Assembly: GCA_024280855.1 (NCBI GenBank)
Contig: JAJRPG010000060.1
Coordinates: forward strand, 1 to 64,000
Direction: 5' to 3'
DNA: 64,000 nt
Source of the DNA: Planctomycetota bacterium
Lineage (GTDB): Bacteria; Planctomycetota; Phycisphaerae; UBA1845
Shown here one piece after another: positions 1-64,000 of the stretch. The position numbers and the translations under genes are program-made. Within the stretch, counting starts at the first letter, position 1. Every line of letters begins with the position of its first letter. The notes under the pieces are model-generated. The model searched no databases, was not told the origin of the DNA, and saw only the letters and a list, made by a program, of their open reading frames with translations.

Positions 1-331
1 CAGACATGATAGCAGAGAGCTACGAATCAAGGTATTAGACAAACCTCTCGCGACGACGTGAGCGGATCAGAAAATGTGCAGGAAAATTCTGTCAGGAAAA
101 CACTTGAAAGAAAAACTCTTTCAGGTATGGGCCACCCGGCTTGCATGTAGAGGTAGGGCATGGCTCTTGCCTGCCGATTGCGATCGCCTAAAGTATTCAC
201 AGGCGTAACCATGTTGGATGTCGAGTAGATGGCATCGATCGAATTTCGTTGAAATTCCTGACATGACGGGCGCATAATTGGTGTTCGAAAACGGCAGGCA
301 ATAGCCTGCCCTACCCGACTGGATTAGAGCC
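1..331. other. Non-coding region upstream of the metal ATPase
   Basis: No convincing gene is seen. A perfect 7-bp hairpin (ggcaggc at 293-299, loop aata, gcctgcc at 304-310) lies just before the ATPase start codon. It resembles the short dispersed palindromes found elsewhere in the window. No clear -35/-10 pair or metal-responsive operator could be assigned. Confidence 0.5.
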
Positions 332-2488
332 ATGAAACCAAACCACAGTGAGTCGCAGGCAATCGGTCTTCAAGTCGCGGGTATGGATTGTCCTGACGAG
401 ATCGCGGATCTGCGCCGGGCCTTCGCGGGGCAGGCAGGAATTCTCGAGCTGTCTTTCAATCTGATGCGCGGCACAATGACGGTCAAGTTCGATCCGTCCG
501 TCGTAGATTCCGAACAAATATGTTCGGTCGTTCGATCCACAGGGATGAATGCGACGACGGTATCCGATCGGAATGTTTCAACCAACAACCAATCCGTTGG
601 CGAGCGAAAAGTGCTTGGCCTCACCATCGTTTCTGGGGCGGGCGCTGCGATCGGGCTTGCCATTTCCTGGATACCGGCAAGCGCCTTTCACCACACGACT
701 TGGCCTTCCGCTGTCGCCTATACAATCGCAATCGCAGCCGCATGGTGGCAGATCGCTCCGAAGGCTTTTCGCGCCGTCGCTCGCTTTCAGCTCGACATGA
801 ATGTGTTGATGACGGTGGCTGTCGTGGGTGCGATCGGGCTTGGCGAATGGTTCGAGGCTTCGACCGTCGCCTTTCTATTTATGCTCTCCAACTGGCTTGA
901 GAGCTGGAGCGTAGGCCGAGCCAGAAGAGCGATCCAATCTTTGATGGAGCTTGCGCCCCCTACTGCTCGTGTTCAGAAGGAAAACGGGCTTGAGGTTGAA
1001 GTTGATGCGAGCGACGTCGTCGTCGGCGATTGCGTAGTCGTCAAGCCCGGCGAGAAGTTCCCGCTCGATGGGCGAGTCATCGAGGGAAACACGTCCGCCA
1101 ACCAAGCTCCCATCACCGGCGAGTCAACCCCGGTGAACAAGGCGATCGGCGACGAAGTCTTCGCCGGCACGATCAATCAGGAAGGGGCTGTTGTCATCGA
1201 CGTAACGAAACTAGCCGACGACTCGGTACTGGCAGGTGTGATCCGCTTGGTCGAGCAAGCTCAGGGGAGGCGATCTCCATCTGAGCGTTTCGTCGATCGC
1301 TTTGCCCGCTACTACACGCCGGCTGTCATCGTCGGCGCCGTCCTTGTTTGCATCCTTCCACCCCTTCTATCAGGAGGCGTCTGGGGGACTTGGCTGTACC
1401 GGTCGCTCGTGCTGCTTGTCATCGCTTGCCCGTGCGCCCTGGTCATTTCCACGCCCGTTACGATCGTCAGCGGGCTTGCTGCCGCAGCTCGAAACGGTGT
1501 TTTGATAAAGGGTGGGGAGTATTTGGAAATGGTTGGAAAAGCTGACATCGTCGCATTCGACAAGACGGGAACCCTGACCTGTGGTCGCCCGATCGTGGAG
1601 AAAGTCATACCGATAAACAGCACTTCGGTCTCACACTTGCTTGAACTAGCTTCCGCCGTTGAGCAACGTAGCGAACACTGGATCGCGCAAGCGATCGTTG
1701 CGCACGCACGAGACCAAGGCATCGCCCCTCAACCCTGCGACAACTACACGGCCATATCCGGCAAGGGCGCAAAGGCGCAGATCGATGGCAAGACTTACCT
1801 GATCGGTAACCATCGGCTTCTCGAAGAAGAAAACGACTGCACGACGGAAATCCACGAAGCCATGCTGGAACACGAGGACTGCCACCACACCGTCGTCGCG
1901 CTCAGTTCTGATGACGGCCCGCTGGGCGTATTTCTATTGGCTGATTCGCCGCGAGAGGAAGCGCGTGCGAGCGTCGATGAGCTGCGCGCGTGCGGAGTTT
2001 CTACAATCGTCATGTTGACCGGCGATAACGAAGGAACTGCCAGAGCCGTAGCACAGGCGTGTGGCGTTACCGAATACGAAGCCGAGCTACTACCCGCCGA
2101 CAAGGTCCAAGCGATCGAAGGTTACAAGGCGAGTGGGAAGCACATCATCATGGTGGGAGACGGTGTCAACGACGCGCCTGCGCTAGCGATAGCAGATGTT
2201 GGAATCGCCATGGGTGGTGGCGGCACGGACGCCTCGCTGGAGACCGCCGACATCGGACTGATGACGGACGATCTACGAAAACTGCCCTGGCTAATCCGGC
2301 ATAGTCGCCGAACGCGGGGTATCATCGTGCAGAACGTCGTCCTGTCGCTTGTTGTTAAGGTTCTCTTCGCAGGGCTTGCGGTCGCAGGTATGGCCAACCT
2401 TTGGATGGCCATCGCGGCGGATACCGGCGCATCGCTCGTCGTGACATTCAATGGACTTCGATTGCTCCGAATCAAATCGGAGCGCTGA
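332..2488 (+). CDS. Heavy-metal-translocating P1B-type ATPase (Zn/Cd/Pb/Co exporter type)
   Basis: Inner-membrane pump that exports divalent soft metal ions using ATP. The 718-residue protein has an N-terminal HMA-like domain (about residues 10-75), membrane helices, the actuator TGES at 262-265, the metal-site CPC at 376-378, the phosphorylation motif DKTGTLT at 410-416, TGDN at 563-566 and GDGVNDAP at 609-616. A Lys (about 676) in the penultimate helix and an Asp-Thr-Gly (about 697) in the last helix fit the Zn/Cd/Pb subgroup rather than Cu pumps. Two oddities: the HMA motif is GMDC followed by PDE, so the second metal-binding Cys is missing, and the usual SEHP nucleotide-site motif reads SEHW (447-450). 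The ATG start has no strong ribosome site. No metal-responsive regulator is adjacent, so ZntA/CadA-like is as far as the name can go. Confidence 0.93.
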   Translation: MKPNHSESQAIGLQVAGMDCPDEIADLRRAFAGQAGILELSFNLMRGTMTVKFDPSVVDSEQICSVVRSTGMNATTVSDRNVSTNNQSVGERKVLGLTIVSGAGAAIGLAISWIPASAFHHTTWPSAVAYTIAIAAAWWQIAPKAFRAVARFQLDMNVLMTVAVVGAIGLGEWFEASTVAFLFMLSNWLESWSVGRARRAIQSLMELAPPTARVQKENGLEVEVDASDVVVGDCVVVKPGEKFPLDGRVIEGNTSANQAPITGESTPVNKAIGDEVFAGTINQEGAVVIDVTKLADDSVLAGVIRLVEQAQGRRSPSERFVDRFARYYTPAVIVGAVLVCILPPLLSGGVWGTWLYRSLVLLVIACPCALVISTPVTIVSGLAAAARNGVLIKGGEYLEMVGKADIVAFDKTGTLTCGRPIVEKVIPINSTSVSHLLELASAVEQRSEHWIAQAIVAHARDQGIAPQPCDNYTAISGKGAKAQIDGKTYLIGNHRLLEEENDCTTEIHEAMLEHEDCHHTVVALSSDDGPLGVFLLADSPREEARASVDELRACGVSTIVMLTGDNEGTARAVAQACGVTEYEAELLPADKVQAIEGYKASGKHIIMVGDGVNDAPALAIADVGIAMGGGGTDASLETADIGLMTDDLRKLPWLIRHSRRTRGIIVQNVVLSLVVKVLFAGLAVAGMANLWMAIAADTGASLVVTFNGLRLLRIKSER

Positions 2489-2590
2489 ATTCCGACTCAT
2501 CCCCCTTCCACTTTTCGTATCGCGTCATTGTTCGGCCAAACACGGCTTGATTGATTTGGTGGTCGAAAACGAATCCGGTCGGCGACGTTG

Positions 2591-2667
2591 CAGAACCGCG
2601 CCCGTGAGGAAGTGGTCTCTTAATTCGCCCACACACAAGAGGCCGCTTCCTGACGGGCGCGGTTCTG
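2591..2667. repeat. Long inverted repeat (31-bp arms, REP-like)
   Basis: Arms 2591-2621 and 2637-2667 are inverted copies of each other with three mismatches, separated by a 15-base loop (2622-2636). The arms begin cagaaccgcgcccgt. It could fold as a large hairpin in RNA. The form resembles extragenic palindromic (REP/REPIN) elements. No T tract follows, so it is not a textbook terminator, although it lies 100 bases after the ATPase stop. Confidence 0.75.
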
Positions 2668-3070
2668 TAAGAGGCGTGGGGCTGAAAGAGGCTCGTCCTG
2701 TTTGGAGGCATCCAAAAGCTATCAACCCGGGCTACTATTTAATTGTCAAAGAGCGAGCGAACCCGTTCAGAGCAAAGTCTGGGGGTAAGGTCCGCACATC
2801 TAAGGCGCACTGAATTTTCATGTCGCGCGGGAAGCGGACTTCTTCCTGAGTAAAAACTTTGATTTGCACGACACAAAAAATCGTTGCTCCATATAAAGAA
2901 CAACGCCGGTGATCTATCGAAACTGTTTGCTAGAGAGATCAGAGAGCGTGAAATGCCAGCTGGCTACGTCAGGAATGAGGATTAAATTATTCGTTAGCGC
3001 GTGCGGAGGATGGCACTGTGGGCTAATCATCGACCTTACCCGAATTTTCGTCATACCCACCTATTCGTCA

Positions 3071-3088
3071 TACCCGCGAAGGCGGGTA
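3071..3088. repeat. Short dispersed hairpin
   Basis: Seven-base perfect stem tacccgc/gcgggta around a gaag loop, followed by a tccag element. This matches the widespread bacterial dispersed repeat with core ccgcgaaggcggg. A related pair of half-elements is at 8392-8464. Confidence 0.55.
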
Positions 3089-3161
3089 TCCAGTCATCCG
3101 CAGTGAGTCGCCCGGCTTAAATACGAATCCGAATTGCAACTGGTCCAGCGTTAAGGCGTTC

Positions 3162-3209
3162 GATCACCGACTCCCCCAGGTCCAAAAAGAAGGACATGGG
3201 CCAACCGGC
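3162..3209 (+). repeat. Repeat copy A flanking the TetR/M28 pair
   Basis: About 48 bases that match the reverse complement of 5223-5271 with only a few differences. The core cccaggtccaaaaagaagga folds into a hairpin with an 8-base A-rich loop. In this copy one stem position is mismatched (ggacatggg instead of ggacctggg). Confidence 0.75.
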
Positions 3210-3300
3210 CTCAGATGGGGATTGTGCCGATGTTTCGTACAGAAAAGTTCAGAATGTCGTGACATGTAGCACTGTTGGTGTTTATCACTGATATTGGCAC

Positions 3301-3343
3301 TTGACAAGAGTGTTGCAACAGCAACAATACGAATCCGGATTCG
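3301..3343 (+). promoter_or_regulatory. Putative promoter and operator palindromes of the TetR gene
   Basis: A perfect -35 hexamer ttgaca (3301-3306) is followed by two perfect palindromes: tgttgcaaca (3311-3320) and cgaatccggattcg (3330-3343), the latter running into a repeated cggatt. No good -10 is seen at 17 bases (acaata or caatac at best). The partial motif tacgaatccg also occurs at 3122-3131. Paired palindromes just ahead of a TetR-family gene suggest autoregulation; this is inference from position and symmetry. Confidence 0.45.
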
Positions 3344-3385
3344 GATTCGGATTATTTTTTTTGTCGAATTTCTGACTGGACGATC

Positions 3386-4054
3386 ATGACGACGAAAGTG
3401 ACACCAATGGAGGGCTCATTCCAAGCGGCTCATGTGGTACATCAAGACCGCAGCCGCGAAACGTTGACACGTATTCTCGTTGCGGCAGAACAATTGCTGG
3501 AGACGCGAGAATTCGATCAACTAACGATGGTCGAGCTAGCTAAGCAGGCACGTTGTGGCGTCGGCACTGTGTATGGACGCCTACCAAGTAAGGAAAGCCT
3601 ATTGGTTTGCCTTCATGAGCGATACATGAAGGCAGCGTTGAAGAACGCCAGCAATGTGCTTGAGAAATACAGTGATGGTGACCTGAGCGTTCGTGTTGGG
3701 GGACTCTGCGCGATGATAGTCGATTTTCTTGCCGCGAACCGTGGTGTTACTCGCGCAATAACAAACTATCTTTACGTACGGCCCACGAACGAGGTCGATT
3801 CCGGAGTTGCCGACTTTCGACGAACGGCCACGATGGGTGTCAAACAGGCCGCAGCTTTTCTCGCAGAACGAGTAGACCGTGGAGTCCACCGACGCCCCGA
3901 ATCGGCTTGTGAGTTCGGCCTGCAGGCTGCTATTGACGTCGCACAGAGTCGCATTGTGTTCGGCGAACGGTCTGGGCTTCAGATCCACTATTCAAACAGG
4001 ATCCTGAAGAAGCGTATTTCGGCGTTGTTACTTGCATATTTGGTTTATGGCTAG
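3386..4054 (+). CDS. TetR/AcrR-family transcriptional regulator
   Basis: DNA-binding repressor-type regulator of 222 residues. The N-terminal helix-turn-helix (about residues 40-65, ending GVGTVYGRLPSKESLL) is typical of TetR, where a tyrosine-containing recognition helix is followed by a K-E-L segment. The rest is a helical ligand/dimer domain without a recognisable ligand class. The ATG has no strong ribosome site; a second ATG at 3407 is possible. Palindromes at 3311-3320 and 3330-3343 could be its operator. The gene lies 30 bases before the M28 peptidase on the same strand, so the two are probably co-transcribed and the peptidase is the natural candidate target. The pair sits between inverted copies of a ~50-bp repeat. 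Confidence 0.9.
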   Translation: MTTKVTPMEGSFQAAHVVHQDRSRETLTRILVAAEQLLETREFDQLTMVELAKQARCGVGTVYGRLPSKESLLVCLHERYMKAALKNASNVLEKYSDGDLSVRVGGLCAMIVDFLAANRGVTRAITNYLYVRPTNEVDSGVADFRRTATMGVKQAAAFLAERVDRGVHRRPESACEFGLQAAIDVAQSRIVFGERSGLQIHYSNRILKKRISALLLAYLVYG

Positions 4055-4084
4055 GGCACTGGTTTTTGTAAATGGAGGTTAGAG

Positions 4085-5080
4085 ATGCGCATAATTGTAT
4101 TCGGAATTGGTTTGATTGTATTGTTTGGTATGCTTGGCTGTCTCCATCGCTCGCCAGGAGTGCTTCACAATAGCTCAATAGAACCACTAAACGACCAACA
4201 GGCTGCTCTTCGTGAACAGCTGCGACGCGACGTCGACCAATTAGCGACGACGGTCGGCCCCCGTAATGCGGCGCAAAGCCTCAGCGCTATCTCCAAAGCG
4301 GAACAGTGGATAATCGATCGGTTGGACAAGGTAGGAATCAATTCCCAACGCGATATCGTCGACATGAATGGTGGAGTGCAAGTAGCGAACATTGAGGTCA
4401 CTTTTAAGGGGCAGCGGGAACCCAATCAGATAGTCGTCCTTGGTGGACACTACGATACGGTATCCGACTCCCCCGGCGCAAACGACAACGCCTCGGGCGT
4501 CGCGCTCCTAATGGCGGTGGCTGAACATCTGAAAGCAAATCCACCGGAGCGAACTGTACGAGTTGTATTCTTTGTTAACGAAGAGGCGCCATTCTCGTTT
4601 GGCATCCAGATGGGTAGCAAAGTATATGCTGAACGATGCAAGAATCGCAAAGACAATATTGTTGCTATGATTGCCATCGATTCGGTTGGATGCTATTCCA
4701 ATGCACCAGGAAGCCAACATTTCCCTAGCTTGATCGGTTCGTCTCTTCCGTCCACTGCTAACTTTATTGCATTCGGAAGTAACTTGGCAAATAGCCGCCT
4801 TCTGGATCTCGTTGTTAGTGTGTTCCAGAGTCAGAGTCAGTTTCCATCAATTGGTGCCGCGAGCGACTCCAAGATGGCACTTAGAGGTGATCATGCGCCG
4901 TTCATATGGAAAGGCTATCCAGCGATCTTGATGTCGGACACGTCCGAATTTCGCGACAAGACCTACCACCGGCCGAACGATACACCTGATCACCTAAACT
5001 ACGCTGACATGGCTAGAATGGTGGGCGGTTTTGTTAAGACAGTTGAAAAACTGGGCTCCCTAGAAACTGTGATTCCATAG
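4085..5080 (+). CDS. M28-family zinc aminopeptidase, lipoprotein
   Basis: Predicted exported, lipid-anchored metallo-aminopeptidase of 331 residues. A short signal peptide ends in a lipobox GMLGC, with Cys19 as the likely lipidated residue. The M28 zinc-site residues are all visible: His122 and Asp124 (HYD), Asp134 (in NDN), the Glu166-Glu167 pair (NEE), Asp199 and His295 (YHRPND). A good ribosome site ggagg lies 8 bases before the ATG. It is the second gene of a two-gene unit with the TetR regulator 30 bases upstream. Substrates cannot be told from sequence: M28 members cleave N-terminal residues from peptides, and glutaminyl cyclase-like members share the fold. Confidence 0.9.
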   Translation: MRIIVFGIGLIVLFGMLGCLHRSPGVLHNSSIEPLNDQQAALREQLRRDVDQLATTVGPRNAAQSLSAISKAEQWIIDRLDKVGINSQRDIVDMNGGVQVANIEVTFKGQREPNQIVVLGGHYDTVSDSPGANDNASGVALLMAVAEHLKANPPERTVRVVFFVNEEAPFSFGIQMGSKVYAERCKNRKDNIVAMIAIDSVGCYSNAPGSQHFPSLIGSSLPSTANFIAFGSNLANSRLLDLVVSVFQSQSQFPSIGAASDSKMALRGDHAPFIWKGYPAILMSDTSEFRDKTYHRPNDTPDHLNYADMARMVGGFVKTVEKLGSLETVIP

Positions 5081-5222
5081 GTTATTGGGGTCATGTATTT
5101 AAGCAGGACACCTAAGCCTCATGTGGCCGTGTTTGCTTGGAGGCCAGATGGCTATTAATCGACGCTTGACCTGCCACTTAGTGTCCAAGTATTCAAATGC
5201 AGCGACTAAACACTCAATTCCA

Positions 5223-5271
5223 GGCCGGGTGCCCCAGGTCCTTCTTTTTGGACCTGGGGGAGTCGATGATG
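5223..5271 (-). repeat. Repeat copy B, inverted relative to copy A
   Basis: Reverse-complement match to 3162-3209. Here the hairpin is perfect: ccccaggtcc (5232-5241), loop ttcttttt, ggacctgggg (5250-5259). Together the copies bracket the TetR and M28 genes as ~2.1-kb inverted ends, although no transposase is present. Confidence 0.75.
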
Positions 5272-5386
5272 GATGTTCAATCCTATGTCCCGCGCAATAT
5301 CGCGGCTATAGTGAACTAAGATAATCTTTGCGCTTAGTGTACCGCTTCGTGTTCCGAAGCATCCCGTAAGAAAGAATGTCAGGCAA

Positions 5387-5404
5387 TCCCGATGTACATC
5401 GGGA
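5387..5404. repeat. Perfect 18-bp palindrome
   Basis: tcccgatgtacatcggga reads the same on both strands. It lies in the M28-larC gap about 130 bases before larC. It could be a dispersed repeat or a regulator site; nothing else supports either reading. Confidence 0.4.
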
Positions 5405-5531
5405 CGGGTATGACGCGCAAGCTGAAGCATGCGGCTCGTTATGCTGAAACACCCCCTCGCCATGTTGCACTGTCATCTAACTAATGTGACGGGCCTCGGT
5501 TTTTCTGTTATCTTCCCACCAAGGAAAGCCT

Positions 5532-6728
5532 ATGACTACAGCATACTTTGATTGTTTTAACGGGGCAGGCGGGGACATGATTGTGGCCTCCCTCATAGAC
5601 GCTGGCGCGGATGCGTCGGCGCTGCGCGATGGTCTATCCTCACTCGCTGTATCGGGCTTTGAGATTTTCATCGAGAAAGTCACCAAGCAAGGCTTCGCAG
5701 CTACACGCTTTAATGTTCACCTTGACGAATCAGCTGACCAGCCTCATCGCCATCTCAAACATGTTGTCGAAATCATCAACCAATCGTCCTTGCCAATGGC
5801 TGTAAAAGAAAAATCTATCCGCATCTTCGAACGACTTGCGACAGCTGAGGCTGCGGTTCATGGCACAACGATTGAAAAGGTACACTTTCACGAAGTCGGA
5901 GCCATCGACGCCATCATTGACGTCACCGGAGCCGTGTTCGCTTTGCATCTTTTGGGCGTGGACCGCGTGATGTGTTCAGCTATCCCCGTTGGCTCTGGGA
6001 CTGTCACCTGCCAACATGGTGTCATGCCCGTCCCCGCACCGGCTACGGCTGAGCTTCTCAAAGGCATACCCATCGCAGCCACCAATGAAACCGGGGAACT
6101 CACCACGCCCACGGCCGCTGCTGTCCTTACGACATTGGCTGAGGGGTTCGGGCCGTTGCCTCCGATGAGCATTCAAACAATCGGCTTTGGCGCTGGCACG
6201 CGCGATGGCCAAACCCGGCCAAACGTCCTTCGGGTGATGCTAGGCGACGAGACTAATCAAGCGGCCATTCCCGGAACCGAGACCGACCTTATTTCAGTAT
6301 TGGAAACCAACCTGGACGACACCACACCTGAAATCGTGGGGTATTGCATGGAACGATTGCTCGAAGCGGGTGCACTGGACGCCTACGCGATGCCGATACA
6401 GATGAAGAAGTCCCGGCCAGGCTTAATCCTGACGGTCCTTTGTGAAGCAGGCCAGGTATCTTCGTTGGAACGAATTATTTTCAGCGAGACCAAGACGCTG
6501 GGCGTCCGCCGCATGGAGGCTCGACGCACCAAGCTGTCGCGAAGGCTTGAAAAAGTGACGACGCCCTTTGGTCTGATTGGTATGAAAATTGCGACGTTTG
6601 ATGACACAGCACAGGCGTCACCGGAGTATGAAGATTGTCGCGCCGCAGCTATGGCGTACAACGTGCCCATAGGCGATGTGATGGCTGCTGCCCGGATGGC
6701 TTGGCCATCATCGTCGCCAACGAAATAG
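5532..6728 (+). CDS. larC: LarC-family nickel insertion protein (nickel-pincer cofactor synthesis)
   Basis: LarC inserts nickel into the pincer cofactor of lactate racemase-type enzymes, using CTP. The 398-residue protein shows the typical LarC/DUF111 start (YFDCFNGAGGDM), a conserved His-rich segment near residues 115-125 (VHFHEVGA.D) and a C-terminal ferredoxin-like part beginning near ETNLDDTTPE. In some lactobacilli LarC is made through a ribosomal frameshift between two halves; here one continuous frame encodes both. A ribosome site aagga precedes the ATG. No larA, larB or larE homologue is in the window, so it is an orphan here. The downstream genes on the strand have unrelated functions. 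Confidence 0.9.
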   Translation: MTTAYFDCFNGAGGDMIVASLIDAGADASALRDGLSSLAVSGFEIFIEKVTKQGFAATRFNVHLDESADQPHRHLKHVVEIINQSSLPMAVKEKSIRIFERLATAEAAVHGTTIEKVHFHEVGAIDAIIDVTGAVFALHLLGVDRVMCSAIPVGSGTVTCQHGVMPVPAPATAELLKGIPIAATNETGELTTPTAAAVLTTLAEGFGPLPPMSIQTIGFGAGTRDGQTRPNVLRVMLGDETNQAAIPGTETDLISVLETNLDDTTPEIVGYCMERLLEAGALDAYAMPIQMKKSRPGLILTVLCEAGQVSSLERIIFSETKTLGVRRMEARRTKLSRRLEKVTTPFGLIGMKIATFDDTAQASPEYEDCRAAAMAYNVPIGDVMAAARMAWPSSSPTK

Positions 6729-6782
6729 AGTTACGAGCGGCTCGCTAATTTGTGACAGCTATACGACAGGGAGGTCGTTGCT

Positions 6783-7400
6783 TTGCCATATTTATTTATC
6801 ACCATTGCCCAAACCCCTTCAGCAGCCCAAGGCTTTAGCGCGATTCAATTAGCCATGCTCGGCGTGGGAATTATTGGCCTGTCCGTTGTCATGCGTTCAA
6901 CGGCTAAGCGAATTCGTGCCACGCGCGAGCCAGCCTCTCCCGCTCGGCAGCGATATGCAAGAATGACTCAAGAGGTTCATGCCAAAAAAGACCTCGAAGC
7001 TATCATGGTCGAGTTGGACGAATTAGCCCGGCAGATTCATGGCCGCATTGATACGAAGTACGCCAAGCTTGAAGCGGTTATCCGCGACGCCGATGCACGC
7101 ATTGAACAACTCTCTCGACTTACCAACGCTTCGCGCAAGTCATCCTCACTGGACGTGACCGTCACTGACAACACTCCGACATACGCCACCAAGCCGGTAT
7201 CAAAACCCGCCCTAAAAAAATCGGCCAACAAAGCTACGCCCCCCCACATGCACGAAGAAGTATACCGCCTAGCCGATGCTGGCATCGCCCCCGTCGACAT
7301 AGCTGGCAAGGTAGGCCGCATGACGGGGGAAGTGGAACTTATTTTGTCACTCAGAAAATCGCAAAGGCAAGCTGGTGGCGCTTTTATAGCTAAAAAATAG
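6783..7400 (+). CDS. Membrane-anchored coiled-coil protein with C-terminal HTH-like segment
   Basis: Uncharacterised 205-residue protein. One hydrophobic helix (about residues 18-37) anchors it, followed by a charged helical stretch likely to form a coiled coil (about 60-110), a low-complexity linker, and a C-terminal segment (about 170-202, EVYRLADAGIAPVDIAGKV..TGEVELILSL) resembling the sigma region-4-like HTH found in DUF6115-type proteins. The start is TTG at 6783, supported by a strong ribosome site agggaggt (6768-6775) seven bases upstream. It lies 54 bases after larC on the same strand. The fold suggests a membrane-tethered scaffold or DNA-contacting protein; this is inference only. 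Confidence 0.7.
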   Translation: MPYLFITIAQTPSAAQGFSAIQLAMLGVGIIGLSVVMRSTAKRIRATREPASPARQRYARMTQEVHAKKDLEAIMVELDELARQIHGRIDTKYAKLEAVIRDADARIEQLSRLTNASRKSSSLDVTVTDNTPTYATKPVSKPALKKSANKATPPHMHEEVYRLADAGIAPVDIAGKVGRMTGEVELILSLRKSQRQAGGAFIAKK

Positions 7401-7559
7401 ATACTCCAAAGAAAGCACGACTTAACCCGGCCTGGCCGGTAGACCCGCTATTTGTCACGTTTTTTTCATATTCCTCTATATAGGCGATAGTCGCCGGTTC
7501 AAAAAAGAGTAAGATAGATTACGCTGGTTATCGTTTTTTACTTGCACAGGAAACAGTTG

Positions 7560-8378
7560 ATGGGCCTTCGTGTAACTTTCCTCAGTGGACCAAGACATAG
7601 CGGCAAAAGTGCCTTATCGCGCATGATGATCGCCCGCCTGTACAAACAAAACCCACACTACATTCGACTGGTCGATCACACAGGCAGCAAAAAAGCGCCC
7701 AGCGTTGAACTAAAAAAACCTGATTCCAAATACGGCGTGGCCACAGCTAGCTGGTTAGACTTCGACCCAGAACGCATTATCGAAGTCCTGGCAGATACCC
7801 TCGCGGCTATTCACAAAACTGATCGCTACGGAACCGTCCTTATCGAAGCAGACGCAGACCCGGCACTACGGTGCGCCTATCCATACGACCATCGCATCTT
7901 CGTCATGCCCGTTCCTTCGATAATTGAAGATGTTTTTCGCGATCCAAAAAGGGCAGCCATCGAACTTCAGCGAGTACTCGACGATACAGCTATGTTCGCC
8001 TCGGAAATTTTTGGCCTGTTTGACGGTGATTCGGTCAATGAGCTGGACCCCTCCGAAGAGCGGGTCGATATGAGCGATTCTCAAATGCGACGTTTTCTTT
8101 ATTCCCCTCTCGGCGACGAGTTAGCCACACGCATCCAGCTCCAGCCCACCTATCATGGCCTGGTAGAAAGCGACGTCGTCATTGTTAATTCGGGCATTGG
8201 TGCGCGAGGGCCTAAGACCAAGGAATGCTTACGCCGCATCTCACACTTAATCGAAAGAATCGGAGGCAAGGCAGGCCGCCAACACGACCTGTTCAACTGC
8301 GACCTGAAAGATAAAGAAGCCAAGATTGAGCGCAAACTGCTTCGTGCCCTGCGTCCTATGTGCCTGGGCGGGAAGTAA
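7560..8378 (+). CDS. P-loop NTPase of unknown function
   Basis: A 272-residue protein with a Walker A motif at residues 10-17 (GPRHSGKS) right at its N-terminus and a Walker B-like strand further on (TVLIEADADPA). The placement of the motifs and the VIVNSGIGARG segment near the C-terminus recall small nucleotide-binding proteins of the MobB/ArsA-like kind, but no family is recognised with confidence. The start was placed at ATG 7560 because a ribosome site agga (7548-7551) sits eight bases upstream; the frame is also open from TTG 7542 (six residues more). It is followed by an RNase HII-like gene on the same strand, with a repeat element in the gap. Confidence 0.65.
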   Translation: MGLRVTFLSGPRHSGKSALSRMMIARLYKQNPHYIRLVDHTGSKKAPSVELKKPDSKYGVATASWLDFDPERIIEVLADTLAAIHKTDRYGTVLIEADADPALRCAYPYDHRIFVMPVPSIIEDVFRDPKRAAIELQRVLDDTAMFASEIFGLFDGDSVNELDPSEERVDMSDSQMRRFLYSPLGDELATRIQLQPTYHGLVESDVVIVNSGIGARGPKTKECLRRISHLIERIGGKAGRQHDLFNCDLKDKEAKIERKLLRALRPMCLGGK

Positions 8379-8391
8379 TCTGGTACGCCGC

Positions 8392-8464
8392 CATTCCTGC
8401 GCAGGCGAGAATCCAGCGTACAGCCATAGGCTCACGAAAACTGGATCCCTCCTGCGAGGGAATG
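8392..8464. repeat. Pair of inverted dispersed half-repeats
   Basis: The arm 8392-8415 (cattcctgcgcaggcgagaa, then tccag) and the arm 8441-8464 (ctggatccctcctgcgaggg, then aatg) are imperfect inverted copies spanning about 25 bases of loop. This is the classic layout of a small non-autonomous dispersed repeat. It lies between two same-strand genes and could form a large hairpin in a read-through transcript. Confidence 0.6.
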
Positions 8465-8561
8465 ACAGAACGGTCGTATGGGAACAAATATTTTTGTTAT
8501 GCTTCATCTACTCGAAAAGTGATACAGATGAGAGACTTCTTTTTTTCACGATCGGATTATC

Positions 8562-9524
8562 TTGGCTATCATCGCAGGCATTGACGAAGCAGGTTACGGA
8601 CCAACGTTAGGGCCTCTCGTTGTGACTGCCACGGTGTTTAGAATTCCCGACGATAAAATCAACGAATCCATGTGGGAACTTCTCGCGGAGTCCTGCTCCC
8701 CAGCCACTAAAAAGAAAACGCAAAAACTCGTCATCGCTGACAGCAAAAAGCTCTACTCAAAATCACTGGGCATCGCTCCGCTCGAACGCACGGCTTTGGT
8801 CATGCTATCTACGCTCAGCAAACAGCCCACGACTTTTCGTGAGTATCTTAACGCCGTGTCGCCAGACACCGTAGCTGAGCTTGCCGCATATCCCTGGTAT
8901 GCAAACGCAACTTTTAACATCCCCATCAGCGAAGGCGTGGGAGATATTGCGACGCGTACCAATGCGATCAAGCGTGACTGTAACCAACAAGGCATACAAC
9001 TGCTGGGCGTTTACAGCGCTCCGCTGCTGGAAGGCGCGTTTAATCAAGTCGTTAGTCGAACCCAAAATAAAGCTTCAGCACTATTAGGTCTTGTCCTGAG
9101 GCTTATTGCAAAAATCATGCGTAAAGGACGTAATGAGCATGTTAAAATTTGCGTTGATCGCCTGGGAGGCCGGCAGCGATACCGAGAGACGCTCAACACT
9201 TCTTGGCCTACGCACGCACTTTCCATCGTGGAAGAATCGCCTCAGCGTAGCGCGTACCATTTATCGCACGCATCCGAAACGGTGGACATCGAATTTTCTA
9301 CTAAAGGCGAGGACCAGCACCTCCCCATCGCCCTAGCCAGTGTGTACAGTAAATACCTTCGAGAAATGTGTATGCATGCTTTCAATGCGTATTGGTCATC
9401 TCAGGTGCCGGGCCTCAAGCCCACAGCTGGCTATTACACCGATGCTCAGCGCTGGTTGGCTGATACAAATGACACAATCGACCTGCTCGGCATCGACCGA
9501 AACATGCTGATTAGGAATCGCTAA
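8562..9524 (+). CDS. RNase HII-like nuclease with DEDE catalytic signature
   Basis: RNase H type 2-fold protein of 320 residues, expected to cut RNA in RNA-DNA hybrids. The N-terminus has GIDEAGYGP, like the RNase HII GVDEAGRGP, giving catalytic Asp8 and Glu9. DSKKL follows at 60-64, then VDRLGG with Asp199, and a final KGED..P.ALASVYSKYLRE block in which Glu268 occupies the place of the last catalytic Asp. A DEDE set is the signature of RNase HIII, whereas RNase HII is DEDD. The usual Arg after DEAG is Tyr. Length (320) is larger than typical RNase HII (about 200-220). The start is TTG at 8562, which begins exactly at the conserved strand; the ribosome site is weak. The gene may be a divergent HII/HIII relative peculiar to this lineage. 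Confidence 0.8.
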   Translation: MAIIAGIDEAGYGPTLGPLVVTATVFRIPDDKINESMWELLAESCSPATKKKTQKLVIADSKKLYSKSLGIAPLERTALVMLSTLSKQPTTFREYLNAVSPDTVAELAAYPWYANATFNIPISEGVGDIATRTNAIKRDCNQQGIQLLGVYSAPLLEGAFNQVVSRTQNKASALLGLVLRLIAKIMRKGRNEHVKICVDRLGGRQRYRETLNTSWPTHALSIVEESPQRSAYHLSHASETVDIEFSTKGEDQHLPIALASVYSKYLREMCMHAFNAYWSSQVPGLKPTAGYYTDAQRWLADTNDTIDLLGIDRNMLIRNR

Positions 9525-9648
9525 GCTATTGATCTCTCGCCTAAAAATCGCTTGCCGATGCGGCTTGCACTTACTGCTCAACATTGACACGAACACCCGC
9601 GAAGCGTAGGCTGCGCATGGTAGATTGAACCGTTGCGGAGATAAAAGC

Positions 9649-10014
9649 GTGTCCATTGAAAAATGGTCTGAAACAATTTTGGTCATTGAATTGCAGGACG
9701 ATCCTGCATTCACAGACGACCTTAACGCGCTGCTGGATCGTGCGGATAACAACGATTGCTTGTCAGCCGTGTTAAACTTTGCCACGGTCAATTACATCAA
9801 CTCATCTAACATAGCCAAGCTATTAAAATTGCGTAAGCAACTGTTAATCGCTAAACAAAAAATGGTCTTGTGCGAAATCAGCACGAATGCCTGGGGCATC
9901 TTTTTGGTTACAGGTTTGGACAAAGTTTTTGAATTTTCCGATAGCGTTGCCACGGCCCTCGCATCCGTACAGTTAGCCAGCGATTCACCGCCCATTACGA
10001 AAACCGATAATTAA
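9649..10014 (+). CDS. STAS-domain protein (anti-sigma factor antagonist-like)
   Basis: Small 121-residue STAS-fold protein. The core SAVLNFATVNYINSSNIAKLLKL aligns with the SpoIIAA-type strand-helix region, where a Ser in a D-S-S-G-like turn is phosphorylated by a partner kinase; here the turn is NSSN. Members either bind anti-sigma kinases or act in stressosome-like switches. The start was placed at GTG 9649 because ggag (9637-9640) is eight bases upstream; a TTG at 9625 would add eight residues. No kinase or phosphatase partner is adjacent. A lipoprotein gene follows 15 bases later, suggesting co-transcription. Confidence 0.85.
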   Translation: MSIEKWSETILVIELQDDPAFTDDLNALLDRADNNDCLSAVLNFATVNYINSSNIAKLLKLRKQLLIAKQKMVLCEISTNAWGIFLVTGLDKVFEFSDSVATALASVQLASDSPPITKTDN

Positions 10015-10029
10015 GGATTAACCCAGGCC

Positions 10030-10647
10030 ATGTCACACAACATCGACAATTGGTCACGCTGCGAATCAGATTGTGATATATCTCGCGCATCACGACGCAC
10101 GCAAGCAAGCTACATTTTCCCCCTGACGAAATTCGCCATGGCCATAATGCCTTGGCTCCTAATGGGATGTTCGACCGCTACGGTTGATCTATCTAACTAC
10201 AGCGTTCGACAGATTTCCTCTCAGGCACAAGCTAGCCTATTGACCATCGCGGAAAACCAATTGCGAAAACAAGGCTACGTCGTGTATCAGACAGATGCCA
10301 CAATCGGAAGCCTTCGCGCCCGGGACGAGGCCAACATGCAATCATCGTCCAGGCGTAACCGAGGCACACGCCGCCATGCAGAAGTGCGGGTTGCCAGTGA
10401 TGCTGACCGATCAGCCATCTACTGCAAAGTATTATTGCAGCAGCGAGTCACCGAGGCTCATCGCATGATGCAAAGAGATTACTCAGGCCAGGATACCCCC
10501 AACGAAACCCCCATCGACAGAGACGCCGCGACAACGCAAGAGCAAAATACCTTGTGGCGAACGCTTCGACGTGACCGAAGAAGTGAGCATGAGTTGCTTA
10601 ACGCTATTGATAAAGCGTCATCACCGCAACCAACAACCCCTAAATAG
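10030..10647 (+). CDS. Predicted lipoprotein of unknown function
   Basis: A 205-residue protein with a lipobox LMGC ending at Cys47, preceded by a hydrophobic stretch starting near residue 35. The 30-odd polar residues before the signal are unusual, so an internal start (for example Met37, MAIMPWLLMGC) is possible, though no better ribosome site is seen there. The mature part begins STATVDLSNYSVRQ and contains a predicted small alpha/beta domain followed by a charged C-terminal tail. No family was recognised. It lies 15 bases after the STAS gene. Confidence 0.6.
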   Translation: MSHNIDNWSRCESDCDISRASRRTQASYIFPLTKFAMAIMPWLLMGCSTATVDLSNYSVRQISSQAQASLLTIAENQLRKQGYVVYQTDATIGSLRARDEANMQSSSRRNRGTRRHAEVRVASDADRSAIYCKVLLQQRVTEAHRMMQRDYSGQDTPNETPIDRDAATTQEQNTLWRTLRRDRRSEHELLNAIDKASSPQPTTPK

Positions 10648-10809
10648 CCCTTTTCCATTCACACGCACCGCCCTGCATACTTCAGTAAGGCTAACTCGCC
10701 GCCGATAATATGCACGTCAGTGCGACTGCATTTTAGCGCCACCTGTTTGGCCATCCGCAATTGCGCACATGACCTGAGGCAATGAATCCGCATTAAGGAT
10801 GTCGAAACA

Positions 10810-12216
10810 TTGAACACAATTAACACGCCATCACTCACGCTGTCGCCAACACGCAAGCTGAATATCGCAAGAATAAAACTATCCACGCCACACCTGATTT
10901 TACTCGCAGTAGCTTCATCTACGATATTACTTTACTCCTACACTACCATGCGCTATGGCCACACGTTCACGACTTCCGATGGTTACTTATATTATACCCA
11001 CGCGCATTCCTGGTATTTCGATGGCGATTTGCAATTCAAAAATAATATGCTCGCCATGAAGGGATTCAACGCGAGCAGCGAATACGTCTCGCTAGTTACT
11101 GATAACGGCCATTTGAAAAACATTATGCCCTGCGGGTGGTCCATCGTTGCTTTTCCTTTTCTGGTCATCGCTGACATCTTCACCGCTTTACACAACACTG
11201 TGACTGCCGCGAACCTGCCTCGTGATGGATACTCTAATTACTACGCAGCCATAGTCCCCTTGGCGCACGTCATCGTCGGCTTAGTCGGCCTGATGATTGT
11301 GTACGACCTGCTCCGGCGATACTTCACAGATAAAATATCAGCTATCACTACTGCTCTCGTCTATGCAGGAACGAGTACTATCTATTTCGTAAGCATAGAA
11401 CCCACCATGTCGCACGCCTCCAGCTTCGCGTTTGTCAGCCTTTGTGTGTGGGCAACGGACACGATTCATCGAAGAGGTTGGACTTTACTGCGAGCCTGTC
11501 TGCTCGGATTGGGTGTAGGCATGATGATAGCCATGCGCTACTATAACTTCGTTTGGATACTCATTCCCAGCGTCGTGCTGATTCCAAATTTTTGGAGACA
11601 GAAACGCACTAAAGATGAGCAATTAATTCCTGATCTTCTATTAACGCTGGCATCCATCGCGGTAGCCTGCCTGTGCATGTTTCCGCAGATCATCACTAAT
11701 TTAACCATCGAAGGTGTGCTAATTGGTGGCGTGAAGAAGTATGGCCCGTCACTAACGAAGTTTGATTACTACAGCGAATTGATTGGCTCACCTTCAGGAC
11801 TTTTCACGCTCTACCCGCTGGCCGCCATCTGCCTTGCTGGCCTGTTCGTAAGTCTCAGGCAGTGGCGAATTTCGCCCTTAGGATCCGCTTTGCTGATAGG
11901 ATTCCTGGCTCACACGACGATATATTCCCTCTCCTACTGCCCTGGCTATCCCCGACGATACACCGCTTGCTTTGCAGCGTTTTCCTTCGGATTAGCTACA
12001 CTTTTAACACTCGCACAGCGCAAGCCACGAGCCTTCGCCTACACAATCATAGTGGTGGCATTATGCTGCATCAGTAATCTGAGCCTTATCGGAATGGTGG
12101 ATCAAGGCTATGTGCCAAGAGATTTGCTTAACCGTAGTCAACACGAACTCTCCCGCCTCACTGGAAATCCTTACCTACGCAATGAAGACATCATCCCTAA
12201 ACATGGCGCACTATAA
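10810..12216 (+). CDS. Polytopic membrane protein, probable GT-C-fold glycosyltransferase
   Basis: A 468-residue integral membrane protein with roughly ten hydrophobic helices. After the first helix it has an acidic loop SDGYLYYTHAHSWYFDGDLQF, the kind of DG/DGD loop seen in lipid-linked sugar transferases related to PMT/GT39. The substrate is unknown. The start is TTG 10810 with aaggat (10795-10800) nine bases upstream; an in-frame TGA not far upstream excludes a much earlier start. It is the last gene of the plus-strand run that starts at larC; the 160-base gap before it shows no gene. Confidence 0.7.
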   Translation: MNTINTPSLTLSPTRKLNIARIKLSTPHLILLAVASSTILLYSYTTMRYGHTFTTSDGYLYYTHAHSWYFDGDLQFKNNMLAMKGFNASSEYVSLVTDNGHLKNIMPCGWSIVAFPFLVIADIFTALHNTVTAANLPRDGYSNYYAAIVPLAHVIVGLVGLMIVYDLLRRYFTDKISAITTALVYAGTSTIYFVSIEPTMSHASSFAFVSLCVWATDTIHRRGWTLLRACLLGLGVGMMIAMRYYNFVWILIPSVVLIPNFWRQKRTKDEQLIPDLLLTLASIAVACLCMFPQIITNLTIEGVLIGGVKKYGPSLTKFDYYSELIGSPSGLFTLYPLAAICLAGLFVSLRQWRISPLGSALLIGFLAHTTIYSLSYCPGYPRRYTACFAAFSFGLATLLTLAQRKPRAFAYTIIVVALCCISNLSLIGMVDQGYVPRDLLNRSQHELSRLTGNPYLRNEDIIPKHGAL

Positions 12217-12350
12217 AGCACCCAACGAATAGTTTTAATGTTTTCGACTACACGTCGCTACGCATAATTTGCGATGCGTGCGCGCTCAATTATTCAATAC
12301 AACATACGAACCCTGTCCGGTTAAGCTGTAATAATGAAAGTATAAAAAGG

Positions 12351-12410
12351 AGGCCCGGCGGGGTAGACCGGGCCTTGGGGGAAACCGACCCATGGGGGGA
12401 CGGGTCGGTT
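12351..12410 (+). ncRNA. Tandem GC hairpins, possible structured RNA or terminator pair
   Basis: Hairpin 1: aggcccgg (12351-12358) pairs with ccgggcct (12368-12375). Hairpin 2: aaccgaccc (12383-12391) pairs with gggtcggtt (12402-12410). Both are perfect, eight and nine base pairs, eight bases apart, with G-rich loops. No T tract follows directly. They lie ~135 bases after the membrane protein stop and ~180 before the small Cys protein. They could be a terminator array, a leader structure or a small RNA. No known riboswitch consensus was recognised. Confidence 0.4.
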
Positions 12411-12526
12411 AGGGGACAATTTAATATAGTGGTAATTTCTCACATTTAGACCGCCTCCGCAAGTATAAAATTATTAAAATAATCAGGAAAAAAACTTTTT
12501 GATCCGCGAGACTCACCGGAATGGGA

Positions 12527-12560
12527 TATACTATGCATGGAAGATGCCCACCTTCCATGC
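12527..12560 (+). promoter_or_regulatory. Possible -10 element and operator-like hairpin
   Basis: tatact (12527-12532) is a good -10 hexamer, but no matching -35 is seen at 16-18 bases. Three bases downstream is a perfect inverted repeat gcatggaag (12535-12543) and cttccatgc (12552-12560) with an 8-base spacer, which would sit at the transcript 5' end. It could be a repressor site or an RNA stem protecting the message. Confidence 0.35.
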
Positions 12561-12590
12561 GATGTCGGGGCACTCGGTTGTTTTGGCTAA

Positions 12591-12905
12591 ATGGAGAACT
12601 TAGAGGCCATGCTCAATTGCAAAGATTGTGAATTCTATCACCAACATGCGGACGGCTCGCCAGACCTTCAATGCGACCCATTTTCGACAATCAAGGAACC
12701 GGAATGTCTAACCAAGCTGCAACTGGTGCTGCTCATGTCGCTCACGCAATCACACGAAGCGACCCAGGCTATGCACCGACGCTTTGCGCCGCTTCAGGAA
12801 AAAATGTTCAAGCATATGGAACGCGAAATAGATGAGGCGAATGAAGCTGACCAGTGGAAAGTTGATGAGGATGAAAAAAATGAGCAGGATCCTTTCCTAC
12901 TCTAA
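12591..12905 (+). CDS. Small Cys-containing conserved-type protein
   Basis: A 104-residue acidic protein. Near the N-terminus is CKDCEFY, then further single cysteines in QCDP and PECL, which could form a four-Cys metal site. The middle is helical (LQLVLLMSLTQSHEA) and the C-terminus is strongly acidic (DEANEAD..KVDEDEKNEQD). Two starts are possible: ATG 12591, or ATG 12609 directly before LNCKDC; ggag at 12594-12597 would serve the second at eleven bases. Function unknown; a zinc-binding regulatory or adaptor role is a guess. It stands alone, convergent with popT, and is preceded by an operator-like hairpin. Confidence 0.6.
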   Translation: MENLEAMLNCKDCEFYHQHADGSPDLQCDPFSTIKEPECLTKLQLVLLMSLTQSHEATQAMHRRFAPLQEKMFKHMEREIDEANEADQWKVDEDEKNEQDPFLL

Positions 12906-12944
12906 AATATATGATGCCCTACAAAAATTGTCCGTCCCCCACCC

Positions 12945-12960
12945 TTTGCCAGTAGGCAAA
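12945..12960. terminator. Weak hairpin between convergent genes
   Basis: tttgcc (12945-12950) pairs with ggcaaa (12955-12960) around agta, in the 96-base gap between the small Cys protein gene and the end of popT. It could serve as a weak bidirectional terminator; there is no T tract. Confidence 0.3.
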
Positions 12961-13001
12961 CAATGGGACACCCGGGGGATATACTCGTGTCTTGCTCTAC
13001 A

Positions 13002-13952
13002 TTACGCCGAAATCCGTGACAAACCAACTGTGCCGACAAAACCCGCAACCGCCAAAAGACCTCCCAGGGCATAATCGCTTCCTGTACTTGCTGCATCGAA
13101 TGGCCAAATGCAAAACACCGAACCCACGAGCATGCCAAGCAATAAGCCAATCATCCACGTCCGATGGCGAACCAACATCCACTTCAAAAAATTGCTGAGA
13201 AAAACCAGGCTCAAAACCGACCCAATCGCCGTTGGCAAAATCACGCCAAGAAAAGTCATCGGGTCGCCATCTGCCCCGCCGGAAATGGCATAAGATTTCG
13301 CCGCAGAGATAGACGCGAGAATCGTTTCGTAGCGACCGAGAATGAGCAGCATATACGCACCGGAGATACCAGGCAGCACCATAGCTGACATGCCCAAGGC
13401 ACCGGCAGCTAGATCACGTCCATACGCTGGCTCTATGACAAATGTCCCCGCAGCTACCGCTTCTTTAATCGCTGCTTTATCGACAGGTTCGCTGGCTGTC
13501 ATTGCAATACCAGCCATCAACAACAACCCAACCGCGCCGCCAAACAAAGCTAAGCCTCGATGACCAGATAGCATACGCCATAAAACCGGCGCGCCGCCTA
13601 ATGTTAGCCCAATAAACAATGAAAACATCATGGAAGGATAAGCCGTAACCGCCCGACTCAGCGTCCCGGCCAATACCACAATCGTCACCATCGCCACCCC
13701 GCCAAGCACGACTAGGAAGGTGATGTTTCGACGGGAAAAACGCAGCCTGACTATGTCCGCGATGCTGGATATGAACTCGTCGTACAAGCCCATGATGACC
13801 ACCATCGTTCCGCCAGACACGCCAGGAATGAGATTGGCTAAGCCCATGAGCAATCCCGCGAAACCCGCACGCACGAATGGCGGCGAAGCTGACGCCTGGT
13901 CCACCTGAACATCTGCAACAGGTACTTCATCTAATTGGCTACAATCGGTCAC
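13002..13952 (-). CDS. popT: DUF368 membrane protein, undecaprenyl-phosphate translocase (PopT type)
   Basis: DUF368 proteins were recently shown to return undecaprenyl phosphate (C55-P) across the cytoplasmic membrane for wall and polymer synthesis. The 316-residue protein has two related re-entrant motifs, PGVSGGT (43-49, within GLANLIPGVSGGT) and PGISGAY (194-200), the hallmark of the family's internal repeat, with about eight hydrophobic helices. The start is GTG at 13952 with aggggatttttc directly upstream as a ribosome site. The gene lies 80 bases after the AsmA-like gene on the same strand and may end the long operon, which also contains a polyprenyl-sugar-type glycosyltransferase, so a common envelope role is plausible. 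Confidence 0.9.
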   Translation of the reverse strand: MTDCSQLDEVPVADVQVDQASASPPFVRAGFAGLLMGLANLIPGVSGGTMVVIMGLYDEFISSIADIVRLRFSRRNITFLVVLGGVAMVTIVVLAGTLSRAVTAYPSMMFSLFIGLTLGGAPVLWRMLSGHRGLALFGGAVGLLLMAGIAMTASEPVDKAAIKEAVAAGTFVIEPAYGRDLAAGALGMSAMVLPGISGAYMLLILGRYETILASISAAKSYAISGGADGDPMTFLGVILPTAIGSVLSLVFLSNFLKWMLVRHRTWMIGLLLGMLVGSVFCIWPFDAASTGSDYALGGLLAVAGFVGTVGLSRISA

Positions 13953-14032
13953 GAAAAATCCCCTGATCTCATCTAATAAACATTATCTCGTGTTGGAAGT
14001 ATCGACAGAAAGTGCGTGTCGTCTTGCCCAGA

Positions 14033-17000
14033 TTATGAAGACACAGCCCTGATAGGTCTGGGTTTGCGTTTTTGAAACAGGCGCTTCAGCTCTTCACTGA
14101 TGCCTCGCAATGGCCTAGGCGTCACAGAGGGCTGAGACGCAGGACCGGTGATATGAAGCTCGACCAATTCACGCGACGCGCCTTCAAGAAAATCTGTCAA
14201 TCCGGGAATCCTGGCCCATTGGTGCGGGCTGATATTGATGAGATTTAAGTTCAACCCAAAATCAGGCAGCGTCACCGTCCCCGTCCCCATGAGCGCGAGG
14301 GCTGTGCCACGCAAGACGATGCTGCTCATCTCGAGACGATTTCCTAATACGAAAAAATCAACTTCCGCATCCTGAAAAGCATTTTCTTGTGGCGACGTAA
14401 GATTAACAACGTGAAGAATAGCTAAGATCAACGGCAGACGGTACATGTGCCCTTCACGAAGTTCCACGCGACCGGCTCCACGTCTTGATCGCGTATCCCC
14501 AACGACACCGGTCAGATGCACCCGCGCATCTACCACGCCGCCAATATCCATCTTCTTGGATGCGTCATCCTTACGACCATTATTTTGAATCAATGAATCG
14601 ATGCCGACACCATGCATGACCGTGGACACATGATAATTCGTTGGCTGTTTGCCGAACATCAAACGCGCCTGACCAGTCGCGGACCCGCCGTAAATCTCCG
14701 CTTGAAAACTGTCGATCGTAACTTGCCCTTCACCACTGCCCACACGCACAAACGACCACGGACAAGCCGCGTTTTCAAGCGAACGGCCAAGAAGACGCAC
14801 CGAGTTAAGCTTCACCTGCCCAGTTAACGTCGTAGCGCCTTGCTCATCTATGAGCATGCCACCAATCGTAAAGTTTCCCTGGGCCCCTTGAATTTCGAGA
14901 ATTTTTTTACTGGATAGATCATGTAACGCCACACGACCTTGCACCGACCAAACCCCCTGCTCACTGGTTGGTACACGGGCATAATGAAGTCGATCGATAA
15001 GAAGATCGACTTGGCCTGCTAGACCAAGCTTATCCCAGACCTTTTTTACCGAGTCAGAAAAAATACTTCGCGTAGCCTCGTCCAAAGGTAAACCGCGGAC
15101 CGTCATAGACACCGTCGCACTTGTCTCATCATCTTGCTGCCGGGCATCGATACTTGCCTGCACTCGCGCCCCTGCATACTTAGCTAATATGCCGAACCCA
15201 TGAACACCACTACGATCAAGCGTAATCACAGCCTGTACTTCCTCCAGCGGAAGCGGTAGCTGCGGATGCCTCACAACCACGTTCTCTAAGTTTGCGACAA
15301 TGCGTGTTTCTGCTGCGCCCAAAGCATAATTATCGTCGATAGTAACCTGCAAATCGATCGGCCCTTCCACCTGCCAATCACTCAGCCAAGGGCGTATTCT
15401 CTCTGGCAGATGTTCGTATAATTTTTCGTCTAGTGTCAGCCCGGCACACTGTACTGTCACTTGAGGCGATGGCTGGGTCGTAAATTCATCAATCGACCCC
15501 GAAACAGCCACGGACGCTTTTCCATAGCTACCGCGTATATTGTTGAGCGTAACGCCGGTATCTGTCACTTCTAATCGACCCTCAACATTTACAATAGGAA
15601 CGGGGAAACGATCGTGAAGAATATCAACAGCTTGCAAGGTGATTGACGAATGATGACTGACTTTAGGATCGGTCGCCTCCTTGGTTAATCGCGTCACAAC
15701 CTGCACGAAACCCTTAGGGTTAAACGCCGCGACCTTATGCCGAACTCTTTCCGGAAGTGCCGAAAGCACGGCATCCTCAATATGAATATCATAGCCATTG
15801 ACCGTAACATCCATTCGACTCAGTTTTTTGTCCGACCAATACAAATCACCCGCTACATCAACACGCCCTTGACCGGCTAATCCTTGCAACCCGACCAGCG
15901 TTACATGGCCTGGCTCGGAAACGATTTTCCCCGAAAGACCTTCGACAGGCACAGGAAACTTCACATACTCAGCCGCGAGAGACTCGAAAATAATTTCGCT
16001 TTTTATCACCCACTTACGCGGATGCTCCGCAGTACCCTCAGGCCGAACCAAATGCGTGCGTACTTGAATCTCACCCTTAGGTGAAAAATCTCTACATACT
16101 GGTTTATTTTTAAGGGCTAATGCCTGACATAGTGCTTCATCAATTTCGATCTTGTCGCCCGATACATGAATATCCGCAGCCGCCCCCTTGCCCATGCGAG
16201 ACAGCGTGCCATCCACTGTCACCACCCCTTGATCGTGATAACCCCGTAAGGCGTTAATCGAAATGCCGTCTGGCGTGATGTTTATATCACCAACTATCTG
16301 CGATACGCGAAAAGGAAAGCCTCGCCAACTTGCGTCAGCATTTACCGCTTTGACAATCATCCTCTTAACACGCAAAGGCTGATCCTTACCCGCACTTTTG
16401 CTAGCGTCAATTTCGATATCAAGTAAACCATGCGGATCAAAATCTCTATAAAACTTGGCTAACTTGGGCCAACGCTCCACAAAGCGGGCTTCATACAAGT
16501 TCAACTCGGGCACCGCTGTGGGAAGTGTCAGGTTCGAGACACGCAACTGAACCTCAAGGTCCACATCGTCCAAAGAGTTCAACTTCTTGCCGCCGCTACG
16601 CAAGGTAAACGCCGCATGACAAGGACTTCCATGAAACGTGCCATCAAACTCCGCGTGAACCTTATCGGCGGATAGCTCAACAAAACCCTTAACTTTATCA
16701 AACCGCAAATAGCGCTGGTCCGACGCTATCTTTTCCTCTTCTGCGTTTATTGGCACAGAAAGTCGCGCACCATCTAACTCAATCGTAGCTGACCGCGGAC
16801 GATCTTCCTCCGAACCTTGGCCAAAGTCATAATCTTTAACTCGAACCGTACCGCTTAATCCTAACAGGTCCGACCACACGCCCACGGTGTCATACTTGGC
16901 GTTGACGGCTATCATCACCGTCTCAACTGACATCCAGGGCAAGCCGCCGTCGATATTTCGCGCGCGTCCAGAAATCAAATCAATCTGCGAATGGCCGCTG

Positions 17001-17674
17001 ACTGGCGCATCGCCTAGCCGCCGCCATACGACGTCATAAAACTGGTTATCCTTCACGGAAAGTTTTCCGCGAACTTCCAAATCTATTTGCTCGACCAAAG
17101 TATCTTGCCCATCGCGCTGCTGCATCACCACCACACGAGCTTTTCGCAATTCCAGTGAAGGCGGTGCCAGCCAGTCGCCGCTTTTTTCTGTATCGCCACT
17201 CCAGACAAGTGCGCCAAGATTTGTCTTACCCGTTTTCGCATCACGAACAATCGTACAGGTAGGCTCCACAGCTAACACCGACTTAATGCGTAAATCGCCC
17301 TTGAGCATGGACATGAAATCTGGCGTAACAATAAGTTCACGACAAGCAAAAATCGGCGGCTGAACTTGATCGGTTTCATCCGATGGCGATTGATCCTCAG
17401 ACGATGCCGCGTGAATTTGAACGTTAATCAATCGCAAATCATCGAACCACGAGAAGGAAGCCTTTTCGATCGTCACATGGGCGTTAATGTGTCGTTGCAA
17501 AAATGACTGCGCGGCGAATCGCATCTGCGCTTCGTTTAATACCAACGACAACACAAAGCCGATGCCGACAAAAATGCCCACGGCAAACATCACCACATAC
17601 GCCCACCTCGGCAGCCCTCGTCGAGCGCGAGGGCTTTCGCTGGAACTGCGCGGCGATGTCGTTTTTTTGCTCAT
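14033..17674 (-). CDS. Giant AsmA-like protein
   Basis: A 1213-residue protein with one N-terminal transmembrane helix (about residues 24-46) followed by a very long beta-rich periplasmic part. The first periplasmic segment (ERKASFSW-like VTIEKASFSWFDDLRLINVQIHA) and the C-terminal segment (GAGRVELREGHMYRLP.. then LPDFGLNLNLINI) match the start and end of AsmA/DUF3971-type proteins, now thought to form lipid-conducting grooves between the inner and outer membranes. The C-terminus ends in a basic tail. It overlaps the upstream GT39-type gene by four bases (ATGA), so translation is coupled. In an organism with an outer membrane a lipid-transport role fits; this is inference from the family. Confidence 0.85.
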   Translation of the reverse strand: MSKKTTSPRSSSESPRARRGLPRWAYVVMFAVGIFVGIGFVLSLVLNEAQMRFAAQSFLQRHINAHVTIEKASFSWFDDLRLINVQIHAASSEDQSPSDETDQVQPPIFACRELIVTPDFMSMLKGDLRIKSVLAVEPTCTIVRDAKTGKTNLGALVWSGDTEKSGDWLAPPSLELRKARVVVMQQRDGQDTLVEQIDLEVRGKLSVKDNQFYDVVWRRLGDAPVSGHSQIDLISGRARNIDGGLPWMSVETVMIAVNAKYDTVGVWSDLLGLSGTVRVKDYDFGQGSEEDRPRSATIELDGARLSVPINAEEEKIASDQRYLRFDKVKGFVELSADKVHAEFDGTFHGSPCHAAFTLRSGGKKLNSLDDVDLEVQLRVSNLTLPTAVPELNLYEARFVERWPKLAKFYRDFDPHGLLDIEIDASKSAGKDQPLRVKRMIVKAVNADASWRGFPFRVSQIVGDINITPDGISINALRGYHDQGVVTVDGTLSRMGKGAAADIHVSGDKIEIDEALCQALALKNKPVCRDFSPKGEIQVRTHLVRPEGTAEHPRKWVIKSEIIFESLAAEYVKFPVPVEGLSGKIVSEPGHVTLVGLQGLAGQGRVDVAGDLYWSDKKLSRMDVTVNGYDIHIEDAVLSALPERVRHKVAAFNPKGFVQVVTRLTKEATDPKVSHHSSITLQAVDILHDRFPVPIVNVEGRLEVTDTGVTLNNIRGSYGKASVAVSGSIDEFTTQPSPQVTVQCAGLTLDEKLYEHLPERIRPWLSDWQVEGPIDLQVTIDDNYALGAAETRIVANLENVVVRHPQLPLPLEEVQAVITLDRSGVHGFGILAKYAGARVQASIDARQQDDETSATVSMTVRGLPLDEATRSIFSDSVKKVWDKLGLAGQVDLLIDRLHYARVPTSEQGVWSVQGRVALHDLSSKKILEIQGAQGNFTIGGMLIDEQGATTLTGQVKLNSVRLLGRSLENAACPWSFVRVGSGEGQVTIDSFQAEIYGGSATGQARLMFGKQPTNYHVSTVMHGVGIDSLIQNNGRKDDASKKMDIGGVVDARVHLTGVVGDTRSRRGAGRVELREGHMYRLPLILAILHVVNLTSPQENAFQDAEVDFFVLGNRLEMSSIVLRGTALALMGTGTVTLPDFGLNLNLINISPHQWARIPGLTDFLEGASRELVELHITGPASQPSVTPRPLRGISEELKRLFQKRKPRPIRAVSS

Positions 17675-18939
17675 GATGATTTCAATCGACTAACCGACCG
17701 CCACTCCCACAGCCGGACAACTGCCCACGCAGCTAACAACTCAAGCAAAGGCATCGCGGGCAAACGATATCGCACGCTACCCACAAACAAGCAATGCACC
17801 AAGGTGATATAAACGCCCGGCAACAGCAACCAAGCCACCACCCGCCAACCACCATTCTCTCGTATTCTCAACAACCTCCAAGCCCCGACAAGGGCTAATC
17901 CGTAAATCGGTATCGTCCAAACCGCTGAAATCGCCCGCACAGCCGATGATTGATAAGTTTTGACGTTGGGAAGCGGGTTCCACAGCCTTGATAATTTCAC
18001 TCCGGCCAATTTCACGATACGCACCGGATCATCTCGCATCGCCTCAAACGAAGCCTTCATAAACCAGCGATTCCACGCAGCTTCGTCCAGCCCGCTCACT
18101 TCTGACATCATCGAAACATCAGCTAAGTCACCGCTGCCATCCGCCTGTGGACCAACGCCGTCATAAAGCGAAATCCCGCCGCGATGCGTTAGCCAACACC
18201 ACTCACCCGCTACGCGACTATTTCGCGCCGCCCAAGGCAACAACGAAACCACCACCACAAGCATCGCCAGCGTCACACCACGCATCGCCCGCCATCGATC
18301 TTTGGCACAAACCACTAACCATAACCACATCAACACGACCAAGCCAAGACTCGACTCACGCACATAAATACTCAAAGCTGACATCAACCCGACAGTCAAC
18401 CAAACTGACCAACGGCGATCGTCCTGCTTACCGCTGACCAAGGGATTCACGATTAGATACAGCGCAAGCAAGACAAATATGAACAGCGTTTCGGTAAGCA
18501 GAAGTGAAGAGAAAAATACCAGGAACGGGTCACACGCGACCAGCAACCCTGCGACGACACCCACCGCAGGCGAAAATAACCTCCGCCCTAGCACCGCAAC
18601 AAGTACCGCAGCCCCCGCGCCAATCAGCCAATGACCAATCTTCGCCACGATAATTCCGGATGGGATTTGGGTAAAAACGGAAAGGACGCCTGGGTAAAGC
18701 GGCATGCGTGTTGCCCGAAAGCCAAACTCATCGCACAGGCCTCCGCCCTTTGCCAGCGAAGTCGCCATTAGCCAATACTGCTGCTCGTCGGGAAACTCTA
18801 ACGATGCGTCCCCCGCAGCTTGCATCAACCGCCAAACGCCCCACCCAACCCGCAACGATAAAGCCACGAGAAAAACCAGCCAACTCCCTCTCCAAATCGC
18901 TCCATGACGATTGGCTAATCCTTCACGATGGGTTGGCAC
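17671..18939 (-). CDS. GT39/ArnT-like membrane glycosyltransferase
   Basis: A 422-residue polytopic protein of the PMT_2/ArnT superfamily, which transfers a sugar from a polyprenyl-phosphate carrier on the periplasmic side. The first external loop carries the catalytic-type acidic pair (FPDEQQYW), followed by R.PLYPG, and 9-10 further hydrophobic helices. The start is GTG 18939, only 11 bases after the tilS stop and without a visible ribosome site, so it probably depends on translational coupling. Its end overlaps the AsmA-like start by four bases. The acceptor is unknown. Confidence 0.85.
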   Translation of the reverse strand: MPTHREGLANRHGAIWRGSWLVFLVALSLRVGWGVWRLMQAAGDASLEFPDEQQYWLMATSLAKGGGLCDEFGFRATRMPLYPGVLSVFTQIPSGIIVAKIGHWLIGAGAAVLVAVLGRRLFSPAVGVVAGLLVACDPFLVFFSSLLLTETLFIFVLLALYLIVNPLVSGKQDDRRWSVWLTVGLMSALSIYVRESSLGLVVLMWLWLVVCAKDRWRAMRGVTLAMLVVVVSLLPWAARNSRVAGEWCWLTHRGGISLYDGVGPQADGSGDLADVSMMSEVSGLDEAAWNRWFMKASFEAMRDDPVRIVKLAGVKLSRLWNPLPNVKTYQSSAVRAISAVWTIPIYGLALVGAWRLLRIRENGGWRVVAWLLLPGVYITLVHCLFVGSVRYRLPAMPLLELLAAWAVVRLWEWRSVSRLKSS

Positions 18940-18950
18940 TTTAGCTATGA

Positions 18951-20390
18951 CTAAATCGACTCAATAGGACAGGCCTGAAGATGCAACACGCGGCGCGTGA
19001 GTGACGTTATCTTGACACGTTCGTCTATGCGATGACCAATAATCCAAATAGGGCCTAGGTGGTCGCAAAGCACAGCTACCCGCTCTCTTGCGAGAGGCTC
19101 AACTTTGGCATCAGTCAAAAAATCAGACAGCTTTTTCGTTCCTGGCGCACCCAATGGGAAAAACCGCTCCCCTGACCGCCTTGGCCTAACCACCAGCGGC
19201 AATCGAACAGCATCGAAATCGACATATTCCTCCATCGGACTAGCCTGTTCACGCAGGTGCGCAATATCAGCCGCCCCAACGTCCTCGATCGTGCAATCAA
19301 TCACCAGTCGTCGAATAGGTAGCGTCGTTTTACCCGGTACATGCACAGATATTTCCGGCGAAATCGCTTCACGAGGCTCGTCCGACGGGAATGAAAATAC
19401 CAACTGCTTATACCGCTTCTCAATCTCCATGCCGCCCGGCAATTGCACATGCTTGCCGCTGCTCGAATCGCCAATTAAATCAACGGCTGCGACAAGGTTC
19501 GCAAAGGATAAGTTTTGTTCACCCAACCCAAACGAACGGTAGGCTAACCGTACCAACTCGGTCTGTACGATACGACTTTTACGCCCCACGGCTTCACCGT
19601 TGAGAATCAATTCCTGATCGGTCCGCGCGATCACCAATGTTTCAAAAGTGCGTTGCACCGTTTCGCTGAGATACTCTTCTAACCATTGCGCCTGCTCACC
19701 AAGCCTGGTCAGCGCGTCTCGAACTTGTGGATTCACCAAATCTTCAACTTGAGGCAATATAACATTCCTCATGCGATTGCGCATCGGCTCATTGGATTCG
19801 TTGCTCTTATCCTCACGATAGGCTACGCCCACGTCATCAAGATATTCGCAGATAGACTTTCGTGTAAATCGAAGGAGCGGGCGAACCAAATTTATCTCAC
19901 TACCAAAATGAAGCGCTCGCATAGCTGGAATGCCAGCCAATCCGCGTAACCCCGTGCCGCGTAAAATGCGATGCAAAATGGTTTCCGCGTTGTCGTCCGC
20001 ATGATGACCAACCGCCACCAGCTTAGCCCCGGTCTTCAAACACACTCTTTCAAAAAAAGCATATCGCTCATGACGACCAACTTCTTCCTCGCCACCAGAT
20101 GCTTGCTTGGATAACGAAGCCACATCTCGCTGATCGATTGTACATGGCAGGCTATAATCATCGGCTACCCCCTGCACAAAAGCGGCATCAGCCTCAGCTT
20201 CTTCGGGGCGTAGTTGATGATTTAGATGAGCAATGTGAATCTTGAGTTGCCAGTCGGATTTTTTATTGAGTGAATAAAGCAGATGCAATAGTGCGATCGA
20301 ATCAGGCCCGCCTGACACACCGACCACAACGCGACTATCCTTAGCCATCGATAGATGCGAATCCAATTCGTGAGCGATAGCCTTGAGCAT
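18951..20390 (-). CDS. tilS: tRNA(Ile)-lysidine synthase TilS
   Basis: TilS converts C34 of the AUA-reading tRNA-Ile to lysidine using ATP and lysine, an essential decoding step. The 479-residue protein has the PP-loop SGGPDS at residues 26-31, the H-x-x-H/D region (VGHHADDNAET), and a C-terminal TilS domain ending at a PLVVRPRRSGERFFPLG segment typical of the family. The start was moved to ATG 20390: gggggattggtgat directly before it offers a ribosome site, and it fits the family N-terminus. A longer frame begins with TTG at 20447. It follows the E3 gene by about 70 bases and precedes the glycosyltransferase by 11. Confidence 0.93.
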   Translation of the reverse strand: MLKAIAHELDSHLSMAKDSRVVVGVSGGPDSIALLHLLYSLNKKSDWQLKIHIAHLNHQLRPEEAEADAAFVQGVADDYSLPCTIDQRDVASLSKQASGGEEEVGRHERYAFFERVCLKTGAKLVAVGHHADDNAETILHRILRGTGLRGLAGIPAMRALHFGSEINLVRPLLRFTRKSICEYLDDVGVAYREDKSNESNEPMRNRMRNVILPQVEDLVNPQVRDALTRLGEQAQWLEEYLSETVQRTFETLVIARTDQELILNGEAVGRKSRIVQTELVRLAYRSFGLGEQNLSFANLVAAVDLIGDSSSGKHVQLPGGMEIEKRYKQLVFSFPSDEPREAISPEISVHVPGKTTLPIRRLVIDCTIEDVGAADIAHLREQASPMEEYVDFDAVRLPLVVRPRRSGERFFPLGAPGTKKLSDFLTDAKVEPLARERVAVLCDHLGPIWIIGHRIDERVKITSLTRRVLHLQACPIESI

Positions 20391-20459
20391 ATCACCAATC
20401 CCCCGTTGACCAACCAGCCGATCGCGCTCCCCAAAGCACGTCAGCAAAAAACCGTACTC

Positions 20460-21851
20460 TTACACGTCAATCATATGGGCTACGTCGCTCATCATCTCAG
20501 AAAGCGTAGGATGCGGATGAACGGTAGATGCAATATCGTGCCCCACAGCGCCCATCTCCAGAGCCAGCACCGACTCGGCAATCATTTCGCCAGCATGAAT
20601 CCCGCTAATCCCCACGCCCAATAGTCGCCCAGTCGTCTTATCATAGATCAACTTAGTCAACCCGTCGGTTCGCCCCAGCGCGACCGCCCTACCCGAAGCT
20701 GCCCAAGGCATTTTCTTGATCGCGTAGTTAAGCCCCTGCGTCTTAGCCTCTTCTTCTGTCACCCCTGCCCAGGCAATTTCAGGATCAGTAAATACAACGG
20801 CTGGAATCGCTCGCGGTTCAAATACAACATCTTTTCCAGCTAATCTATCAGCAAGGACCATCCCCTCGTGCAAAGCTTTATGGGCTAACATGGGATTGCC
20901 AATGACATCGCCGATGGCAAATATCTTCGGTGCGGTCGTCGCAAAGCCTGCGTCAACCTGAATAAAACCGCGTTCATCGACCTCAACGCCAACTTTGTCC
21001 AGGCCCAAGTCCCGCGAATTTGGCACCCGGCCAACAGCGACCAATACCTTGTCGAACTTTTTGGATTTCGGGACGTTCTTACCCTCAATCCCCAGCGTGA
21101 TAGAGCCTTTAGTCTCTTTCATGCTAACGACCCGGGTCTCCAAACAAATCTCGGTAAAATCAGATTCGAGGCGTTTGAACAAGGGACGACACAAATCTCG
21201 ATCCGCACCGGGCAACAACGTCGGTGTCATCTCAATGACAGTCACCTTAGAACCTAAGCCCGCGTAAACCTGACCTAATTCCAGACCTATATACCCGCCA
21301 CCAATAACAGCTAGGGTCTTGGGAATATCTTTCATCGCCAGCGCCGTTCGCGCCGTGAGTACATTCGGCGAATCTATTTGAATATCACGCAGACGAATCG
21401 CGCGTGACCCTGTCGCAATAATCGCTCGACGAAACTTGATGCGGGCAATATCGCCATCTTTAATAACGACATGTTTGCCATCCTCAAAAATCGCCGTGCC
21501 CTGCACCCGCTCCACACCAAACTTTTTACACTGACTAGCCAAACCTGCTGAAAGCTTATCAATCACGCTGTCTTTATAGGCACGAATGGCATTCACATCG
21601 ATCTTGGGCTTGCCAAAATCAATGCCCTTCTCTTTCGAGCTAGCAGCTGAGTGAATAAGTTCGACCATTGACAAATAAGTCTTGGAGGGAATGCAGCCAC
21701 GTTGCAGACACACGCCGCCTAGTACGGGCATGCGTTCTACAATGGTCGTCGAAATGCCGTGTTGCGCAGCCCGAAAAGCCGCATGATAACCACCAGGGCC
21801 GCCGCCAATAACTAGAAGATCCGTCTCCTGCGTGAACTCACCTACAACCAT
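20460..21851 (-). CDS. lpdA: Dihydrolipoyl dehydrogenase (E3)
   Basis: FAD flavoprotein that reoxidises the lipoyl groups of E2 and passes electrons to NAD. The 463-residue protein has the FAD-binding GGGPGGYHAA (about 17-25), the redox disulfide CLQRGC (Cys48, Cys53), the NAD-binding GGGYIGLE (about 185) and the C-terminal catalytic H-P-H-P-T..SE (His447 and Glu452). The usual NxG in the disulfide loop (CLNVGC) is replaced by QRG, as in a number of E3 paralogues. A good ribosome site aaggaaa lies seven bases before the ATG. It is the fourth gene of the E1a-E1b-E2-E3 operon. Confidence 0.95.
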   Translation of the reverse strand: MVVGEFTQETDLLVIGGGPGGYHAAFRAAQHGISTTIVERMPVLGGVCLQRGCIPSKTYLSMVELIHSAASSKEKGIDFGKPKIDVNAIRAYKDSVIDKLSAGLASQCKKFGVERVQGTAIFEDGKHVVIKDGDIARIKFRRAIIATGSRAIRLRDIQIDSPNVLTARTALAMKDIPKTLAVIGGGYIGLELGQVYAGLGSKVTVIEMTPTLLPGADRDLCRPLFKRLESDFTEICLETRVVSMKETKGSITLGIEGKNVPKSKKFDKVLVAVGRVPNSRDLGLDKVGVEVDERGFIQVDAGFATTAPKIFAIGDVIGNPMLAHKALHEGMVLADRLAGKDVVFEPRAIPAVVFTDPEIAWAGVTEEEAKTQGLNYAIKKMPWAASGRAVALGRTDGLTKLIYDKTTGRLLGVGISGIHAGEMIAESVLALEMGAVGHDIASTVHPHPTLSEMMSDVAHMIDV

Positions 21852-21917
21852 GTCGGGTTTCCTTACCTACTTATTGGCTTGTGCCATCGACTACTTTTAC
21901 AACGCACCAAACATCAA

Positions 21918-23213
21918 TCAGTCCAGCATAAACCTAGCCGGTGTATTCAGGTAGCTAATAATATCGCCGGCAAATCTTGCGGCGTTCGCACCGTCAGTCA
22001 CCCGATGATCGAACGATAGATTAAACGGCAATTGCAACGCCTCAGATAACTCGCCGTCTTGAATCACAGGCACTTTGCGTGAACGACCAAGACCTAAGAT
22101 AGCCACTTCGGGATAGTTAATAATCGGCGTACTCACCGTACCACCCAACGCACCAACATTGGTAATCGTAAACGTACCGCCGCGTAAATCTTCAATCGCA
22201 AATTTATTGTCACGAATGCGATCCGCTAACAACCGCAGCTCCTGCGCAATGCCACGTAGCGTAAGTTGATCTGCATTACGCATCACCGGAACCACCAGGC
22301 CTCGCTCCGTATCGACAGCGATTCCGATGTTCACATATTCCTTGTAAATCACCGTGCCCAGGTCTTCATCTAACGAAGCATTAAAAATCGGATGTTTCTT
22401 CAAACCCAAACAAACCGCCCGAATCACAAAGGCCATCAGCGTCAGCTTGGGATCATTCCCCGTAGCCTCATTTAGCTCACGACGCATCAACTCAAGATCG
22501 GTAATATCCACATCGTCACAGTGCGTCACATGCACAGCCGTAAACGCAGAACGTGACATTTGCTTCGCGATGGTTTTACGAATTTGACTTACCGGTACGC
22601 GACATGTCTTGCCCCAGTTGTCACTACCCGACTCGCCCGCAGGAATGCCAACCGGCGCCACAGCCGCACGCGACATCGCGCCCGAAGCCGAAGCTGCATC
22701 CGATGCACCGCCGCCAGCAACCGCGCTTTCCACATCAGATTTAGTGATCCGTCCACCCGCACCACTGCCGGTGATGCTGTCCAGATCAATACCCTTTTCC
22801 CTTGCCAATTTTCTTACCGCAGGCGCAGCCGCTGCCGTTGTCCTTCGCGGCGCACCATTAGACGCCGACGTTGAAGACGCAGCCGTGTGTGAAGTAACGG
22901 GAGCAGGCGCAGGCGTTGATGCTGATGGCTTAGCTGCCTTGGCAGCTTTACCCGAAGCAGCAGGCGCAGCAGCCCCACCATCTTCAAAGGTGACAACCAC
23001 GTCGCCGACGTTTACCGTCTGCCCATCTTTCACATGTACCTGCTGCACCTTGCCAGAATAAGGGGAGGGTATTTCAACCGCAGCCTTGTCGGTTTCAACC
23101 TCCATAAGATACTGATCTTCGACGATCGTCTCACCCGCGCTTACAAGAACGCGAATGATCTGCGCCTCCGCAATACCTTCACCGAGATCAGGAAGAGCGA
23201 ATTCCTTAGACAT
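21918..23213 (-). CDS. 2-oxo acid dehydrogenase E2, dihydrolipoamide acyltransferase
   Basis: Core acyltransferase of a 2-oxo acid dehydrogenase complex, 431 residues. In order: one lipoyl domain (lysine in ETDKA near residue 43), an Ala/Pro/Ser linker, the peripheral subunit-binding domain (VRKLAREKGIDL..GSGAGGRI), a second linker, and the catalytic domain ending with the DHRVTDG motif (His near 403). The start is ATG 23213 with ggag eight bases upstream; a TTG just before it also lies in frame. It sits about 100 bases after E1b. The substrate (pyruvate or branched-chain 2-oxo acids) cannot be fixed from sequence by eye. Confidence 0.93.
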   Translation of the reverse strand: MSKEFALPDLGEGIAEAQIIRVLVSAGETIVEDQYLMEVETDKAAVEIPSPYSGKVQQVHVKDGQTVNVGDVVVTFEDGGAAAPAASGKAAKAAKPSASTPAPAPVTSHTAASSTSASNGAPRRTTAAAAPAVRKLAREKGIDLDSITGSGAGGRITKSDVESAVAGGGASDAASASGAMSRAAVAPVGIPAGESGSDNWGKTCRVPVSQIRKTIAKQMSRSAFTAVHVTHCDDVDITDLELMRRELNEATGNDPKLTLMAFVIRAVCLGLKKHPIFNASLDEDLGTVIYKEYVNIGIAVDTERGLVVPVMRNADQLTLRGIAQELRLLADRIRDNKFAIEDLRGGTFTITNVGALGGTVSTPIINYPEVAILGLGRSRKVPVIQDGELSEALQLPFNLSFDHRVTDGANAARFAGDIISYLNTPARFMLD

Positions 23214-23280
23214 CAAATTAACTCCAAGGGGGTTAGCAAAGTAAATTTAGAAATAGTTAGTCCGTCTGCCCCAAAATCCA

Positions 23281-23315
23281 CCGCAGGCAAACTACCCGCC
23301 TACGATAACCTGCGG
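23281..23315 (-). repeat. Inverted repeat in the E1b-E2 gap
   Basis: ccgcagg (23281-23287) pairs with cctgcgg (23309-23315) over a 21-base loop, in the only sizeable gap of the dehydrogenase operon. It could tune expression of E2 and E3 relative to E1 by stabilising or partly ending the message, or be one of the local dispersed palindromes. Confidence 0.35.
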
Positions 23316-23317
23316 GG

Positions 23318-24409
23318 CTACTCGAACGCCAACACTTCACGAACAGCATGAGTAATACGATCAGTATTTGGCAAAAAGGCCCGCTCACGCGCGAAGTAGG
23401 GGAACTGTACGTCAAATCCGGTGATTCGGCGAATCGGTGCCTCCAGATAGTCCAAAGACCGCTCCACAATACGGGCTACGACTTCAGAGCCGATGCCGCA
23501 ATTGCGAGGCCCCTCATGCACCACCACCGCACGGCCAGTTTTCTGGACCGAATTAATAATGGTTTCAGTATCAAGAGGCGACACCGTCAACAGATCGACC
23601 ACTTCAATAGAAGCCCCATCCGCCTCAGAAATATCCTCAGCCGCCTCCAAGCAAGGCCGCATCATCGCACCATACGAAATAATCGTCAGATCACTACCTT
23701 CTCGAGCCACATGGGCCTTGCCCAGCGGCATATACTCCAGCTCGTCCGGAACCTCCTCCTTAAAAGCTCGGTATAATTGCTTAGGCTCATAAAAGATGAC
23801 CGGGTCCGGATGGCGAATCGACTCTAATAACAACGCCCGCGCATTTCGCGGCGTCGAAGGAATAACTGTAAGCAAGCCCGGCGTATGGGCATAATAAGCT
23901 TCTCGACTTTCACTATGATGCTCAACCGCACGAATGCCGCCGCCGTAAGGCATACGAATCACCATCGGCATACCATATCGCCCGCGTGTGCGGTTGCGAA
24001 AGCGAGACATGTGTTGCTCTACCTGGTGAAAAGCCTGATAGGCAAAACCCGAAAACTGCATCTCAGCCACAGGTTTTAACCCATAAAGCGCCATACCAAC
24101 TGCGCCGCCAATAATCGCCCCCTCCGCGAGCGGAGTATCGATCACACGCTTATCGCCGTAACGATCCAACAGATCAGCCGTGGCACGAAACACGCCTTCG
24201 TCTACGCCGATGTCCTGACCTAATAGCACGACAGAATCATCCGTTCTTAAGGCGTCATCCATCGCGCGATTGATCGCGGACAACATCGTCATCATCGTCA
24301 TGGAACCCGTCCCGCTATCTTGACCACCCGCACCGGCATCGAATTTACCGTTGGGTGGCGTACTTTTGGAGTTACCGCTGGATCGCTTCGTAGCTGGTAT
24401 ACTTGACAT
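23318..24409 (-). CDS. 2-oxo acid dehydrogenase E1 component, beta subunit
   Basis: Beta subunit of the thiamine-diphosphate-dependent E1 enzyme, 363 residues. The family region starts at about residue 37 (MTMLSAINRAMDDAL) and contains GEDIG-like LLGQDIGVDEGVFRAT, DTPLAEGAIIGGAVGMAL and the C-terminal R.TGFDVQFPYF block. Before it lies a Gly/Ser/Thr-rich extension of about 35 residues that is not usual for the family; the internal Met37/Met39 could be the true start, but neither start has a strong ribosome site. Start and stop are four bases from the E1a gene. E1b and E2 are in the usual order. Confidence 0.93.
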   Translation of the reverse strand: MSSIPATKRSSGNSKSTPPNGKFDAGAGGQDSGTGSMTMMTMLSAINRAMDDALRTDDSVVLLGQDIGVDEGVFRATADLLDRYGDKRVIDTPLAEGAIIGGAVGMALYGLKPVAEMQFSGFAYQAFHQVEQHMSRFRNRTRGRYGMPMVIRMPYGGGIRAVEHHSESREAYYAHTPGLLTVIPSTPRNARALLLESIRHPDPVIFYEPKQLYRAFKEEVPDELEYMPLGKAHVAREGSDLTIISYGAMMRPCLEAAEDISEADGASIEVVDLLTVSPLDTETIINSVQKTGRAVVVHEGPRNCGIGSEVVARIVERSLDYLEAPIRRITGFDVQFPYFARERAFLPNTDRITHAVREVLAFE

Positions 24410-24412
24410 AAT

Positions 24413-25534
24413 CTAGTGCCCCAATCCAACGCCTTCGCGCTCTATACAAGCCGCGAACTCTGCCCGTTGCTCAACCAATTCCTGCGGCATCTCAGCTAGC
24501 AAGTAATCAAAACAATCCATCGGATCGACATCGCGACAAGCCTCATATCGCTCCACCGCTCCGGCGACCTCAGCTAAAATCTCTTTCTCAATTTTCTCGA
24601 TAGAAGCCTTGTCAAGAATCTTCCGCTCTTTGAGATACTTTTGAAAACGAGGAATCGGATCCAACTTTTCCCACTTCGCAACTTCAGCATCCGAACGATA
24701 TTTCTTAGGATCATCAGCTGTGGTATGAACGCCCAGACGATAAGTCACCGCCTCAATCAACGTGGTACCGCCGCCAGACTTAGCCCGGTCTACCGCTTCT
24801 TTTGTAGCTACATAGACCGACAAAGGGTCGTTGCCATCTACCTGAATACCTTCCACACCGTAAGCAATAGCCTTTTGAGCAATGGTCTCAGAAGCCGTCT
24901 GCTTTTCGCGTGGAATCGAAATTGCCCATTGGTTATTCTGGATCAATACGATCAGTGGAAGCTTATACACACCGGCGAAATTCAGCGCTTCGTGGAAATC
25001 GCCTTCGCTAGTGCCACCGTCTCCGCAATAACAAAGCACGGCGTGGTTATCACCTTTACAATGCATAGCCCAGGCAAGCCCCATCGCGTGGGGAACCTGC
25101 GAGGCAATCGGCACCGCTATCGGCGTATCGTTCACGCCCTCCGGCGGTTGACAACCCTCTTCATAGCCGCCCCAGAATTTCAGCACTGTCTCCAAAGGCC
25201 AGCCTCGATGATAAAAAGAGCCAGGCTCACGAAAAGCGTGAACCACCCAGTCTTCAGGCTCCATCACTACTGTAGCCGCACAATGAGTAGCCTCCTGACC
25301 CCGACACGGCCCATAAGTGCCGATGCGACCCTGACGCTGCATGTTAATACACCGCTCGTCTAACCGACGGGCGGTCATCATGAGGCGGTAAATATGTAGC
25401 AGCAGCTTGGGATCAAGCTTGGGGTCTAAGGCCTCGTCGACCTTGCCCTTGCCGTCAATAATGGACAAATAATCAATCGATGCTTTAATTTTTAATTTCT
25501 TACGTGGCAATTTGAACCCTCTCCCTCGGCCCAT
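24413..25534 (-). CDS. 2-oxo acid dehydrogenase E1 component, alpha subunit
   Basis: Alpha subunit of the E1 enzyme, 373 residues, which with the beta subunit decarboxylates a 2-oxo acid and loads the acyl group on E2. The thiamine-diphosphate motif runs GDGGTSEGDFHEALN to QNNQWAIS, and the region RMTARRLDER near residue 55 is typical. The first gene of the dehydrogenase operon, with a 193-base upstream gap (25535-25727) that must hold its promoter; no clear hexamers were seen. The short basic N-terminal extension (GRGRGFKLPRKKLK) is not standard. Sequence resembles both pyruvate (PdhA) and branched-chain (BkdA) types; the latter family often carries this layout. Confidence 0.93.
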   Translation of the reverse strand: MGRGRGFKLPRKKLKIKASIDYLSIIDGKGKVDEALDPKLDPKLLLHIYRLMMTARRLDERCINMQRQGRIGTYGPCRGQEATHCAATVVMEPEDWVVHAFREPGSFYHRGWPLETVLKFWGGYEEGCQPPEGVNDTPIAVPIASQVPHAMGLAWAMHCKGDNHAVLCYCGDGGTSEGDFHEALNFAGVYKLPLIVLIQNNQWAISIPREKQTASETIAQKAIAYGVEGIQVDGNDPLSVYVATKEAVDRAKSGGGTTLIEAVTYRLGVHTTADDPKKYRSDAEVAKWEKLDPIPRFQKYLKERKILDKASIEKIEKEILAEVAGAVERYEACRDVDPMDCFDYLLAEMPQELVEQRAEFAACIEREGVGLGH

Positions 25535-25727
25535 ACAAGACCATATTTAGGCGCAGTTTAGACGGAAAGATCGTTCGACACAAATCCTGGCCATCTGCAT
25601 CACCAAAAGCGTTACCAGCACGAGATTGCTCAGTCCAACATTCTCACACGCATTTGGGCGATCAAATAATCCTCTGCAATTAGTGCCGTAATGAGACAAA
25701 TACGATATCAGTCTCATGGCTGAGACA

Positions 25728-27254
25728 TCACCGATGTCCACGCGTAGACATTTTAGCCAAAGCGATGATCGCAGCTGCACTCAACGATGCCAGTATTAGC
25801 CAAACGCTCAGCGACACCAACATGCCATCTTCAAAGCGATGAAACTTTTCTACCAGCAAATGAGCTATCGGTGTGAAACCTGGCACACGAAGCAAGGCTG
25901 AGGTTGGCAACTCTGACATCGACAACGCCGCGACCACTGCGCCCAGCGCTAACCAGATAGGCCAATACATCATGACTATTAAATGAGCCAATACGCCAGA
26001 TTCATCCGCGCCATCCGTACCCGCCTGGGCCTGTAAATCGCGATCAACGAAACGGGCAATTAGATAGCCACCCAGCATCGCTATCCAGCCAAATCTTGCA
26101 ACGTTTCCCAGCATGACGATAGGCCAATGGTCGTATACCCAGCCGAACGGACCTGAGTTGTAGGCTGCGATGAAAGTTTCCCCCACCAACGCCCCCGGCG
26201 CAGCCCCGAACAAAATCGATAGCCCCAAAATACCGCGCATCGCATAACTCATCCCGGTTGACCGAGTCGCACCAGCTACCCCCCACCCCATCAATACCGA
26301 AACCAAACCAGCGGCACCAGCGACCATGAGCGACATCTTCAACTCATGGTCATAAGTCAGCCAGGCCTCCACCATCGCCTCCTGGCTCAATAGCTTCACA
26401 CATAACGCGCCAACAGGTATGACGATCGACACGCATATCAAAACAAGCGTTAGGATCATCACATATGGATTAGGTGCCATGACTACGTCAGTTTCATGGT
26501 AGTCCGTTTGCTCGCCAGGCAGTCGCACAGCCAGATAAATCGCAGCGCTAACGGCCATCAATGTTACGCCTATGGATGGCAGCGCGGGCCAAACGACAGC
26601 AGCTGCGCCATTCGTGCTTGTGGCCCAGCCTAATAATTCTGTAGCATAAACAATCAGCCCGCACGCATGGGGTACGCTGTATTCGTTAAAGAAAAAAACA
26701 AAGCAGCAACAGGCGACCATAGCTATGTAGTGTCGCATCGCTGGCAAGCCTACATGCAAAAATGCGCGGGCACGAGTGGTTTGAAGCAACGAAGCCTCAA
26801 ACGTACTTCGTGAAACGTGGGTCCACCCCCACCCCAAAAGCACTGATGCCATAGGCCAAGCCCACAAAGACCACATCGCTACGCACGCCCAAGGTGAACC
26901 TACCACATGGGGAATCAATCGCTGCCAGCCAAAGACGTAAACCATTGGTGGGGCGAGTACAATCGAAAACAACGCAACAGCTAGCACGGGGCGATCAAGC
27001 GCACGATTAACACGAGCGATTATCACGGCTGCGGGAATTGATATAGCCAGAGTAGCCAGGGTCGTAGCCAGGGCCATCCACGCACTTTTACCTACTAACA
27101 TAAGCCATCGCGGAAAGGACTCAGCCATCTCGTCGCTGGCACGAACTTCTAACGCCAGCGTCCCCAGAAACGCAATCATTGGCCAAACCAATACGCAAAG
27201 ATACGCCAGCCAGGCTAAACCAATGATCGCTTTACCTGTCACGGATGCTTTCAT
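25728..27254 (-). CDS. ABC transporter permease, iron(III)-type (two fused halves)
   Basis: A 508-residue membrane protein with about twelve hydrophobic helices, made of two permease halves of around 250 residues, the layout of FbpB/ThiP-type importers for Fe(III) or thiamine. Each half has a helix-loop segment of the binding-protein-dependent permease type, for example ARAFLHVGLPAMRHYI in the first half, where the EAA loop contacts the ATPase. Its start overlaps the end of the binding-protein gene by four bases (ATGA). No ATPase gene follows: the next 190 bases are empty and then the E1a gene begins. The ATPase must therefore be encoded elsewhere. Confidence 0.85.
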   Translation of the reverse strand: MKASVTGKAIIGLAWLAYLCVLVWPMIAFLGTLALEVRASDEMAESFPRWLMLVGKSAWMALATTLATLAISIPAAVIIARVNRALDRPVLAVALFSIVLAPPMVYVFGWQRLIPHVVGSPWACVAMWSLWAWPMASVLLGWGWTHVSRSTFEASLLQTTRARAFLHVGLPAMRHYIAMVACCCFVFFFNEYSVPHACGLIVYATELLGWATSTNGAAAVVWPALPSIGVTLMAVSAAIYLAVRLPGEQTDYHETDVVMAPNPYVMILTLVLICVSIVIPVGALCVKLLSQEAMVEAWLTYDHELKMSLMVAGAAGLVSVLMGWGVAGATRSTGMSYAMRGILGLSILFGAAPGALVGETFIAAYNSGPFGWVYDHWPIVMLGNVARFGWIAMLGGYLIARFVDRDLQAQAGTDGADESGVLAHLIVMMYWPIWLALGAVVAALSMSELPTSALLRVPGFTPIAHLLVEKFHRFEDGMLVSLSVWLILASLSAAAIIALAKMSTRGHR

Positions 27255-28285
27255 CTTAAAAGAATTTTTCGCACGGAGGACATGGCTTCGTCCATCACAT
27301 CGACCACGTCTTCGTAGCTAACCTGCGAAACCGGGGGCAATGACATCGCCAGGCTTTTTCTCAGCGCCGCTCGAACAGGCGTATTACGCGACTCGCTCTT
27401 GGCTAACATGCGTTCAACCTCGCTACTCACGAGATAATCTACCAATTGGTGAGCCAGCATTTCGTGAGGCGCACCTTTAATCAATGCTACGGTGCAGGGA
27501 ATGAACAGTGTGCCACCGTCTCCCATATCCAGAAAACGCATTTCGACAGACGCGCCGCTTCTTTGTGCCATCAGCACGTCATCGGTGTCGGTCATCGCAA
27601 AACCCACTTGACCAGCGATTAACGCACGCACCGCTGAGCTGTTACCATCAACCACGGTCACGCCCCCGTCGCTTAGCCGTTGCAAATAATCCTGGGCTTG
27701 CCCTGCTCCCCATAGTGAAAACATGGCAGCGACATGGCCTCTGGTGGTCCCGAACAACGGATTGGCCATGGCTAAATTAGCTGCGTACCGAGGCTCAGCT
27801 AGCTCTTGCCATGACCGTGGTAAGGCCGATACTTCGGTGCGTTTTGGATCATAGGCTAATACGCGACCTCGAAGCGCCATAGCTGTCCATCGTTGCTGCG
27901 GGTCTTTATATCGCGTAGGAATATCCTTCGCCGCTGGAGATTCATACGACGCGAGAAAGCCTGACCTAGCCAATCGAATGGTTTGAAAAATTTCGCTCGA
28001 CCAAAAAACATCCGCCCGAGGTTTTGAAGACCGCGCTTCACGCATGATCTTATTGACAAGCCCGGTGGTCTTACCCGCTTCCGTATCACCAATGCGCAGC
28101 AGTTTAATGCCGCTACGATTTTCAAACTCGTCAAGTACGTCGCGTGCAAAACTTTCGTCGATGCTATAATAAACAACAAGCTGCTTAGTCGATGTCGATG
28201 GATTCTCATCCTGTTTATTACAGCTACAAACAAACAAGAGAAGTACGGCAACAGGTAAAAGTGACTTTTGTAAATTCTTCATCAT
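27251..28285 (-). CDS. Periplasmic substrate-binding lipoprotein of an iron(III)-type ABC importer
   Basis: Solute-binding protein of about 344 residues. The signal peptide ends in a lipobox VCSC, so it is probably lipid-anchored. The mature protein starts with LVVYYSIDESFARDVLDEFENRSGI, the typical opening of the FutA/FbpA cluster, and has the W-S-E-I-F and GQVGFAMTDTDD segments seen in these proteins. The start was placed at ATG 28285 (a second ATG is the next codon) with ggtgg eight bases upstream; a GTG at 28297 adds four residues. It is coupled to the permease by a four-base overlap. The ligand (Fe(III), or another small anion or metal) is not certain. Confidence 0.85.
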   Translation of the reverse strand: MMKNLQKSLLPVAVLLLFVCSCNKQDENPSTSTKQLVVYYSIDESFARDVLDEFENRSGIKLLRIGDTEAGKTTGLVNKIMREARSSKPRADVFWSSEIFQTIRLARSGFLASYESPAAKDIPTRYKDPQQRWTAMALRGRVLAYDPKRTEVSALPRSWQELAEPRYAANLAMANPLFGTTRGHVAAMFSLWGAGQAQDYLQRLSDGGVTVVDGNSSAVRALIAGQVGFAMTDTDDVLMAQRSGASVEMRFLDMGDGGTLFIPCTVALIKGAPHEMLAHQLVDYLVSSEVERMLAKSESRNTPVRAALRKSLAMSLPPVSQVSYEDVVDVMDEAMSSVRKILLR

Positions 28286-28535
28286 CAATGAAACCACCCA
28301 AGGATTTACGATAATCCCTAAACAATAAAACCATCACGCACTTGCCCTGCAGAAATGTACCCGCAATATCGATGATTGACTATGGTGGAAAGTGCTAGTC
28401 GAAGACCTCTTGCAGGGCATGGTCATAGACCTGCCTTTACCATGACAACTGCAATGCGAGCTTGGTGCATTTTGCGGTGTTTTGTCCGCTCGTTGAACGG
28501 CGTATCTTTATAGTGAAAATGGCGATGATAGGTGA

Positions 28536-28592
28536 TCGATGGTTTAGGCAGTCAACCTTTCGCTAGTAAGTGAAAGAACGACCGTGCCCTAC
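28536..28592 (+). repeat. Dispersed repeat, copy 1
   Basis: About 57 bases running from tcgatggtttaggcagtcaa through an imperfect hairpin ctttcgctagtaagtgaaag to cgaccgtgccctac. The reverse complement of 41755-41812 matches it almost base for base. In both places it lies between genes, next to the end of one gene. Confidence 0.8.
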
Positions 28593-28632
28593 CAGAGCGA
28601 TACCATCGATTCAAACCGCTTACACGGAACCG

Positions 28633-28650
28633 CGCGGGTTGAAACCCGCG
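28633..28650. repeat. Hairpin behind rpoN
   Basis: Perfect seven-base stem cgcgggt/acccgcg with tgaa loop, flanked by gaaccg and cggctc. Similar palindromes of the ccgcgg..gcggctc kind occur near 33400-33425 and at 56263-56292, so this is a recurring element; here it may end rpoN transcription on the minus strand, although it lacks a T tract. Confidence 0.5.
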
Positions 28651-28664
28651 GCTCATTATGACGA

Positions 28665-30116
28665 TTAAAATTGGCGTCGCTGACGGGCTGAGGGGATGCT
28701 TAATTGTTGGCGATACTTTGCGACTGTACGACGGGAAATTTCTACGCCCTCGCTCTTCAACATAGCTGCGATCTTATCATCTTTGAGCGGCTCTTTACGA
28801 TTTTCCGCTTCGACAATTTCTTTCACGCGCATCTTCACGCGGTCCCAGCCAACGCTTTCACCGCTTTCTGTTTCGGTGCCGCCGGTAAAGAAATATCGAA
28901 GCGGGAAAATGCCACGCGGCGTTTGAACATATTTCTGGGCTACGGTTCGACTGATGGTAGACGGGTCGCATTCAAGTTCCTCAGCTAAATCACTCATACG
29001 AAGCACTTTTAAGCCGGATGGCCCCATGTCGAAAAAATCACGCTGTTTTTCTACAATCGCGCCCGTCACCTCAAGAATACGGCCTCGCCGAAAGGCCACG
29101 GCGTCGATAATCGCATGAGCGGACTCAACCTGCTGCCGGGCAAAGTCTCGCGTCTCCTTACCATTGTTTTTTGTCTTAGCCATTTCAGCCACGTCATCGC
29201 GGATGCACAATTCAGGCACGGTACTTCTCGGCAAACGAACGGTTAGCCCACCGCCAGTTTGTGCGTATTCAACAATAACATCCGGGCGAATGGGAGGCTC
29301 TGTGCGATCACCCACCAGATTACCGGGGTGCATATGCAGCATTGAACCCATAGCAGTGATAGCAGCGGTTATCTCACCGAGGGAATAGCTTGTCGCCTTG
29401 ACGATCGCAGGAAGCCGATTGTTAGCTACATCAGATAAATGTTTTTCTATCAGCGTTCGCTCGATCTGATTATCACCAGGCAACGCATCCAGCTGAATAA
29501 GCAAACACTCTTGTAAATCACGCGCACCCACGCCACACGGCTCAAGCTTCTGCACTTCTTTGAGCGCGGCTTCCATGACCTCGTCAGACTCGCGGCGTTG
29601 CATGTCCTGGGAAACCGCTTCCAAAGTCATGTGCAAATAACCATCTGAATCAATATGATCGATGATGGCTTTGCCCGCTCGCAGGAGCGCCTCATCCCAT
29701 TCGAGTACGGACCACTGGGCGTGCAAATGTTCTTGTAAATTTTCACCCCGACCAGGCGTGTTAGCTAACGCTGCCATTTTGGGATCGCGATCAGAATCTG
29801 CGACGCGGCGAATACCGGAGAGCGAACGGCTATCGTCATCTAAGCCATAGTTGCGGGTGATGTTGGCTAACTCCGCAAAACGATCTCCATCGTGATCGGC
29901 AAGATGATCTCCCTGTATACCCTCAGTGGATTCGTCCGGGTTTGGCTCAGGCTCTTTAATCTCAAGCGCAGCATTTGATTCTAACGATTCGTTGATATAC
30001 GATTCGAGGTCCGCGATATGCTTTTGCAAAATGGACATCGACTGGATGAGCTGCGGCGTTAGCCTTTGCTCCATCCGAAGATGCTGCCCTAAAGATTGCG
30101 AAAACATGTGCGACAT
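28665..30116 (-). CDS. rpoN: RNA polymerase sigma-54 factor RpoN
   Basis: Alternative sigma factor that recognises -24/-12 promoters and needs an AAA+ activator. The 483-residue protein has the N-terminal region I (QHLRMEQRLTPQLIQSMSILQ), an acidic linker, the core-binding region (LEPCGVGARDLQECLLIQL), and the C-terminal RpoN box SRRTVAKYRQ near residues 461-470, where the consensus first residue is Ala. A ribosome site agga lies seven bases before the ATG. No hpf or PTS-Ntr genes, its common neighbours in proteobacteria, are next to it. No -24/-12 promoter was recognised in this window. Confidence 0.95.
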   Translation of the reverse strand: MSHMFSQSLGQHLRMEQRLTPQLIQSMSILQKHIADLESYINESLESNAALEIKEPEPNPDESTEGIQGDHLADHDGDRFAELANITRNYGLDDDSRSLSGIRRVADSDRDPKMAALANTPGRGENLQEHLHAQWSVLEWDEALLRAGKAIIDHIDSDGYLHMTLEAVSQDMQRRESDEVMEAALKEVQKLEPCGVGARDLQECLLIQLDALPGDNQIERTLIEKHLSDVANNRLPAIVKATSYSLGEITAAITAMGSMLHMHPGNLVGDRTEPPIRPDVIVEYAQTGGGLTVRLPRSTVPELCIRDDVAEMAKTKNNGKETRDFARQQVESAHAIIDAVAFRRGRILEVTGAIVEKQRDFFDMGPSGLKVLRMSDLAEELECDPSTISRTVAQKYVQTPRGIFPLRYFFTGGTETESGESVGWDRVKMRVKEIVEAENRKEPLKDDKIAAMLKSEGVEISRRTVAKYRQQLSIPSARQRRQF

Positions 30117-30333
30117 CGATCAATCCTAACTAAGCCCAAGTCCTGCCTTTCAACACCGTAGCACACGTCGTGCCACAGGTATACTCTTCGGCGTCGAATC
30201 TATCACTACATTATAGTCTTCAAATAAAAGCCTGGGAGGGGAGCGGTAAAAACAGCTATCGGACGACACCTGGGTTTGATATGCATTTTTCGCCTGGTGA
30301 TAAATCGTCTGCCATATGGCAGTTTTCGACGCA

Positions 30334-30936
30334 TTACATCTTAGTTCGGCCACGAATCGCGGATTCTAACATGCCTAGATTGGCGTACTCCAACTGAGAA
30401 CCCACAGCTAAGCCTCGCGCGGGCCTGGATACATGAACATCGTAATCACCGAGCAAGCTTTGAATATGCAGGGCTGTGCCGTCGCCGTCGATCGTGGGGT
30501 TCAGGGACAAAATAATTTCCTTGATTCCGCCCTGACGCACGCGATCGACTAACGCATTGATCGTCAAGTCCTCCGGGTCTACACCTTCCAACGGCGCGAT
30601 GTGTCCCATCAACACATGATACTTTCCATGAATCAGACCGGTCGCCTCCAACAACAAAACGTCTTTGGGTTGCTCAACCACCCACAACTCGCCCTCGTCA
30701 CGAGCCGTATCGGCGCAGATTGAACAAGGGTCCGTTTCGGTAAGATTAAAACAAGTTTTACAATGAAGAATTTTATCTTTGACGTCTAAAAGCGCGCGGG
30801 CTAACCCGTCAGCTAAATCGCGTTTCTCTCGGAGAATGTGAAAGGCTAAACGCTCTGCACTGCGCGGACCAATGCCGGGAAGCTTTTGGAAATGCGCCTT
30901 GAGGCGACCTAACGATTCTATTGATTCCATCTTCAC
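30334..30936 (-). CDS. recR: Recombination mediator protein RecR
   Basis: RecR with RecF/RecO loads RecA on gapped single-stranded DNA. The 200-residue protein, the usual length, shows an N-terminal helix-hairpin-helix (KLPGIGPRSAERLAFHIL), a four-Cys zinc motif (CKTC..TDPCSIC), and a Toprim domain (LWVVEQPKDVLLLE and an EGVDPEDLTI segment). The start is GTG 30936 or ATG 30930; no strong ribosome site decides. It is the last gene of ffs-dnaX-ybaB-recR, a conserved bacterial order, 28-35 bases after ybaB. Confidence 0.95.
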   Translation of the reverse strand: MKMESIESLGRLKAHFQKLPGIGPRSAERLAFHILREKRDLADGLARALLDVKDKILHCKTCFNLTETDPCSICADTARDEGELWVVEQPKDVLLLEATGLIHGKYHVLMGHIAPLEGVDPEDLTINALVDRVRQGGIKEIILSLNPTIDGDGTALHIQSLLGDYDVHVSRPARGLAVGSQLEYANLGMLESAIRGRTKM

Positions 30937-30964
30937 AGATTCGGCTCACATCAAAAGTGAAAAA

Positions 30965-31306
30965 TTATTTTGGCCCGCCGCCCAGCATGTCGCTTAAGCC
31001 GGGGATGTTCATCCCGCCAGTCAGAGCAGCCATCTCGCCCTTAGTCGCTTCTTGAGCCTTGGCGACAGCTGCGCCAACCGCGGCTTTGATGAGGTCTTCA
31101 AGCAGCTCGACATCCTGAGCAGCAGTTGGTTCAATTCTAATATCTACCAACGTGCCTTTACCATCTACCGTTGCTCGCACCGCCCCACCACCGGCATCAG
31201 CTTCGTATCGCCGGCTGGCTAACTCCTCTTGCAGCTGCGACATGTTGCCTTGCAACTGCTTCGCAGCTTTCATCATCCCTGCTATATCAGAAATTCCACC
31301 GAACAT
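30965..31306 (-). CDS. ybaB: YbaB/EbfC-family nucleoid-associated protein
   Basis: Small (113-residue) dimeric DNA-binding protein of the YbaB family, which forms tweezer-like dimers on DNA. The sequence has the typical helical start (MMKAAKQLQGNMSQLQEELASRRYEADAGGGAV), the central strand region (VRATVDGKGTLVDIRIEP) and a Gly-rich C-terminus. A ribosome site aggagc is six bases before the ATG. It sits 39 bases after dnaX and just before recR, the conserved arrangement. Confidence 0.93.
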   Translation of the reverse strand: MFGGISDIAGMMKAAKQLQGNMSQLQEELASRRYEADAGGGAVRATVDGKGTLVDIRIEPTAAQDVELLEDLIKAAVGAAVAKAQEATKGEMAALTGGMNIPGLSDMLGGGPK

Positions 31307-31345
31307 CTTTTGCTCCTAAATAATCCACCGGCTGACCGAACATAA

Positions 31346-32851
31346 TTATTTCTCTGAATCGGTTTTCGTAGCGGTATGAACCTGATCTTGATCGCCCATC
31401 GGACGCACGTCAAACAGCGTACCGTCAACCTCGGCTGTGACCCGCACCACCAACGGGTCTTTGGCTGCCTTTGCCCACTGAGCCGCTGATATTTGAACCG
31501 GCATTTTTATCGCAGGCTCGTCAGACGATGCTTTCACCGCAGGCCTAGGCTTCGAAACCGTCGGAGGCAATACTTCTGCGACGGGCTTACTTTTCGTAAT
31601 TGACGACCCGGACTGCGTAGCCGTAGATGCTGCGGGGCGAGGCGTTGGCACTTGTTTCGCAGGCGTCTCAAGCTTAGGCGTTACTTTTTTTTTTGGCATC
31701 GCCGCATCTTCGCCGTCGGTTTCAATGCGTGCGACGAGGTCTTTGATTTCAGAGAATTGATGACACATCGCCAGCCGAACAATAGCCGCGTCTGCCAGGG
31801 CGCGAGACGCACCGCTATAACGGACATTGCGCCGCAATTCTTCCAGCATCGAAACCATATAGACAAAAGTAGGCGCATCAAAAGCACTAGCCTGCTTGGA
31901 TAATTCTTCGCGAAGCTGCGACGCGACGTCGACCAATTCGGTCTGAGCGCCGCATACCCGCAGCATCATCAGCGTCCTGGCATGATTGATAAGATTGTCA
32001 CAAAATCTATCGACCGTTCGACCACCCTGCAACGCCACGTCAAACGCCTGCAAAGCGCCCGCTGCGTCGCCCGAAGCGATGCAAGCCATGACATTAGCGG
32101 CTAGTTCGTCGTGCGGCGGTGGAATAATTTCATCCACCACAGCCGACGTCAGATTTTTCGACTCAAACGACAGCACCTTATCCAGCAATGACAACGCATC
32201 TCGCATTGAACCATTAGCCAGGCGTGAGATGCGGCGAAGTACACTGTCCTCTGCTTCCACTTTTTCGATATTGAGAATTTCACGAAGATGTTCGGAAATC
32301 GAGTTCGCATCAATAGCTTTGAAGTCAAACTGCTGACATCGGCTCTTAATGGTCGCAGGAACTTTTTCGGGGTCGGTCGTAGCTAATACAAACTTTACAT
32401 GCTCCGGCGGCTCTTCCAGCGTTTTGAGCAGCGCGTTAAACGCCCCCGTACTGAGCATATGCACTTCGTCGATGATATATATTTTGAATCTTGACCGCGT
32501 AGGACGAAAAGCCGCATTGTTCCGCAGCTCACGGATGTTATCCACACCGGTATTGCTCGCGGCGTCAATCTCAACGACGTCAACATCTTCGCCCTCGGAA
32601 ACCGACCGGCAAGAATCACATTCGCAGCATGGAGAGATGGTCGCGGTATCACTGGCGAGACAATTCATCGCCTTGGCTAGAATCCTAGCCATCGATGTTT
32701 TTCCGACCCCGCGCGTCCCCGTGAATAGATATCCGTGATGAACACGACCGGATTCGATGGCGTTTTTGAGTGTGGTTGCAATAGCCCCTTGCCCGACGAC
32801 TTCGTCGAACGTGCTGCTTCGATAGGCTCTAGCCAGGACGCGATACGCCAT
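31346..32851 (-). CDS. dnaX: DNA polymerase III subunits gamma/tau
   Basis: Clamp-loader ATPase of the replicative polymerase, 501 residues from ATG 32851. It has Walker A GTRGVGKTS, a zinc module of four cysteines (starting NCLAS..CCECDSC), Walker B-type IIDEVHMLS and the SRC motif (TIKSRCQQF). The start was placed at MAYRVLARAYRSS, the family start; a TTG at 32887 lies in frame but adds 12 atypical residues. The C-terminal linker after about residue 380 is Pro/Lys/Ala-rich. It holds a run of ten A residues on the coding strand (31685-31694) within codons 386-389. Losing or gaining one A would give a stop within four codons, a layout like the slippage site of Thermus dnaX. Followed by ybaB and recR; preceded by the SRP RNA gene. 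Confidence 0.95.
   Translation of the reverse strand: MAYRVLARAYRSSTFDEVVGQGAIATTLKNAIESGRVHHGYLFTGTRGVGKTSMARILAKAMNCLASDTATISPCCECDSCRSVSEGEDVDVVEIDAASNTGVDNIRELRNNAAFRPTRSRFKIYIIDEVHMLSTGAFNALLKTLEEPPEHVKFVLATTDPEKVPATIKSRCQQFDFKAIDANSISEHLREILNIEKVEAEDSVLRRISRLANGSMRDALSLLDKVLSFESKNLTSAVVDEIIPPPHDELAANVMACIASGDAAGALQAFDVALQGGRTVDRFCDNLINHARTLMMLRVCGAQTELVDVASQLREELSKQASAFDAPTFVYMVSMLEELRRNVRYSGASRALADAAIVRLAMCHQFSEIKDLVARIETDGEDAAMPKKKVTPKLETPAKQVPTPRPAASTATQSGSSITKSKPVAEVLPPTVSKPRPAVKASSDEPAIKMPVQISAAQWAKAAKDPLVVRVTAEVDGTLFDVRPMGDQDQVHTATKTDSEK
31685..31694 (-). promoter_or_regulatory. A10 slippage site within dnaX
   Basis: Coding-strand A10 in the codons CCA AAA AAA AAA GTA. With nine As the frame becomes AAG TAA, a stop at once. 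With eleven As it becomes AGT AAC GCC TAA, a stop three codons on. Either slip would yield a product of about 390 residues that lacks the C-terminal 112-115 residues, like a gamma form. Slippage itself is inferred, not seen. Confidence 0.6.
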
Positions 32852-32921
32852 GCTTGCACTTAACCCCGGATAAACGATTGAACCCAACCATGCCCGCCCG
32901 GCGGGATAGCTAGCTAATTCA

Positions 32922-33048
32922 GGCGATAGTCATTGACGATCAGGCGATCCACGGCACCCGAATGGTACAAGTGGGCTGCTCTGTTTCCAGCCTGACCCGT
33001 TGCCCGCAACACCCGCTGCATGGGACCTGAACGTCAATGAATACCGCC
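32922..33048 (-). ncRNA. ffs: Signal recognition particle RNA (4.5S-type, small SRP RNA)
   Basis: Read on the minus strand, the ends pair over about 23 bases: ggcggtattcattgacgttc then agg at 33048-33026, against cctgatcgtcaatgactatc then gcc at 32944-32922, with four mismatched positions. In the middle is the diagnostic Ffh-binding hairpin gggtcaggctggaaacagag followed by cagccc: the ggtcagg and agcagcc symmetric-loop strands and a GNRA-type tetraloop closed by ctg/cag. The size is about 127 bases, slightly above the 114 of E. coli 4.5S RNA. It lies directly upstream of dnaX on the same strand, a common bacterial placement. The exact ends are set from pairing and may differ by several bases. 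Confidence 0.92.
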
Positions 33049-33077
33049 GAATAGGCCTACGACCTCGGCTGAGGCGG

Positions 33078-33083
33078 ATCATA
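33078..33083 (-). promoter_or_regulatory. Possible -10 element for the SRP RNA
   Basis: On the minus strand tatgat (33083-33078) lies about 30 bases before the RNA's paired 5' end. The -35 at 17 bases is poor (ttagct). If used, the transcript would start near 33071 and need trimming. A cctcggctgagg palindrome lies between. Confidence 0.3.
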
Positions 33084-33446
33084 GCATGTTTGGCGTTAAA
33101 AGCTAACCGGATTTTCACGAGACGTATCGCGGATATCGGCGTTGGATACTTCATTTCCGCCAATTCAACGGCTTCAATTGTGCCGATTGATAGGAGAATC
33201 AACCTGTCTCGCAATCGGACGTTGTGGTTTCAGATATTACATTATTAAGGATGATACCTGATACCCAAGCCCTACTTATGGTATAAGCTTTAAGAAGGTG
33301 GCGGTGCAGGCGAATTACCCTACCCCGACCGCGTTTGTGCCGCCATCTCTTTTTTCTCTTGTTATTTACTCACTTTATGAATGTTATTTACACTTGGTAT
33401 CCGCGCGGGCGGAAGTCCGCGGCTCGATTTTTTGAATCAACGATGC
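33084..33446. other. Intergenic region with a plus-strand terminator-like hairpin
   Basis: Apart from the terminator (33297-33360) and a hairpin resembling the ccgcgg..gcggctc elements (about 33402-33424), no gene is recognised. The plus strand between 33180 and 33300 is therefore a candidate for an unannotated small RNA that ends at the terminator. Confidence 0.45.
33297..33360 (+). terminator. Intrinsic terminator-like hairpin on the plus strand
   Basis: ggtggcgg (33297-33304) pairs with ccgccatc (33340-33347; one G-U), extended inward by G-U and A-T pairs, and is followed by tcttttttctctt (33348-33360). This is the form of a rho-independent terminator. No plus-strand gene precedes it within 30 kb of useful distance, so what it ends is unknown. 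Confidence 0.55.
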
Positions 33447-35114
33447 CTATGGGCGATGCCACTCGTTGCAATTTGCGCACATATCGTGTTCCGAAAAATC
33501 GCCGCAGTTGTGGGCGTTTCGTACCTGCTGGAATTTCTTTGATAACCAAACCTGGGCGAGAGAGTTTTCAGTTAATGAACCTATAGCTGAACTGCCGCAA
33601 AAATCCTGATCGCATAATACTACATCACCATTGGCTAGCACTACGCACCGGCTACGCAAGCGCGAACACGAGGCACGAGGAGACGGAGCCATGTTCATGA
33701 CGCTGTGGTCGGGGAACTGTTTGGCATAATGGCTCGCCCCGCTAATCGCCACCGTACCCAACTTGCGATTCCAACCATCGAAAAACACGTCCAATTCTTG
33801 CGCGTTCTGCTTGGCTTTGGTTATCTCTGGGACCATCAAAGGAACCGCACTGCCACGCTGTTGACATCTTTCTGTTACACGGTCCATGTTTCGACGGACG
33901 TGTTCCAAGCTCGCAGCGGACGGATCATTCGGCGACATCAATTGCCCATATAGGCCTGGCGTCCACGCATCCAACACGATGTTCAATATATCAACCCGAT
34001 GATCGATCATGGCATCGATATGCGCGTCAGTCATGACAGAAGCATGAGTTCTCACGGCGAGGCCAAAAATCGGTGACTCACGCCGCTGCCCTTCACGAAT
34101 CGCAGCTAAAATAGCTGGAAACTGAGGGTGCAACAGTGGTTCCCCAAAACCGCCGAGTACCATCAAACTATCATCATACGCGCTAAGCTCAGCCGCGATG
34201 CCATGAACCATCTCAACCGTGATAGGCCCACGCGAGGGCACGCGCGAGCCACGCGGTCGAAGCATCGCGTCGGGATAACTGTCCTCAGTCGTCAACTCAA
34301 TCTCAACTTCTCGCGGCAAAGGCTGCACAGTTCCATTGGCTCGCTTCGTCAACCATCGCCCCACGTTCGCTTCGCCTACCACCTCTTCACCCGCTCGCAG
34401 AAAATCTTCGACCGTAGCAACTCCCCGACTTGTGTCCGCTAGCAACCGGCCTGCACTGTAACGAAGCTCGACAGGAATTTCGCAACAGCCTGGCAAAAAT
34501 ATCTGATCTTTACGAGGAACGTCGGGCTGATAACCAAACACCCAACCTATAGGAATACTCTTTTCGGCCAATTCCTGCACGGCATCCCGATGTAACAACA
34601 CGCCAGCTAAACCCGGAGGCGCCTGCGTGAATGTCATGGTAATTTCTTCTTCGGCTTCGACGCGGTCCTGATGCTCAATCATACGGTCAGCTAACACCGG
34701 ATCGAACACCGCAGCCGAAGGCGACACGCATAGACAATAATCCGCAGTGACGTTTTGCAATACCTGTGCCAAGAGCGACGCATCTAAAAACTCATCAAAA
34801 CTTGTCGTACCGCCTAGCCCGCCACGCCAACCGTCGAGCGACCATTTCCGGGCTGCCCGAACGAGCGCCTTCCAGGGAGTAGAAGTAATTCGAGCCGCGT
34901 GCAACTTGACTGGCAAATCAGCGAGGAGTGATGCGCACCGGGCATGTTGGTCCGTCGGACAAAGAATGTGAATCTCTGCAATGCGCTTCGCCTGCGATAT
35001 GCGATCAATCGTGCGCAATAAAACAGGTACGCCATCAATCTCATCGCACAATCGGCTGCGCGTGCCCAGCGGCGTTTCGTCCAAATCGGCGGTTAGCACA
35101 GCCACTACTTTCAT
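33447..35114 (-). CDS. Nucleotidyltransferase fused to degenerate radical-SAM/SPASM domain
   Basis: A 555-residue protein. Residues 1 to about 215 resemble SpsF/CMP-sugar-type nucleotidyltransferases (TADLDETPLGTRSRLCDEIDGVPVLLRTIDRI, with the R in the GTR-like loop). The middle is a radical-SAM-like barrel: an ELTTEDSYPDAML strand where family members have ELTT.CN..C..C, and a GGFGEPLLHP segment that corresponds to the SAM-binding GGEPLLHP. The CxxxCxxC cluster that binds iron-sulfur is absent. The C-terminus is a SPASM domain with several cysteines (CSRLRSRC, VVLCDQDFC, CANC). It overlaps the preceding Maf-type gene by four bases. A role in activating or modifying a sugar for that transferase is inferred from this coupling. 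Confidence 0.75.
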   Translation of the reverse strand: MKVVAVLTADLDETPLGTRSRLCDEIDGVPVLLRTIDRISQAKRIAEIHILCPTDQHARCASLLADLPVKLHAARITSTPWKALVRAARKWSLDGWRGGLGGTTSFDEFLDASLLAQVLQNVTADYCLCVSPSAAVFDPVLADRMIEHQDRVEAEEEITMTFTQAPPGLAGVLLHRDAVQELAEKSIPIGWVFGYQPDVPRKDQIFLPGCCEIPVELRYSAGRLLADTSRGVATVEDFLRAGEEVVGEANVGRWLTKRANGTVQPLPREVEIELTTEDSYPDAMLRPRGSRVPSRGPITVEMVHGIAAELSAYDDSLMVLGGFGEPLLHPQFPAILAAIREGQRRESPIFGLAVRTHASVMTDAHIDAMIDHRVDILNIVLDAWTPGLYGQLMSPNDPSAASLEHVRRNMDRVTERCQQRGSAVPLMVPEITKAKQNAQELDVFFDGWNRKLGTVAISGASHYAKQFPDHSVMNMAPSPRASCSRLRSRCVVLANGDVVLCDQDFCGSSAIGSLTENSLAQVWLSKKFQQVRNAHNCGDFSEHDMCANCNEWHRP

Positions 35115-37054
35115 GATCGTTGTTGCGCTTCCTCAATACGAACACGAGCCAGGTTTAGCACTTCAAGCATATCCTTTGCACCTTCTGCGACTTCCTTCAT
35201 AAACCGAATGTCTCGAACAAGCTGCTGCTTAGCCCGGTCCTTTTCATCATCATGCTCAACCGCACCAATGCGTCGATCAGCCGAGTATCGCTGCAACTCA
35301 GCCGTCTGCGTCGCGGCGTTGACGATCATATAACCTCGACTCGCGCGCGACACTTTAGTCCGCAACTCATCAATGCGAACAAGCTTGCGATTAAACTCGT
35401 CAGGCTGATTCAACAATCCTTGCAATTGCTTTAGCAATACCAATAGCTGCTCGCAGGTTGATCGGACATCTTTCAATTCACTCAGCCGTGCAGTTAGCTC
35501 AGCCCGCGTCGGCTCCAACCATCTTGTTTCGTGCCAATTTAAGGATTCTCGATAGGCAAAACGCTGCGGATCAATCGGCACTTCGCAAAAACGCTGCGAA
35601 GCTTCCACCAGCGAAATAGGCTCCGCACCACGAATCGCAGCCCCACCCTCTGTGGCATTTAGCACCTTACTTGAAACGCCGGCTATGTCTTTTTCAAATT
35701 GCTCCAGATAGGTAAGCAATAACTCGTCGGTATAAAGCGTAGCATTTTCAAGGCCATTCACTTTGCGAAGGATAGGCCCATTTCTCGCGATGCGGTCCCA
35801 CTCCTTCATTTCGATCGAGTTAAACCGATTGATTTCGCTTCGCCAGGCTTGATGAATTTCGACGCCCGGCACATAAAATACATGCCCCGTAAAAGCTAAA
35901 TCCTGCCCGACGAAAATGATGGGATCGCACCCTAAATAGTTGGCTAAATAAAAGGCTAAATGCGCAACCGTCGCCCCAGCGCTAAGACCATCGCGGGCGG
36001 CTAACTGCTCACCAATCAGCAACTCAGCCCATCCATTATGCAACAACGAAATCGGCCCGGGATAAAGATCGATGACTTCTTCAGAAGCTTTAGGCTCTGC
36101 GACGAGATGCACGTCAGAAAGATCGCCCACGTTTTCATAAAACTTTTTCGACATCGCATGAAAGTCAAGACTGGTCACAAAATCAGGCACGATGCCCCGC
36201 TGCATCAATGGCTTCAACGAAGTCTGCACCGCGATAATCACGGCTTTGCCTTTTAACGCCTTGATCTGATCGATATTACGCGACAGCGAAGGCCCGGCTG
36301 AAACAATAATACAAGGATCACCCACGAAGCGGTCCTTTAACACGTCGATGGGCGGCGTGGAAACATACGTCACCAGGTTCATCGCAATGTTACGACAAGT
36401 GATGCGTGAATTAGCCAAGAGCGTGGTGAGGCTCATGTGAGTAAACGTCACAAATTCCGAAATGGAATTCGTAATCGCGCTTTGAACGTCTGGCGCAATT
36501 TTCATCGAAGCCGCGTGGTCAACGAACTGTGCGCCAATCATCATCAACGTATGGTGAGGCTGAAGCACCTGATGAACACGAACTTTGTCGCCGTCCGTTA
36601 AAAACAATAGCCTGCCCGAAGAAATCATTTCTTCGATGTCTACATGGGAAAAAGCAGCGGCTAATAATGGGATCGACGGCTCGCAACAGACGATGATGAA
36701 ATCGCCGCGAAGTCGCTCGTACAAAGCTTTGATATGATACCCCAACCCGAAGCCACGCACGACGAAACAATATTTTTCGTCAATCTCAACGCCTTCGATC
36801 AGGCTGCGGGCTTCGGCTTTTGGGTCGTATCGACTGTGCAAATAGATCGATTTGCCATCCGACGTTGTCATGCGGGCTGTAAACTCGCCCGAACGGGTAG
36901 ACTCAACGGCTATGCGCGCATCATCAGCCACCGCGTCGATTCGTATAGCCAACTCCGGATCGCATCGCCAAAGCGCACGCATGTTGTGTACATACATATG
37001 ATTCACACAGCTAGTGGAATCAGGTAAAGTTGTAGGTGTTGTAGTTGCGACCAC
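35111..37054 (-). CDS. Maf/DUF115-family glycosyltransferase
   Basis: A 647-residue protein of the motility-associated-factor (MAF_flag10, DUF115) family, which attaches nonulosonic acids to flagellins and other proteins in several bacteria. The core reads CIIVSAGPSLSRNIDQIKAL, with the nucleotide-binding-like GPSL, then IPDFVTSLDFH-like VPDFVTSLDFH and IFVGQDLAFTG. The C-terminal 200 residues are helical and charged. The start is GTG 37054 without a clear ribosome site; Met20 is an alternative. It is coupled by a four-base overlap to the nucleotidyltransferase/SPASM gene. No flagellin gene is in the window, so the acceptor is unknown. Confidence 0.85.
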   Translation of the reverse strand: MVATTTPTTLPDSTSCVNHMYVHNMRALWRCDPELAIRIDAVADDARIAVESTRSGEFTARMTTSDGKSIYLHSRYDPKAEARSLIEGVEIDEKYCFVVRGFGLGYHIKALYERLRGDFIIVCCEPSIPLLAAAFSHVDIEEMISSGRLLFLTDGDKVRVHQVLQPHHTLMMIGAQFVDHAASMKIAPDVQSAITNSISEFVTFTHMSLTTLLANSRITCRNIAMNLVTYVSTPPIDVLKDRFVGDPCIIVSAGPSLSRNIDQIKALKGKAVIIAVQTSLKPLMQRGIVPDFVTSLDFHAMSKKFYENVGDLSDVHLVAEPKASEEVIDLYPGPISLLHNGWAELLIGEQLAARDGLSAGATVAHLAFYLANYLGCDPIIFVGQDLAFTGHVFYVPGVEIHQAWRSEINRFNSIEMKEWDRIARNGPILRKVNGLENATLYTDELLLTYLEQFEKDIAGVSSKVLNATEGGAAIRGAEPISLVEASQRFCEVPIDPQRFAYRESLNWHETRWLEPTRAELTARLSELKDVRSTCEQLLVLLKQLQGLLNQPDEFNRKLVRIDELRTKVSRASRGYMIVNAATQTAELQRYSADRRIGAVEHDDEKDRAKQQLVRDIRFMKEVAEGAKDMLEVLNLARVRIEEAQQRS

Positions 37055-37140
37055 GGAACGTGCCCTTAAAGATTTAGGAGCCGATTGGTTATTTTGTTGT
37101 CTATATTCGTTACATTTCCCCTTATCGACGGCAATGCTTG

Positions 37141-37743
37141 CTACCCATGAGACGAATCATGGCCTGCAAACGTGCAGGGCAACTCAATCGCCTGGGCTAA
37201 TCGATCCAGATATTCGTCTCGCGGAATCTCACTGGCTCCCAGCGATCGAAGATGTTCCGTCATAAACTGAATATCCAAAAGCACAAAATTTCGCTCCTGC
37301 AATCGCTGCACCAAGTGAACCAGCGCGACTTTGGACGCGTTCGTAACTTTGTGAAACATGGACTCGCCACAAAATGCGCCACCTATAACCACGCCATACA
37401 GCCCGCCGACCAGACAGCCTTCCTGCCAAGCCTCGACACTATGGGCGAATCCCAGGGCGTGCAAACGTTGATACGCGATTAGAATATCGCTGGATATCCA
37501 CGTCCCCTCACTTCTATCCGCGCAGCATCGCATCACGCCTGCGAAATCTCCGTCAAAGCGAACCTCAAATTCACCACGTCGCACCACAGCCCGTAACGAC
37601 CGCGATACGACCAACGCCTCCAGCTCAACAATCGCGCGTGGGTCCGGCGCGAGCCAGTGCATCGAACCATCATCGTCAGCCATCGGGAAAATGCCCACGG
37701 AATAAGCCGCGAGCAACTTTTCTGGTGAAAGGTCGAGATTCAT
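37141..37743 (-). CDS. aat: Leucyl/phenylalanyl-tRNA-protein transferase
   Basis: Aat adds Leu or Phe from charged tRNA to the N-terminus of proteins with Arg or Lys ends, marking them for ClpAP. The 200-residue protein shows the family opening LLAAYSVGIFPMADD..MHWLAPDPRAI, the WISSDILIAYQRLHALGFAHSVEAW block, GGLYGVVIGGAFCGESMFH, and LLDIQFMTEHLRSLGA. The ATG at 37743 follows a GTG codon that could also start translation. Its start touches the stop of the HAD gene, so the two are coupled. Confidence 0.95.
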   Translation of the reverse strand: MNLDLSPEKLLAAYSVGIFPMADDDGSMHWLAPDPRAIVELEALVVSRSLRAVVRRGEFEVRFDGDFAGVMRCCADRSEGTWISSDILIAYQRLHALGFAHSVEAWQEGCLVGGLYGVVIGGAFCGESMFHKVTNASKVALVHLVQRLQERNFVLLDIQFMTEHLRSLGASEIPRDEYLDRLAQAIELPCTFAGHDSSHG

Positions 37744-38495
37744 CACAATCTCATACTGCGTAGCAAAGGCGGAAGCTCATCCAGCCCCTTAATCACATGA
37801 CTATCCCGCACTTTGAGCCGAGGCTCTGGCCGATGATGCAACACCAAAACCGTTTTCATGCCCAGAGAAGCAGGCCCTTTGACGTCGTTATCTACACGGT
37901 CGCCAATAAACAACGTCCGACTGGCACTCGTCCCGATATGGTCCAAAGCCAACTCGTAAATGCGCCGACTGGGCTTCATCACCCTGACCTTGGACGAGTA
38001 AATGCGCGTCGGAAAATAGTCTAATAAGCCCATATCCCGTAGACAATCATCTACCGCGCTAGTGGGTAGCCAGGTATTGGAAACAATGCCGAGCTTGTAC
38101 CCTGCTTCGTGCAAATCCGCTACGACGCTGTTAGCTTGCTCATCTTTATGGAAAAGTTTTTCCACCGTTGGCAGCGTACCGTACACAACATCGTGCGTCT
38201 GCTCAGCGTCGAGGTGAATGCCTAACTTGCGATGGGCACGCGCTACCGTATCAACCATCTGCACTTCTCGACGAAAAATGCGCGAGCGAATATAGGCTAT
38301 GACGAAAGTGCGCTGGAGAATTTTGAGATACTTCGCAAGTGGCGGAACAGAAATACCGCTAGCCCGCATCGATTCATACGCATGCGTTCCCGCTACAGAC
38401 ACGACCTCCGTCGGGCTATCTGCGTGAAAATGAAGGAGCGTATCACCAAGATCAAAAAGAACAGCGTCTATCACAATTTTCTTCACCAAGCCCAC
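37743..38495 (-). CDS. HAD-superfamily phosphatase
   Basis: A 250-residue haloacid dehalogenase-like hydrolase. Motif I is DLGDTL (about residues 14-19, nucleophile Asp14), motif II is the VSNT region (GIVSNTWLP), motif III includes the Lys in VRVMKPSRRIYELAL, and motif IV is FIGDRVDNDVKG. A helical cap domain lies between motifs I and II, so it is a class I HAD. The substrate is unknown; phosphoglycolate phosphatase-like enzymes look similar. GTG start at 38495. Translationally coupled to aat. Confidence 0.88.
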   Translation of the reverse strand: MGLVKKIVIDAVLFDLGDTLLHFHADSPTEVVSVAGTHAYESMRASGISVPPLAKYLKILQRTFVIAYIRSRIFRREVQMVDTVARAHRKLGIHLDAEQTHDVVYGTLPTVEKLFHKDEQANSVVADLHEAGYKLGIVSNTWLPTSAVDDCLRDMGLLDYFPTRIYSSKVRVMKPSRRIYELALDHIGTSASRTLFIGDRVDNDVKGPASLGMKTVLVLHHRPEPRLKVRDSHVIKGLDELPPLLRSMRL

Positions 38496-38653
38496 AACAC
38501 ACGAACCCCTTGATAAGGGTTCTATCAGACATCATCATACACGCAGGTAGGTAGCCTATCCAATACGCAAATCACAGCATTGAATCCAACTTGCTACGGG
38601 GCGAAGATATAGGGCCATTGGTAAACTCCAGATAAAAACCCAGAACAGGTGTG

Positions 38654-39760
38654 CTACCTCGCCGCCATACGCCTCATCAGCCATTCTAACGGTCCTTGTT
38701 TGAATCGCCTACTCCATAAATATGAGAAAGAAAACGCTAACACGCAAAAAACCGATGCACTGCTGACCGCGAATACCACTGATTGGTTTTCAAGCCTGCC
38801 CAACGACTCCAAAACGCCCATGCCCAAAACAACATGAGCCACGTATAAGGTCAGCGCCAATCGCCCGGTCGTTACGAAAGGCTGCAACCAAGGCGAATTC
38901 GGAAACCGCTCCGTCAGGGCTATACACGCGACGACCACCACGACTGCGGTTCCTGCGCCGGCGGCCATGTAAAACGGTAACGGCGGCATGGGCGATGTCC
39001 CTAAAACCACAGCTAACTCCACCTGCTCAGATGCGCTCGCGCCTACTGACAAAGTGCGTATCAATAACCAGGACAAACCTTCTGAAATAATCACGGCTGT
39101 CATCCCCCAATATAACACCCGACGACGCACCTGCGGACTACGCATATCCAGCCGACCTATGACCATGCCAATAAGTAAAAACGCTGTCCAGGGGAACACG
39201 GGATGGAAGCCGTTGAAAAATAAATTCCGAACCATGCCCCCAATCGTCCAATATCCCCGATAATCGAGCGTCTCCCAATTCCAACCTTTTTCATAATCCA
39301 GCAGCATCACAAGTACATCAAACGTCATCACAAACGCGACAGCCAGAATCCACAAAGTGCGATTCGATACCGTCAACAGGCACGCACCAATCGCTATATA
39401 TATGCCATAAAAATGCAGTATGTCCGCAGGCCAAATAGGCAGATATAGCGTTCCGACAATAAAAAGTAACAACGACCGCTTGTACAAATCACGGCGATGA
39501 ACCGCTAAGCGACCGGCATCTTTCGCTACCCGTGCGCTTTGCGACATTAAAGATATGCCCACGCCCGCTAAAACCACAAACAACGCAGCCGCCCGCCCAT
39601 CGCATAATCCAGTCACGACCAATAGCCAATGTGGCCCAGACTTCGCCGCCCCCATCACGGTTTTGAAATTGACGATGACCATGCCAAAAACAGCCAAGGC
39701 GCGAGCGAAATCATAGCCTTCGATGCGTCGCGTGATGGTCGCATCTTCAGATATCGTCAT
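38654..39760 (-). CDS. DUF418-type multi-pass membrane protein
   Basis: A 368-residue integral membrane protein with about ten hydrophobic helices. It starts with RIEGYDFARALAVFGMVIVNF and carries a basic loop after FVVLAGVGISLMSQSAR, followed by the C-terminal TTGRLALTLYVAHVVLGM..LE block that defines DUF418/YeiB-like proteins. This family is distantly related to acyltransferases that work at the membrane, but its role is unknown. The start is placed at ATG 39760 (ggaaag just upstream); TTG 39805 would add 15 residues. The gap to the HAD gene (38496-38653) shows no gene. Confidence 0.8.
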   Translation of the reverse strand: MTISEDATITRRIEGYDFARALAVFGMVIVNFKTVMGAAKSGPHWLLVVTGLCDGRAAALFVVLAGVGISLMSQSARVAKDAGRLAVHRRDLYKRSLLLFIVGTLYLPIWPADILHFYGIYIAIGACLLTVSNRTLWILAVAFVMTFDVLVMLLDYEKGWNWETLDYRGYWTIGGMVRNLFFNGFHPVFPWTAFLLIGMVIGRLDMRSPQVRRRVLYWGMTAVIISEGLSWLLIRTLSVGASASEQVELAVVLGTSPMPPLPFYMAAGAGTAVVVVVACIALTERFPNSPWLQPFVTTGRLALTLYVAHVVLGMGVLESLGRLENQSVVFAVSSASVFCVLAFSFSYLWSRRFKQGPLEWLMRRMAAR

Positions 39761-40022
39761 ACTCACTTTCCGCGCTGGCACGTCCACTACTTGATTCCCC
39801 CTCAAGGATACTCAAAGACGCTATTCGCTTGACTCAGAACCAAGACCCAATGCCAGATTCTAACTTTGGGCAAACAACGATTCAACAAAAACCTGAGACA
39901 AACCTGCCTTCGTACAACTTTCAACTTACGCGCCACTGTTCACTGATGGGCCAGTAGGCCTACAAACAGCCAATCCCACCCTACTATTGGCCAATTCCCC
40001 GCCTTCGCATAGAATCCGCCCC

Positions 40023-41183
40023 ATGCAAAACGTCGCCCTTAAACCATCGCCGTCTGCTACGGACAATTGCCCGGCGAATCCCGCTCCGCCTATTAAGTTC
40101 AAAAGCGATGACCCGTTTTACCGCGATGTCAAAGCCCGCGTATCACGATACTTCAAAATGAACGGTCTGAAACCACACGACTGCCCACAAACGTACTTCA
40201 AAACGCTAGTCATAATGAGTTGGGTGGCGGTATCATACTTCCTGCTCGTGTTCGTATCCAATGCCTGGTGGCAAACCATCCCGCTGGCTATGTCGCTAGG
40301 GCTATCCATCGCAGCCGTCGGATTCAACATACAACACGACGGCGGACACCGTGCCTATTCACGACATAGATGGGTCAACAGACTCATGGCTTCCTCGCTG
40401 GACTTCTTTGGTGGTGGGAGTTCATACATCTGGGACCACAAACACAATACGCTGCATCACACATACCCCAACATAGCTGAGCATGATGATGACATCGACG
40501 TCGGCATCCTGGGACGTTTTTCACCGCAGCAAAAACGTCTGCCTTTCCACCGATTACAACACTTTTATATGTGGGCGCTTTACGCCATGCTCACCATCAA
40601 ATGGCAACTTGTGGACGACTTTCGCGACGTGATTACAGGCCGAGTTGGGCCGCATCCGTTCAAGCGTCCTAAAGGTCGCGCTTTAGCCATCTTCGTGATC
40701 GGGAAGGCCTTCTTTTTGTCTCTAGCCTTCGTCGTACCGATGATGTTTCACTCCGTCGGACTAACACTGATTACCTACGCCCTCGTATCCTGCTTTGTGG
40801 GCGTGATGTTGAGCGTCGTGTTCCAGTTGGCCCACGCCGTAGAACCTGCCCAGTTTCCAGCACCGGACAACACCACTGGACGAATGGATAATGAATGGGC
40901 GGTACATCAAGTAGTGACCACCGTGAACTTCTCACGAAAAAGCAGGATTTTAACGTGGTATCTTGGTGGGCTTAACTACCAAGTGGAACATCATCTGTTC
41001 CCACGCATCTGCCATAACCACTACCCACGGCTAGCCAGGCTAGTGAAAAAAGCGTGTGCCCGGCACGGTGTGCAATATAACGACCACGGCAGCTTCCTGT
41101 CCGGAGTCGCCTCTCACTTCCGTTGGCTACGGAAAATGGGGCAGCCTAATTCGATGATTGGACCGAGTATCCCAGCTACATAA
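40023..41183 (+). CDS. Membrane fatty acid desaturase (front-end/acyl-lipid type)
   Basis: Di-iron membrane enzyme that introduces a double bond in fatty acyl chains, 386 residues. All three histidine boxes are present: HDGGH (105-109), HNTLHH (141-146) and QVEHH (320-324). The Q in the last box is characteristic of front-end and related acyl-CoA/lipid desaturases. Four hydrophobic helices lie between the boxes as expected. The start was put at ATG 40023 (family length); a TTG at 39987 adds 12 residues. No ribosome site is clear at either. A cytochrome b5 domain, fused in eukaryotic front-end desaturases, is missing, so an external electron donor is needed. An ABM monooxygenase gene follows 137 bases later. 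Confidence 0.9.
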   Translation: MQNVALKPSPSATDNCPANPAPPIKFKSDDPFYRDVKARVSRYFKMNGLKPHDCPQTYFKTLVIMSWVAVSYFLLVFVSNAWWQTIPLAMSLGLSIAAVGFNIQHDGGHRAYSRHRWVNRLMASSLDFFGGGSSYIWDHKHNTLHHTYPNIAEHDDDIDVGILGRFSPQQKRLPFHRLQHFYMWALYAMLTIKWQLVDDFRDVITGRVGPHPFKRPKGRALAIFVIGKAFFLSLAFVVPMMFHSVGLTLITYALVSCFVGVMLSVVFQLAHAVEPAQFPAPDNTTGRMDNEWAVHQVVTTVNFSRKSRILTWYLGGLNYQVEHHLFPRICHNHYPRLARLVKKACARHGVQYNDHGSFLSGVASHFRWLRKMGQPNSMIGPSIPAT

Positions 41184-41235
41184 ATTTGGCCTCCTCGCAA
41201 CTTCAGCCCCCTGCCAGTAGCTTCCGATATTAAGG

Positions 41236-41262
41236 CACGGCTAGGGCTTTGTGCCCGCCGTG
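41236..41262 (+). terminator. Hairpin between desaturase and ABM genes
   Basis: cacggc (41236-41241) and gggc (41244-41247) pair with gccc (41253-41256) and gccgtg (41257-41262), with a two-base bulge and a tttgt loop. It lies about 50 bases after the desaturase stop. It may end desaturase transcription or be a leader element of the next gene; no T tract follows. Confidence 0.4.
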
Positions 41263-41320
41263 ATTGAACCGTAATTGATTAGTTTTCAAGCTACGATACA
41301 CCACTAAAAAGGAATCTGAG

Positions 41321-41647
41321 ATGGTCACAATCGGAATGAATTACAACGTATTGCCTGGCAAGGAAGAAACTTTCGAGAACGCTTTCAACAAAGTCGTCAA
41401 AGCTATGGACGGTATGGAAGGACACTCGAAAACGAACATGTTCTGCGACATCAATGACAAGCAACATTACCTCATCGTGTCGGATTGGAGCAGCAAGCCC
41501 GCGTTTGATTCCTTCATCGCCTCAGACACATTCAAGAGCGTGACGAACTGGGGCACGGAAGAAATCCTCTCAGGCCGACCGTCTCATCAGGTATACGGTG
41601 GCGACAACCCAACCGGCGCAGGCAAATGTCCAGTTGGCGCACACTAA
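41321..41647 (+). CDS. ABM-domain (antibiotic biosynthesis monooxygenase) protein
   Basis: A 108-residue protein with the ferredoxin-like ABM fold seen in haem-degrading and quinone-type monooxygenases. Signs are the opening NYNVLPGKEETFENAFNKVVKAMDGMEGHSKTNMF and the YLIVSDWSSKPAFDSFIAS block. ABM members act as dimers with no common cofactor, so the reaction cannot be told. A ribosome site aagga is about eight bases before the ATG. It is followed by a terminator hairpin (41690-41723). Confidence 0.85.
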   Translation: MVTIGMNYNVLPGKEETFENAFNKVVKAMDGMEGHSKTNMFCDINDKQHYLIVSDWSSKPAFDSFIASDTFKSVTNWGTEEILSGRPSHQVYGGDNPTGAGKCPVGAH

Positions 41648-41689
41648 TTCTTTTAGTAATCACGCCGCAAATTTAACAAACAATCTACG

Positions 41690-41723
41690 GCCCCATCCTT
41701 TGCCTACCAGCAAGGGATGGGGC
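41690..41723 (+). terminator. Probable terminator of the ABM gene
   Basis: gccccatcctt (41690-41700) pairs with aagggatggggc (41712-41723), one unpaired base, followed by tttgatt. It lies in the gap between the convergent ABM and repressor genes. Confidence 0.55.
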
Positions 41724-41754
41724 TTTGATTAAACCGTCCCCCCTCATCGAAGTT

Positions 41755-41812
41755 GTAGGGCACGGTCGTTCTTTCGCTTGCTAGCGAAAGGTTGACCTGC
41801 CTCAACCATCGA
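41755..41812 (-). repeat. Dispersed repeat, copy 2
   Basis: The reverse complement matches 28536-28592 almost completely. In this copy the inner hairpin ctttcgcttgctagcgaaag is stronger. It lies between the ABM gene and the 3' end of the repressor gene. Confidence 0.8.
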
Positions 41813-41910
41813 CGACGCACCACAACCACATATCACAAACCGTCCCCAGCCAACATAGCTACAGCGCAGCGATGTAAGACGTGGATGACTTGTTAGACGA
41901 CAAAATCAGA

Positions 41911-42570
41911 CTAGCAAACCCTATCCACCAGATGAGTCACGACACCCTGAATGGCGAAGTCGTGCGTCTCGTCGATCAACATTGGCTCCACGCGCGGATT
42001 GTCACCACGGAGGATGACTAAGTTTTGCCCCCCGCGCTGCTCGACCCAGACGCGTTTCAGCGTTGGCTCACCATCTACAAGACAGGCACAAATACGGCCC
42101 TGCACATGCAGCGGATCGACGTCAGCCCGGTAATGAACCAACACAACATCACCAGGTTTGAGCGTTGGCTCCATGCTATCGAACGATAGCCGCAAACAGT
42201 AGTAATCCGGCGACCATTGATGACGAAGTACGGGGAACATTTCAAGCTGCTGTTGAGACTGAGCAGGCGGGCCAGCGGGGATTGATCCGAACAACGGCAG
42301 CTCCCGGGTTTCCAAGGGCTGCGGTGCATCGTGATCTTGCCCGCCACCAATAAGCACGCCTTGAGGTATATCCAGTGCCACAGCCAAGGCATCCAACGTA
42401 CGCTTTCGAGGGTTAGCCTTGCCTTTTTCTATGGACGACAAATACCCCTGATTGACATTAGCTAAGCTAGATAATTGTGTCTGAGTCATGCCTAACTCTA
42501 GCCGCCGTCGCCGAACCCGGTCCCCCACCGACTCCGAAGCCCGACGCTCAATACGCGAATTGATGTTCAT
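41911..42570 (-). CDS. XRE-family repressor with S24 self-cleaving domain (CI/LexA-like)
   Basis: A 219-residue regulator. The N-terminal helix-turn-helix (about residues 25-60, MTQTQLSSLANVNQGYLSSIEKGKANP) is of the XRE/Cro-CI type. The C-terminal S24 domain has the Ser-Lys dyad, Ser132 in DSMEPT and Lys172 in PTLKR, and an Ala99-Gly100 bond in SIPAGPP that matches the LexA/CI self-cleavage site. DNA damage-triggered cleavage by RecA is therefore expected, by family knowledge. A perfect inverted repeat (42576-42594) starts five bases upstream of the ATG, and no ribosome site is seen, so the message may be leaderless. No phage genes lie nearby. Confidence 0.88.
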   Translation of the reverse strand: MNINSRIERRASESVGDRVRRRRLELGMTQTQLSSLANVNQGYLSSIEKGKANPRKRTLDALAVALDIPQGVLIGGGQDHDAPQPLETRELPLFGSIPAGPPAQSQQQLEMFPVLRHQWSPDYYCLRLSFDSMEPTLKPGDVVLVHYRADVDPLHVQGRICACLVDGEPTLKRVWVEQRGGQNLVILRGDNPRVEPMLIDETHDFAIQGVVTHLVDRVC

Positions 42571-42575
42571 TGCAA

Positions 42576-42594
42576 ATTATTGTACAGCAATAAT
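42576..42594. promoter_or_regulatory. Putative operator of the S24 repressor
   Basis: attattg (42576-42582), spacer tacag, caataat (42588-42594): perfect seven-base half-sites. It sits 5-24 bases upstream of the repressor start codon, exactly where an autoregulatory site would block transcription. Site use is inferred. Confidence 0.55.
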
Positions 42595-43071
42595 CGCATG
42601 TCGCAAACAACCACATAATTCGACTATCCAAAGGTAGATAGAGTAACAGATGTTGGGGGCATGAGTGAAAAATGGCTAGCTTAACAATATTTGGCTCATG
42701 CCAGAGATAACACATAATGTATTCTCAGCAGGTCGCTGACTCGCCTACTGACTCAAAGTTAATCTACACCCTAATGTTGATATTCGGATTCTATCCATAC
42801 TTTAACAGCTTCCCTGATAGGAGATTATTGCCGCTTCGTCCTAGTTGCATCGTTACGATTGGCGCGTACTATCTCCCATATCCGATGTCTATGAGGGACA
42901 ATCGGTACAAGTGTAGGCCGGAATTTTTGTGATGTTTGACGTCGCGGTCAGGCTCACGAAGTAAAATAAGAACCTGGAATATTGGTTCTAACAACAACGG
43001 CTGGTAACAGCCCAGGACTTAATGGCAGCAGGTCAGGCCATAGCCCGATCCACAATCGAAGGAGATTTGCG
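42595..43071. other. Intergenic region before the TSP3 protein
   Basis: No gene is supported; a 71-codon frame at 42717-42932 lacks a ribosome site and protein-like composition. The region must hold the promoter of the following gene. A ttgata (42777-42782) is a possible -35 without a good -10. The ribosome site aaggagat (43061-43068 region) precedes ATG 43072. Confidence 0.45.
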
Positions 43072-44550
43072 ATGAAGCGACGGATTGCGACGATTAGTTC
43101 TATGTGGTTAGTCTTGATAACTCTTACCATGCTCAATATGGGTGGTACTTGCCCGGGCGTAGACCCCATCTTTCGTGGCGGTGGAAATACTGGCGGCGGG
43201 AACTCTGGCGGCGGGAACTCTGGGTCAGGCATGCCTTCGGACGATTTTTGGACCACACCAGAAGGTAGCACAACCGACTACTCATTTGCAAACACACCAA
43301 TACCGGCGGGTTTCTTTGGTACAGGCTCAGATGCTTTTGCTGGAACTGTAAATCTCATGGGTTCAGCTCTTGACTCGGATAATCTGGGGCCTGCGGATAC
43401 GATCATTCGCCGGTTAGAGGATAAATGCCCGACCGATGTTGGCGATTCCGTCACAGTCGATGTCGAGATCGTAGCACTCTCACTTGTGAGCGTGGAACCG
43501 ATCACAGTCACCTTCGATGATGGCCAAACCCTGGAGTTTGATGTTCAGGTATGCCTGTCGAATCTTCCTCAGCAAACGGGAACCATGACCATCACGCTCG
43601 ACGAAGCAGATTGCGGCACCTTCGACACAATGATCTCTGTCACACCTAAGTTCACTTTTATTAATAGCCTCACTCGTGCCGGCCAATTCGTCGACTGCGG
43701 CGAAGCTGATCAATTCTGCGACCCTCTCGAACTAACTGGCACTGACAACGGTTGGGCACTTATTGATGGGCCTGGTGGTTACAAATCCAGCGACAATGGT
43801 ATCGTTAGTATCCCTGCTGGCATGTCATTCGACAGTAACTGCGATGGACAAATGGACGGCATGACCATGGCTCAGTCTACATGCTTCCAACCTGGCGTAG
43901 CCTGTAAAAATGGCGGGTTTGAATGCACCTTTAACGATGAGGCGGAAGGACGTCTTGACGGTGACGGCGGAGGTCAACATCAATCGTTCCTTAACTCCGA
44001 CGAAGACCGAGACAGTGACGGCTGGCCTAATGATTGCGACAATTGCCCGGACATGGCTAGTCCTGACCAAACGGATTCGGATGAAGATGGCCTGGGGGAT
44101 ATTTGCGACAATTGCGTTGACGATGAAAATGCCGATCAGGCAGATGCGGATGGCGATGAAGTTGGAGATGTTTGCGACAACTGCCCCGATGACGCCAACG
44201 CCGACCAGGCTGACGCAGATGGCAATGGCGTCGGCGATGTATGCGAAGGGACAGTTGACCCTTGGGTGGCGGCGTTAGGCACTTACTCGCTCGAAGGAAC
44301 CTGCACAGAGAGCGCGGTGATGGTAACACTAGCGATGGTCAACGACTCGCTCGTGCTGCAAGGATTCCCTGAAAACGAAGACATTAGCTTGGACTGCAAT
44401 GACGCAATCGCTACTGGTAGCAACGTCACCGCGTTCGGTAATATTGGACACGATGTAACCATTACCATCCAAAGCGATGGAACGTCTACATTTGATCTAT
44501 TGCAACCGGATACGCAAGGCTCTTGCAGTTCAACCTTGATTAAGCAATAG
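43072..44550 (+). CDS. Secreted calcium-binding protein with thrombospondin type 3 repeats
   Basis: A 492-residue exported protein. It begins with a signal peptide MKRRIATISSMWLVLITLTM and a GGTC that could serve as a lipobox Cys, then a Gly/Asn-rich linker with GGGNSGGGNSG repeats, and a globular part. At about residues 312-392 are thrombospondin type 3 repeats (DSDGWPNDCDNCPD, QTDSDEDGLGDICDNC, QADADGDEVGDVCDNC), each binding Ca via DxDxDG loops with paired cysteines. A small C-terminal beta domain follows. The start is ATG 43072 with aaggagat upstream; a frame from 42982 is rejected because it has no ribosome site and would bury the signal. A surface or matrix role is likely. It is followed by a strong hairpin. 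Confidence 0.85.
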   Translation: MKRRIATISSMWLVLITLTMLNMGGTCPGVDPIFRGGGNTGGGNSGGGNSGSGMPSDDFWTTPEGSTTDYSFANTPIPAGFFGTGSDAFAGTVNLMGSALDSDNLGPADTIIRRLEDKCPTDVGDSVTVDVEIVALSLVSVEPITVTFDDGQTLEFDVQVCLSNLPQQTGTMTITLDEADCGTFDTMISVTPKFTFINSLTRAGQFVDCGEADQFCDPLELTGTDNGWALIDGPGGYKSSDNGIVSIPAGMSFDSNCDGQMDGMTMAQSTCFQPGVACKNGGFECTFNDEAEGRLDGDGGGQHQSFLNSDEDRDSDGWPNDCDNCPDMASPDQTDSDEDGLGDICDNCVDDENADQADADGDEVGDVCDNCPDDANADQADADGNGVGDVCEGTVDPWVAALGTYSLEGTCTESAVMVTLAMVNDSLVLQGFPENEDISLDCNDAIATGSNVTAFGNIGHDVTITIQSDGTSTFDLLQPDTQGSCSSTLIKQ

Positions 44551-44572
44551 CGACTACCAATTTTATGATCCT

Positions 44573-44612
44573 GCGGCACTTCGCAACGCTTTACGGCGAT
44601 GCGAAGTGCCGC
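44573..44612 (+). terminator. Strong hairpin terminator after the TSP3 gene
   Basis: gcggcacttcgca (44573-44585) and tgcgaagtgccgc (44600-44612) form a perfect 13-bp stem with a 14-base loop, followed by gttcttgt. It lies 22 bases after the stop codon. Confidence 0.7.
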
Positions 44613-44993
44613 GTTCTTGTCACAACTTCGATACTCACACTACACACGCGCTTCCAGGAATTAAAGCTTTGGTGTAAGCCCGCTGGGATATTCGTTTTTC
44701 ATCATTGTCCGGTCTCAGGACGATATATTTTTTTCTTACATAAGTCTCGGTAAAAACCGGGTTTACGGTCTTGCGATCGCACCAAAAACACACGCATTGA
44801 CCGAACTTCAAACTGCACTAATATGCTGGTCGCTTGTGGAGGGGAAGAATACCGGCGCATTCTCATGGACGAGATTCGTGCAGCCTTGTGCGTAGGGGTA
44901 CGCTCAGGTCATGGTCTTCGCAAGCCTGTTTACATAACGGGACGAACGAAAATTATTATTGCGTGTTCTAATACATCGTATTTATCTCGTGCC
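44613..44993. other. Gap before the first Cys-rich dockerin-like gene
   Basis: Nothing recognised apart from an in-frame extension of the following gene (ATG 44823) that is probably not translated. A ctcggtaaaaaccgggtttac motif (about 44745-44765) is a weak inverted repeat. The promoter of the next gene should lie here. Confidence 0.4.
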
Positions 44994-46721
44994 ATGAATG
45001 GTGCGCGCAGGCTCTGGTCAGATACAATTTCGCGCACATGGCGAAAAGCTGTATCAGGTGTTTGCAAGCTGTCATTAATTGGCACACTGGTCTTGAGTTG
45101 TGTGGCGATACCCGTACCTCAAACCATCGCCGCGATAGACCGCATTACTGGCGTATATGACAACACCTCAATTGTATTCACGGTGTTCCTAACCGAGCCA
45201 AGTTTCGCAGCTGACGGCTGGAATATCCAGCTCTTCATAAATGCCGACAATGTGGCTACCACGGGATATGGTGATGGTATCGAATTCGTAGCTTCGACGA
45301 ATGATTTTATAGATGCTGATTTCATTCACGTTCGTGGCACAGCGACAAGTGATGGTCCGGGAGGCTGGGGACAATCCCTGGGGATGGCGCTAGTAACCTT
45401 GCCCGATGACATGACCGTCGTAATGGAGATTCCGTTATCGCCAAATGTATTACCATCTGGCTTCGTGCGATATGGGTTTGAAGTATATCTCAACGGTCGT
45501 ATTGTCGATGCTGTAAGCAGCAAACAATCAATCATGGCTAAGGGCAGCGTCGGGTGTACGATTGATAATCAATGCAAGGATGACTTTTTTTGCTCTGGCG
45601 TGGAAACCTGCGTCAACGGTTTTTGCCAAACAACTGGCGACCCGTGTCCTGGACAAAGTTGCGACAATTCGCTCCAGCAATGTTTTGGATGTTTATCAGA
45701 TGAAGATTGCGACGATGGACTTTTTTGCAATGGACTCGAAACATGCGATGCGAACTTTAGCTGCCAGTTAGGTACACCGCCAAACTGCAACAGCGATGGC
45801 ATAGCATGTACGACCAATGATTTTTGCGACGAGGCGCAAGATTCTTGCAACGGTACACCCGACGATACATTATGTGCCAGCATGTTTGCTTGTGTCCCTT
45901 TCGAAGGATGTTCACCGATTGATAGTGAAGTGCCGATGCTAACTTCATCTGGCGCGCGATTTATTAGTGTTGACCCGCAGCCGCGTAGCTCGATTATTCC
46001 CGTGGCTATTTTTGTAACATCCCCTACCTGGCCTTGCTTGGGAAAATATGTCGGAACGCCCATAACCGTAGACTTTGACAATAACCATACACTAGATGGC
46101 ACGGTTGCGGCCTTGGTAGACGACCCGCGGGATGCGGCCCGACTCGCACCTAACGACTGGACCGGGAAAGCATGTAATAATGACGGACCTTCTTGCCTTG
46201 TAGACTCCGATTGCGCCCAGGGGGAAACATGTCGCCCCATTAGAAGATGCGACCAATCTCTACTTGCATGTGATGCGTCCGCTGATTGTCCTATTGGCGA
46301 AAGCTGCGTAAGCGCCCGTCTTCATATTACGGGATATAACATCATTCCTAGTTCGATTAACTTTATAACTAAAGAAATAATACCCGTCTCGTATTCTTTC
46401 GTAATTGAAAGTGCAGACTTTATCTCTGGCGCGAATTCAGTTGAGATGCAGATATTCGGCGATGTTGATATGAATTCTGTTGTGAACGTGGCAGACGTGG
46501 GCCTGGTCGTTAGTGCGTTCCAGGGAACATTTCATCTGCCTAACGGAGATGCCATAAACTCCATACTGCCGGCCATCGACCAGGCTGGCTCGTCCATTTG
46601 TTCAACTTCACTACCAGCCATCATAACAGCCAACGACATTTTAATGACCATCAAGTCTTTTCAACTGTTCTCGTTTGCTGACCTGTCAGAAATATCCGGG
46701 TGTCCGTTGCCGTGCCCGTAA
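44994..46721 (+). CDS. Secreted Cys-rich protein with dockerin-like C-terminus
   Basis: Exported protein of 575 residues from ATG 44994. A signal peptide (hydrophobic core LSLIGTLVLSCVA, cleavage near TIAA/ID) is followed by a beta-sandwich-like domain (NIQLFINADNVATTGYGDG), Cys-rich repeats with the pattern DDFFCSGVETCVNGFC and DDGLFCNGLETCD, and a module that begins GARFISVDPQPRSSIIP and includes LVDDPRDAARLAP. The C-terminus has two EF-hand-like halves: GDVDMNSVVNVADVGLVVSAFQG and TANDILMTIKSFQ. The last two parts recur in the 1137-residue protein at 47827-51240. A longer frame begins at ATG 44823, but its 57 extra residues precede the signal peptide; neither has a strong ribosome site. 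Function: surface attachment or display is inferred. Confidence 0.8.
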   Translation: MNGARRLWSDTISRTWRKAVSGVCKLSLIGTLVLSCVAIPVPQTIAAIDRITGVYDNTSIVFTVFLTEPSFAADGWNIQLFINADNVATTGYGDGIEFVASTNDFIDADFIHVRGTATSDGPGGWGQSLGMALVTLPDDMTVVMEIPLSPNVLPSGFVRYGFEVYLNGRIVDAVSSKQSIMAKGSVGCTIDNQCKDDFFCSGVETCVNGFCQTTGDPCPGQSCDNSLQQCFGCLSDEDCDDGLFCNGLETCDANFSCQLGTPPNCNSDGIACTTNDFCDEAQDSCNGTPDDTLCASMFACVPFEGCSPIDSEVPMLTSSGARFISVDPQPRSSIIPVAIFVTSPTWPCLGKYVGTPITVDFDNNHTLDGTVAALVDDPRDAARLAPNDWTGKACNNDGPSCLVDSDCAQGETCRPIRRCDQSLLACDASADCPIGESCVSARLHITGYNIIPSSINFITKEIIPVSYSFVIESADFISGANSVEMQIFGDVDMNSVVNVADVGLVVSAFQGTFHLPNGDAINSILPAIDQAGSSICSTSLPAIITANDILMTIKSFQLFSFADLSEISGCPLPCP

Positions 46722-46803
46722 AGGCGATACACCGCTATATGTATTTTGTATGATTAAAGCTCCATCTTTTTGACAACCGCGACACATGAGATAATATGAA
46801 CCA

Positions 46804-47358
46804 GTGCAAAATACCCAGAACCCACATGCGTTGTCACTAAGACCCTATAGTTGGCTCCGGCTTTTTAGATTCAGAATGGCTACTTCCGGCGATGCCGTTT
46901 TATGCTTATGGATGGTCACGATGCAGGGTTGCGTTAGCCAACCAAAAATCATGAAATCGTCCAACATTCAGCAAGACATCACCAACATAAATTTCGTTCT
47001 GGAAAAACAAGTCAAGGATTGGAATCGGGGCGACATAAGTGCATTTATGCAAGGCTATTGGAAATCTGAGCACCTGTCGTTTAGTAGCTCGGGCAACGTC
47101 ACTCGTGGCTGGCAACAAACCCTGGAGAATTACCATAAGCGTTATGCCGACCGCCAGGCGATGGGACATCTCGCATTCAGCGATTTGGAAATGGCGTCGT
47201 TAGGACCAGACGATTTTTTGGTTCTAGGTTCATGGCGATTAACACGAGAAGAACCCATTGGGGGCGCTTTCACGCTCATCTTTCGTAGGATCAACAAACA
47301 GTGGCGGATAGTTCACGACCATACATCAGCAAAGCCTACGAACCCATCGAAACCGTAA
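46804..47358 (+). CDS. SnoaL-like domain lipoprotein
   Basis: A 184-residue protein. The C-terminal 130 residues form a SnoaL/DUF4440-type cone fold: QVKDWNRGDISAFMQGYWKSEHL at the start and WRIVHDHTS at the end are typical. The N-terminal region has a hydrophobic stretch ending in QGC (MVTMQGCVS), which may be a lipobox, so export is likely though not certain. The start is GTG 46804; ATG 46876 near the signal is an alternative, and neither has a good ribosome site. SnoaL-like domains cover isomerases, binding and association domains, so function is open. It lies between two Cys-rich secreted proteins on the same strand. Confidence 0.75.
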   Translation: MQNTQNPHALSLRPYSWLRLFRFRMATSGDAVLCLWMVTMQGCVSQPKIMKSSNIQQDITNINFVLEKQVKDWNRGDISAFMQGYWKSEHLSFSSSGNVTRGWQQTLENYHKRYADRQAMGHLAFSDLEMASLGPDDFLVLGSWRLTREEPIGGAFTLIFRRINKQWRIVHDHTSAKPTNPSKP

Positions 47359-47826
47359 TTCTGAGATAAGTGCCAAAATTAAGACCTTGTTCAAATTTGC
47401 TTACCTGAGTCATTCTCAAAACCGCCAGCCTTGAACAAGCCATATGCACAAATGACTGTCTTGCTATCCCCAGGTCGCTTTTTCTTCATTTTGCAACATA
47501 ATTTTCGACTTGCAGGCGCATTCGATACTCCTGAAAAAATACGCGCTGCTAGCATAAATTTTCCTTACAGGGGCATTCTTATTTTGGAATTTCCTTGCAT
47601 TCGATTTTCCTTACATATAAAATCGGACTTTAGCGAGAGATGGGCCACCAAACATCAAATTAAGGCCGTCTCAGAGAGAGTCTGACAGTTTATGTGTTTC
47701 GCCGTATGGCGTATCGAGATACCAGAAGCTGCGTTCATTTTTGTGTTTTAACGGTGTAGAACGCTGTCGTATCTTTGTATCTTGTACAATTTGATGGACA
47801 TAATATCTGAATTGAAAGGATCTACT
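47359..47826. other. 468-bp region before the large Cys-rich gene
   Basis: No gene is supported. A small frame at 47431-47685 has no ribosome site and unlikely composition. Nothing structural stands out apart from a good ribosome site, aaagga (47815-47820), for the next gene. Confidence 0.45.
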
Positions 47827-50800
47827 ATGTCGCACCTACACAAGGCAATAATGATAACAACAGTTTTTATTGCTATATCATCACAATCTCGCGCCCAGGA
47901 AATCGCCTTCGTGCCAATCGGTGCTGACGGTGCGCACACGATTGCGGGTGATGAAATCATTTTGCAAGGCGGCGGGCAACTCGTCGAGTTAGCGATCATG
48001 ATTTCGGGGTGGGATCCGAATTTAGATGGTGCGCCATTGCTGGGTACTTACCAGGCGGCCTTTGACTCATCATCATTCAGTAGCGGTACAGGCGATCCAC
48101 TAACTGCTTTTGCCACCCCGGATGCCACGGCTGGCGCGTATGTTATCCTCAAGCGTTGCACCGTTGGTCAGTTGGTCGACCCTAACGGCCCGCGTTGCGA
48201 TATCGTTTCTTGTCCTGCTGGTGAGTTTTGCGTAGATAATTCCGGGCTGGTGGTCGCGGGCTTTGATCCTCTGTGTGGTGTTGCGACGATCCTGCCTGAT
48301 TACGAATATTTTTGCACGACTGGACCTGGCGCAATAACGGGAGTGCCGGATGATGGCACGGCTCGCTATGGCGGCACCTTGCTTATCGAAGTTCCAGCTA
48401 CCGCGGCCGGGACTTATACGATTGCGTTCAAAAATAATCCGCAGATTAGCTTCATGCTGGATTTTGATGGCAATCAGATCAATCCTGTCGCGTTAACAGC
48501 AGCGAGGATTTCAATCGCCTGCCAAAACAATGCCGACTGCGATGATGGTAACGCCTGTACAAATGATGTATGCAATGGGTCTAATCGTTGCGACAATACG
48601 CCAAACTTCAATAGCATCACAGACTGCTGTAATCCCACGTCGGGGCAGCTGACGCCACTAGATGACGGAAATGATTGTACAAGCGGTACATGCGATGTGC
48701 AGACGGGCATAGTAGCGCAACAGCCGCTTCCCAATGGCACCATGTGCGGGAACCCTTCAGCAGGCCAATGTGATCTACAGGATACATGCGATGCGAACGG
48801 AACCTGTATTGACCGAATAGCGGTTGCTGGCACGGCATGTGGCAGCTCCGGTACTACCGCATGTAGCAATCCCGACTCTTGTGATGCTTTTGGTTCTTGC
48901 TCATCTAATGATCTGCCCTTCGGCGCAATGTGTGGCGATCCTACTAATGACCAATGCACTTCCGCAGACAGTTGCAATGGCGCGGGGACATGCAGCCCGA
49001 ACCATACAGCCAATGGTACTACATGTGATGACACATTATTTTGCACAGTCAACGAATCATGCAATCAGGGCACATGCGGTAATGGCTCACCTACTTGCAA
49101 TGATAACATTGCCTGCACCGACGATTCCTGCAATGAAGCAGCTAGCTCTTGCACTAACGCATTAAACGATAACCTCTGCGACAATCTACAATTTTGTGAT
49201 GGCGCAGAAGTATGCGATGGTATATTAGGTTGTATCGTTAGCGCGGGCTCGGTTCCAGATTGCAATGACTCTGTAAATTGCACCATTGATACCTGTGACG
49301 AGACTAACGATCAATGCGTCAACACCCAGGATGATTCGCTATGTAACAATAACCAGTTTTGCGATGGTGTAGAAATATGCGACGCCAATCTCGATTGCAT
49401 CGTGCAAGCCGGTACCGTGCCCAATTGCGATGACGGCGTACCTTGTACCATCGATCAATGCAACGAAGCCAATGACGCGTGCGACAACATTCCTGATGAC
49501 TCTGTTTGCGTAGATGACGGCCTATTTTGTACGGGCTTGGAAGTTTGTGATCCTCTACTAGGCTGTGGCAGTGCGGGTTGCCCTTGCGGCGAGCCATGTA
49601 CGATCACCTGCGACGAAACGACTGACTCCTGTCAATGCGAAGCGCCTATCGTGGTAGAAACTACATCACGGTTCATGCTGCTCACATTACAGCCGCCAGA
49701 CTCGCAGGTTCCCCAAGCCATAGCCATTCGTGCCAAGTGTAACGTGGGAGTCATGCGATATGCAGGGCCACCTTCACCGTTTGATATAAATAGAGATGGC
49801 ATACCCGATGGCGTATTATCGTTTCTTGTAGACGATGTTGCGGATGCAGCTTTCTTAACGCCTCCCCAATGGGGCAGCGCGGTTTACATCACTGGCGCCG
49901 GCATCGCCCCGGGCACGTTTTACGACGTAGCAGTGGATTGTGGCACGGTGGCTTCTCCGGCATTGTCAACATTTAACGTCGCGCTCACAAAAATATGGGG
50001 AGACGCGAGTGGAAACGACATAAACAGCGCTGAAGATATCCTTCAAACCGTCAAATTTTTCCAGGGCGATAATTCGCTCTCCAACCTAACTCAAGTTGAT
50101 AGTGACGGCTGCACTCCCAACCTGTTGGTAAATGCCTCAGACATCCTTCATACTGTCCTTGGCTTTATGCGACTCCCATATGACGAAGCAACGCCTTGCA
50201 CGACAGACTGTCCACTGTGCCACCCAGCCCAATGCGATGATAAGAACGCTTGCACTGATGATTCGTGCGACATCAATACTGGTGATTGTATAAACACCAT
50301 TAATTTCGACGACACTATGTTCTGCTGTAACCCTACAGACAGGACGCTCACAGCCATTGACGATGGTAATCTCTGCACGACAGATTCCTGCAACTCACTG
50401 TCTGGTCAGGTCTTACATTCGCTCATTGACTGCGAAGATAACAATGACTGCACCGTCGATAGTTGCGTTGCGGGTATCTGCGTAAACACTGATTTCACTG
50501 ACATAGCGTGCGCAGACAACACCAACTGTCCGGCTACATCCGCTGGATGCGATTTCGTTACCACTGGTCGATGTACATGTCCTGGCGCACCGGCTGCGTT
50601 GATAGAGTGGCAACCGGTCAGTTCTACCGGGCCATTTACCATCATAGGAAATGAAATAATCATACCAAGTGGCGGTGTCGAAGTTACCATTGATGCCTTC
50701 GTGTCTAATTGGGCGTCAGAAGAACTCCGGGGCCTCCAATTTATGATCCTGGCTAACGAAAGCTACTCGAGCGGACAAACTGGTATTCTTAGCCCGGTGA

Positions 50801-51240
50801 CTATTCCTGATAACGACGCGGGCGCATTCATCGTGACGCATCGATGCACCGTCAACAACTTAATAGATGCGAATGGCCAAGTGTGCGGTATTAACGGCTC
50901 GCCGACTAGCTGCATAGGCGAATTTTGTGTTGCTGATCCAGCATACATTTTCGCAGATGAAATAAACAACACCATTAACCTCACAGGGACGAATACTGAA
51001 GATTACCTGTGGGCGATGATAATAGAAACTAATATACCACCTGCCGTTGATCCTGGACTGCGCAAATATGTGGGTACGCTCGTCTTAAATGTACCTCCTA
51101 ATGCTGCCGGAACATTTACATTGCAATTTAATCAAAGTGCAGACATAACATTTCTATTATCTGATGGTAATTCGCCCGGCCTATTTTCCAGTATTTCGCC
51201 GCTCACCTTGAGGCCCGGCATGATTACAATTGGAAATTAA
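47827..51240 (+). CDS. Large secreted Cys-rich repeat protein with duplicated globular domain
   Basis: A 1137-residue exported protein from ATG 47827 (aaagga six bases upstream; the signal peptide ends SRAQ). In order: domain A, about residues 20-225 (from IAFVPIGADG to MLDFDGNQINP); Cys-rich repeats to about 610, such as DCDDGNACTNDVCNGSNRC and DNLQFCDGAEVCDGILGC; a module starting TTSRFMLLTLQPPDSQVPQ; two EF-hand-like halves (WGDASGNDINSAEDILQTVKFFQG and VNASDILHTVLGF); more Cys repeats; and domain B, about residues 920-1130, a second copy of domain A. A and B share DAGAFIVTHRCTV/TAGAYVILKRCTV, VDPNGPRCD/IDANGQVCG, GEFCV, and AAGTYTIAFK/AAGTFTLQFN. It is probably a structural surface or matrix protein. 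Confidence 0.85.
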   Translation: MSHLHKAIMITTVFIAISSQSRAQEIAFVPIGADGAHTIAGDEIILQGGGQLVELAIMISGWDPNLDGAPLLGTYQAAFDSSSFSSGTGDPLTAFATPDATAGAYVILKRCTVGQLVDPNGPRCDIVSCPAGEFCVDNSGLVVAGFDPLCGVATILPDYEYFCTTGPGAITGVPDDGTARYGGTLLIEVPATAAGTYTIAFKNNPQISFMLDFDGNQINPVALTAARISIACQNNADCDDGNACTNDVCNGSNRCDNTPNFNSITDCCNPTSGQLTPLDDGNDCTSGTCDVQTGIVAQQPLPNGTMCGNPSAGQCDLQDTCDANGTCIDRIAVAGTACGSSGTTACSNPDSCDAFGSCSSNDLPFGAMCGDPTNDQCTSADSCNGAGTCSPNHTANGTTCDDTLFCTVNESCNQGTCGNGSPTCNDNIACTDDSCNEAASSCTNALNDNLCDNLQFCDGAEVCDGILGCIVSAGSVPDCNDSVNCTIDTCDETNDQCVNTQDDSLCNNNQFCDGVEICDANLDCIVQAGTVPNCDDGVPCTIDQCNEANDACDNIPDDSVCVDDGLFCTGLEVCDPLLGCGSAGCPCGEPCTITCDETTDSCQCEAPIVVETTSRFMLLTLQPPDSQVPQAIAIRAKCNVGVMRYAGPPSPFDINRDGIPDGVLSFLVDDVADAAFLTPPQWGSAVYITGAGIAPGTFYDVAVDCGTVASPALSTFNVALTKIWGDASGNDINSAEDILQTVKFFQGDNSLSNLTQVDSDGCTPNLLVNASDILHTVLGFMRLPYDEATPCTTDCPLCHPAQCDDKNACTDDSCDINTGDCINTINFDDTMFCCNPTDRTLTAIDDGNLCTTDSCNSLSGQVLHSLIDCEDNNDCTVDSCVAGICVNTDFTDIACADNTNCPATSAGCDFVTTGRCTCPGAPAALIEWQPVSSTGPFTIIGNEIIIPSGGVEVTIDAFVSNWASEELRGLQFMILANESYSSGQTGILSPVTIPDNDAGAFIVTHRCTVNNLIDANGQVCGINGSPTSCIGEFCVADPAYIFADEINNTINLTGTNTEDYLWAMIIETNIPPAVDPGLRKYVGTLVLNVPPNAAGTFTLQFNQSADITFLLSDGNSPGLFSSISPLTLRPGMITIGN

Positions 51241-51309
51241 TTCGTAGACCGAAAATCCGGACACTGTTTAACCTGTTCCGATGCAACAATTCCTGGCTAC
51301 ACAATCTAA

Positions 51310-51347
51310 CCAAGCTGTTGCTTCACGATAGTGATGCAACAGCTTGG
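51310..51347 (+). terminator. Strong hairpin after the large Cys-rich gene
   Basis: Arms ccaagctgttgcttcac (51310-51326) and gtgatgcaacagcttgg (51331-51347) pair over 17 bases with one mismatch around a gata loop. It lies 70 bases after the stop. No T tract follows, so it may act as an mRNA 3' barrier rather than a classical terminator. Confidence 0.6.
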
Positions 51348-51573
51348 GAGTAGTCGGTCGGCGTCAGTTGACCGACAAAACCTATGTGTCGTTCCTGATT
51401 TCCGGTAACACAGCGCATCGGCTTTCCACCGCTACCTAGTTTGCCTAACTCACACCTGTAGCGCATATTTTGCCGCTTCAATATCCGCAATACATACTGC
51501 AGAACGACTACAATTGCTGCGTGGTCTTTATCTGACGGATGAGATTCCGCCAAAGACCTACGAACGAAGCAAT

Positions 51574-52431
51574 ATGATAGATCGCCCCATCAAAAAAAGC
51601 GTAGCGTCACAAGACGTTCGGTCGCCACAGATGGACCACGCCATGCGCCGTGCGGTGGATCAACTTCACGAAATCGCTCAGGCCTCTGCGTCTCAAAAAG
51701 AGAGTGATGCTAAGATATTGGCAGCGGCTTTGTCTTCAGCGCATACCCTTCGAGATGTCTGGCAACAAAAAGCGGTCAGATGGCGGCGGACAGTTTGGCT
51801 TTGTGCGGGTTGCGGCATCATCGCTTCGCTGACGATTGGGTTATTCTCCTGGCAAAATCTGCGGCAGGCAGACCTGCATCAAGTTCGCCTTCGCCGTGAA
51901 ATCGTTCAGCGGGACGATCAAATATCCAACCTCCGCTCACAGGCAAGCGCACAAGCGGAGGAATCTTCCCAGCTCGCAAAAAATACGGCAGCCTCAAATC
52001 GTATGGAAACCATTATCTCAAGCTACGCTGAAAACACCAACATTCGCTTCGAATCTTTGGCCCTGAATTCTGAAAACCTCGTGCAAAAAATGTCTGACAT
52101 AGCCCGTCAGCAAAATGGATTGCTATCATCGATTACACAAACACTGCAAAGCATAGCTAGCCATCGGGCTTCCCCAACAACTCAATCTGCGACATTGCCT
52201 GTAATCCAAAATCCCAAAGCAGTCGTAGCCAATGCAACAGTGGCTATCACCACGCCTAGCCAGAACTCAAAAGCAGCCCCCTCGCAGGTGCGGCTACTCC
52301 GTTCCAGACCGATTGACAGCGACGAGCTAACAGTTTCTACACGCAAAACCCCGCAACAAACATGGGCGTTATCCGAAGGCTTTCTAAACCCCTCGGGCAA
52401 CTGTATTCCCAGAAAGGCCTCTACCCGGTAG
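51574..52431 (+). CDS. Single-pass membrane protein with coiled coil
   Basis: A 285-residue protein (from ATG 51574; a TTG at 51514 gives 20 more residues). A cytoplasmic-looking N-terminal helical segment is followed by one transmembrane helix (TVWLCAGCGIIASLTIGLF, about residues 70-90), then a long heptad-like region with many charged and Q residues (RLRREIVQRDDQISNLRSQA), and a disordered Ser/Thr/Pro-rich C-terminus. No family was recognised. The arrangement is that of a membrane-anchored trimer or dimer stalk or a scaffold. It lies behind the Cys-rich gene cluster and ahead of the tricorn gene on the same strand, but with gaps of over 300 bases on each side. Confidence 0.6.
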   Translation: MIDRPIKKSVASQDVRSPQMDHAMRRAVDQLHEIAQASASQKESDAKILAAALSSAHTLRDVWQQKAVRWRRTVWLCAGCGIIASLTIGLFSWQNLRQADLHQVRLRREIVQRDDQISNLRSQASAQAEESSQLAKNTAASNRMETIISSYAENTNIRFESLALNSENLVQKMSDIARQQNGLLSSITQTLQSIASHRASPTTQSATLPVIQNPKAVVANATVAITTPSQNSKAAPSQVRLLRSRPIDSDELTVSTRKTPQQTWALSEGFLNPSGNCIPRKASTR

Positions 52432-52802
52432 GGCTAGAGACTTCTTTTACAAAGCAAGCTATTCCGAATACCAACATTTTTTTGTGACTACGAATAGTTA
52501 TGTACACAAAAAAACACAAATCCATGCGTTTTTGTAGTCTATTTGCCATTGGCCAGCTATTGCTCCCCTAAACCGCTACAGCTATCTTTAATTTATGAGC
52601 AACGGCTGTCTTTCTAAGGCAAGATGCTGACAGGCACGAGAACTTTATAACGTCTGGTTAAATACCAGCCATGGCGCTGCTGATTAGAGAAATGATCGTC
52701 GCGGAGTAATTGAAATTCAATAATTAATCTCGGTTATCGCTTAACGCAAGCATTTGAATGTAACTTGTGGAGATAGCCTACACGTCCGTAAGGAGACTGG
52801 GT
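52432..52802. other. 371-bp gap before the tricorn gene
   Basis: No gene. AT-rich throughout. Apart from a strong ribosome site aaggaga (52790-52796) for the tricorn gene, nothing specific was recognised; the promoter could not be placed. Confidence 0.45.
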
Positions 52803-55800
52803 TTGCGTACTAAAATAATAAAATGTATCTGTGTATCCTTGGCTGTAATGTGTGCGTGTTCCGTTGAATCCGGGACGCACATGGTTATCGCCTCTCCGCC
52901 GACCGCGTTAGGCGATAACCATCAGCCTCACGCTGGCATGTTGCGGTATCCCGACGTTAGCGCAACGCACATCGTGTTTGTCTACGCCAACAACCTTTGG
53001 GTAGTACCGCGAGCCGGTGGCGTCGCCAGCCCGCTTGCCAGTCCTCCAGGTAGCGAATCTTTACCGAGATTTAGCGCAGATGGTAATACGATAGCTTACG
53101 TCGGAAATTACGAAGGCAACCGGGATTTATACACGGTCAGAATGTCCGGGGGCGTCAGCATGCGCGTCACCCATCACGGAGCCGGTGAAGCGATGTGCGA
53201 TTGGACGCCAGATGGCCAATTGCTCTATTACTCGAATGCGTTATCAGGGCTACGCAGGCAGACTCAAATTTTCACGGTAAGCCCAACAGGGGGAATGCCC
53301 ACAAAACTCCCCGTTCCTTACGGTGCAAATGGTGCGATTAGTCCGGATGGGAAATGGCTGGCATACACACCTCATACGCGGGACACGAGAACATGGAAGC
53401 GCTACCGAGGGGGCATGGCTACAGACATTTGGTTGTTGAATCTCGAAACGCATGAATCCAGACAGATTACCGATTGGGAAGGAACCGACTCTCTGCCCAT
53501 GTGGCTGGGCAACACTGTCTATCATCTTTCTGACCAGGGCAAAAACGCGCGTCTTAATATCTGGGCGTATGACGTAGCTAGCGGCAAGCGAAACCAAGTT
53601 ACCCATATGGATAAGTACGACGTGAAGTGGCCTGCGATGGGGCCCGGGGAAAATGGCAACGGCGAAATCGTGTATCAACGCGGGCCGGATATGGTGCTGC
53701 TTGACCTCGGCACGGGCAAGCAGCGCACCGTCAATGTCACCATTCCAGGAGATCGTCCTACCATCAGATCACGCCAAGTTGACTATGATGATTTCATCAC
53801 CAGCGGCGACATCTCTCCCACCGGCAAACGTGCTGTCTTCAATGCACGCGGCGACATATGGACTGTACCCGCGAAACATGGCACGCCGCGCCACTTGACC
53901 AGAACGGACAACGCCGCGGAACGCGATGCGGCCTGGAGTCCGGATGGTCAGTGGATAGCGTATTTTAGCGATAAAACGGGCGAGTATGAATTGTACATCA
54001 TACAATCAGATGGCCAGGGTGAAACGCGCAAGCTAACGTCAAACGCCAGCACATTTCGCTTTGCGCCGACATGGTCCCCGGACTCGAATCTAATCGCATT
54101 TTCCGACAAAACGGGTGATAAGTTCGTCCACAATATCGAAAACTCTGAGACGAAAAATTTTGATACCGATCAATGGGCAGGGCGAACGCAGTTCAGTTGG
54201 TCCCACGACAGCCAATGGATTACCTACGCTAAAGGCAGCGACAATCCACAGGGTGCGATTTGGCTTTATCACATCGAAGATGATAAACTTCATCAAGTAA
54301 CCAGCGGCATGTTCAACGACACTTGGCCAACATTCGATCGTAAAGGCGACTATCTGTTTTTTGCCAGCAACCGCCACATCAGTTCACCCATCTATGAAGA
54401 CCTTGGGCATTCGTTTGCTTATTCAAATACTGACATGCTCTTCGTCGTTCCACTACGAGACGAAGTCGGTTCACCGTGGGCACCCAAAAGCGACGACGAA
54501 ACCTGGGGAGATGACAAAGATGCAGATGGCGACGACGGTGACAAGGACGCCAAGAAAGACAAAGACACCGACGAAAAAAAGATATCTGATAAGGATGAAG
54601 ATAAAGACGACGATGAAAAAGATGATGACAAAGAAGATATAGAACCAATCATCATCGAATTGGAAAACTTTGAACGCCGGGCTATACCTCTTCCAGTCGA
54701 TCATGGCTCGTTTTCTAATCTTGCCGTCAACAATAAAGGACAATTGCTTTATGTCCGAGGCGCTCGCGCGGGCAGTGGTGGCAAGCCGTCTATCAAGCTG
54801 TTTGATCTGAGCGATGATAATGAAAAGAAAGAGGAAAAAACAGTTGTTAAGGGTTCGAGAAGTTTCGCCATGTCAGACAACGGCAAGAAACTGCTCGTTC
54901 GCAAAAAGAATAAATATGCCATCGTAGACGCCAAGCCCGACCAGAAGCTCGACAAGCCATTGTCTCTTAGCGGTATGAAAGCACACGTCCTACCCAGAGA
55001 CGAATGGCAACAAATGTTTCTGGACGCCTGGCGAATCGAAAGGGATTTCTTTTATGATCCCAACATGCACGGTGTAGACTGGAAAGCCATACGCGATCAA
55101 TACCTACTTATGATAAAAGATTGCGTCTCGCGTGAGGATGTCACCTTTGTCATCGGAGAAATGATCTCTGAAATCAATGTCGGGCATGCCTACGTTCGCG
55201 GTGGACCTGACCTTGAGAAGCAACCGAGAGTTTCAGTCGGCTATCTCGGCGTTGACTATACACTTGAAAATGGCGCGTATCGTATCGGCAAAATCTTCGA
55301 AGGTGCATCTTGGGATACCGACGCTCGCGGTCCATTGAGTCAGCCAGGCGTAGACGTCAAAACCGGAGACTATTTATTAGCTATCAACGGTGTGGCGTTG
55401 GATACGTCTAAAGACCCATGGGCATCATTCCAGGGATTAGCTAAGAAAACCGTAACCATCACGGTCAGCGATAAACCTACGAAAGATGATGACGCACGCG
55501 AAGTCGTCGTAGAGTTGCTAGCCAGTGAATCTACACTGCGGTACCGAAGTTGGATTGAGCATAACCGGGCATACGTCGAGGAAAAAACTGGCGGGCGCGT
55601 AGGATACATTTACGTCCCGGACACAGGCATCAACGGACAAAACAATTTGTTCAGACAGTTCTTTGGCCAGATTCATAAAGACGCCATCATCATAGATGAA
55701 CGCTGGAATGGAGGCGGCCAAATCCCTACGAGATTTATCGAACTTCTAAATCGACCTGTCACCAATTACTGGGCACGCCGCAATGGCACAGACTGGACCT

Positions 55801-56222
55801 GGCCACCAGATGCGCATCATGGGCCGAAGTGTATGCTCATCAACGGCCTTGCCGGGTCAGGCGGTGACGCATTCCCATTTTACTTCCGCCAGGCAAACCT
55901 GGGGAAATTGATCGGCATGCGTACATGGGGCGGACTTGTCGGCATGTCAGGAAACCCCGGACTGCTCGACGGAGGCTCTGTTACTGCGCCGTCATTCTCT
56001 TTTTATGAAACAGATGGAACCTGGGGAATCGAAGGTCATGGCGTCGACCCGGACATCAAAGTCATCGACGATCCAGCGCTAATGGTAAACGGCGGAGACC
56101 CCCAACTGGACGCCGCGATTGATCTCATGATAAATGAGATAAAGCGAAACCCTTACGTCAAACCGAATCGACCTGCGTACCCCAATCGTAGTGGCATGGG
56201 TGTCACGATTGAGGATAGATAA
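52803..56222 (+). CDS. Tricorn-type protease homologue with signal peptide
   Basis: Self-compartmentalising peptidase of 1139 residues. An N-terminal signal peptide is followed by two WD-like beta-propellers, then a C1 domain, a PDZ domain (about 820-920, GYLGVDY..GVDVKTGDYLLAINGV) and an S41-type catalytic domain with Ser in GSGGDAF near residue 1018 and a late Glu in GIEGHGVDPD. The C1 histidine is seen in INVGHAYVRGG, where the Ser before His of archaeal tricorn is Gly. Between the propellers is a highly acidic, Lys/Asp-rich stretch (about 564-620) that is unusual. The start was put at TTG 52803, with aaggaga seven bases upstream; GTG 52767 is in frame but weaker. Export implies a periplasmic or cell-surface peptidase. 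Confidence 0.92.
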   Translation: MRTKIIKCICVSLAVMCACSVESGTHMVIASPPTALGDNHQPHAGMLRYPDVSATHIVFVYANNLWVVPRAGGVASPLASPPGSESLPRFSADGNTIAYVGNYEGNRDLYTVRMSGGVSMRVTHHGAGEAMCDWTPDGQLLYYSNALSGLRRQTQIFTVSPTGGMPTKLPVPYGANGAISPDGKWLAYTPHTRDTRTWKRYRGGMATDIWLLNLETHESRQITDWEGTDSLPMWLGNTVYHLSDQGKNARLNIWAYDVASGKRNQVTHMDKYDVKWPAMGPGENGNGEIVYQRGPDMVLLDLGTGKQRTVNVTIPGDRPTIRSRQVDYDDFITSGDISPTGKRAVFNARGDIWTVPAKHGTPRHLTRTDNAAERDAAWSPDGQWIAYFSDKTGEYELYIIQSDGQGETRKLTSNASTFRFAPTWSPDSNLIAFSDKTGDKFVHNIENSETKNFDTDQWAGRTQFSWSHDSQWITYAKGSDNPQGAIWLYHIEDDKLHQVTSGMFNDTWPTFDRKGDYLFFASNRHISSPIYEDLGHSFAYSNTDMLFVVPLRDEVGSPWAPKSDDETWGDDKDADGDDGDKDAKKDKDTDEKKISDKDEDKDDDEKDDDKEDIEPIIIELENFERRAIPLPVDHGSFSNLAVNNKGQLLYVRGARAGSGGKPSIKLFDLSDDNEKKEEKTVVKGSRSFAMSDNGKKLLVRKKNKYAIVDAKPDQKLDKPLSLSGMKAHVLPRDEWQQMFLDAWRIERDFFYDPNMHGVDWKAIRDQYLLMIKDCVSREDVTFVIGEMISEINVGHAYVRGGPDLEKQPRVSVGYLGVDYTLENGAYRIGKIFEGASWDTDARGPLSQPGVDVKTGDYLLAINGVALDTSKDPWASFQGLAKKTVTITVSDKPTKDDDAREVVVELLASESTLRYRSWIEHNRAYVEEKTGGRVGYIYVPDTGINGQNNLFRQFFGQIHKDAIIIDERWNGGGQIPTRFIELLNRPVTNYWARRNGTDWTWPPDAHHGPKCMLINGLAGSGGDAFPFYFRQANLGKLIGMRTWGGLVGMSGNPGLLDGGSVTAPSFSFYETDGTWGIEGHGVDPDIKVIDDPALMVNGGDPQLDAAIDLMINEIKRNPYVKPNRPAYPNRSGMGVTIEDR

Positions 56223-56262
56223 TGGATACGAAAGCCATGACTTTCAAAACGTAATACAAACA

Positions 56263-56292
56263 CCGAGCCGCAGGCATAAGTCTGCGGCTCGG
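56263..56292. terminator. Bidirectional-type hairpin between convergent genes
   Basis: ccgagccgcag (56263-56273) and ctgcggctcgg (56282-56292) form a perfect 11-bp stem around gcataagt, midway between the stops of the tricorn and sigma factor genes. The ccgcag..ctgcggctcgg form echoes the hairpin at 28633-28650. Confidence 0.6.
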
Positions 56293-56313
56293 CGTCAAAG
56301 TGCGGGACACTCA

Positions 56314-57150
56314 TTAGTTTAGCATGCAACATTCAGCTGATTTATGATCACAAAAAACCGGATCCTGTTTAAGCACCGTGCGAAGTTTTTGCAACGCGGA
56401 CACCTGTATCTGGCGAATGCGTTCTTTACTCAAATCGACCATCGTACCCACAGTCTCCAGCGAATCGGCCTTGGTACGGTTGCCATGAAAAAATCGGCGG
56501 GCCAATACGAATCGCTCCATGGCTGTAAGTTCTGTTTCATCATTTGATATATGATGTTGCAATCGCTTGGCACGCAAACGAGAATCGTACTCCTCAGCGG
56601 TTGGAGGGAGCGCCACATCAATTTTCGTGTTTTCAAATAGCGAGGCTAATCGGTCTTTCCTCTTAGCATGATTCCGCCCGACCAACAGGTAGGCTCGCAA
56701 AATCGACGTACAGGCATAAGTGCTAAATTGAAAACCCTTCCACGGATTAAAACTTCCGACCGCACGGTACAACGACCAAAAACCTTCGCTTAGCAAATCG
56801 TCGGAGTCGACTCCGTAGATTCGCGTTCGCTGTCTCATATTATAAATGAGGCCAAGATTTGCGTTCATCAAAAAATCGTATATCTGAGAATGAAGCTCAC
56901 GCAACGAAAACTCCCTCTTTTTGTTTGAAGATTTCTTTTCGACCAATTCGTTAATGGTATAGCTACAAGCATGTAACGCTTTGAACATAAAATCTTCGCT
57001 AGCCGTTGCCGCTGGCATGGACGCCAAAAACTGTCGGGCCTGCCGCAATAGCGCTCTGCGAATTCCCGCATCTTGCAAATCAGGATGATTCACACATTTT
57101 AGTGGCGCACTACTGAATCCCGTCGTCGTTCCACTGTATCTATTTTCCAT
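56314..57150 (-). CDS. Sigma-70 family RNA polymerase sigma factor
   Basis: A 278-residue sigma factor with region 2 (ANLGLIYNMRQRTRIYGVDSDDLLSEGFWSLYRAVGSFNPWKGFQFSTYACTSILRAYL) and region 4 (LSKERIRQIQVSALQKLRTVL, where the recognition helix lies). Region 3 is reduced. The N-terminal 100 residues are unlike RpoD and may hold a regulatory part. It is longer than typical ECF factors because of this. The ATG has a ggaag about seven bases upstream. Same strand as the TPR-exosortase pair, which begins 380 bases upstream of its own start, so it may belong to that locus. The group (SigB-like or planctomycete-specific) is unclear. Confidence 0.85.
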   Translation of the reverse strand: MENRYSGTTTGFSSAPLKCVNHPDLQDAGIRRALLRQARQFLASMPAATASEDFMFKALHACSYTINELVEKKSSNKKREFSLRELHSQIYDFLMNANLGLIYNMRQRTRIYGVDSDDLLSEGFWSLYRAVGSFNPWKGFQFSTYACTSILRAYLLVGRNHAKRKDRLASLFENTKIDVALPPTAEEYDSRLRAKRLQHHISNDETELTAMERFVLARRFFHGNRTKADSLETVGTMVDLSKERIRQIQVSALQKLRTVLKQDPVFCDHKSAECCMLN

Positions 57151-57532
57151 AGCCTCACTTCCAATCTTGTCGCCTGACCTAGTAGCGGCGTAGCGACAAT
57201 AACCAAGTGTATTTCGCTTCCAACATTATGTTTTACGATCGTGAGGGCAAAAAGTTCCACCAGACGCACAACATCAGACAACTGGAGAAACGATACGCGA
57301 GACGATATGCAAAAAATTATCTCAGAGAAGAGATTCAATCGAGCGCAACAATCAGACTGCGAGTGGGAGCCGATGCCATACATAAAGCGTGTTTCGCGTT
57401 AGTTAGAGCGTGTTCTGCTGTCTAATAACGCTTGACTTGAAAATGTACACGCGGCTTTATTGTTCTGATACAATAAAAAATATCGCCCAAAATACTTGCG
57501 TGTAACGAGATTGCAACTTTTTCAATTCTTGG
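57151..57532. other. Intergenic region between TPR and sigma factor genes
   Basis: No gene. A ttgact (57432-57437) resembles a -35 without a good -10 at 17 bases. Nothing further was recognised. The sigma factor promoter should lie in its 57151-57400 part. Confidence 0.4.
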
Positions 57533-60500
57533 CTAACGGCGGGCCGCAACCAGGGTACGAGGATTGGATTTCTCGGTGTTTTCTGCGGAGACAGATATTT
57601 CGGGGCGTTCTATTTTCTCTGGAACGTAACTGGCTTGTTCACGATGATACCCCGCCCACTGGTCCTGGCCTTGAGACTTATGCCACTGGGCGATGTGTTC
57701 GTGAACGGTTATATTGCTAGGCGCGAATGACATCGCACGATACAAATACTCACCTGCTCCGGTTTTATCGCCATTCAAATACGACACCCAACCCAACGTG
57801 TCCAGCGTGGACGCTGATCGAGGCGCTAAAGACACGGCTAATCGCGCGAGTAATAATGCGTCATCTAATCGAGGAGCGTCATTATCAGCCAAAGCAAAAG
57901 CAAAGTCATTGGCCATAGCCGCCGTTAGTGAATCCGGTCTTGTGGACTTCGTTCCTTCAACTTGCGTAGCATCGATTGTTGCGATGTTCGACTCTTCATG
58001 GTGGGGAACCAAGTTAAGAGAATCCATCATGGCGACACCCGTATCATAGTTTCCTTGTGCGAAATACAACTTCGCCTGCAAGTATTGCCCCATAGGATTG
58101 CCATGCTCTCGCTTCATAAAATTACCCAACGACGTGTTAGCCGCTACATAATTTTTTCGTGCAAGATGACGCTGAGTTAGCTCAATGGTTGCCCGGCTAC
58201 TCATGGGGAATTTTTCTATTAAATGATCGATCTCTTCTTTCGCACTTTTTCCCTGAAGCAACTGCGCATCAGCTAGCAGCGATTGCGTCAAGATGGAATC
58301 ACCATAAGCCACATGCAACCCCGTCGCTATATTTTCTGCCAAATTGGCAAGCCCGACATGAAGCGCTAATCGGGCAAGACCAAGGCGCTGGTACTTATCC
58401 GCAAACGCAGCTCCCTTCGCGCGATCTCTGAGCAACTCATCTCTAATGTCAGCCGTGTAAAAATTAGACGCATGAGACGGTAGTGCAAGTAAATCCTGCA
58501 AATCTAGTTGTTTACTGGCATCTTCCGGCAAGGTCGCATCTAGCCCACGCCGTTGATCCTGGCTGACAATCGGCAGCCAGGACGAAAGCGTAGTGTCAGC
58601 GAGAATCTCTGTCGCTAGTTGACGTTGGCCCAAATGCACCAGCAAAACGGCTAAGGTGACATCTATTTTCGATGAACTCAAGCTGTTGTTTCGCAGCGAA
58701 GAAAGAAGAGCCACCGCACTTGGCCAATCTTGCTTTGACATCGCTAATTGAACACGCAGCAGGATCCATCGACCGCGCATCGCTGCCGGGAGCCAGTCTA
58801 TACGTATACGCTGATCGCATTCTCCCAGCCAAGATTGTTGTTGCGAAACTGGCGAGCGCCGCTGGAGTAAATACATTGCGACTCGAGTAGAGGCCTTCGG
58901 CGTAGCTAGAAGGTCATCAAGACGAACACGAGCGGCATCCTTGTCGCCAAAGTCAAATGCCAACTTAATCGCCTCGACCTCAGCGGCGATGTATGCCGGT
59001 GAACCTTTAGCCACACGTTCAAAACATTGGCGTGCCCGCTCATAATAGTCATATCGCACAAGCAACTGCCCCATGCGAAACAGTCGACCGGAATCTCGCG
59101 GCATTTTCAGCTTAGCTACGCGGGCAGCGATCCTAGCCGTGCGTTGCGACAATCCTGCCTTTTCAAATAGCGCCGCTGATAACAACATCGCTTCAATAGC
59201 GGCATACTCATCCAATCCACTCATGCGCCCAATCGCTCGTTCCGCAGCCGGGAATTTTGCCTCTTGTATAAGCAAATTAACCTTGAGTCGCCAGGTGCTT
59301 AAATCTTCCCGATCAACAGCTAACGCATCTTCCAACGTAGCTAGCGCATCATCCGCCCGTCCCATTTTCGAAAGTATCTCTGCCTTCGCGCGACGCAAAC
59401 GCAAGTCTTGTGGATTATGCCCCATCCACTTTTCTAAAAGCGCTAACATTTTCTCGCCTTCGTTAGAGTTCTCGAAGCGCGTCATCAATACCTCTATTAA
59501 ATCCTTCTTTTCTAATTGAACAACTTTCGCGGCAAGGTCCATTTTTTTCTCTACATCAGGCTCAAGCCCAGCGACAGCATTAGCCATCAACTTTTCTTCA
59601 AGCTGCCCTAACATAAATCTCGCTCGGTCCAGATGCGGTCGCCGTAGTAACAACTCCACAAGCACCGTCTTGGCTTCGTCGATTAGAGGCAACTCCGCCA
59701 AAGACTTTGCCAGCAGCATAGCCGCCTCATTGTTAGTCGGCTGAAATTCGACGACAGACGCCAGCAAATCCGTCGCTAACTCGTACCGTCCTCTAGCAAG
59801 ATGAATGCGCCCTATCAAAGTCGTAATCTCCGCTCGCTCAGGCATCGCTTCATGCAACGGCTTGAGCCATTTCACAGCGCTCGCATGTTCACCACGAGAA
59901 AAGCACGACTTAGCCAGACCAAGTCGCGCTACGACAGATGAAGCATGACGCGCCAGCAATGTTTGGGCATAAGAATCAACTTTGACATACGCCTTCAAAA
60001 AATCGTATCCGTCGATCAACACCATCAACAACGCTTCTGACTGAGGCTGACGCGTCGCAAGGCGTTCTAAAAATAACCTAACACCAACTTCATCATGACC
60101 TGCTTTGGCCAATTGTATCTGCAAGGAAATTACGCTAAGCCTATCAGGATTTTTTTCTTCTAGCTGTAGAACGATATCCAAAGCTTCTTCGACCCTGCCC
60201 TGGCGAACCAGCACATTAGCCAATCCTTCAAGCGTCTCGACGTCCTCAGGAATCACAATCAGCGACGCTCGATAAGCACGCGCCGCATCATCCAACTGCC
60301 CCAGCGCCGCCAGCGTATTACCTAGTGGCGTTTGAACGGCTGCGACATGAGGGAATTTCAATGCCAAAGGCTGAAGGATGTTCACTACCTCCGGCAATCG
60401 ACCTACATCTGCCAAAGCCTTGGCACGGATCAACAAAACCGCTGGCTCATAACGCTGCGGTTGTGACAACTGATCGAGAAGCAACAAAGCATCCTCTGCC

Positions 60501-61462
60501 TGACCAGAAAAAATCCCCAGCGTCGCCTGAGTTCGTATCCAAAGCAAGTCCGCTCGCTCTCGCGGATGAACAGCGGATTGCAATTTCTTGCCTAACGCCA
60601 ATCGAGCCTTATATTTATCAAAGTTATTTTCTACCAGCACCAGTCGTCGAATTAGCTCGGCAGCAATAGCCGGGGGAAGCTGGGTCTCACCAGATAATGT
60701 ATTCGCTACCTCACGCAACGTTTTAACACCACCACGCCCCACCAGCACATCGATATACATCTGCCAGGCATCAAACTGACGGGGCCTCTCTACAATAATT
60801 TGCTTGAGTGTCGATTCCAATGTTGATTCAGATGCGGATAGTTTTCTCTCCAGTATTTCATATTGTTGATCTGTATCAACTTCGCCTGAAGATAAACTAA
60901 AATTCAAATTCCGTATCTGCAAAGATTCCAAACGTACATGTGTCATTTGTAAATCGAAAGCATCCATCGCCGAAGACACCCTGTCGACATCCGCAGCCAC
61001 CATCGCAAATAGTGTTTCAAATCCACCCAGGGCAAACACCTCGGACTCCGTATCAGCGGATGACAACTGAACGTACAAAATTGACATAAGGACTTCGATG
61101 CGAACGTTTCGCACATCAATCCTGTCAGGATACAGCATGACCAACTGATTCACATGCGATAGCGCACGACGATACTGCGCCATCTTCACCCGTGCCCGAA
61201 TCACCAGCGTCCTGGCCTGCAAGTCATTTGGCTGAGCAACAAGCACGGGACTAATCAATCGTAGGGCAAGGTCAGGCCGGCCTTTTTTCAGGGCCAGTGC
61301 CGCCTGCTTGACACGGGCATGTTGCCCCTGCTGCCCTTGCACGCACTTCCCTATCACTACGCCAGCTATCACGACAAAACCTAACCCCAGTACGCACAAC
61401 AATATGCGCGGTTGAAATTCCCCACCTGGTCGTGCGTGATTTCGTTTTCGACTTCCCATCAC
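57533..61462 (-). CDS. Giant TPR-repeat membrane protein coupled to exosortase
   Basis: A 1309-residue protein. An N-terminal transmembrane helix (about residues 20-42, LLCVLGLGFVVIAGVVI) anchors it, and the rest is a chain of about 30 TPR-like helix pairs in the periplasm, for example LGNTLAALGQLDDAARAYRASLIVIPEDVETLEGLANVLVRQGRVEEALD. Its start overlaps the end of the exosortase gene by four bases, so they are expressed together. In proteobacterial PEP-CTERM loci a TPR lipoprotein (PrsT) accompanies the exosortase; here the anchor is a helix and not a lipobox. A role in assembling or exporting the sorted proteins is inferred. Confidence 0.85.
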   Translation of the reverse strand: MMGSRKRNHARPGGEFQPRILLCVLGLGFVVIAGVVIGKCVQGQQGQHARVKQAALALKKGRPDLALRLISPVLVAQPNDLQARTLVIRARVKMAQYRRALSHVNQLVMLYPDRIDVRNVRIEVLMSILYVQLSSADTESEVFALGGFETLFAMVAADVDRVSSAMDAFDLQMTHVRLESLQIRNLNFSLSSGEVDTDQQYEILERKLSASESTLESTLKQIIVERPRQFDAWQMYIDVLVGRGGVKTLREVANTLSGETQLPPAIAAELIRRLVLVENNFDKYKARLALGKKLQSAVHPRERADLLWIRTQATLGIFSGQAEDALLLLDQLSQPQRYEPAVLLIRAKALADVGRLPEVVNILQPLALKFPHVAAVQTPLGNTLAALGQLDDAARAYRASLIVIPEDVETLEGLANVLVRQGRVEEALDIVLQLEEKNPDRLSVISLQIQLAKAGHDEVGVRLFLERLATRQPQSEALLMVLIDGYDFLKAYVKVDSYAQTLLARHASSVVARLGLAKSCFSRGEHASAVKWLKPLHEAMPERAEITTLIGRIHLARGRYELATDLLASVVEFQPTNNEAAMLLAKSLAELPLIDEAKTVLVELLLRRPHLDRARFMLGQLEEKLMANAVAGLEPDVEKKMDLAAKVVQLEKKDLIEVLMTRFENSNEGEKMLALLEKWMGHNPQDLRLRRAKAEILSKMGRADDALATLEDALAVDREDLSTWRLKVNLLIQEAKFPAAERAIGRMSGLDEYAAIEAMLLSAALFEKAGLSQRTARIAARVAKLKMPRDSGRLFRMGQLLVRYDYYERARQCFERVAKGSPAYIAAEVEAIKLAFDFGDKDAARVRLDDLLATPKASTRVAMYLLQRRSPVSQQQSWLGECDQRIRIDWLPAAMRGRWILLRVQLAMSKQDWPSAVALLSSLRNNSLSSSKIDVTLAVLLVHLGQRQLATEILADTTLSSWLPIVSQDQRRGLDATLPEDASKQLDLQDLLALPSHASNFYTADIRDELLRDRAKGAAFADKYQRLGLARLALHVGLANLAENIATGLHVAYGDSILTQSLLADAQLLQGKSAKEEIDHLIEKFPMSSRATIELTQRHLARKNYVAANTSLGNFMKREHGNPMGQYLQAKLYFAQGNYDTGVAMMDSLNLVPHHEESNIATIDATQVEGTKSTRPDSLTAAMANDFAFALADNDAPRLDDALLLARLAVSLAPRSASTLDTLGWVSYLNGDKTGAGEYLYRAMSFAPSNITVHEHIAQWHKSQGQDQWAGYHREQASYVPEKIERPEISVSAENTEKSNPRTLVAARR

Positions 61463-63075
61463 GGCAATGCCTCCTCAATCTGAGGCATCAACTGCTTAGC
61501 AGCGATATATACCAGACGACAAGCATCAGATGCTTGAGAATACACCGGCGGGACAGAAAAACGTACCAACGCGCCAGCGGAATCTTCCCCGATGATGCGC
61601 TGTGTCAAAACGCCCAGCTGTTGCTGCGTAAAATTAGCGGTGTAATGCTTGCCGTACTTATAAGTAAACAAATGGCAAGCGATAGCCCCATCTTGCTGAG
61701 TAATCAATTCTCTAAAAAACACCTCTGCCCCACCGGTGACAGGAATAGCTACATCCCGCTGCGAAACAATCTCCTGCCCGCTACCCGTGATGCAAATGTT
61801 AGGCGGATGAATCGACTCTCGATGTTGACCACCAAACACGACCAATGCATCAATTTGTGCAGACTCGTCCTCAGCAATATACCGCATGAAAGAAAAATCA
61901 CTCGTACGCAAGATAGCCTGCGTTCGCTTGGGCACCGAAACTTCCCTAGCTACAAAAGTCGAGGCTCCGGCGTTAAAAGAATCGGGCAGCGCGGTGGCTG
62001 CATATGTCGTCGTTTTTGGATGTTGATTATCTTCTCCACAAGCCATACACATCACCGCGACCAAGCTCAACGCAACGGTAGGCCAACGACACGCCACGCC
62101 CCAGGTATCACCGCGAATAGTCTTTAGACATGGACGTTTTTTTGTCGACGAACGATCATTCCTGAACCAGGAAAAACGCGGCAGCTTAGCCAACAGATTA
62201 TCTAAAAATATCAACGTCGCCATAGCTAATACAAACACCACAACCCCGGACAATTGATGAGGCCAACCATCTTCAGCAGCAGCGCTAATATCAAACCCAT
62301 AAGCAAGACCAATTAAAAATGCAATACGCAGGGCGTTACAAATCACCGCGACGGGCAACACGAAACACATTAATATAACACGACCAACAAGCCCGGACTT
62401 AGCCATCGTGAGGTAAACGGACGCAATCCAAAACAAACTCATCGCACTTCGCAACCCGCCACAAACCTGGCCAAGCTGCAACGTGCGGGGCGCATCGTCC
62501 GCGCGGGCAAGAACATGTACATAACTCCCGTCGAGCACCACGGGCAGGCCCAAGACATCCACGATACCTATGCCCAGTCTTCCAGCGAGAACTTTCAGCG
62601 TAAATCCCATTTCATGAACCCAGTGCATGGGTAGCGGAACCATAAAAATCAATAGCAACACAATCACGCCATATCGACGCAACGCTGACCACCCACCCCA
62701 CCAAATTAGAAAAGCAAGTAAAAAGCCGACAAAGGCAAATCCGGAAAAAACAGCGACTCTTAAATAGGTACACATGACGTGCAAACAAAGAACCGCGACC
62801 ATAGCCATCCAAGCAAAACATGCTGCCAAACGTGTTCGTTGATGTTCTTCTTCAACATCCTGAGTGCGCTGCCAAAATAGATATAACGTGACCACGGGTA
62901 CCATCGGGGCATAAGAATAATATGATTCGCCAGACGAAAGTCGCTCTGAAAAGGACAGCCCAGCCTGCGACCACGCCGGGAACCAGCGAAGCCACATTTC
63001 GCCAAAAGCCCAATACCACGCCACGCAAATAGGCAACGCCATCACAACAACAGCCGCGACTCGCGTAGCGCGCAA
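61459..63075 (-). CDS. Exosortase fused to an EpsI-like (DUF3485) domain
   Basis: Membrane transpeptidase-type enzyme that handles C-terminal PEP-CTERM-like sorting signals, 538 residues. The catalytic set of exosortases is present: Cys205 in QVCGGLRS, Arg250 in NALRI and His273 in HQLSG, each within the multi-helix membrane domain. From about residue 330 there is a non-membrane EpsI/DUF3485 domain (SIHPPNICITGSG). It fits the exosortase type found in planctomycetes (often called XrtU), although this subtype is a recollection rather than a proven match. The start is TTG 63075; the frame stays open upstream with no better ATG or ribosome site, so it is uncertain. Coupled to the TPR gene. Confidence 0.9.
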   Translation of the reverse strand: MRATRVAAVVVMALPICVAWYWAFGEMWLRWFPAWSQAGLSFSERLSSGESYYSYAPMVPVVTLYLFWQRTQDVEEEHQRTRLAACFAWMAMVAVLCLHVMCTYLRVAVFSGFAFVGFLLAFLIWWGGWSALRRYGVIVLLLIFMVPLPMHWVHEMGFTLKVLAGRLGIGIVDVLGLPVVLDGSYVHVLARADDAPRTLQLGQVCGGLRSAMSLFWIASVYLTMAKSGLVGRVILMCFVLPVAVICNALRIAFLIGLAYGFDISAAAEDGWPHQLSGVVVFVLAMATLIFLDNLLAKLPRFSWFRNDRSSTKKRPCLKTIRGDTWGVACRWPTVALSLVAVMCMACGEDNQHPKTTTYAATALPDSFNAGASTFVAREVSVPKRTQAILRTSDFSFMRYIAEDESAQIDALVVFGGQHRESIHPPNICITGSGQEIVSQRDVAIPVTGGAEVFFRELITQQDGAIACHLFTYKYGKHYTANFTQQQLGVLTQRIIGEDSAGALVRFSVPPVYSQASDACRLVYIAAKQLMPQIEEALP

Positions 63076-63576
63076 GCGTCCCCTATCACCCCGCAGCGAA
63101 TTACCGCCGAGTCGTGTATTTTCTAATGTCGAAGTGGTGTCACTTTCGTTGGTTAGCGTAAAATTACCGCTTTCAATTAGGAACCGTAAGCACTAACGCG
63201 TGAACCAAACAGTAGTCCGGCGTTAATGCTAATACCTGCGTATCGGTCCATCCGATAGCGTAGTCCATCAACCCAACATCTATCGTAAAGCCTATAAATA
63301 ATGCACAAAACGTCCGATGTGACTAAAAGTTTCTCGCACTATAATAGCGATGCGCACGAGCTTGAATTCACATGGCGATAACAAGTCAACAAACTTTATC
63401 ACACCAATTCCGGTAATGGCCTACGCATACAGGCATCGTACGATCGCCCAATAACATGCACCACCTATAACATTTCCAGGGAATTCTTTTGCTATGACAA
63501 CCAAGCCACAGCATCTAAAGACTTGCACTCAGCCCGACGATCGCACCTACATATGAAGGATTGAAAACACACGATT
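63076..63576. other. Divergent intergenic region between exosortase and matrixin-like genes
   Basis: Two genes point away from this 500-bp region, so it should carry both promoters. No pair of hexamers stands out. No gene, hairpin or repeat was recognised with confidence. Confidence 0.4.
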
Positions 63577-64000
63577 ATGACGTGCAAACGGCGCTTACTG
63601 CTAGGAAGACCCCACCCCTCACGCCACCGCTGCGCGCAAAAGTTTTTACGTCTGGCTTTCCTTATCGGCGTTGGTGGTAGCGAGGCAAATGCCTTCGTAT
63701 TAGGACCAACCGCACCGGGCGATTGGGGAGCCGGTGGAAATCCGATTACGCTCACCTACAGTTTCATGGCTGACGGTATTGATGGCACGGCTGAGGCAGG
63801 AGGCTTGACCAATACATCATTAGCAACCCTTTGGGGGGGCGGCTTGCCCACATGGCAAACCGAAGTCGTCCGAGCGCTAGATTCCTGGGCCAATGTATCG
63901 GGCCTGACTTTTACACAAGTAGCTGATAACGGAGAGGCGTACGACGCAGTCCAAACGTCTGGCGATTTGAGATTTGGCGCTCACAATATCGACGGCGTCA
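63577..64000 (+). CDS. Secreted matrixin-like metalloprotease or related protein (partial)
   Basis: Truncated at the window end after 141 codons. The ATG at 63577 starts a protein with a long basic signal region (RLLLGRPHPSRHRCAQKFLRLAFLIGVGG), a likely cleavage near SEANA, then FVLGPTAPGDWGAGGNPITLTYSFM. The middle reads WQTEVVRALDSWANVSGLTFTQVADNG, then SGDLRFGAH.IDG, the start of a matrixin/astacin-like fold (helix before the zinc helix). The HExxH zinc motif would lie beyond 64000. Its place divergent from the exosortase makes it a candidate PEP-CTERM-type substrate. The longer hydrophobic segment favours export. No ribosome site is clear. Confidence 0.7.
   Translation, partial: MTCKRRLLLGRPHPSRHRCAQKFLRLAFLIGVGGSEANAFVLGPTAPGDWGAGGNPITLTYSFMADGIDGTAEAGGLTNTSLATLWGGGLPTWQTEVVRALDSWANVSGLTFTQVADNGEAYDAVQTSGDLRFGAHNIDGV

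What the first reader, a model, noticed from the sequence alone, without database searches (positions are those of the whole stretch)
47827..51240. Large secreted protein with a globular domain duplicated around a Cys-rich and dockerin-like core
The first ~200 residues and the last ~210 residues share the same series of motifs (TAGAYVILKRCTV/DAGAFIVTHRCTV, VDPNGPRC/IDANGQVC, GEFCV, AAGTYTIAFK/AAGTFTLQFN). Between them lie Cys-rich repeats and two EF-hand-like halves. The middle module is also in the 575-residue protein at 44994-46721. The protein therefore looks like a symmetric bivalent building block.
Basis: partly seen in the sequence, partly recalled or inferred. Interest (0 to 1): 0.7.

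Follow-up and report, generated by a model that had tools for sequence, protein, structure and literature searches.

The report
Scaffold protein with two hidden cohesins
A large secreted planctomycete protein carries at each end a domain that standard databases miss but that is predicted to fold like a cohesin, the socket of bacterial enzyme-docking systems, with a docking plug in its middle, so it is probably a branching scaffold for an extracellular, largely protein-digesting complex.

Summary
ORF 47827-51240 (1137 aa) has two homologous ~210-aa ends (blastp E 4e-27; Smith-Waterman 261 against 35±6 for shuffles). Between them lie Cys-rich repeats, a ~120-aa module and a dockerin-like pair of EF-hand halves. 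The AlphaFold2 model of the N-end (core pLDDT 80-93) matches cohesins in all 50 entries listed by VIA (best Z 12.9, 2.6 Å over 135 residues). The C-end gives Z 9.3, ranks 1-45 cohesins. Pfam Cohesin does not detect the module and profile-profile similarity is marginal. The architecture is cohesin–Cys–X–dockerin–Cys–cohesin, with both halves conserved in congeneric genomes. The module occurs 2-28 times per genome in 21 of 36 family genomes and in none of 293 others of the phylum. Its numbers follow an X–dockerin pair (rho 0.91), although phylogeny leaves two or three independent contrasts. X–dockerins end secreted M12B, M6, M10, M28 and S8 peptidases, as in the proposed 'planctosome' (PMC6461901). 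Probably a branching adaptor scaffoldin; binding is not shown. 'Symmetric duplication' is only partly right: the C-end is an old separate lineage.

The parts
47827..51240 (+). whole gene: 1137-aa secreted protein, cohesin-like / Cys-rich / X-like / dockerin-like / Cys-rich / cohesin-like
   Evidence: ORF; both halves conserved in congeneric genomes, although the relatives' contigs break inside the Cys repeats; dN/dS well below 1, dS near saturation
47827..47895 (+). probable signal peptide (aa 1-23)
   Evidence: read from the sequence (hydrophobic stretch, ...SRAQ); no predictor was run
47896..48522 (+). N-terminal cohesin-fold module (aa 24-232)
   Evidence: AF2 model, core pLDDT 80-93; Foldseek and VIA top rows all cohesins
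48118..48267 (+). Cys-containing insert inside the N module (aa 98-147), low confidence in the model
   Evidence: pLDDT below 50; Cys pattern conserved in the alignment
48523..49641 (+). Cys-rich repeat region (aa 233-605)
   Evidence: Pfam Dicty_CTDC repeats; DNA repeats
49642..50001 (+). 'mid' / X-like module directly before the dockerin (aa 606-725)
   Evidence: profile collects 72 matches in paralogs and relatives, almost always just before a dockerin
50002..50211 (+). dockerin-like module, two EF-hand halves, internal (aa 726-795)
   Evidence: profile from paralogs; loop 1 canonical, loop 2 with a 3-residue insertion (read from the sequence); class-1 X-Doc
50212..50580 (+). second Cys-rich linker (aa 796-918)
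   Evidence: sequence; in G001 the N-half contig ends at its start and the C-half contig begins within it; G002 contig L174 holds most of it
50581..51237 (+). C-terminal cohesin-fold module (aa 919-1137)
   Evidence: homology to the N module; Foldseek probability 1.00 to cohesins; VIA Z 9.3, first non-cohesin 6.6; own clade
44994..46721 (+). neighbouring 575-aa secreted protein with the same X-dockerin pair at its C-terminus
   Evidence: syntenic in L052 / L120

Best explanation
The protein is an adaptor scaffoldin of a cellulosome-like extracellular system in a family of Phycisphaerae. Its two ends are divergent cohesins that sequence libraries do not recognise. Its centre is an X-module-dockerin pair. 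After secretion the central dockerin would plug into a cohesin of another protein, and each cohesin end would hold a dockerin-bearing protein (peptidases, beta-propeller proteins, a cytochrome), with the Cys-rich arms acting as disulfide-braced spacers. One unit would thus join three partners, and similar proteins with one to three cohesins plus a terminal dockerin would extend the network. Shown: the homology of the two ends, the module order, the repertoire of X-dockerin proteins, purifying selection. Supported by prediction: the cohesin fold. Inferred: cohesin-dockerin binding, its calcium dependence, partner choice, and the digestive role.
For: Fold: all 50 VIA rows are cohesins (Z 8.8-12.9; best 2.6 A over 135 residues), as are Foldseek ranks 1-30. 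The C-end gives Z 9.3 against 6.6 for the first non-cohesin. Architecture: of 62 ORFs with the module, 34 also carry a detected X-dockerin, nearly always at the C-terminus; some have two or three cohesin modules followed by X-dockerin, like scaffoldins, and one paralog joins this module with a Pfam Cohesin and a Pfam dockerin. Cargo: X-dockerins end M12B (two), M6, M10, M28 (two) and S8 peptidases and a cytochrome c. Numbers: module count against X-dockerin count, Spearman 0.91 in 36 family genomes, but -0.34 against general PF00404 dockerins. The two halves are conserved across the genus with dN 0.10-0.21 and dS 1.1-3.7.
Against: No binding evidence of any kind. PF00963 does not match, and hhalign against local Pfam-type cohesins gives only 4% probability, although its score (22.7) exceeds the controls (6.9-15.7). 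The counting evidence reduces to two or three independent changes on an rpoB tree and reaches no significance; the X-dockerin profile was built from module-bearing genomes, and some of those proteins carry both modules. Genomes G015 and G028 have 14 and 19 X-dockerins without the module. The second calcium loop has an insertion. The middle region of the second model was not predicted with confidence.
Confidence: 0.6

Rival explanations
1. Cohesin fold without docking: the modules are adhesion or matrix-building beta-sandwiches (homotypic contacts, polymer or glycan binding), and the protein is part of a disulfide-rich surface coat.
For: The fold alone shows no function; sequence similarity to binding cohesins is marginal; the module carries a Cys-containing insert; a cohesin fold has been assigned to a family of neural adhesion molecules (TMEM132, PMC6030884, title and abstract); the protein is very Cys-rich.
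Against: Frequent fusion to, and matching numbers with, X-dockerins; tandem cohesins ahead of a dockerin in relatives.
Confidence: 0.22
2. The X-dockerin unit is mainly a C-terminal sorting or anchoring signal, and the ends are the passenger of an exported protein.
For: X-dockerin lies at the extreme C-terminus of nearly all of the proteins and ends in a conserved ..C..PCP or CLTGTCVPSCP tail; all 60 genomes searched have PF00404 dockerins but only 31 have a PF00963 cohesin, so many dockerins lack a known partner.
Against: In this protein and in L032, L118, L119 and L133 a copy of the unit is internal, which a strictly terminal signal would not allow; the signal idea does not explain the cohesin-fold modules.
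Confidence: 0.12
3. Assembly artefact: two genes joined by a misassembly within the Cys repeats.
For: In the congeneric genomes contigs break inside the repeats of this gene.
Against: In G001 the N-half reading frame stays open past the dockerin to the contig end, and another contig carries the orthologous C-half followed by the same downstream genes; G002 holds the orthologous C-half with the same downstream genes.
Confidence: 0.03

Closest known systems
'Planctosome' of freshwater Phycisphaerae (Nemodlikiaceae), PMC6461901
   Same: Cohesin and dockerin proteins of Phycisphaerae with dockerin-bearing peptidases (M12B Reprolysin_4-like); an adaptor holding both a dockerin and a cohesin; proposed for polypeptide degradation; hypothetical there too.
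   Different: Here the cohesins belong to a family that Pfam does not see, carry a Cys-containing insert, and are numerous (20 matches in the own genome); the adaptor has two cohesins around an X-dockerin; Cys-rich spacers stand where that adaptor has a HYR domain. The lamin-tail/P-domain anchor of that model was not looked for.
Clostridial cellulosome scaffoldins and adaptor scaffoldins with X-dockerin (type II)
   Same: Cohesin fold; cohesins plus an X-dockerin-like pair on one non-catalytic chain; two dockerin classes recall type I / type II specificity.
   Different: No carbohydrate-binding module or glycoside hydrolase detected in this protein or in the X-dockerin proteins scanned; the dockerin is internal; the second calcium loop is longer. 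That the 'mid' module is an X module is analogy only.
Cloacimonadota (Ca. Stygibacter) cellulosome-like complex, PMC8542988
   Same: Dockerin-bearing peptidases (S8, C25) and a cohesin scaffold outside the cellulolytic Firmicutes.
   Different: One very long scaffold with CBMs and recognisable cohesins; other phylum.

Membership tests
Cohesin | nine-stranded beta-sandwich of cohesin topology | tested here: met
   predicted fold only: N-end VIA Z 12.9, C-end Z 9.3, all best rows cohesins
Cohesin | recognisable cohesin sequence profile (PF00963) | tested here: not met
   no PF00963 match up to E 10 in 10 members; hhalign 4%; hence not filed as a PF00963 member
Cohesin | binds a dockerin | not testable with these tools
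   needs ITC/pull-down or a complex structure; only co-occurrence was seen
Dockerin type I | two EF-hand-like loop-helix repeats | tested here: met
   loop 1 aa 726-737 canonical, loop 2 aa 758-772 with a 3-residue insertion; profile links it to PF00404-positive paralogs
Dockerin type I | PF00404 score over cut-off | tested here: not met
   none for this protein up to E 1; relatives pass
Dockerin type I | calcium-dependent folding and binding | not testable with these tools
   needs biophysics
Scaffoldin | non-catalytic chain with more than one cohesin | tested here: met
   two cohesin-fold modules (predicted); no catalytic Pfam domain
Cellulosome scaffoldin | carbohydrate-binding module, cellulolytic cargo | tested here: not met
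   none in this protein; peptidases and no glycoside hydrolase among 20 X-dockerin proteins
Planctosome | dockerin-bearing secreted peptidases | tested here: met
   M12B, M6, M10, M28, S8 with terminal X-dockerin
Planctosome | anchor protein with lamin-tail and P domains | not tested
   not searched for

The most novel reading that the evidence does not exclude
A previously unrecognised, Cys-armoured cohesin family, together with a co-expanded X-dockerin family of two classes, builds a branching disulfide-braced extracellular protease network in one lineage of Phycisphaerae; it supplies unrecognised partners for at least part of the many planctomycete dockerins that lack a known cohesin.
Probability: 0.4. 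Interest if true: 0.7.

Novelty: new variant of a known kind. Interest (0 to 1): 0.55.

Why it matters
Planctomycete genomes hold dozens of dockerins: all 60 genomes searched have PF00404 hits, but 29 have no Pfam cohesin. What these dockerins bind is open. A cohesin family hidden from sequence libraries would give a testable partner for one expanded X-dockerin set. It would also extend cellulosome logic from polysaccharides to proteins and offer new orthogonal cohesin-dockerin pairs.

Tried and rejected
Pfam and NCBIfam on the protein and its neighbours gave only Dicty_CTDC and TSP_3-type repeats. Profile search of the PDB by sequence gave nothing of note. An alignment that mixed X-dockerins with C-end homologues put them in the wrong place and was replaced; the resulting model is poor outside the C module (mean pLDDT 44), so no fold is claimed for the X-like module or the dockerin. 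Sequence-level proof of cohesin homology by hhalign was not convincing. The first rpoB tree very probably contained four wrong-frame ORFs (very long branches) and was rebuilt. The strong count correlation is not claimed as proof, because the module-bearing genomes mostly form one clade. A recent intragenic duplication as the source of the C-end was rejected. A misassembly was considered and is unlikely.

Full report
OBSERVATION. The reading frame 47827-51240 encodes 1137 residues. Residues 24-232 and 919-1137 align over 220 columns at 34% identity (blastp E 4e-27); the Smith-Waterman score is 261, where 1000 shuffles gave 35.3±5.8 and at most 63. Between the ends lie Cys-rich repeats (six stretches matching Pfam Dicty_CTDC), a module of about 120 residues and two EF-hand-like halves. 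The module and the dockerin-like part recur in the neighbouring 575-residue protein.

WHAT THE ENDS ARE. In the stretches fetched from the own genome an iterated profile finds 13 copies of the end module; the whole-genome search gives 20 matches (split copies can count twice). An AlphaFold2 model made from 11 copies has a well predicted sandwich (blocks of ten residues mostly at 80-93) around a poorly predicted insert of 50 residues that holds part of the conserved cysteines. Foldseek ranks 1-30 are all cohesins (best E 2.9e-5, probability 1.00), and all 50 VIA rows are cohesins, Z 8.8-12.9, best 2.6 Å over 135 residues. The C-end, modelled within a longer and mostly poor model, also gives cohesins (Foldseek probability 1.00; VIA Z 9.3, first non-cohesin Z 6.6 at rank 46). 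Sequence libraries miss it: no PF00963 match up to E 10 in ten members and no PDB sequence match of note. A profile comparison with some 20 Pfam-type cohesins of related genomes scores 22.7 (4% probability), above reversed, shuffled and unrelated controls (6.9-15.7), with the aligned part in register at the C-terminal strands, but this is not proof. I therefore call it a cohesin-fold module and do not file it under PF00963.

THE CENTRE. Residues 726-737 form a canonical 12-residue dockerin calcium loop; the second loop (758-772) has three extra residues. The same extension, often D-x-x-x-C-x-P-N-G, is seen in many relatives. The preceding module stands directly before the dockerin in nearly every relative, like the X module of X-dockerin pairs (analogy, from general knowledge). 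A tree of 30 X-dockerins of the genome splits into two classes (100/98): one of 22 that includes the peptidases except a subtilase-plus-beta-helix protein, and one of 8 that includes this protein, its two N-end paralogs, the 575-residue neighbour and a cytochrome c.

ARCHITECTURE AND RELATIVES. Of 62 ORFs with the end module in the fetched stretches (many cut at contig or fetch ends), 34 carry an X-dockerin detected by my profile, as a rule at the very C-terminus; G002 and G033 have proteins with two and three cohesin modules before the X-dockerin; G001, G002 and G017 have proteins with X-dockerin, cohesin, X-dockerin in that order. The order cohesin-X-dockerin-cohesin of the present protein was seen in none of the other fetched proteins apart from its split orthologues. 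dN is 0.10-0.12 for the N-half and 0.21 for the C-end, with dS 1.1-3.7, near or at saturation. In a tree of 64 modules the C-ends of the three genomes form a clade of their own (100/100), apart from the N-ends, so this is not a recent duplication within the gene.

DISTRIBUTION. The module was found in 21 of 36 genomes of the family including the own one (2-28 matches), in none of 24 genomes of other families of the order, and in none of 293 other genomes sampled over the phylum. General dockerins (PF00404) are in all 60 genomes, Pfam cohesins in 31. The module's count follows that of the X-dockerin pair (Spearman 0.91 over 36 genomes, 0.90 with one genome per genus) and not that of PF00404 dockerins (-0.34). 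On an rpoB tree, however, most module-bearing genomes form one clade; only two or three independent contrasts exist, all in the expected direction or neutral, which cannot reach significance.

CARGO. Among 20 proteins of this genome that end in or contain an X-dockerin and lack the end module, Pfam finds peptidases M12B (two), M6, M10, M28 (two) and S8, FG-GAP and SBBP propellers, PKD, cytochrome c, and several without any domain; no glycoside hydrolase. Two of the three confident Reprolysin_4 proteins of the genome and two of its eight M28 matches carry the X-dockerin.

MECHANISM. Best reading: an adaptor scaffoldin. The central dockerin docks to a cohesin on another chain, each end binds a dockerin-bearing protein, and Cys-rich arms space the modules. 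Steps shown: homology, module order, cargo repertoire, conservation. Step predicted: fold. Steps inferred: binding, calcium, specificity, assembly, proteolysis of particulate protein. Confidence 0.6. Rivals: a cohesin fold used for adhesion or coat formation (0.22), and X-dockerin as a C-terminal sorting signal (0.12), which the internal position here argues against.

KNOWN RELATIVES. The nearest published idea is the 'planctosome', a hypothetical cohesin-dockerin complex for polypeptide degradation in freshwater Phycisphaerae, with Reprolysin_4-like and M14 peptidases and an adaptor holding dockerin and cohesin (PMC6461901). A peptidase-bearing cellulosome-like complex was also proposed in Cloacimonadota (PMC8542988). 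A survey of cellulosome bacteria names one member of the Planctomycetes group whose largest scaffoldin has two cohesins (PMC11557425). What is new here is a cohesin-fold family missed by Pfam, with a Cys-containing insert, its multiplicity, the X-dockerin pairing, and a two-cohesin adaptor with an internal dockerin. Verdict: new variant of a known kind, interest 0.55.

Noticed in passing
window 47896-48522; L009:6769-7407 (-); L010:9137-9775 (-): The N-end module is 90% identical to those of two paralogs in the same genome but about 80% to its syntenic orthologue in G001; G002 also has a near-identical pair. This suggests gene conversion or recent exchange that keeps N-end cohesins alike.
   Followed up: partly
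60 genomes of the order: All carry PF00404 dockerins (2-88 matches), yet 29 have no PF00963 cohesin at E 0.001: many orphan dockerins.
   Followed up: partly
L009:7679-11713 (-); L053:1140-5258 (+): A protein of about 1350-1370 aa with cytochrome c domains (Pfam, L009) and a terminal X-dockerin lies directly beside an N-end cohesin paralog in G000 and G001.
   Followed up: partly
L032:2818-5592 (+); L117:970-2142 (+): Dockerin followed by another beta-rich, cohesin-looking domain and a Cys-rich tail, again an internal dockerin; the domain was not folded.
   Followed up: no
window 52767-56222 (+) and 51514-52431 (+): Tricorn-type protease (PD40 propeller, Tricorn_C1, PDZ, S41) and a 305-aa protein stay downstream of the gene in all three congeneric genomes.
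   Followed up: partly
window 42982-44550 (+): TSP type 3 repeat protein with a lipoprotein-like start, syntenic in L052; weak NCBIfam similarity to MtsC and Omp28-related proteins.
   Followed up: no
L033:4955-9724 (+): Subtilase plus right-handed beta-helix with a partial match to the cohesin-fold profile and a terminal X-dockerin: possibly an enzyme with a built-in cohesin.
   Followed up: no
window 32935-33032 (-): Bacterial small SRP RNA (Rfam RF00169).
   Followed up: no
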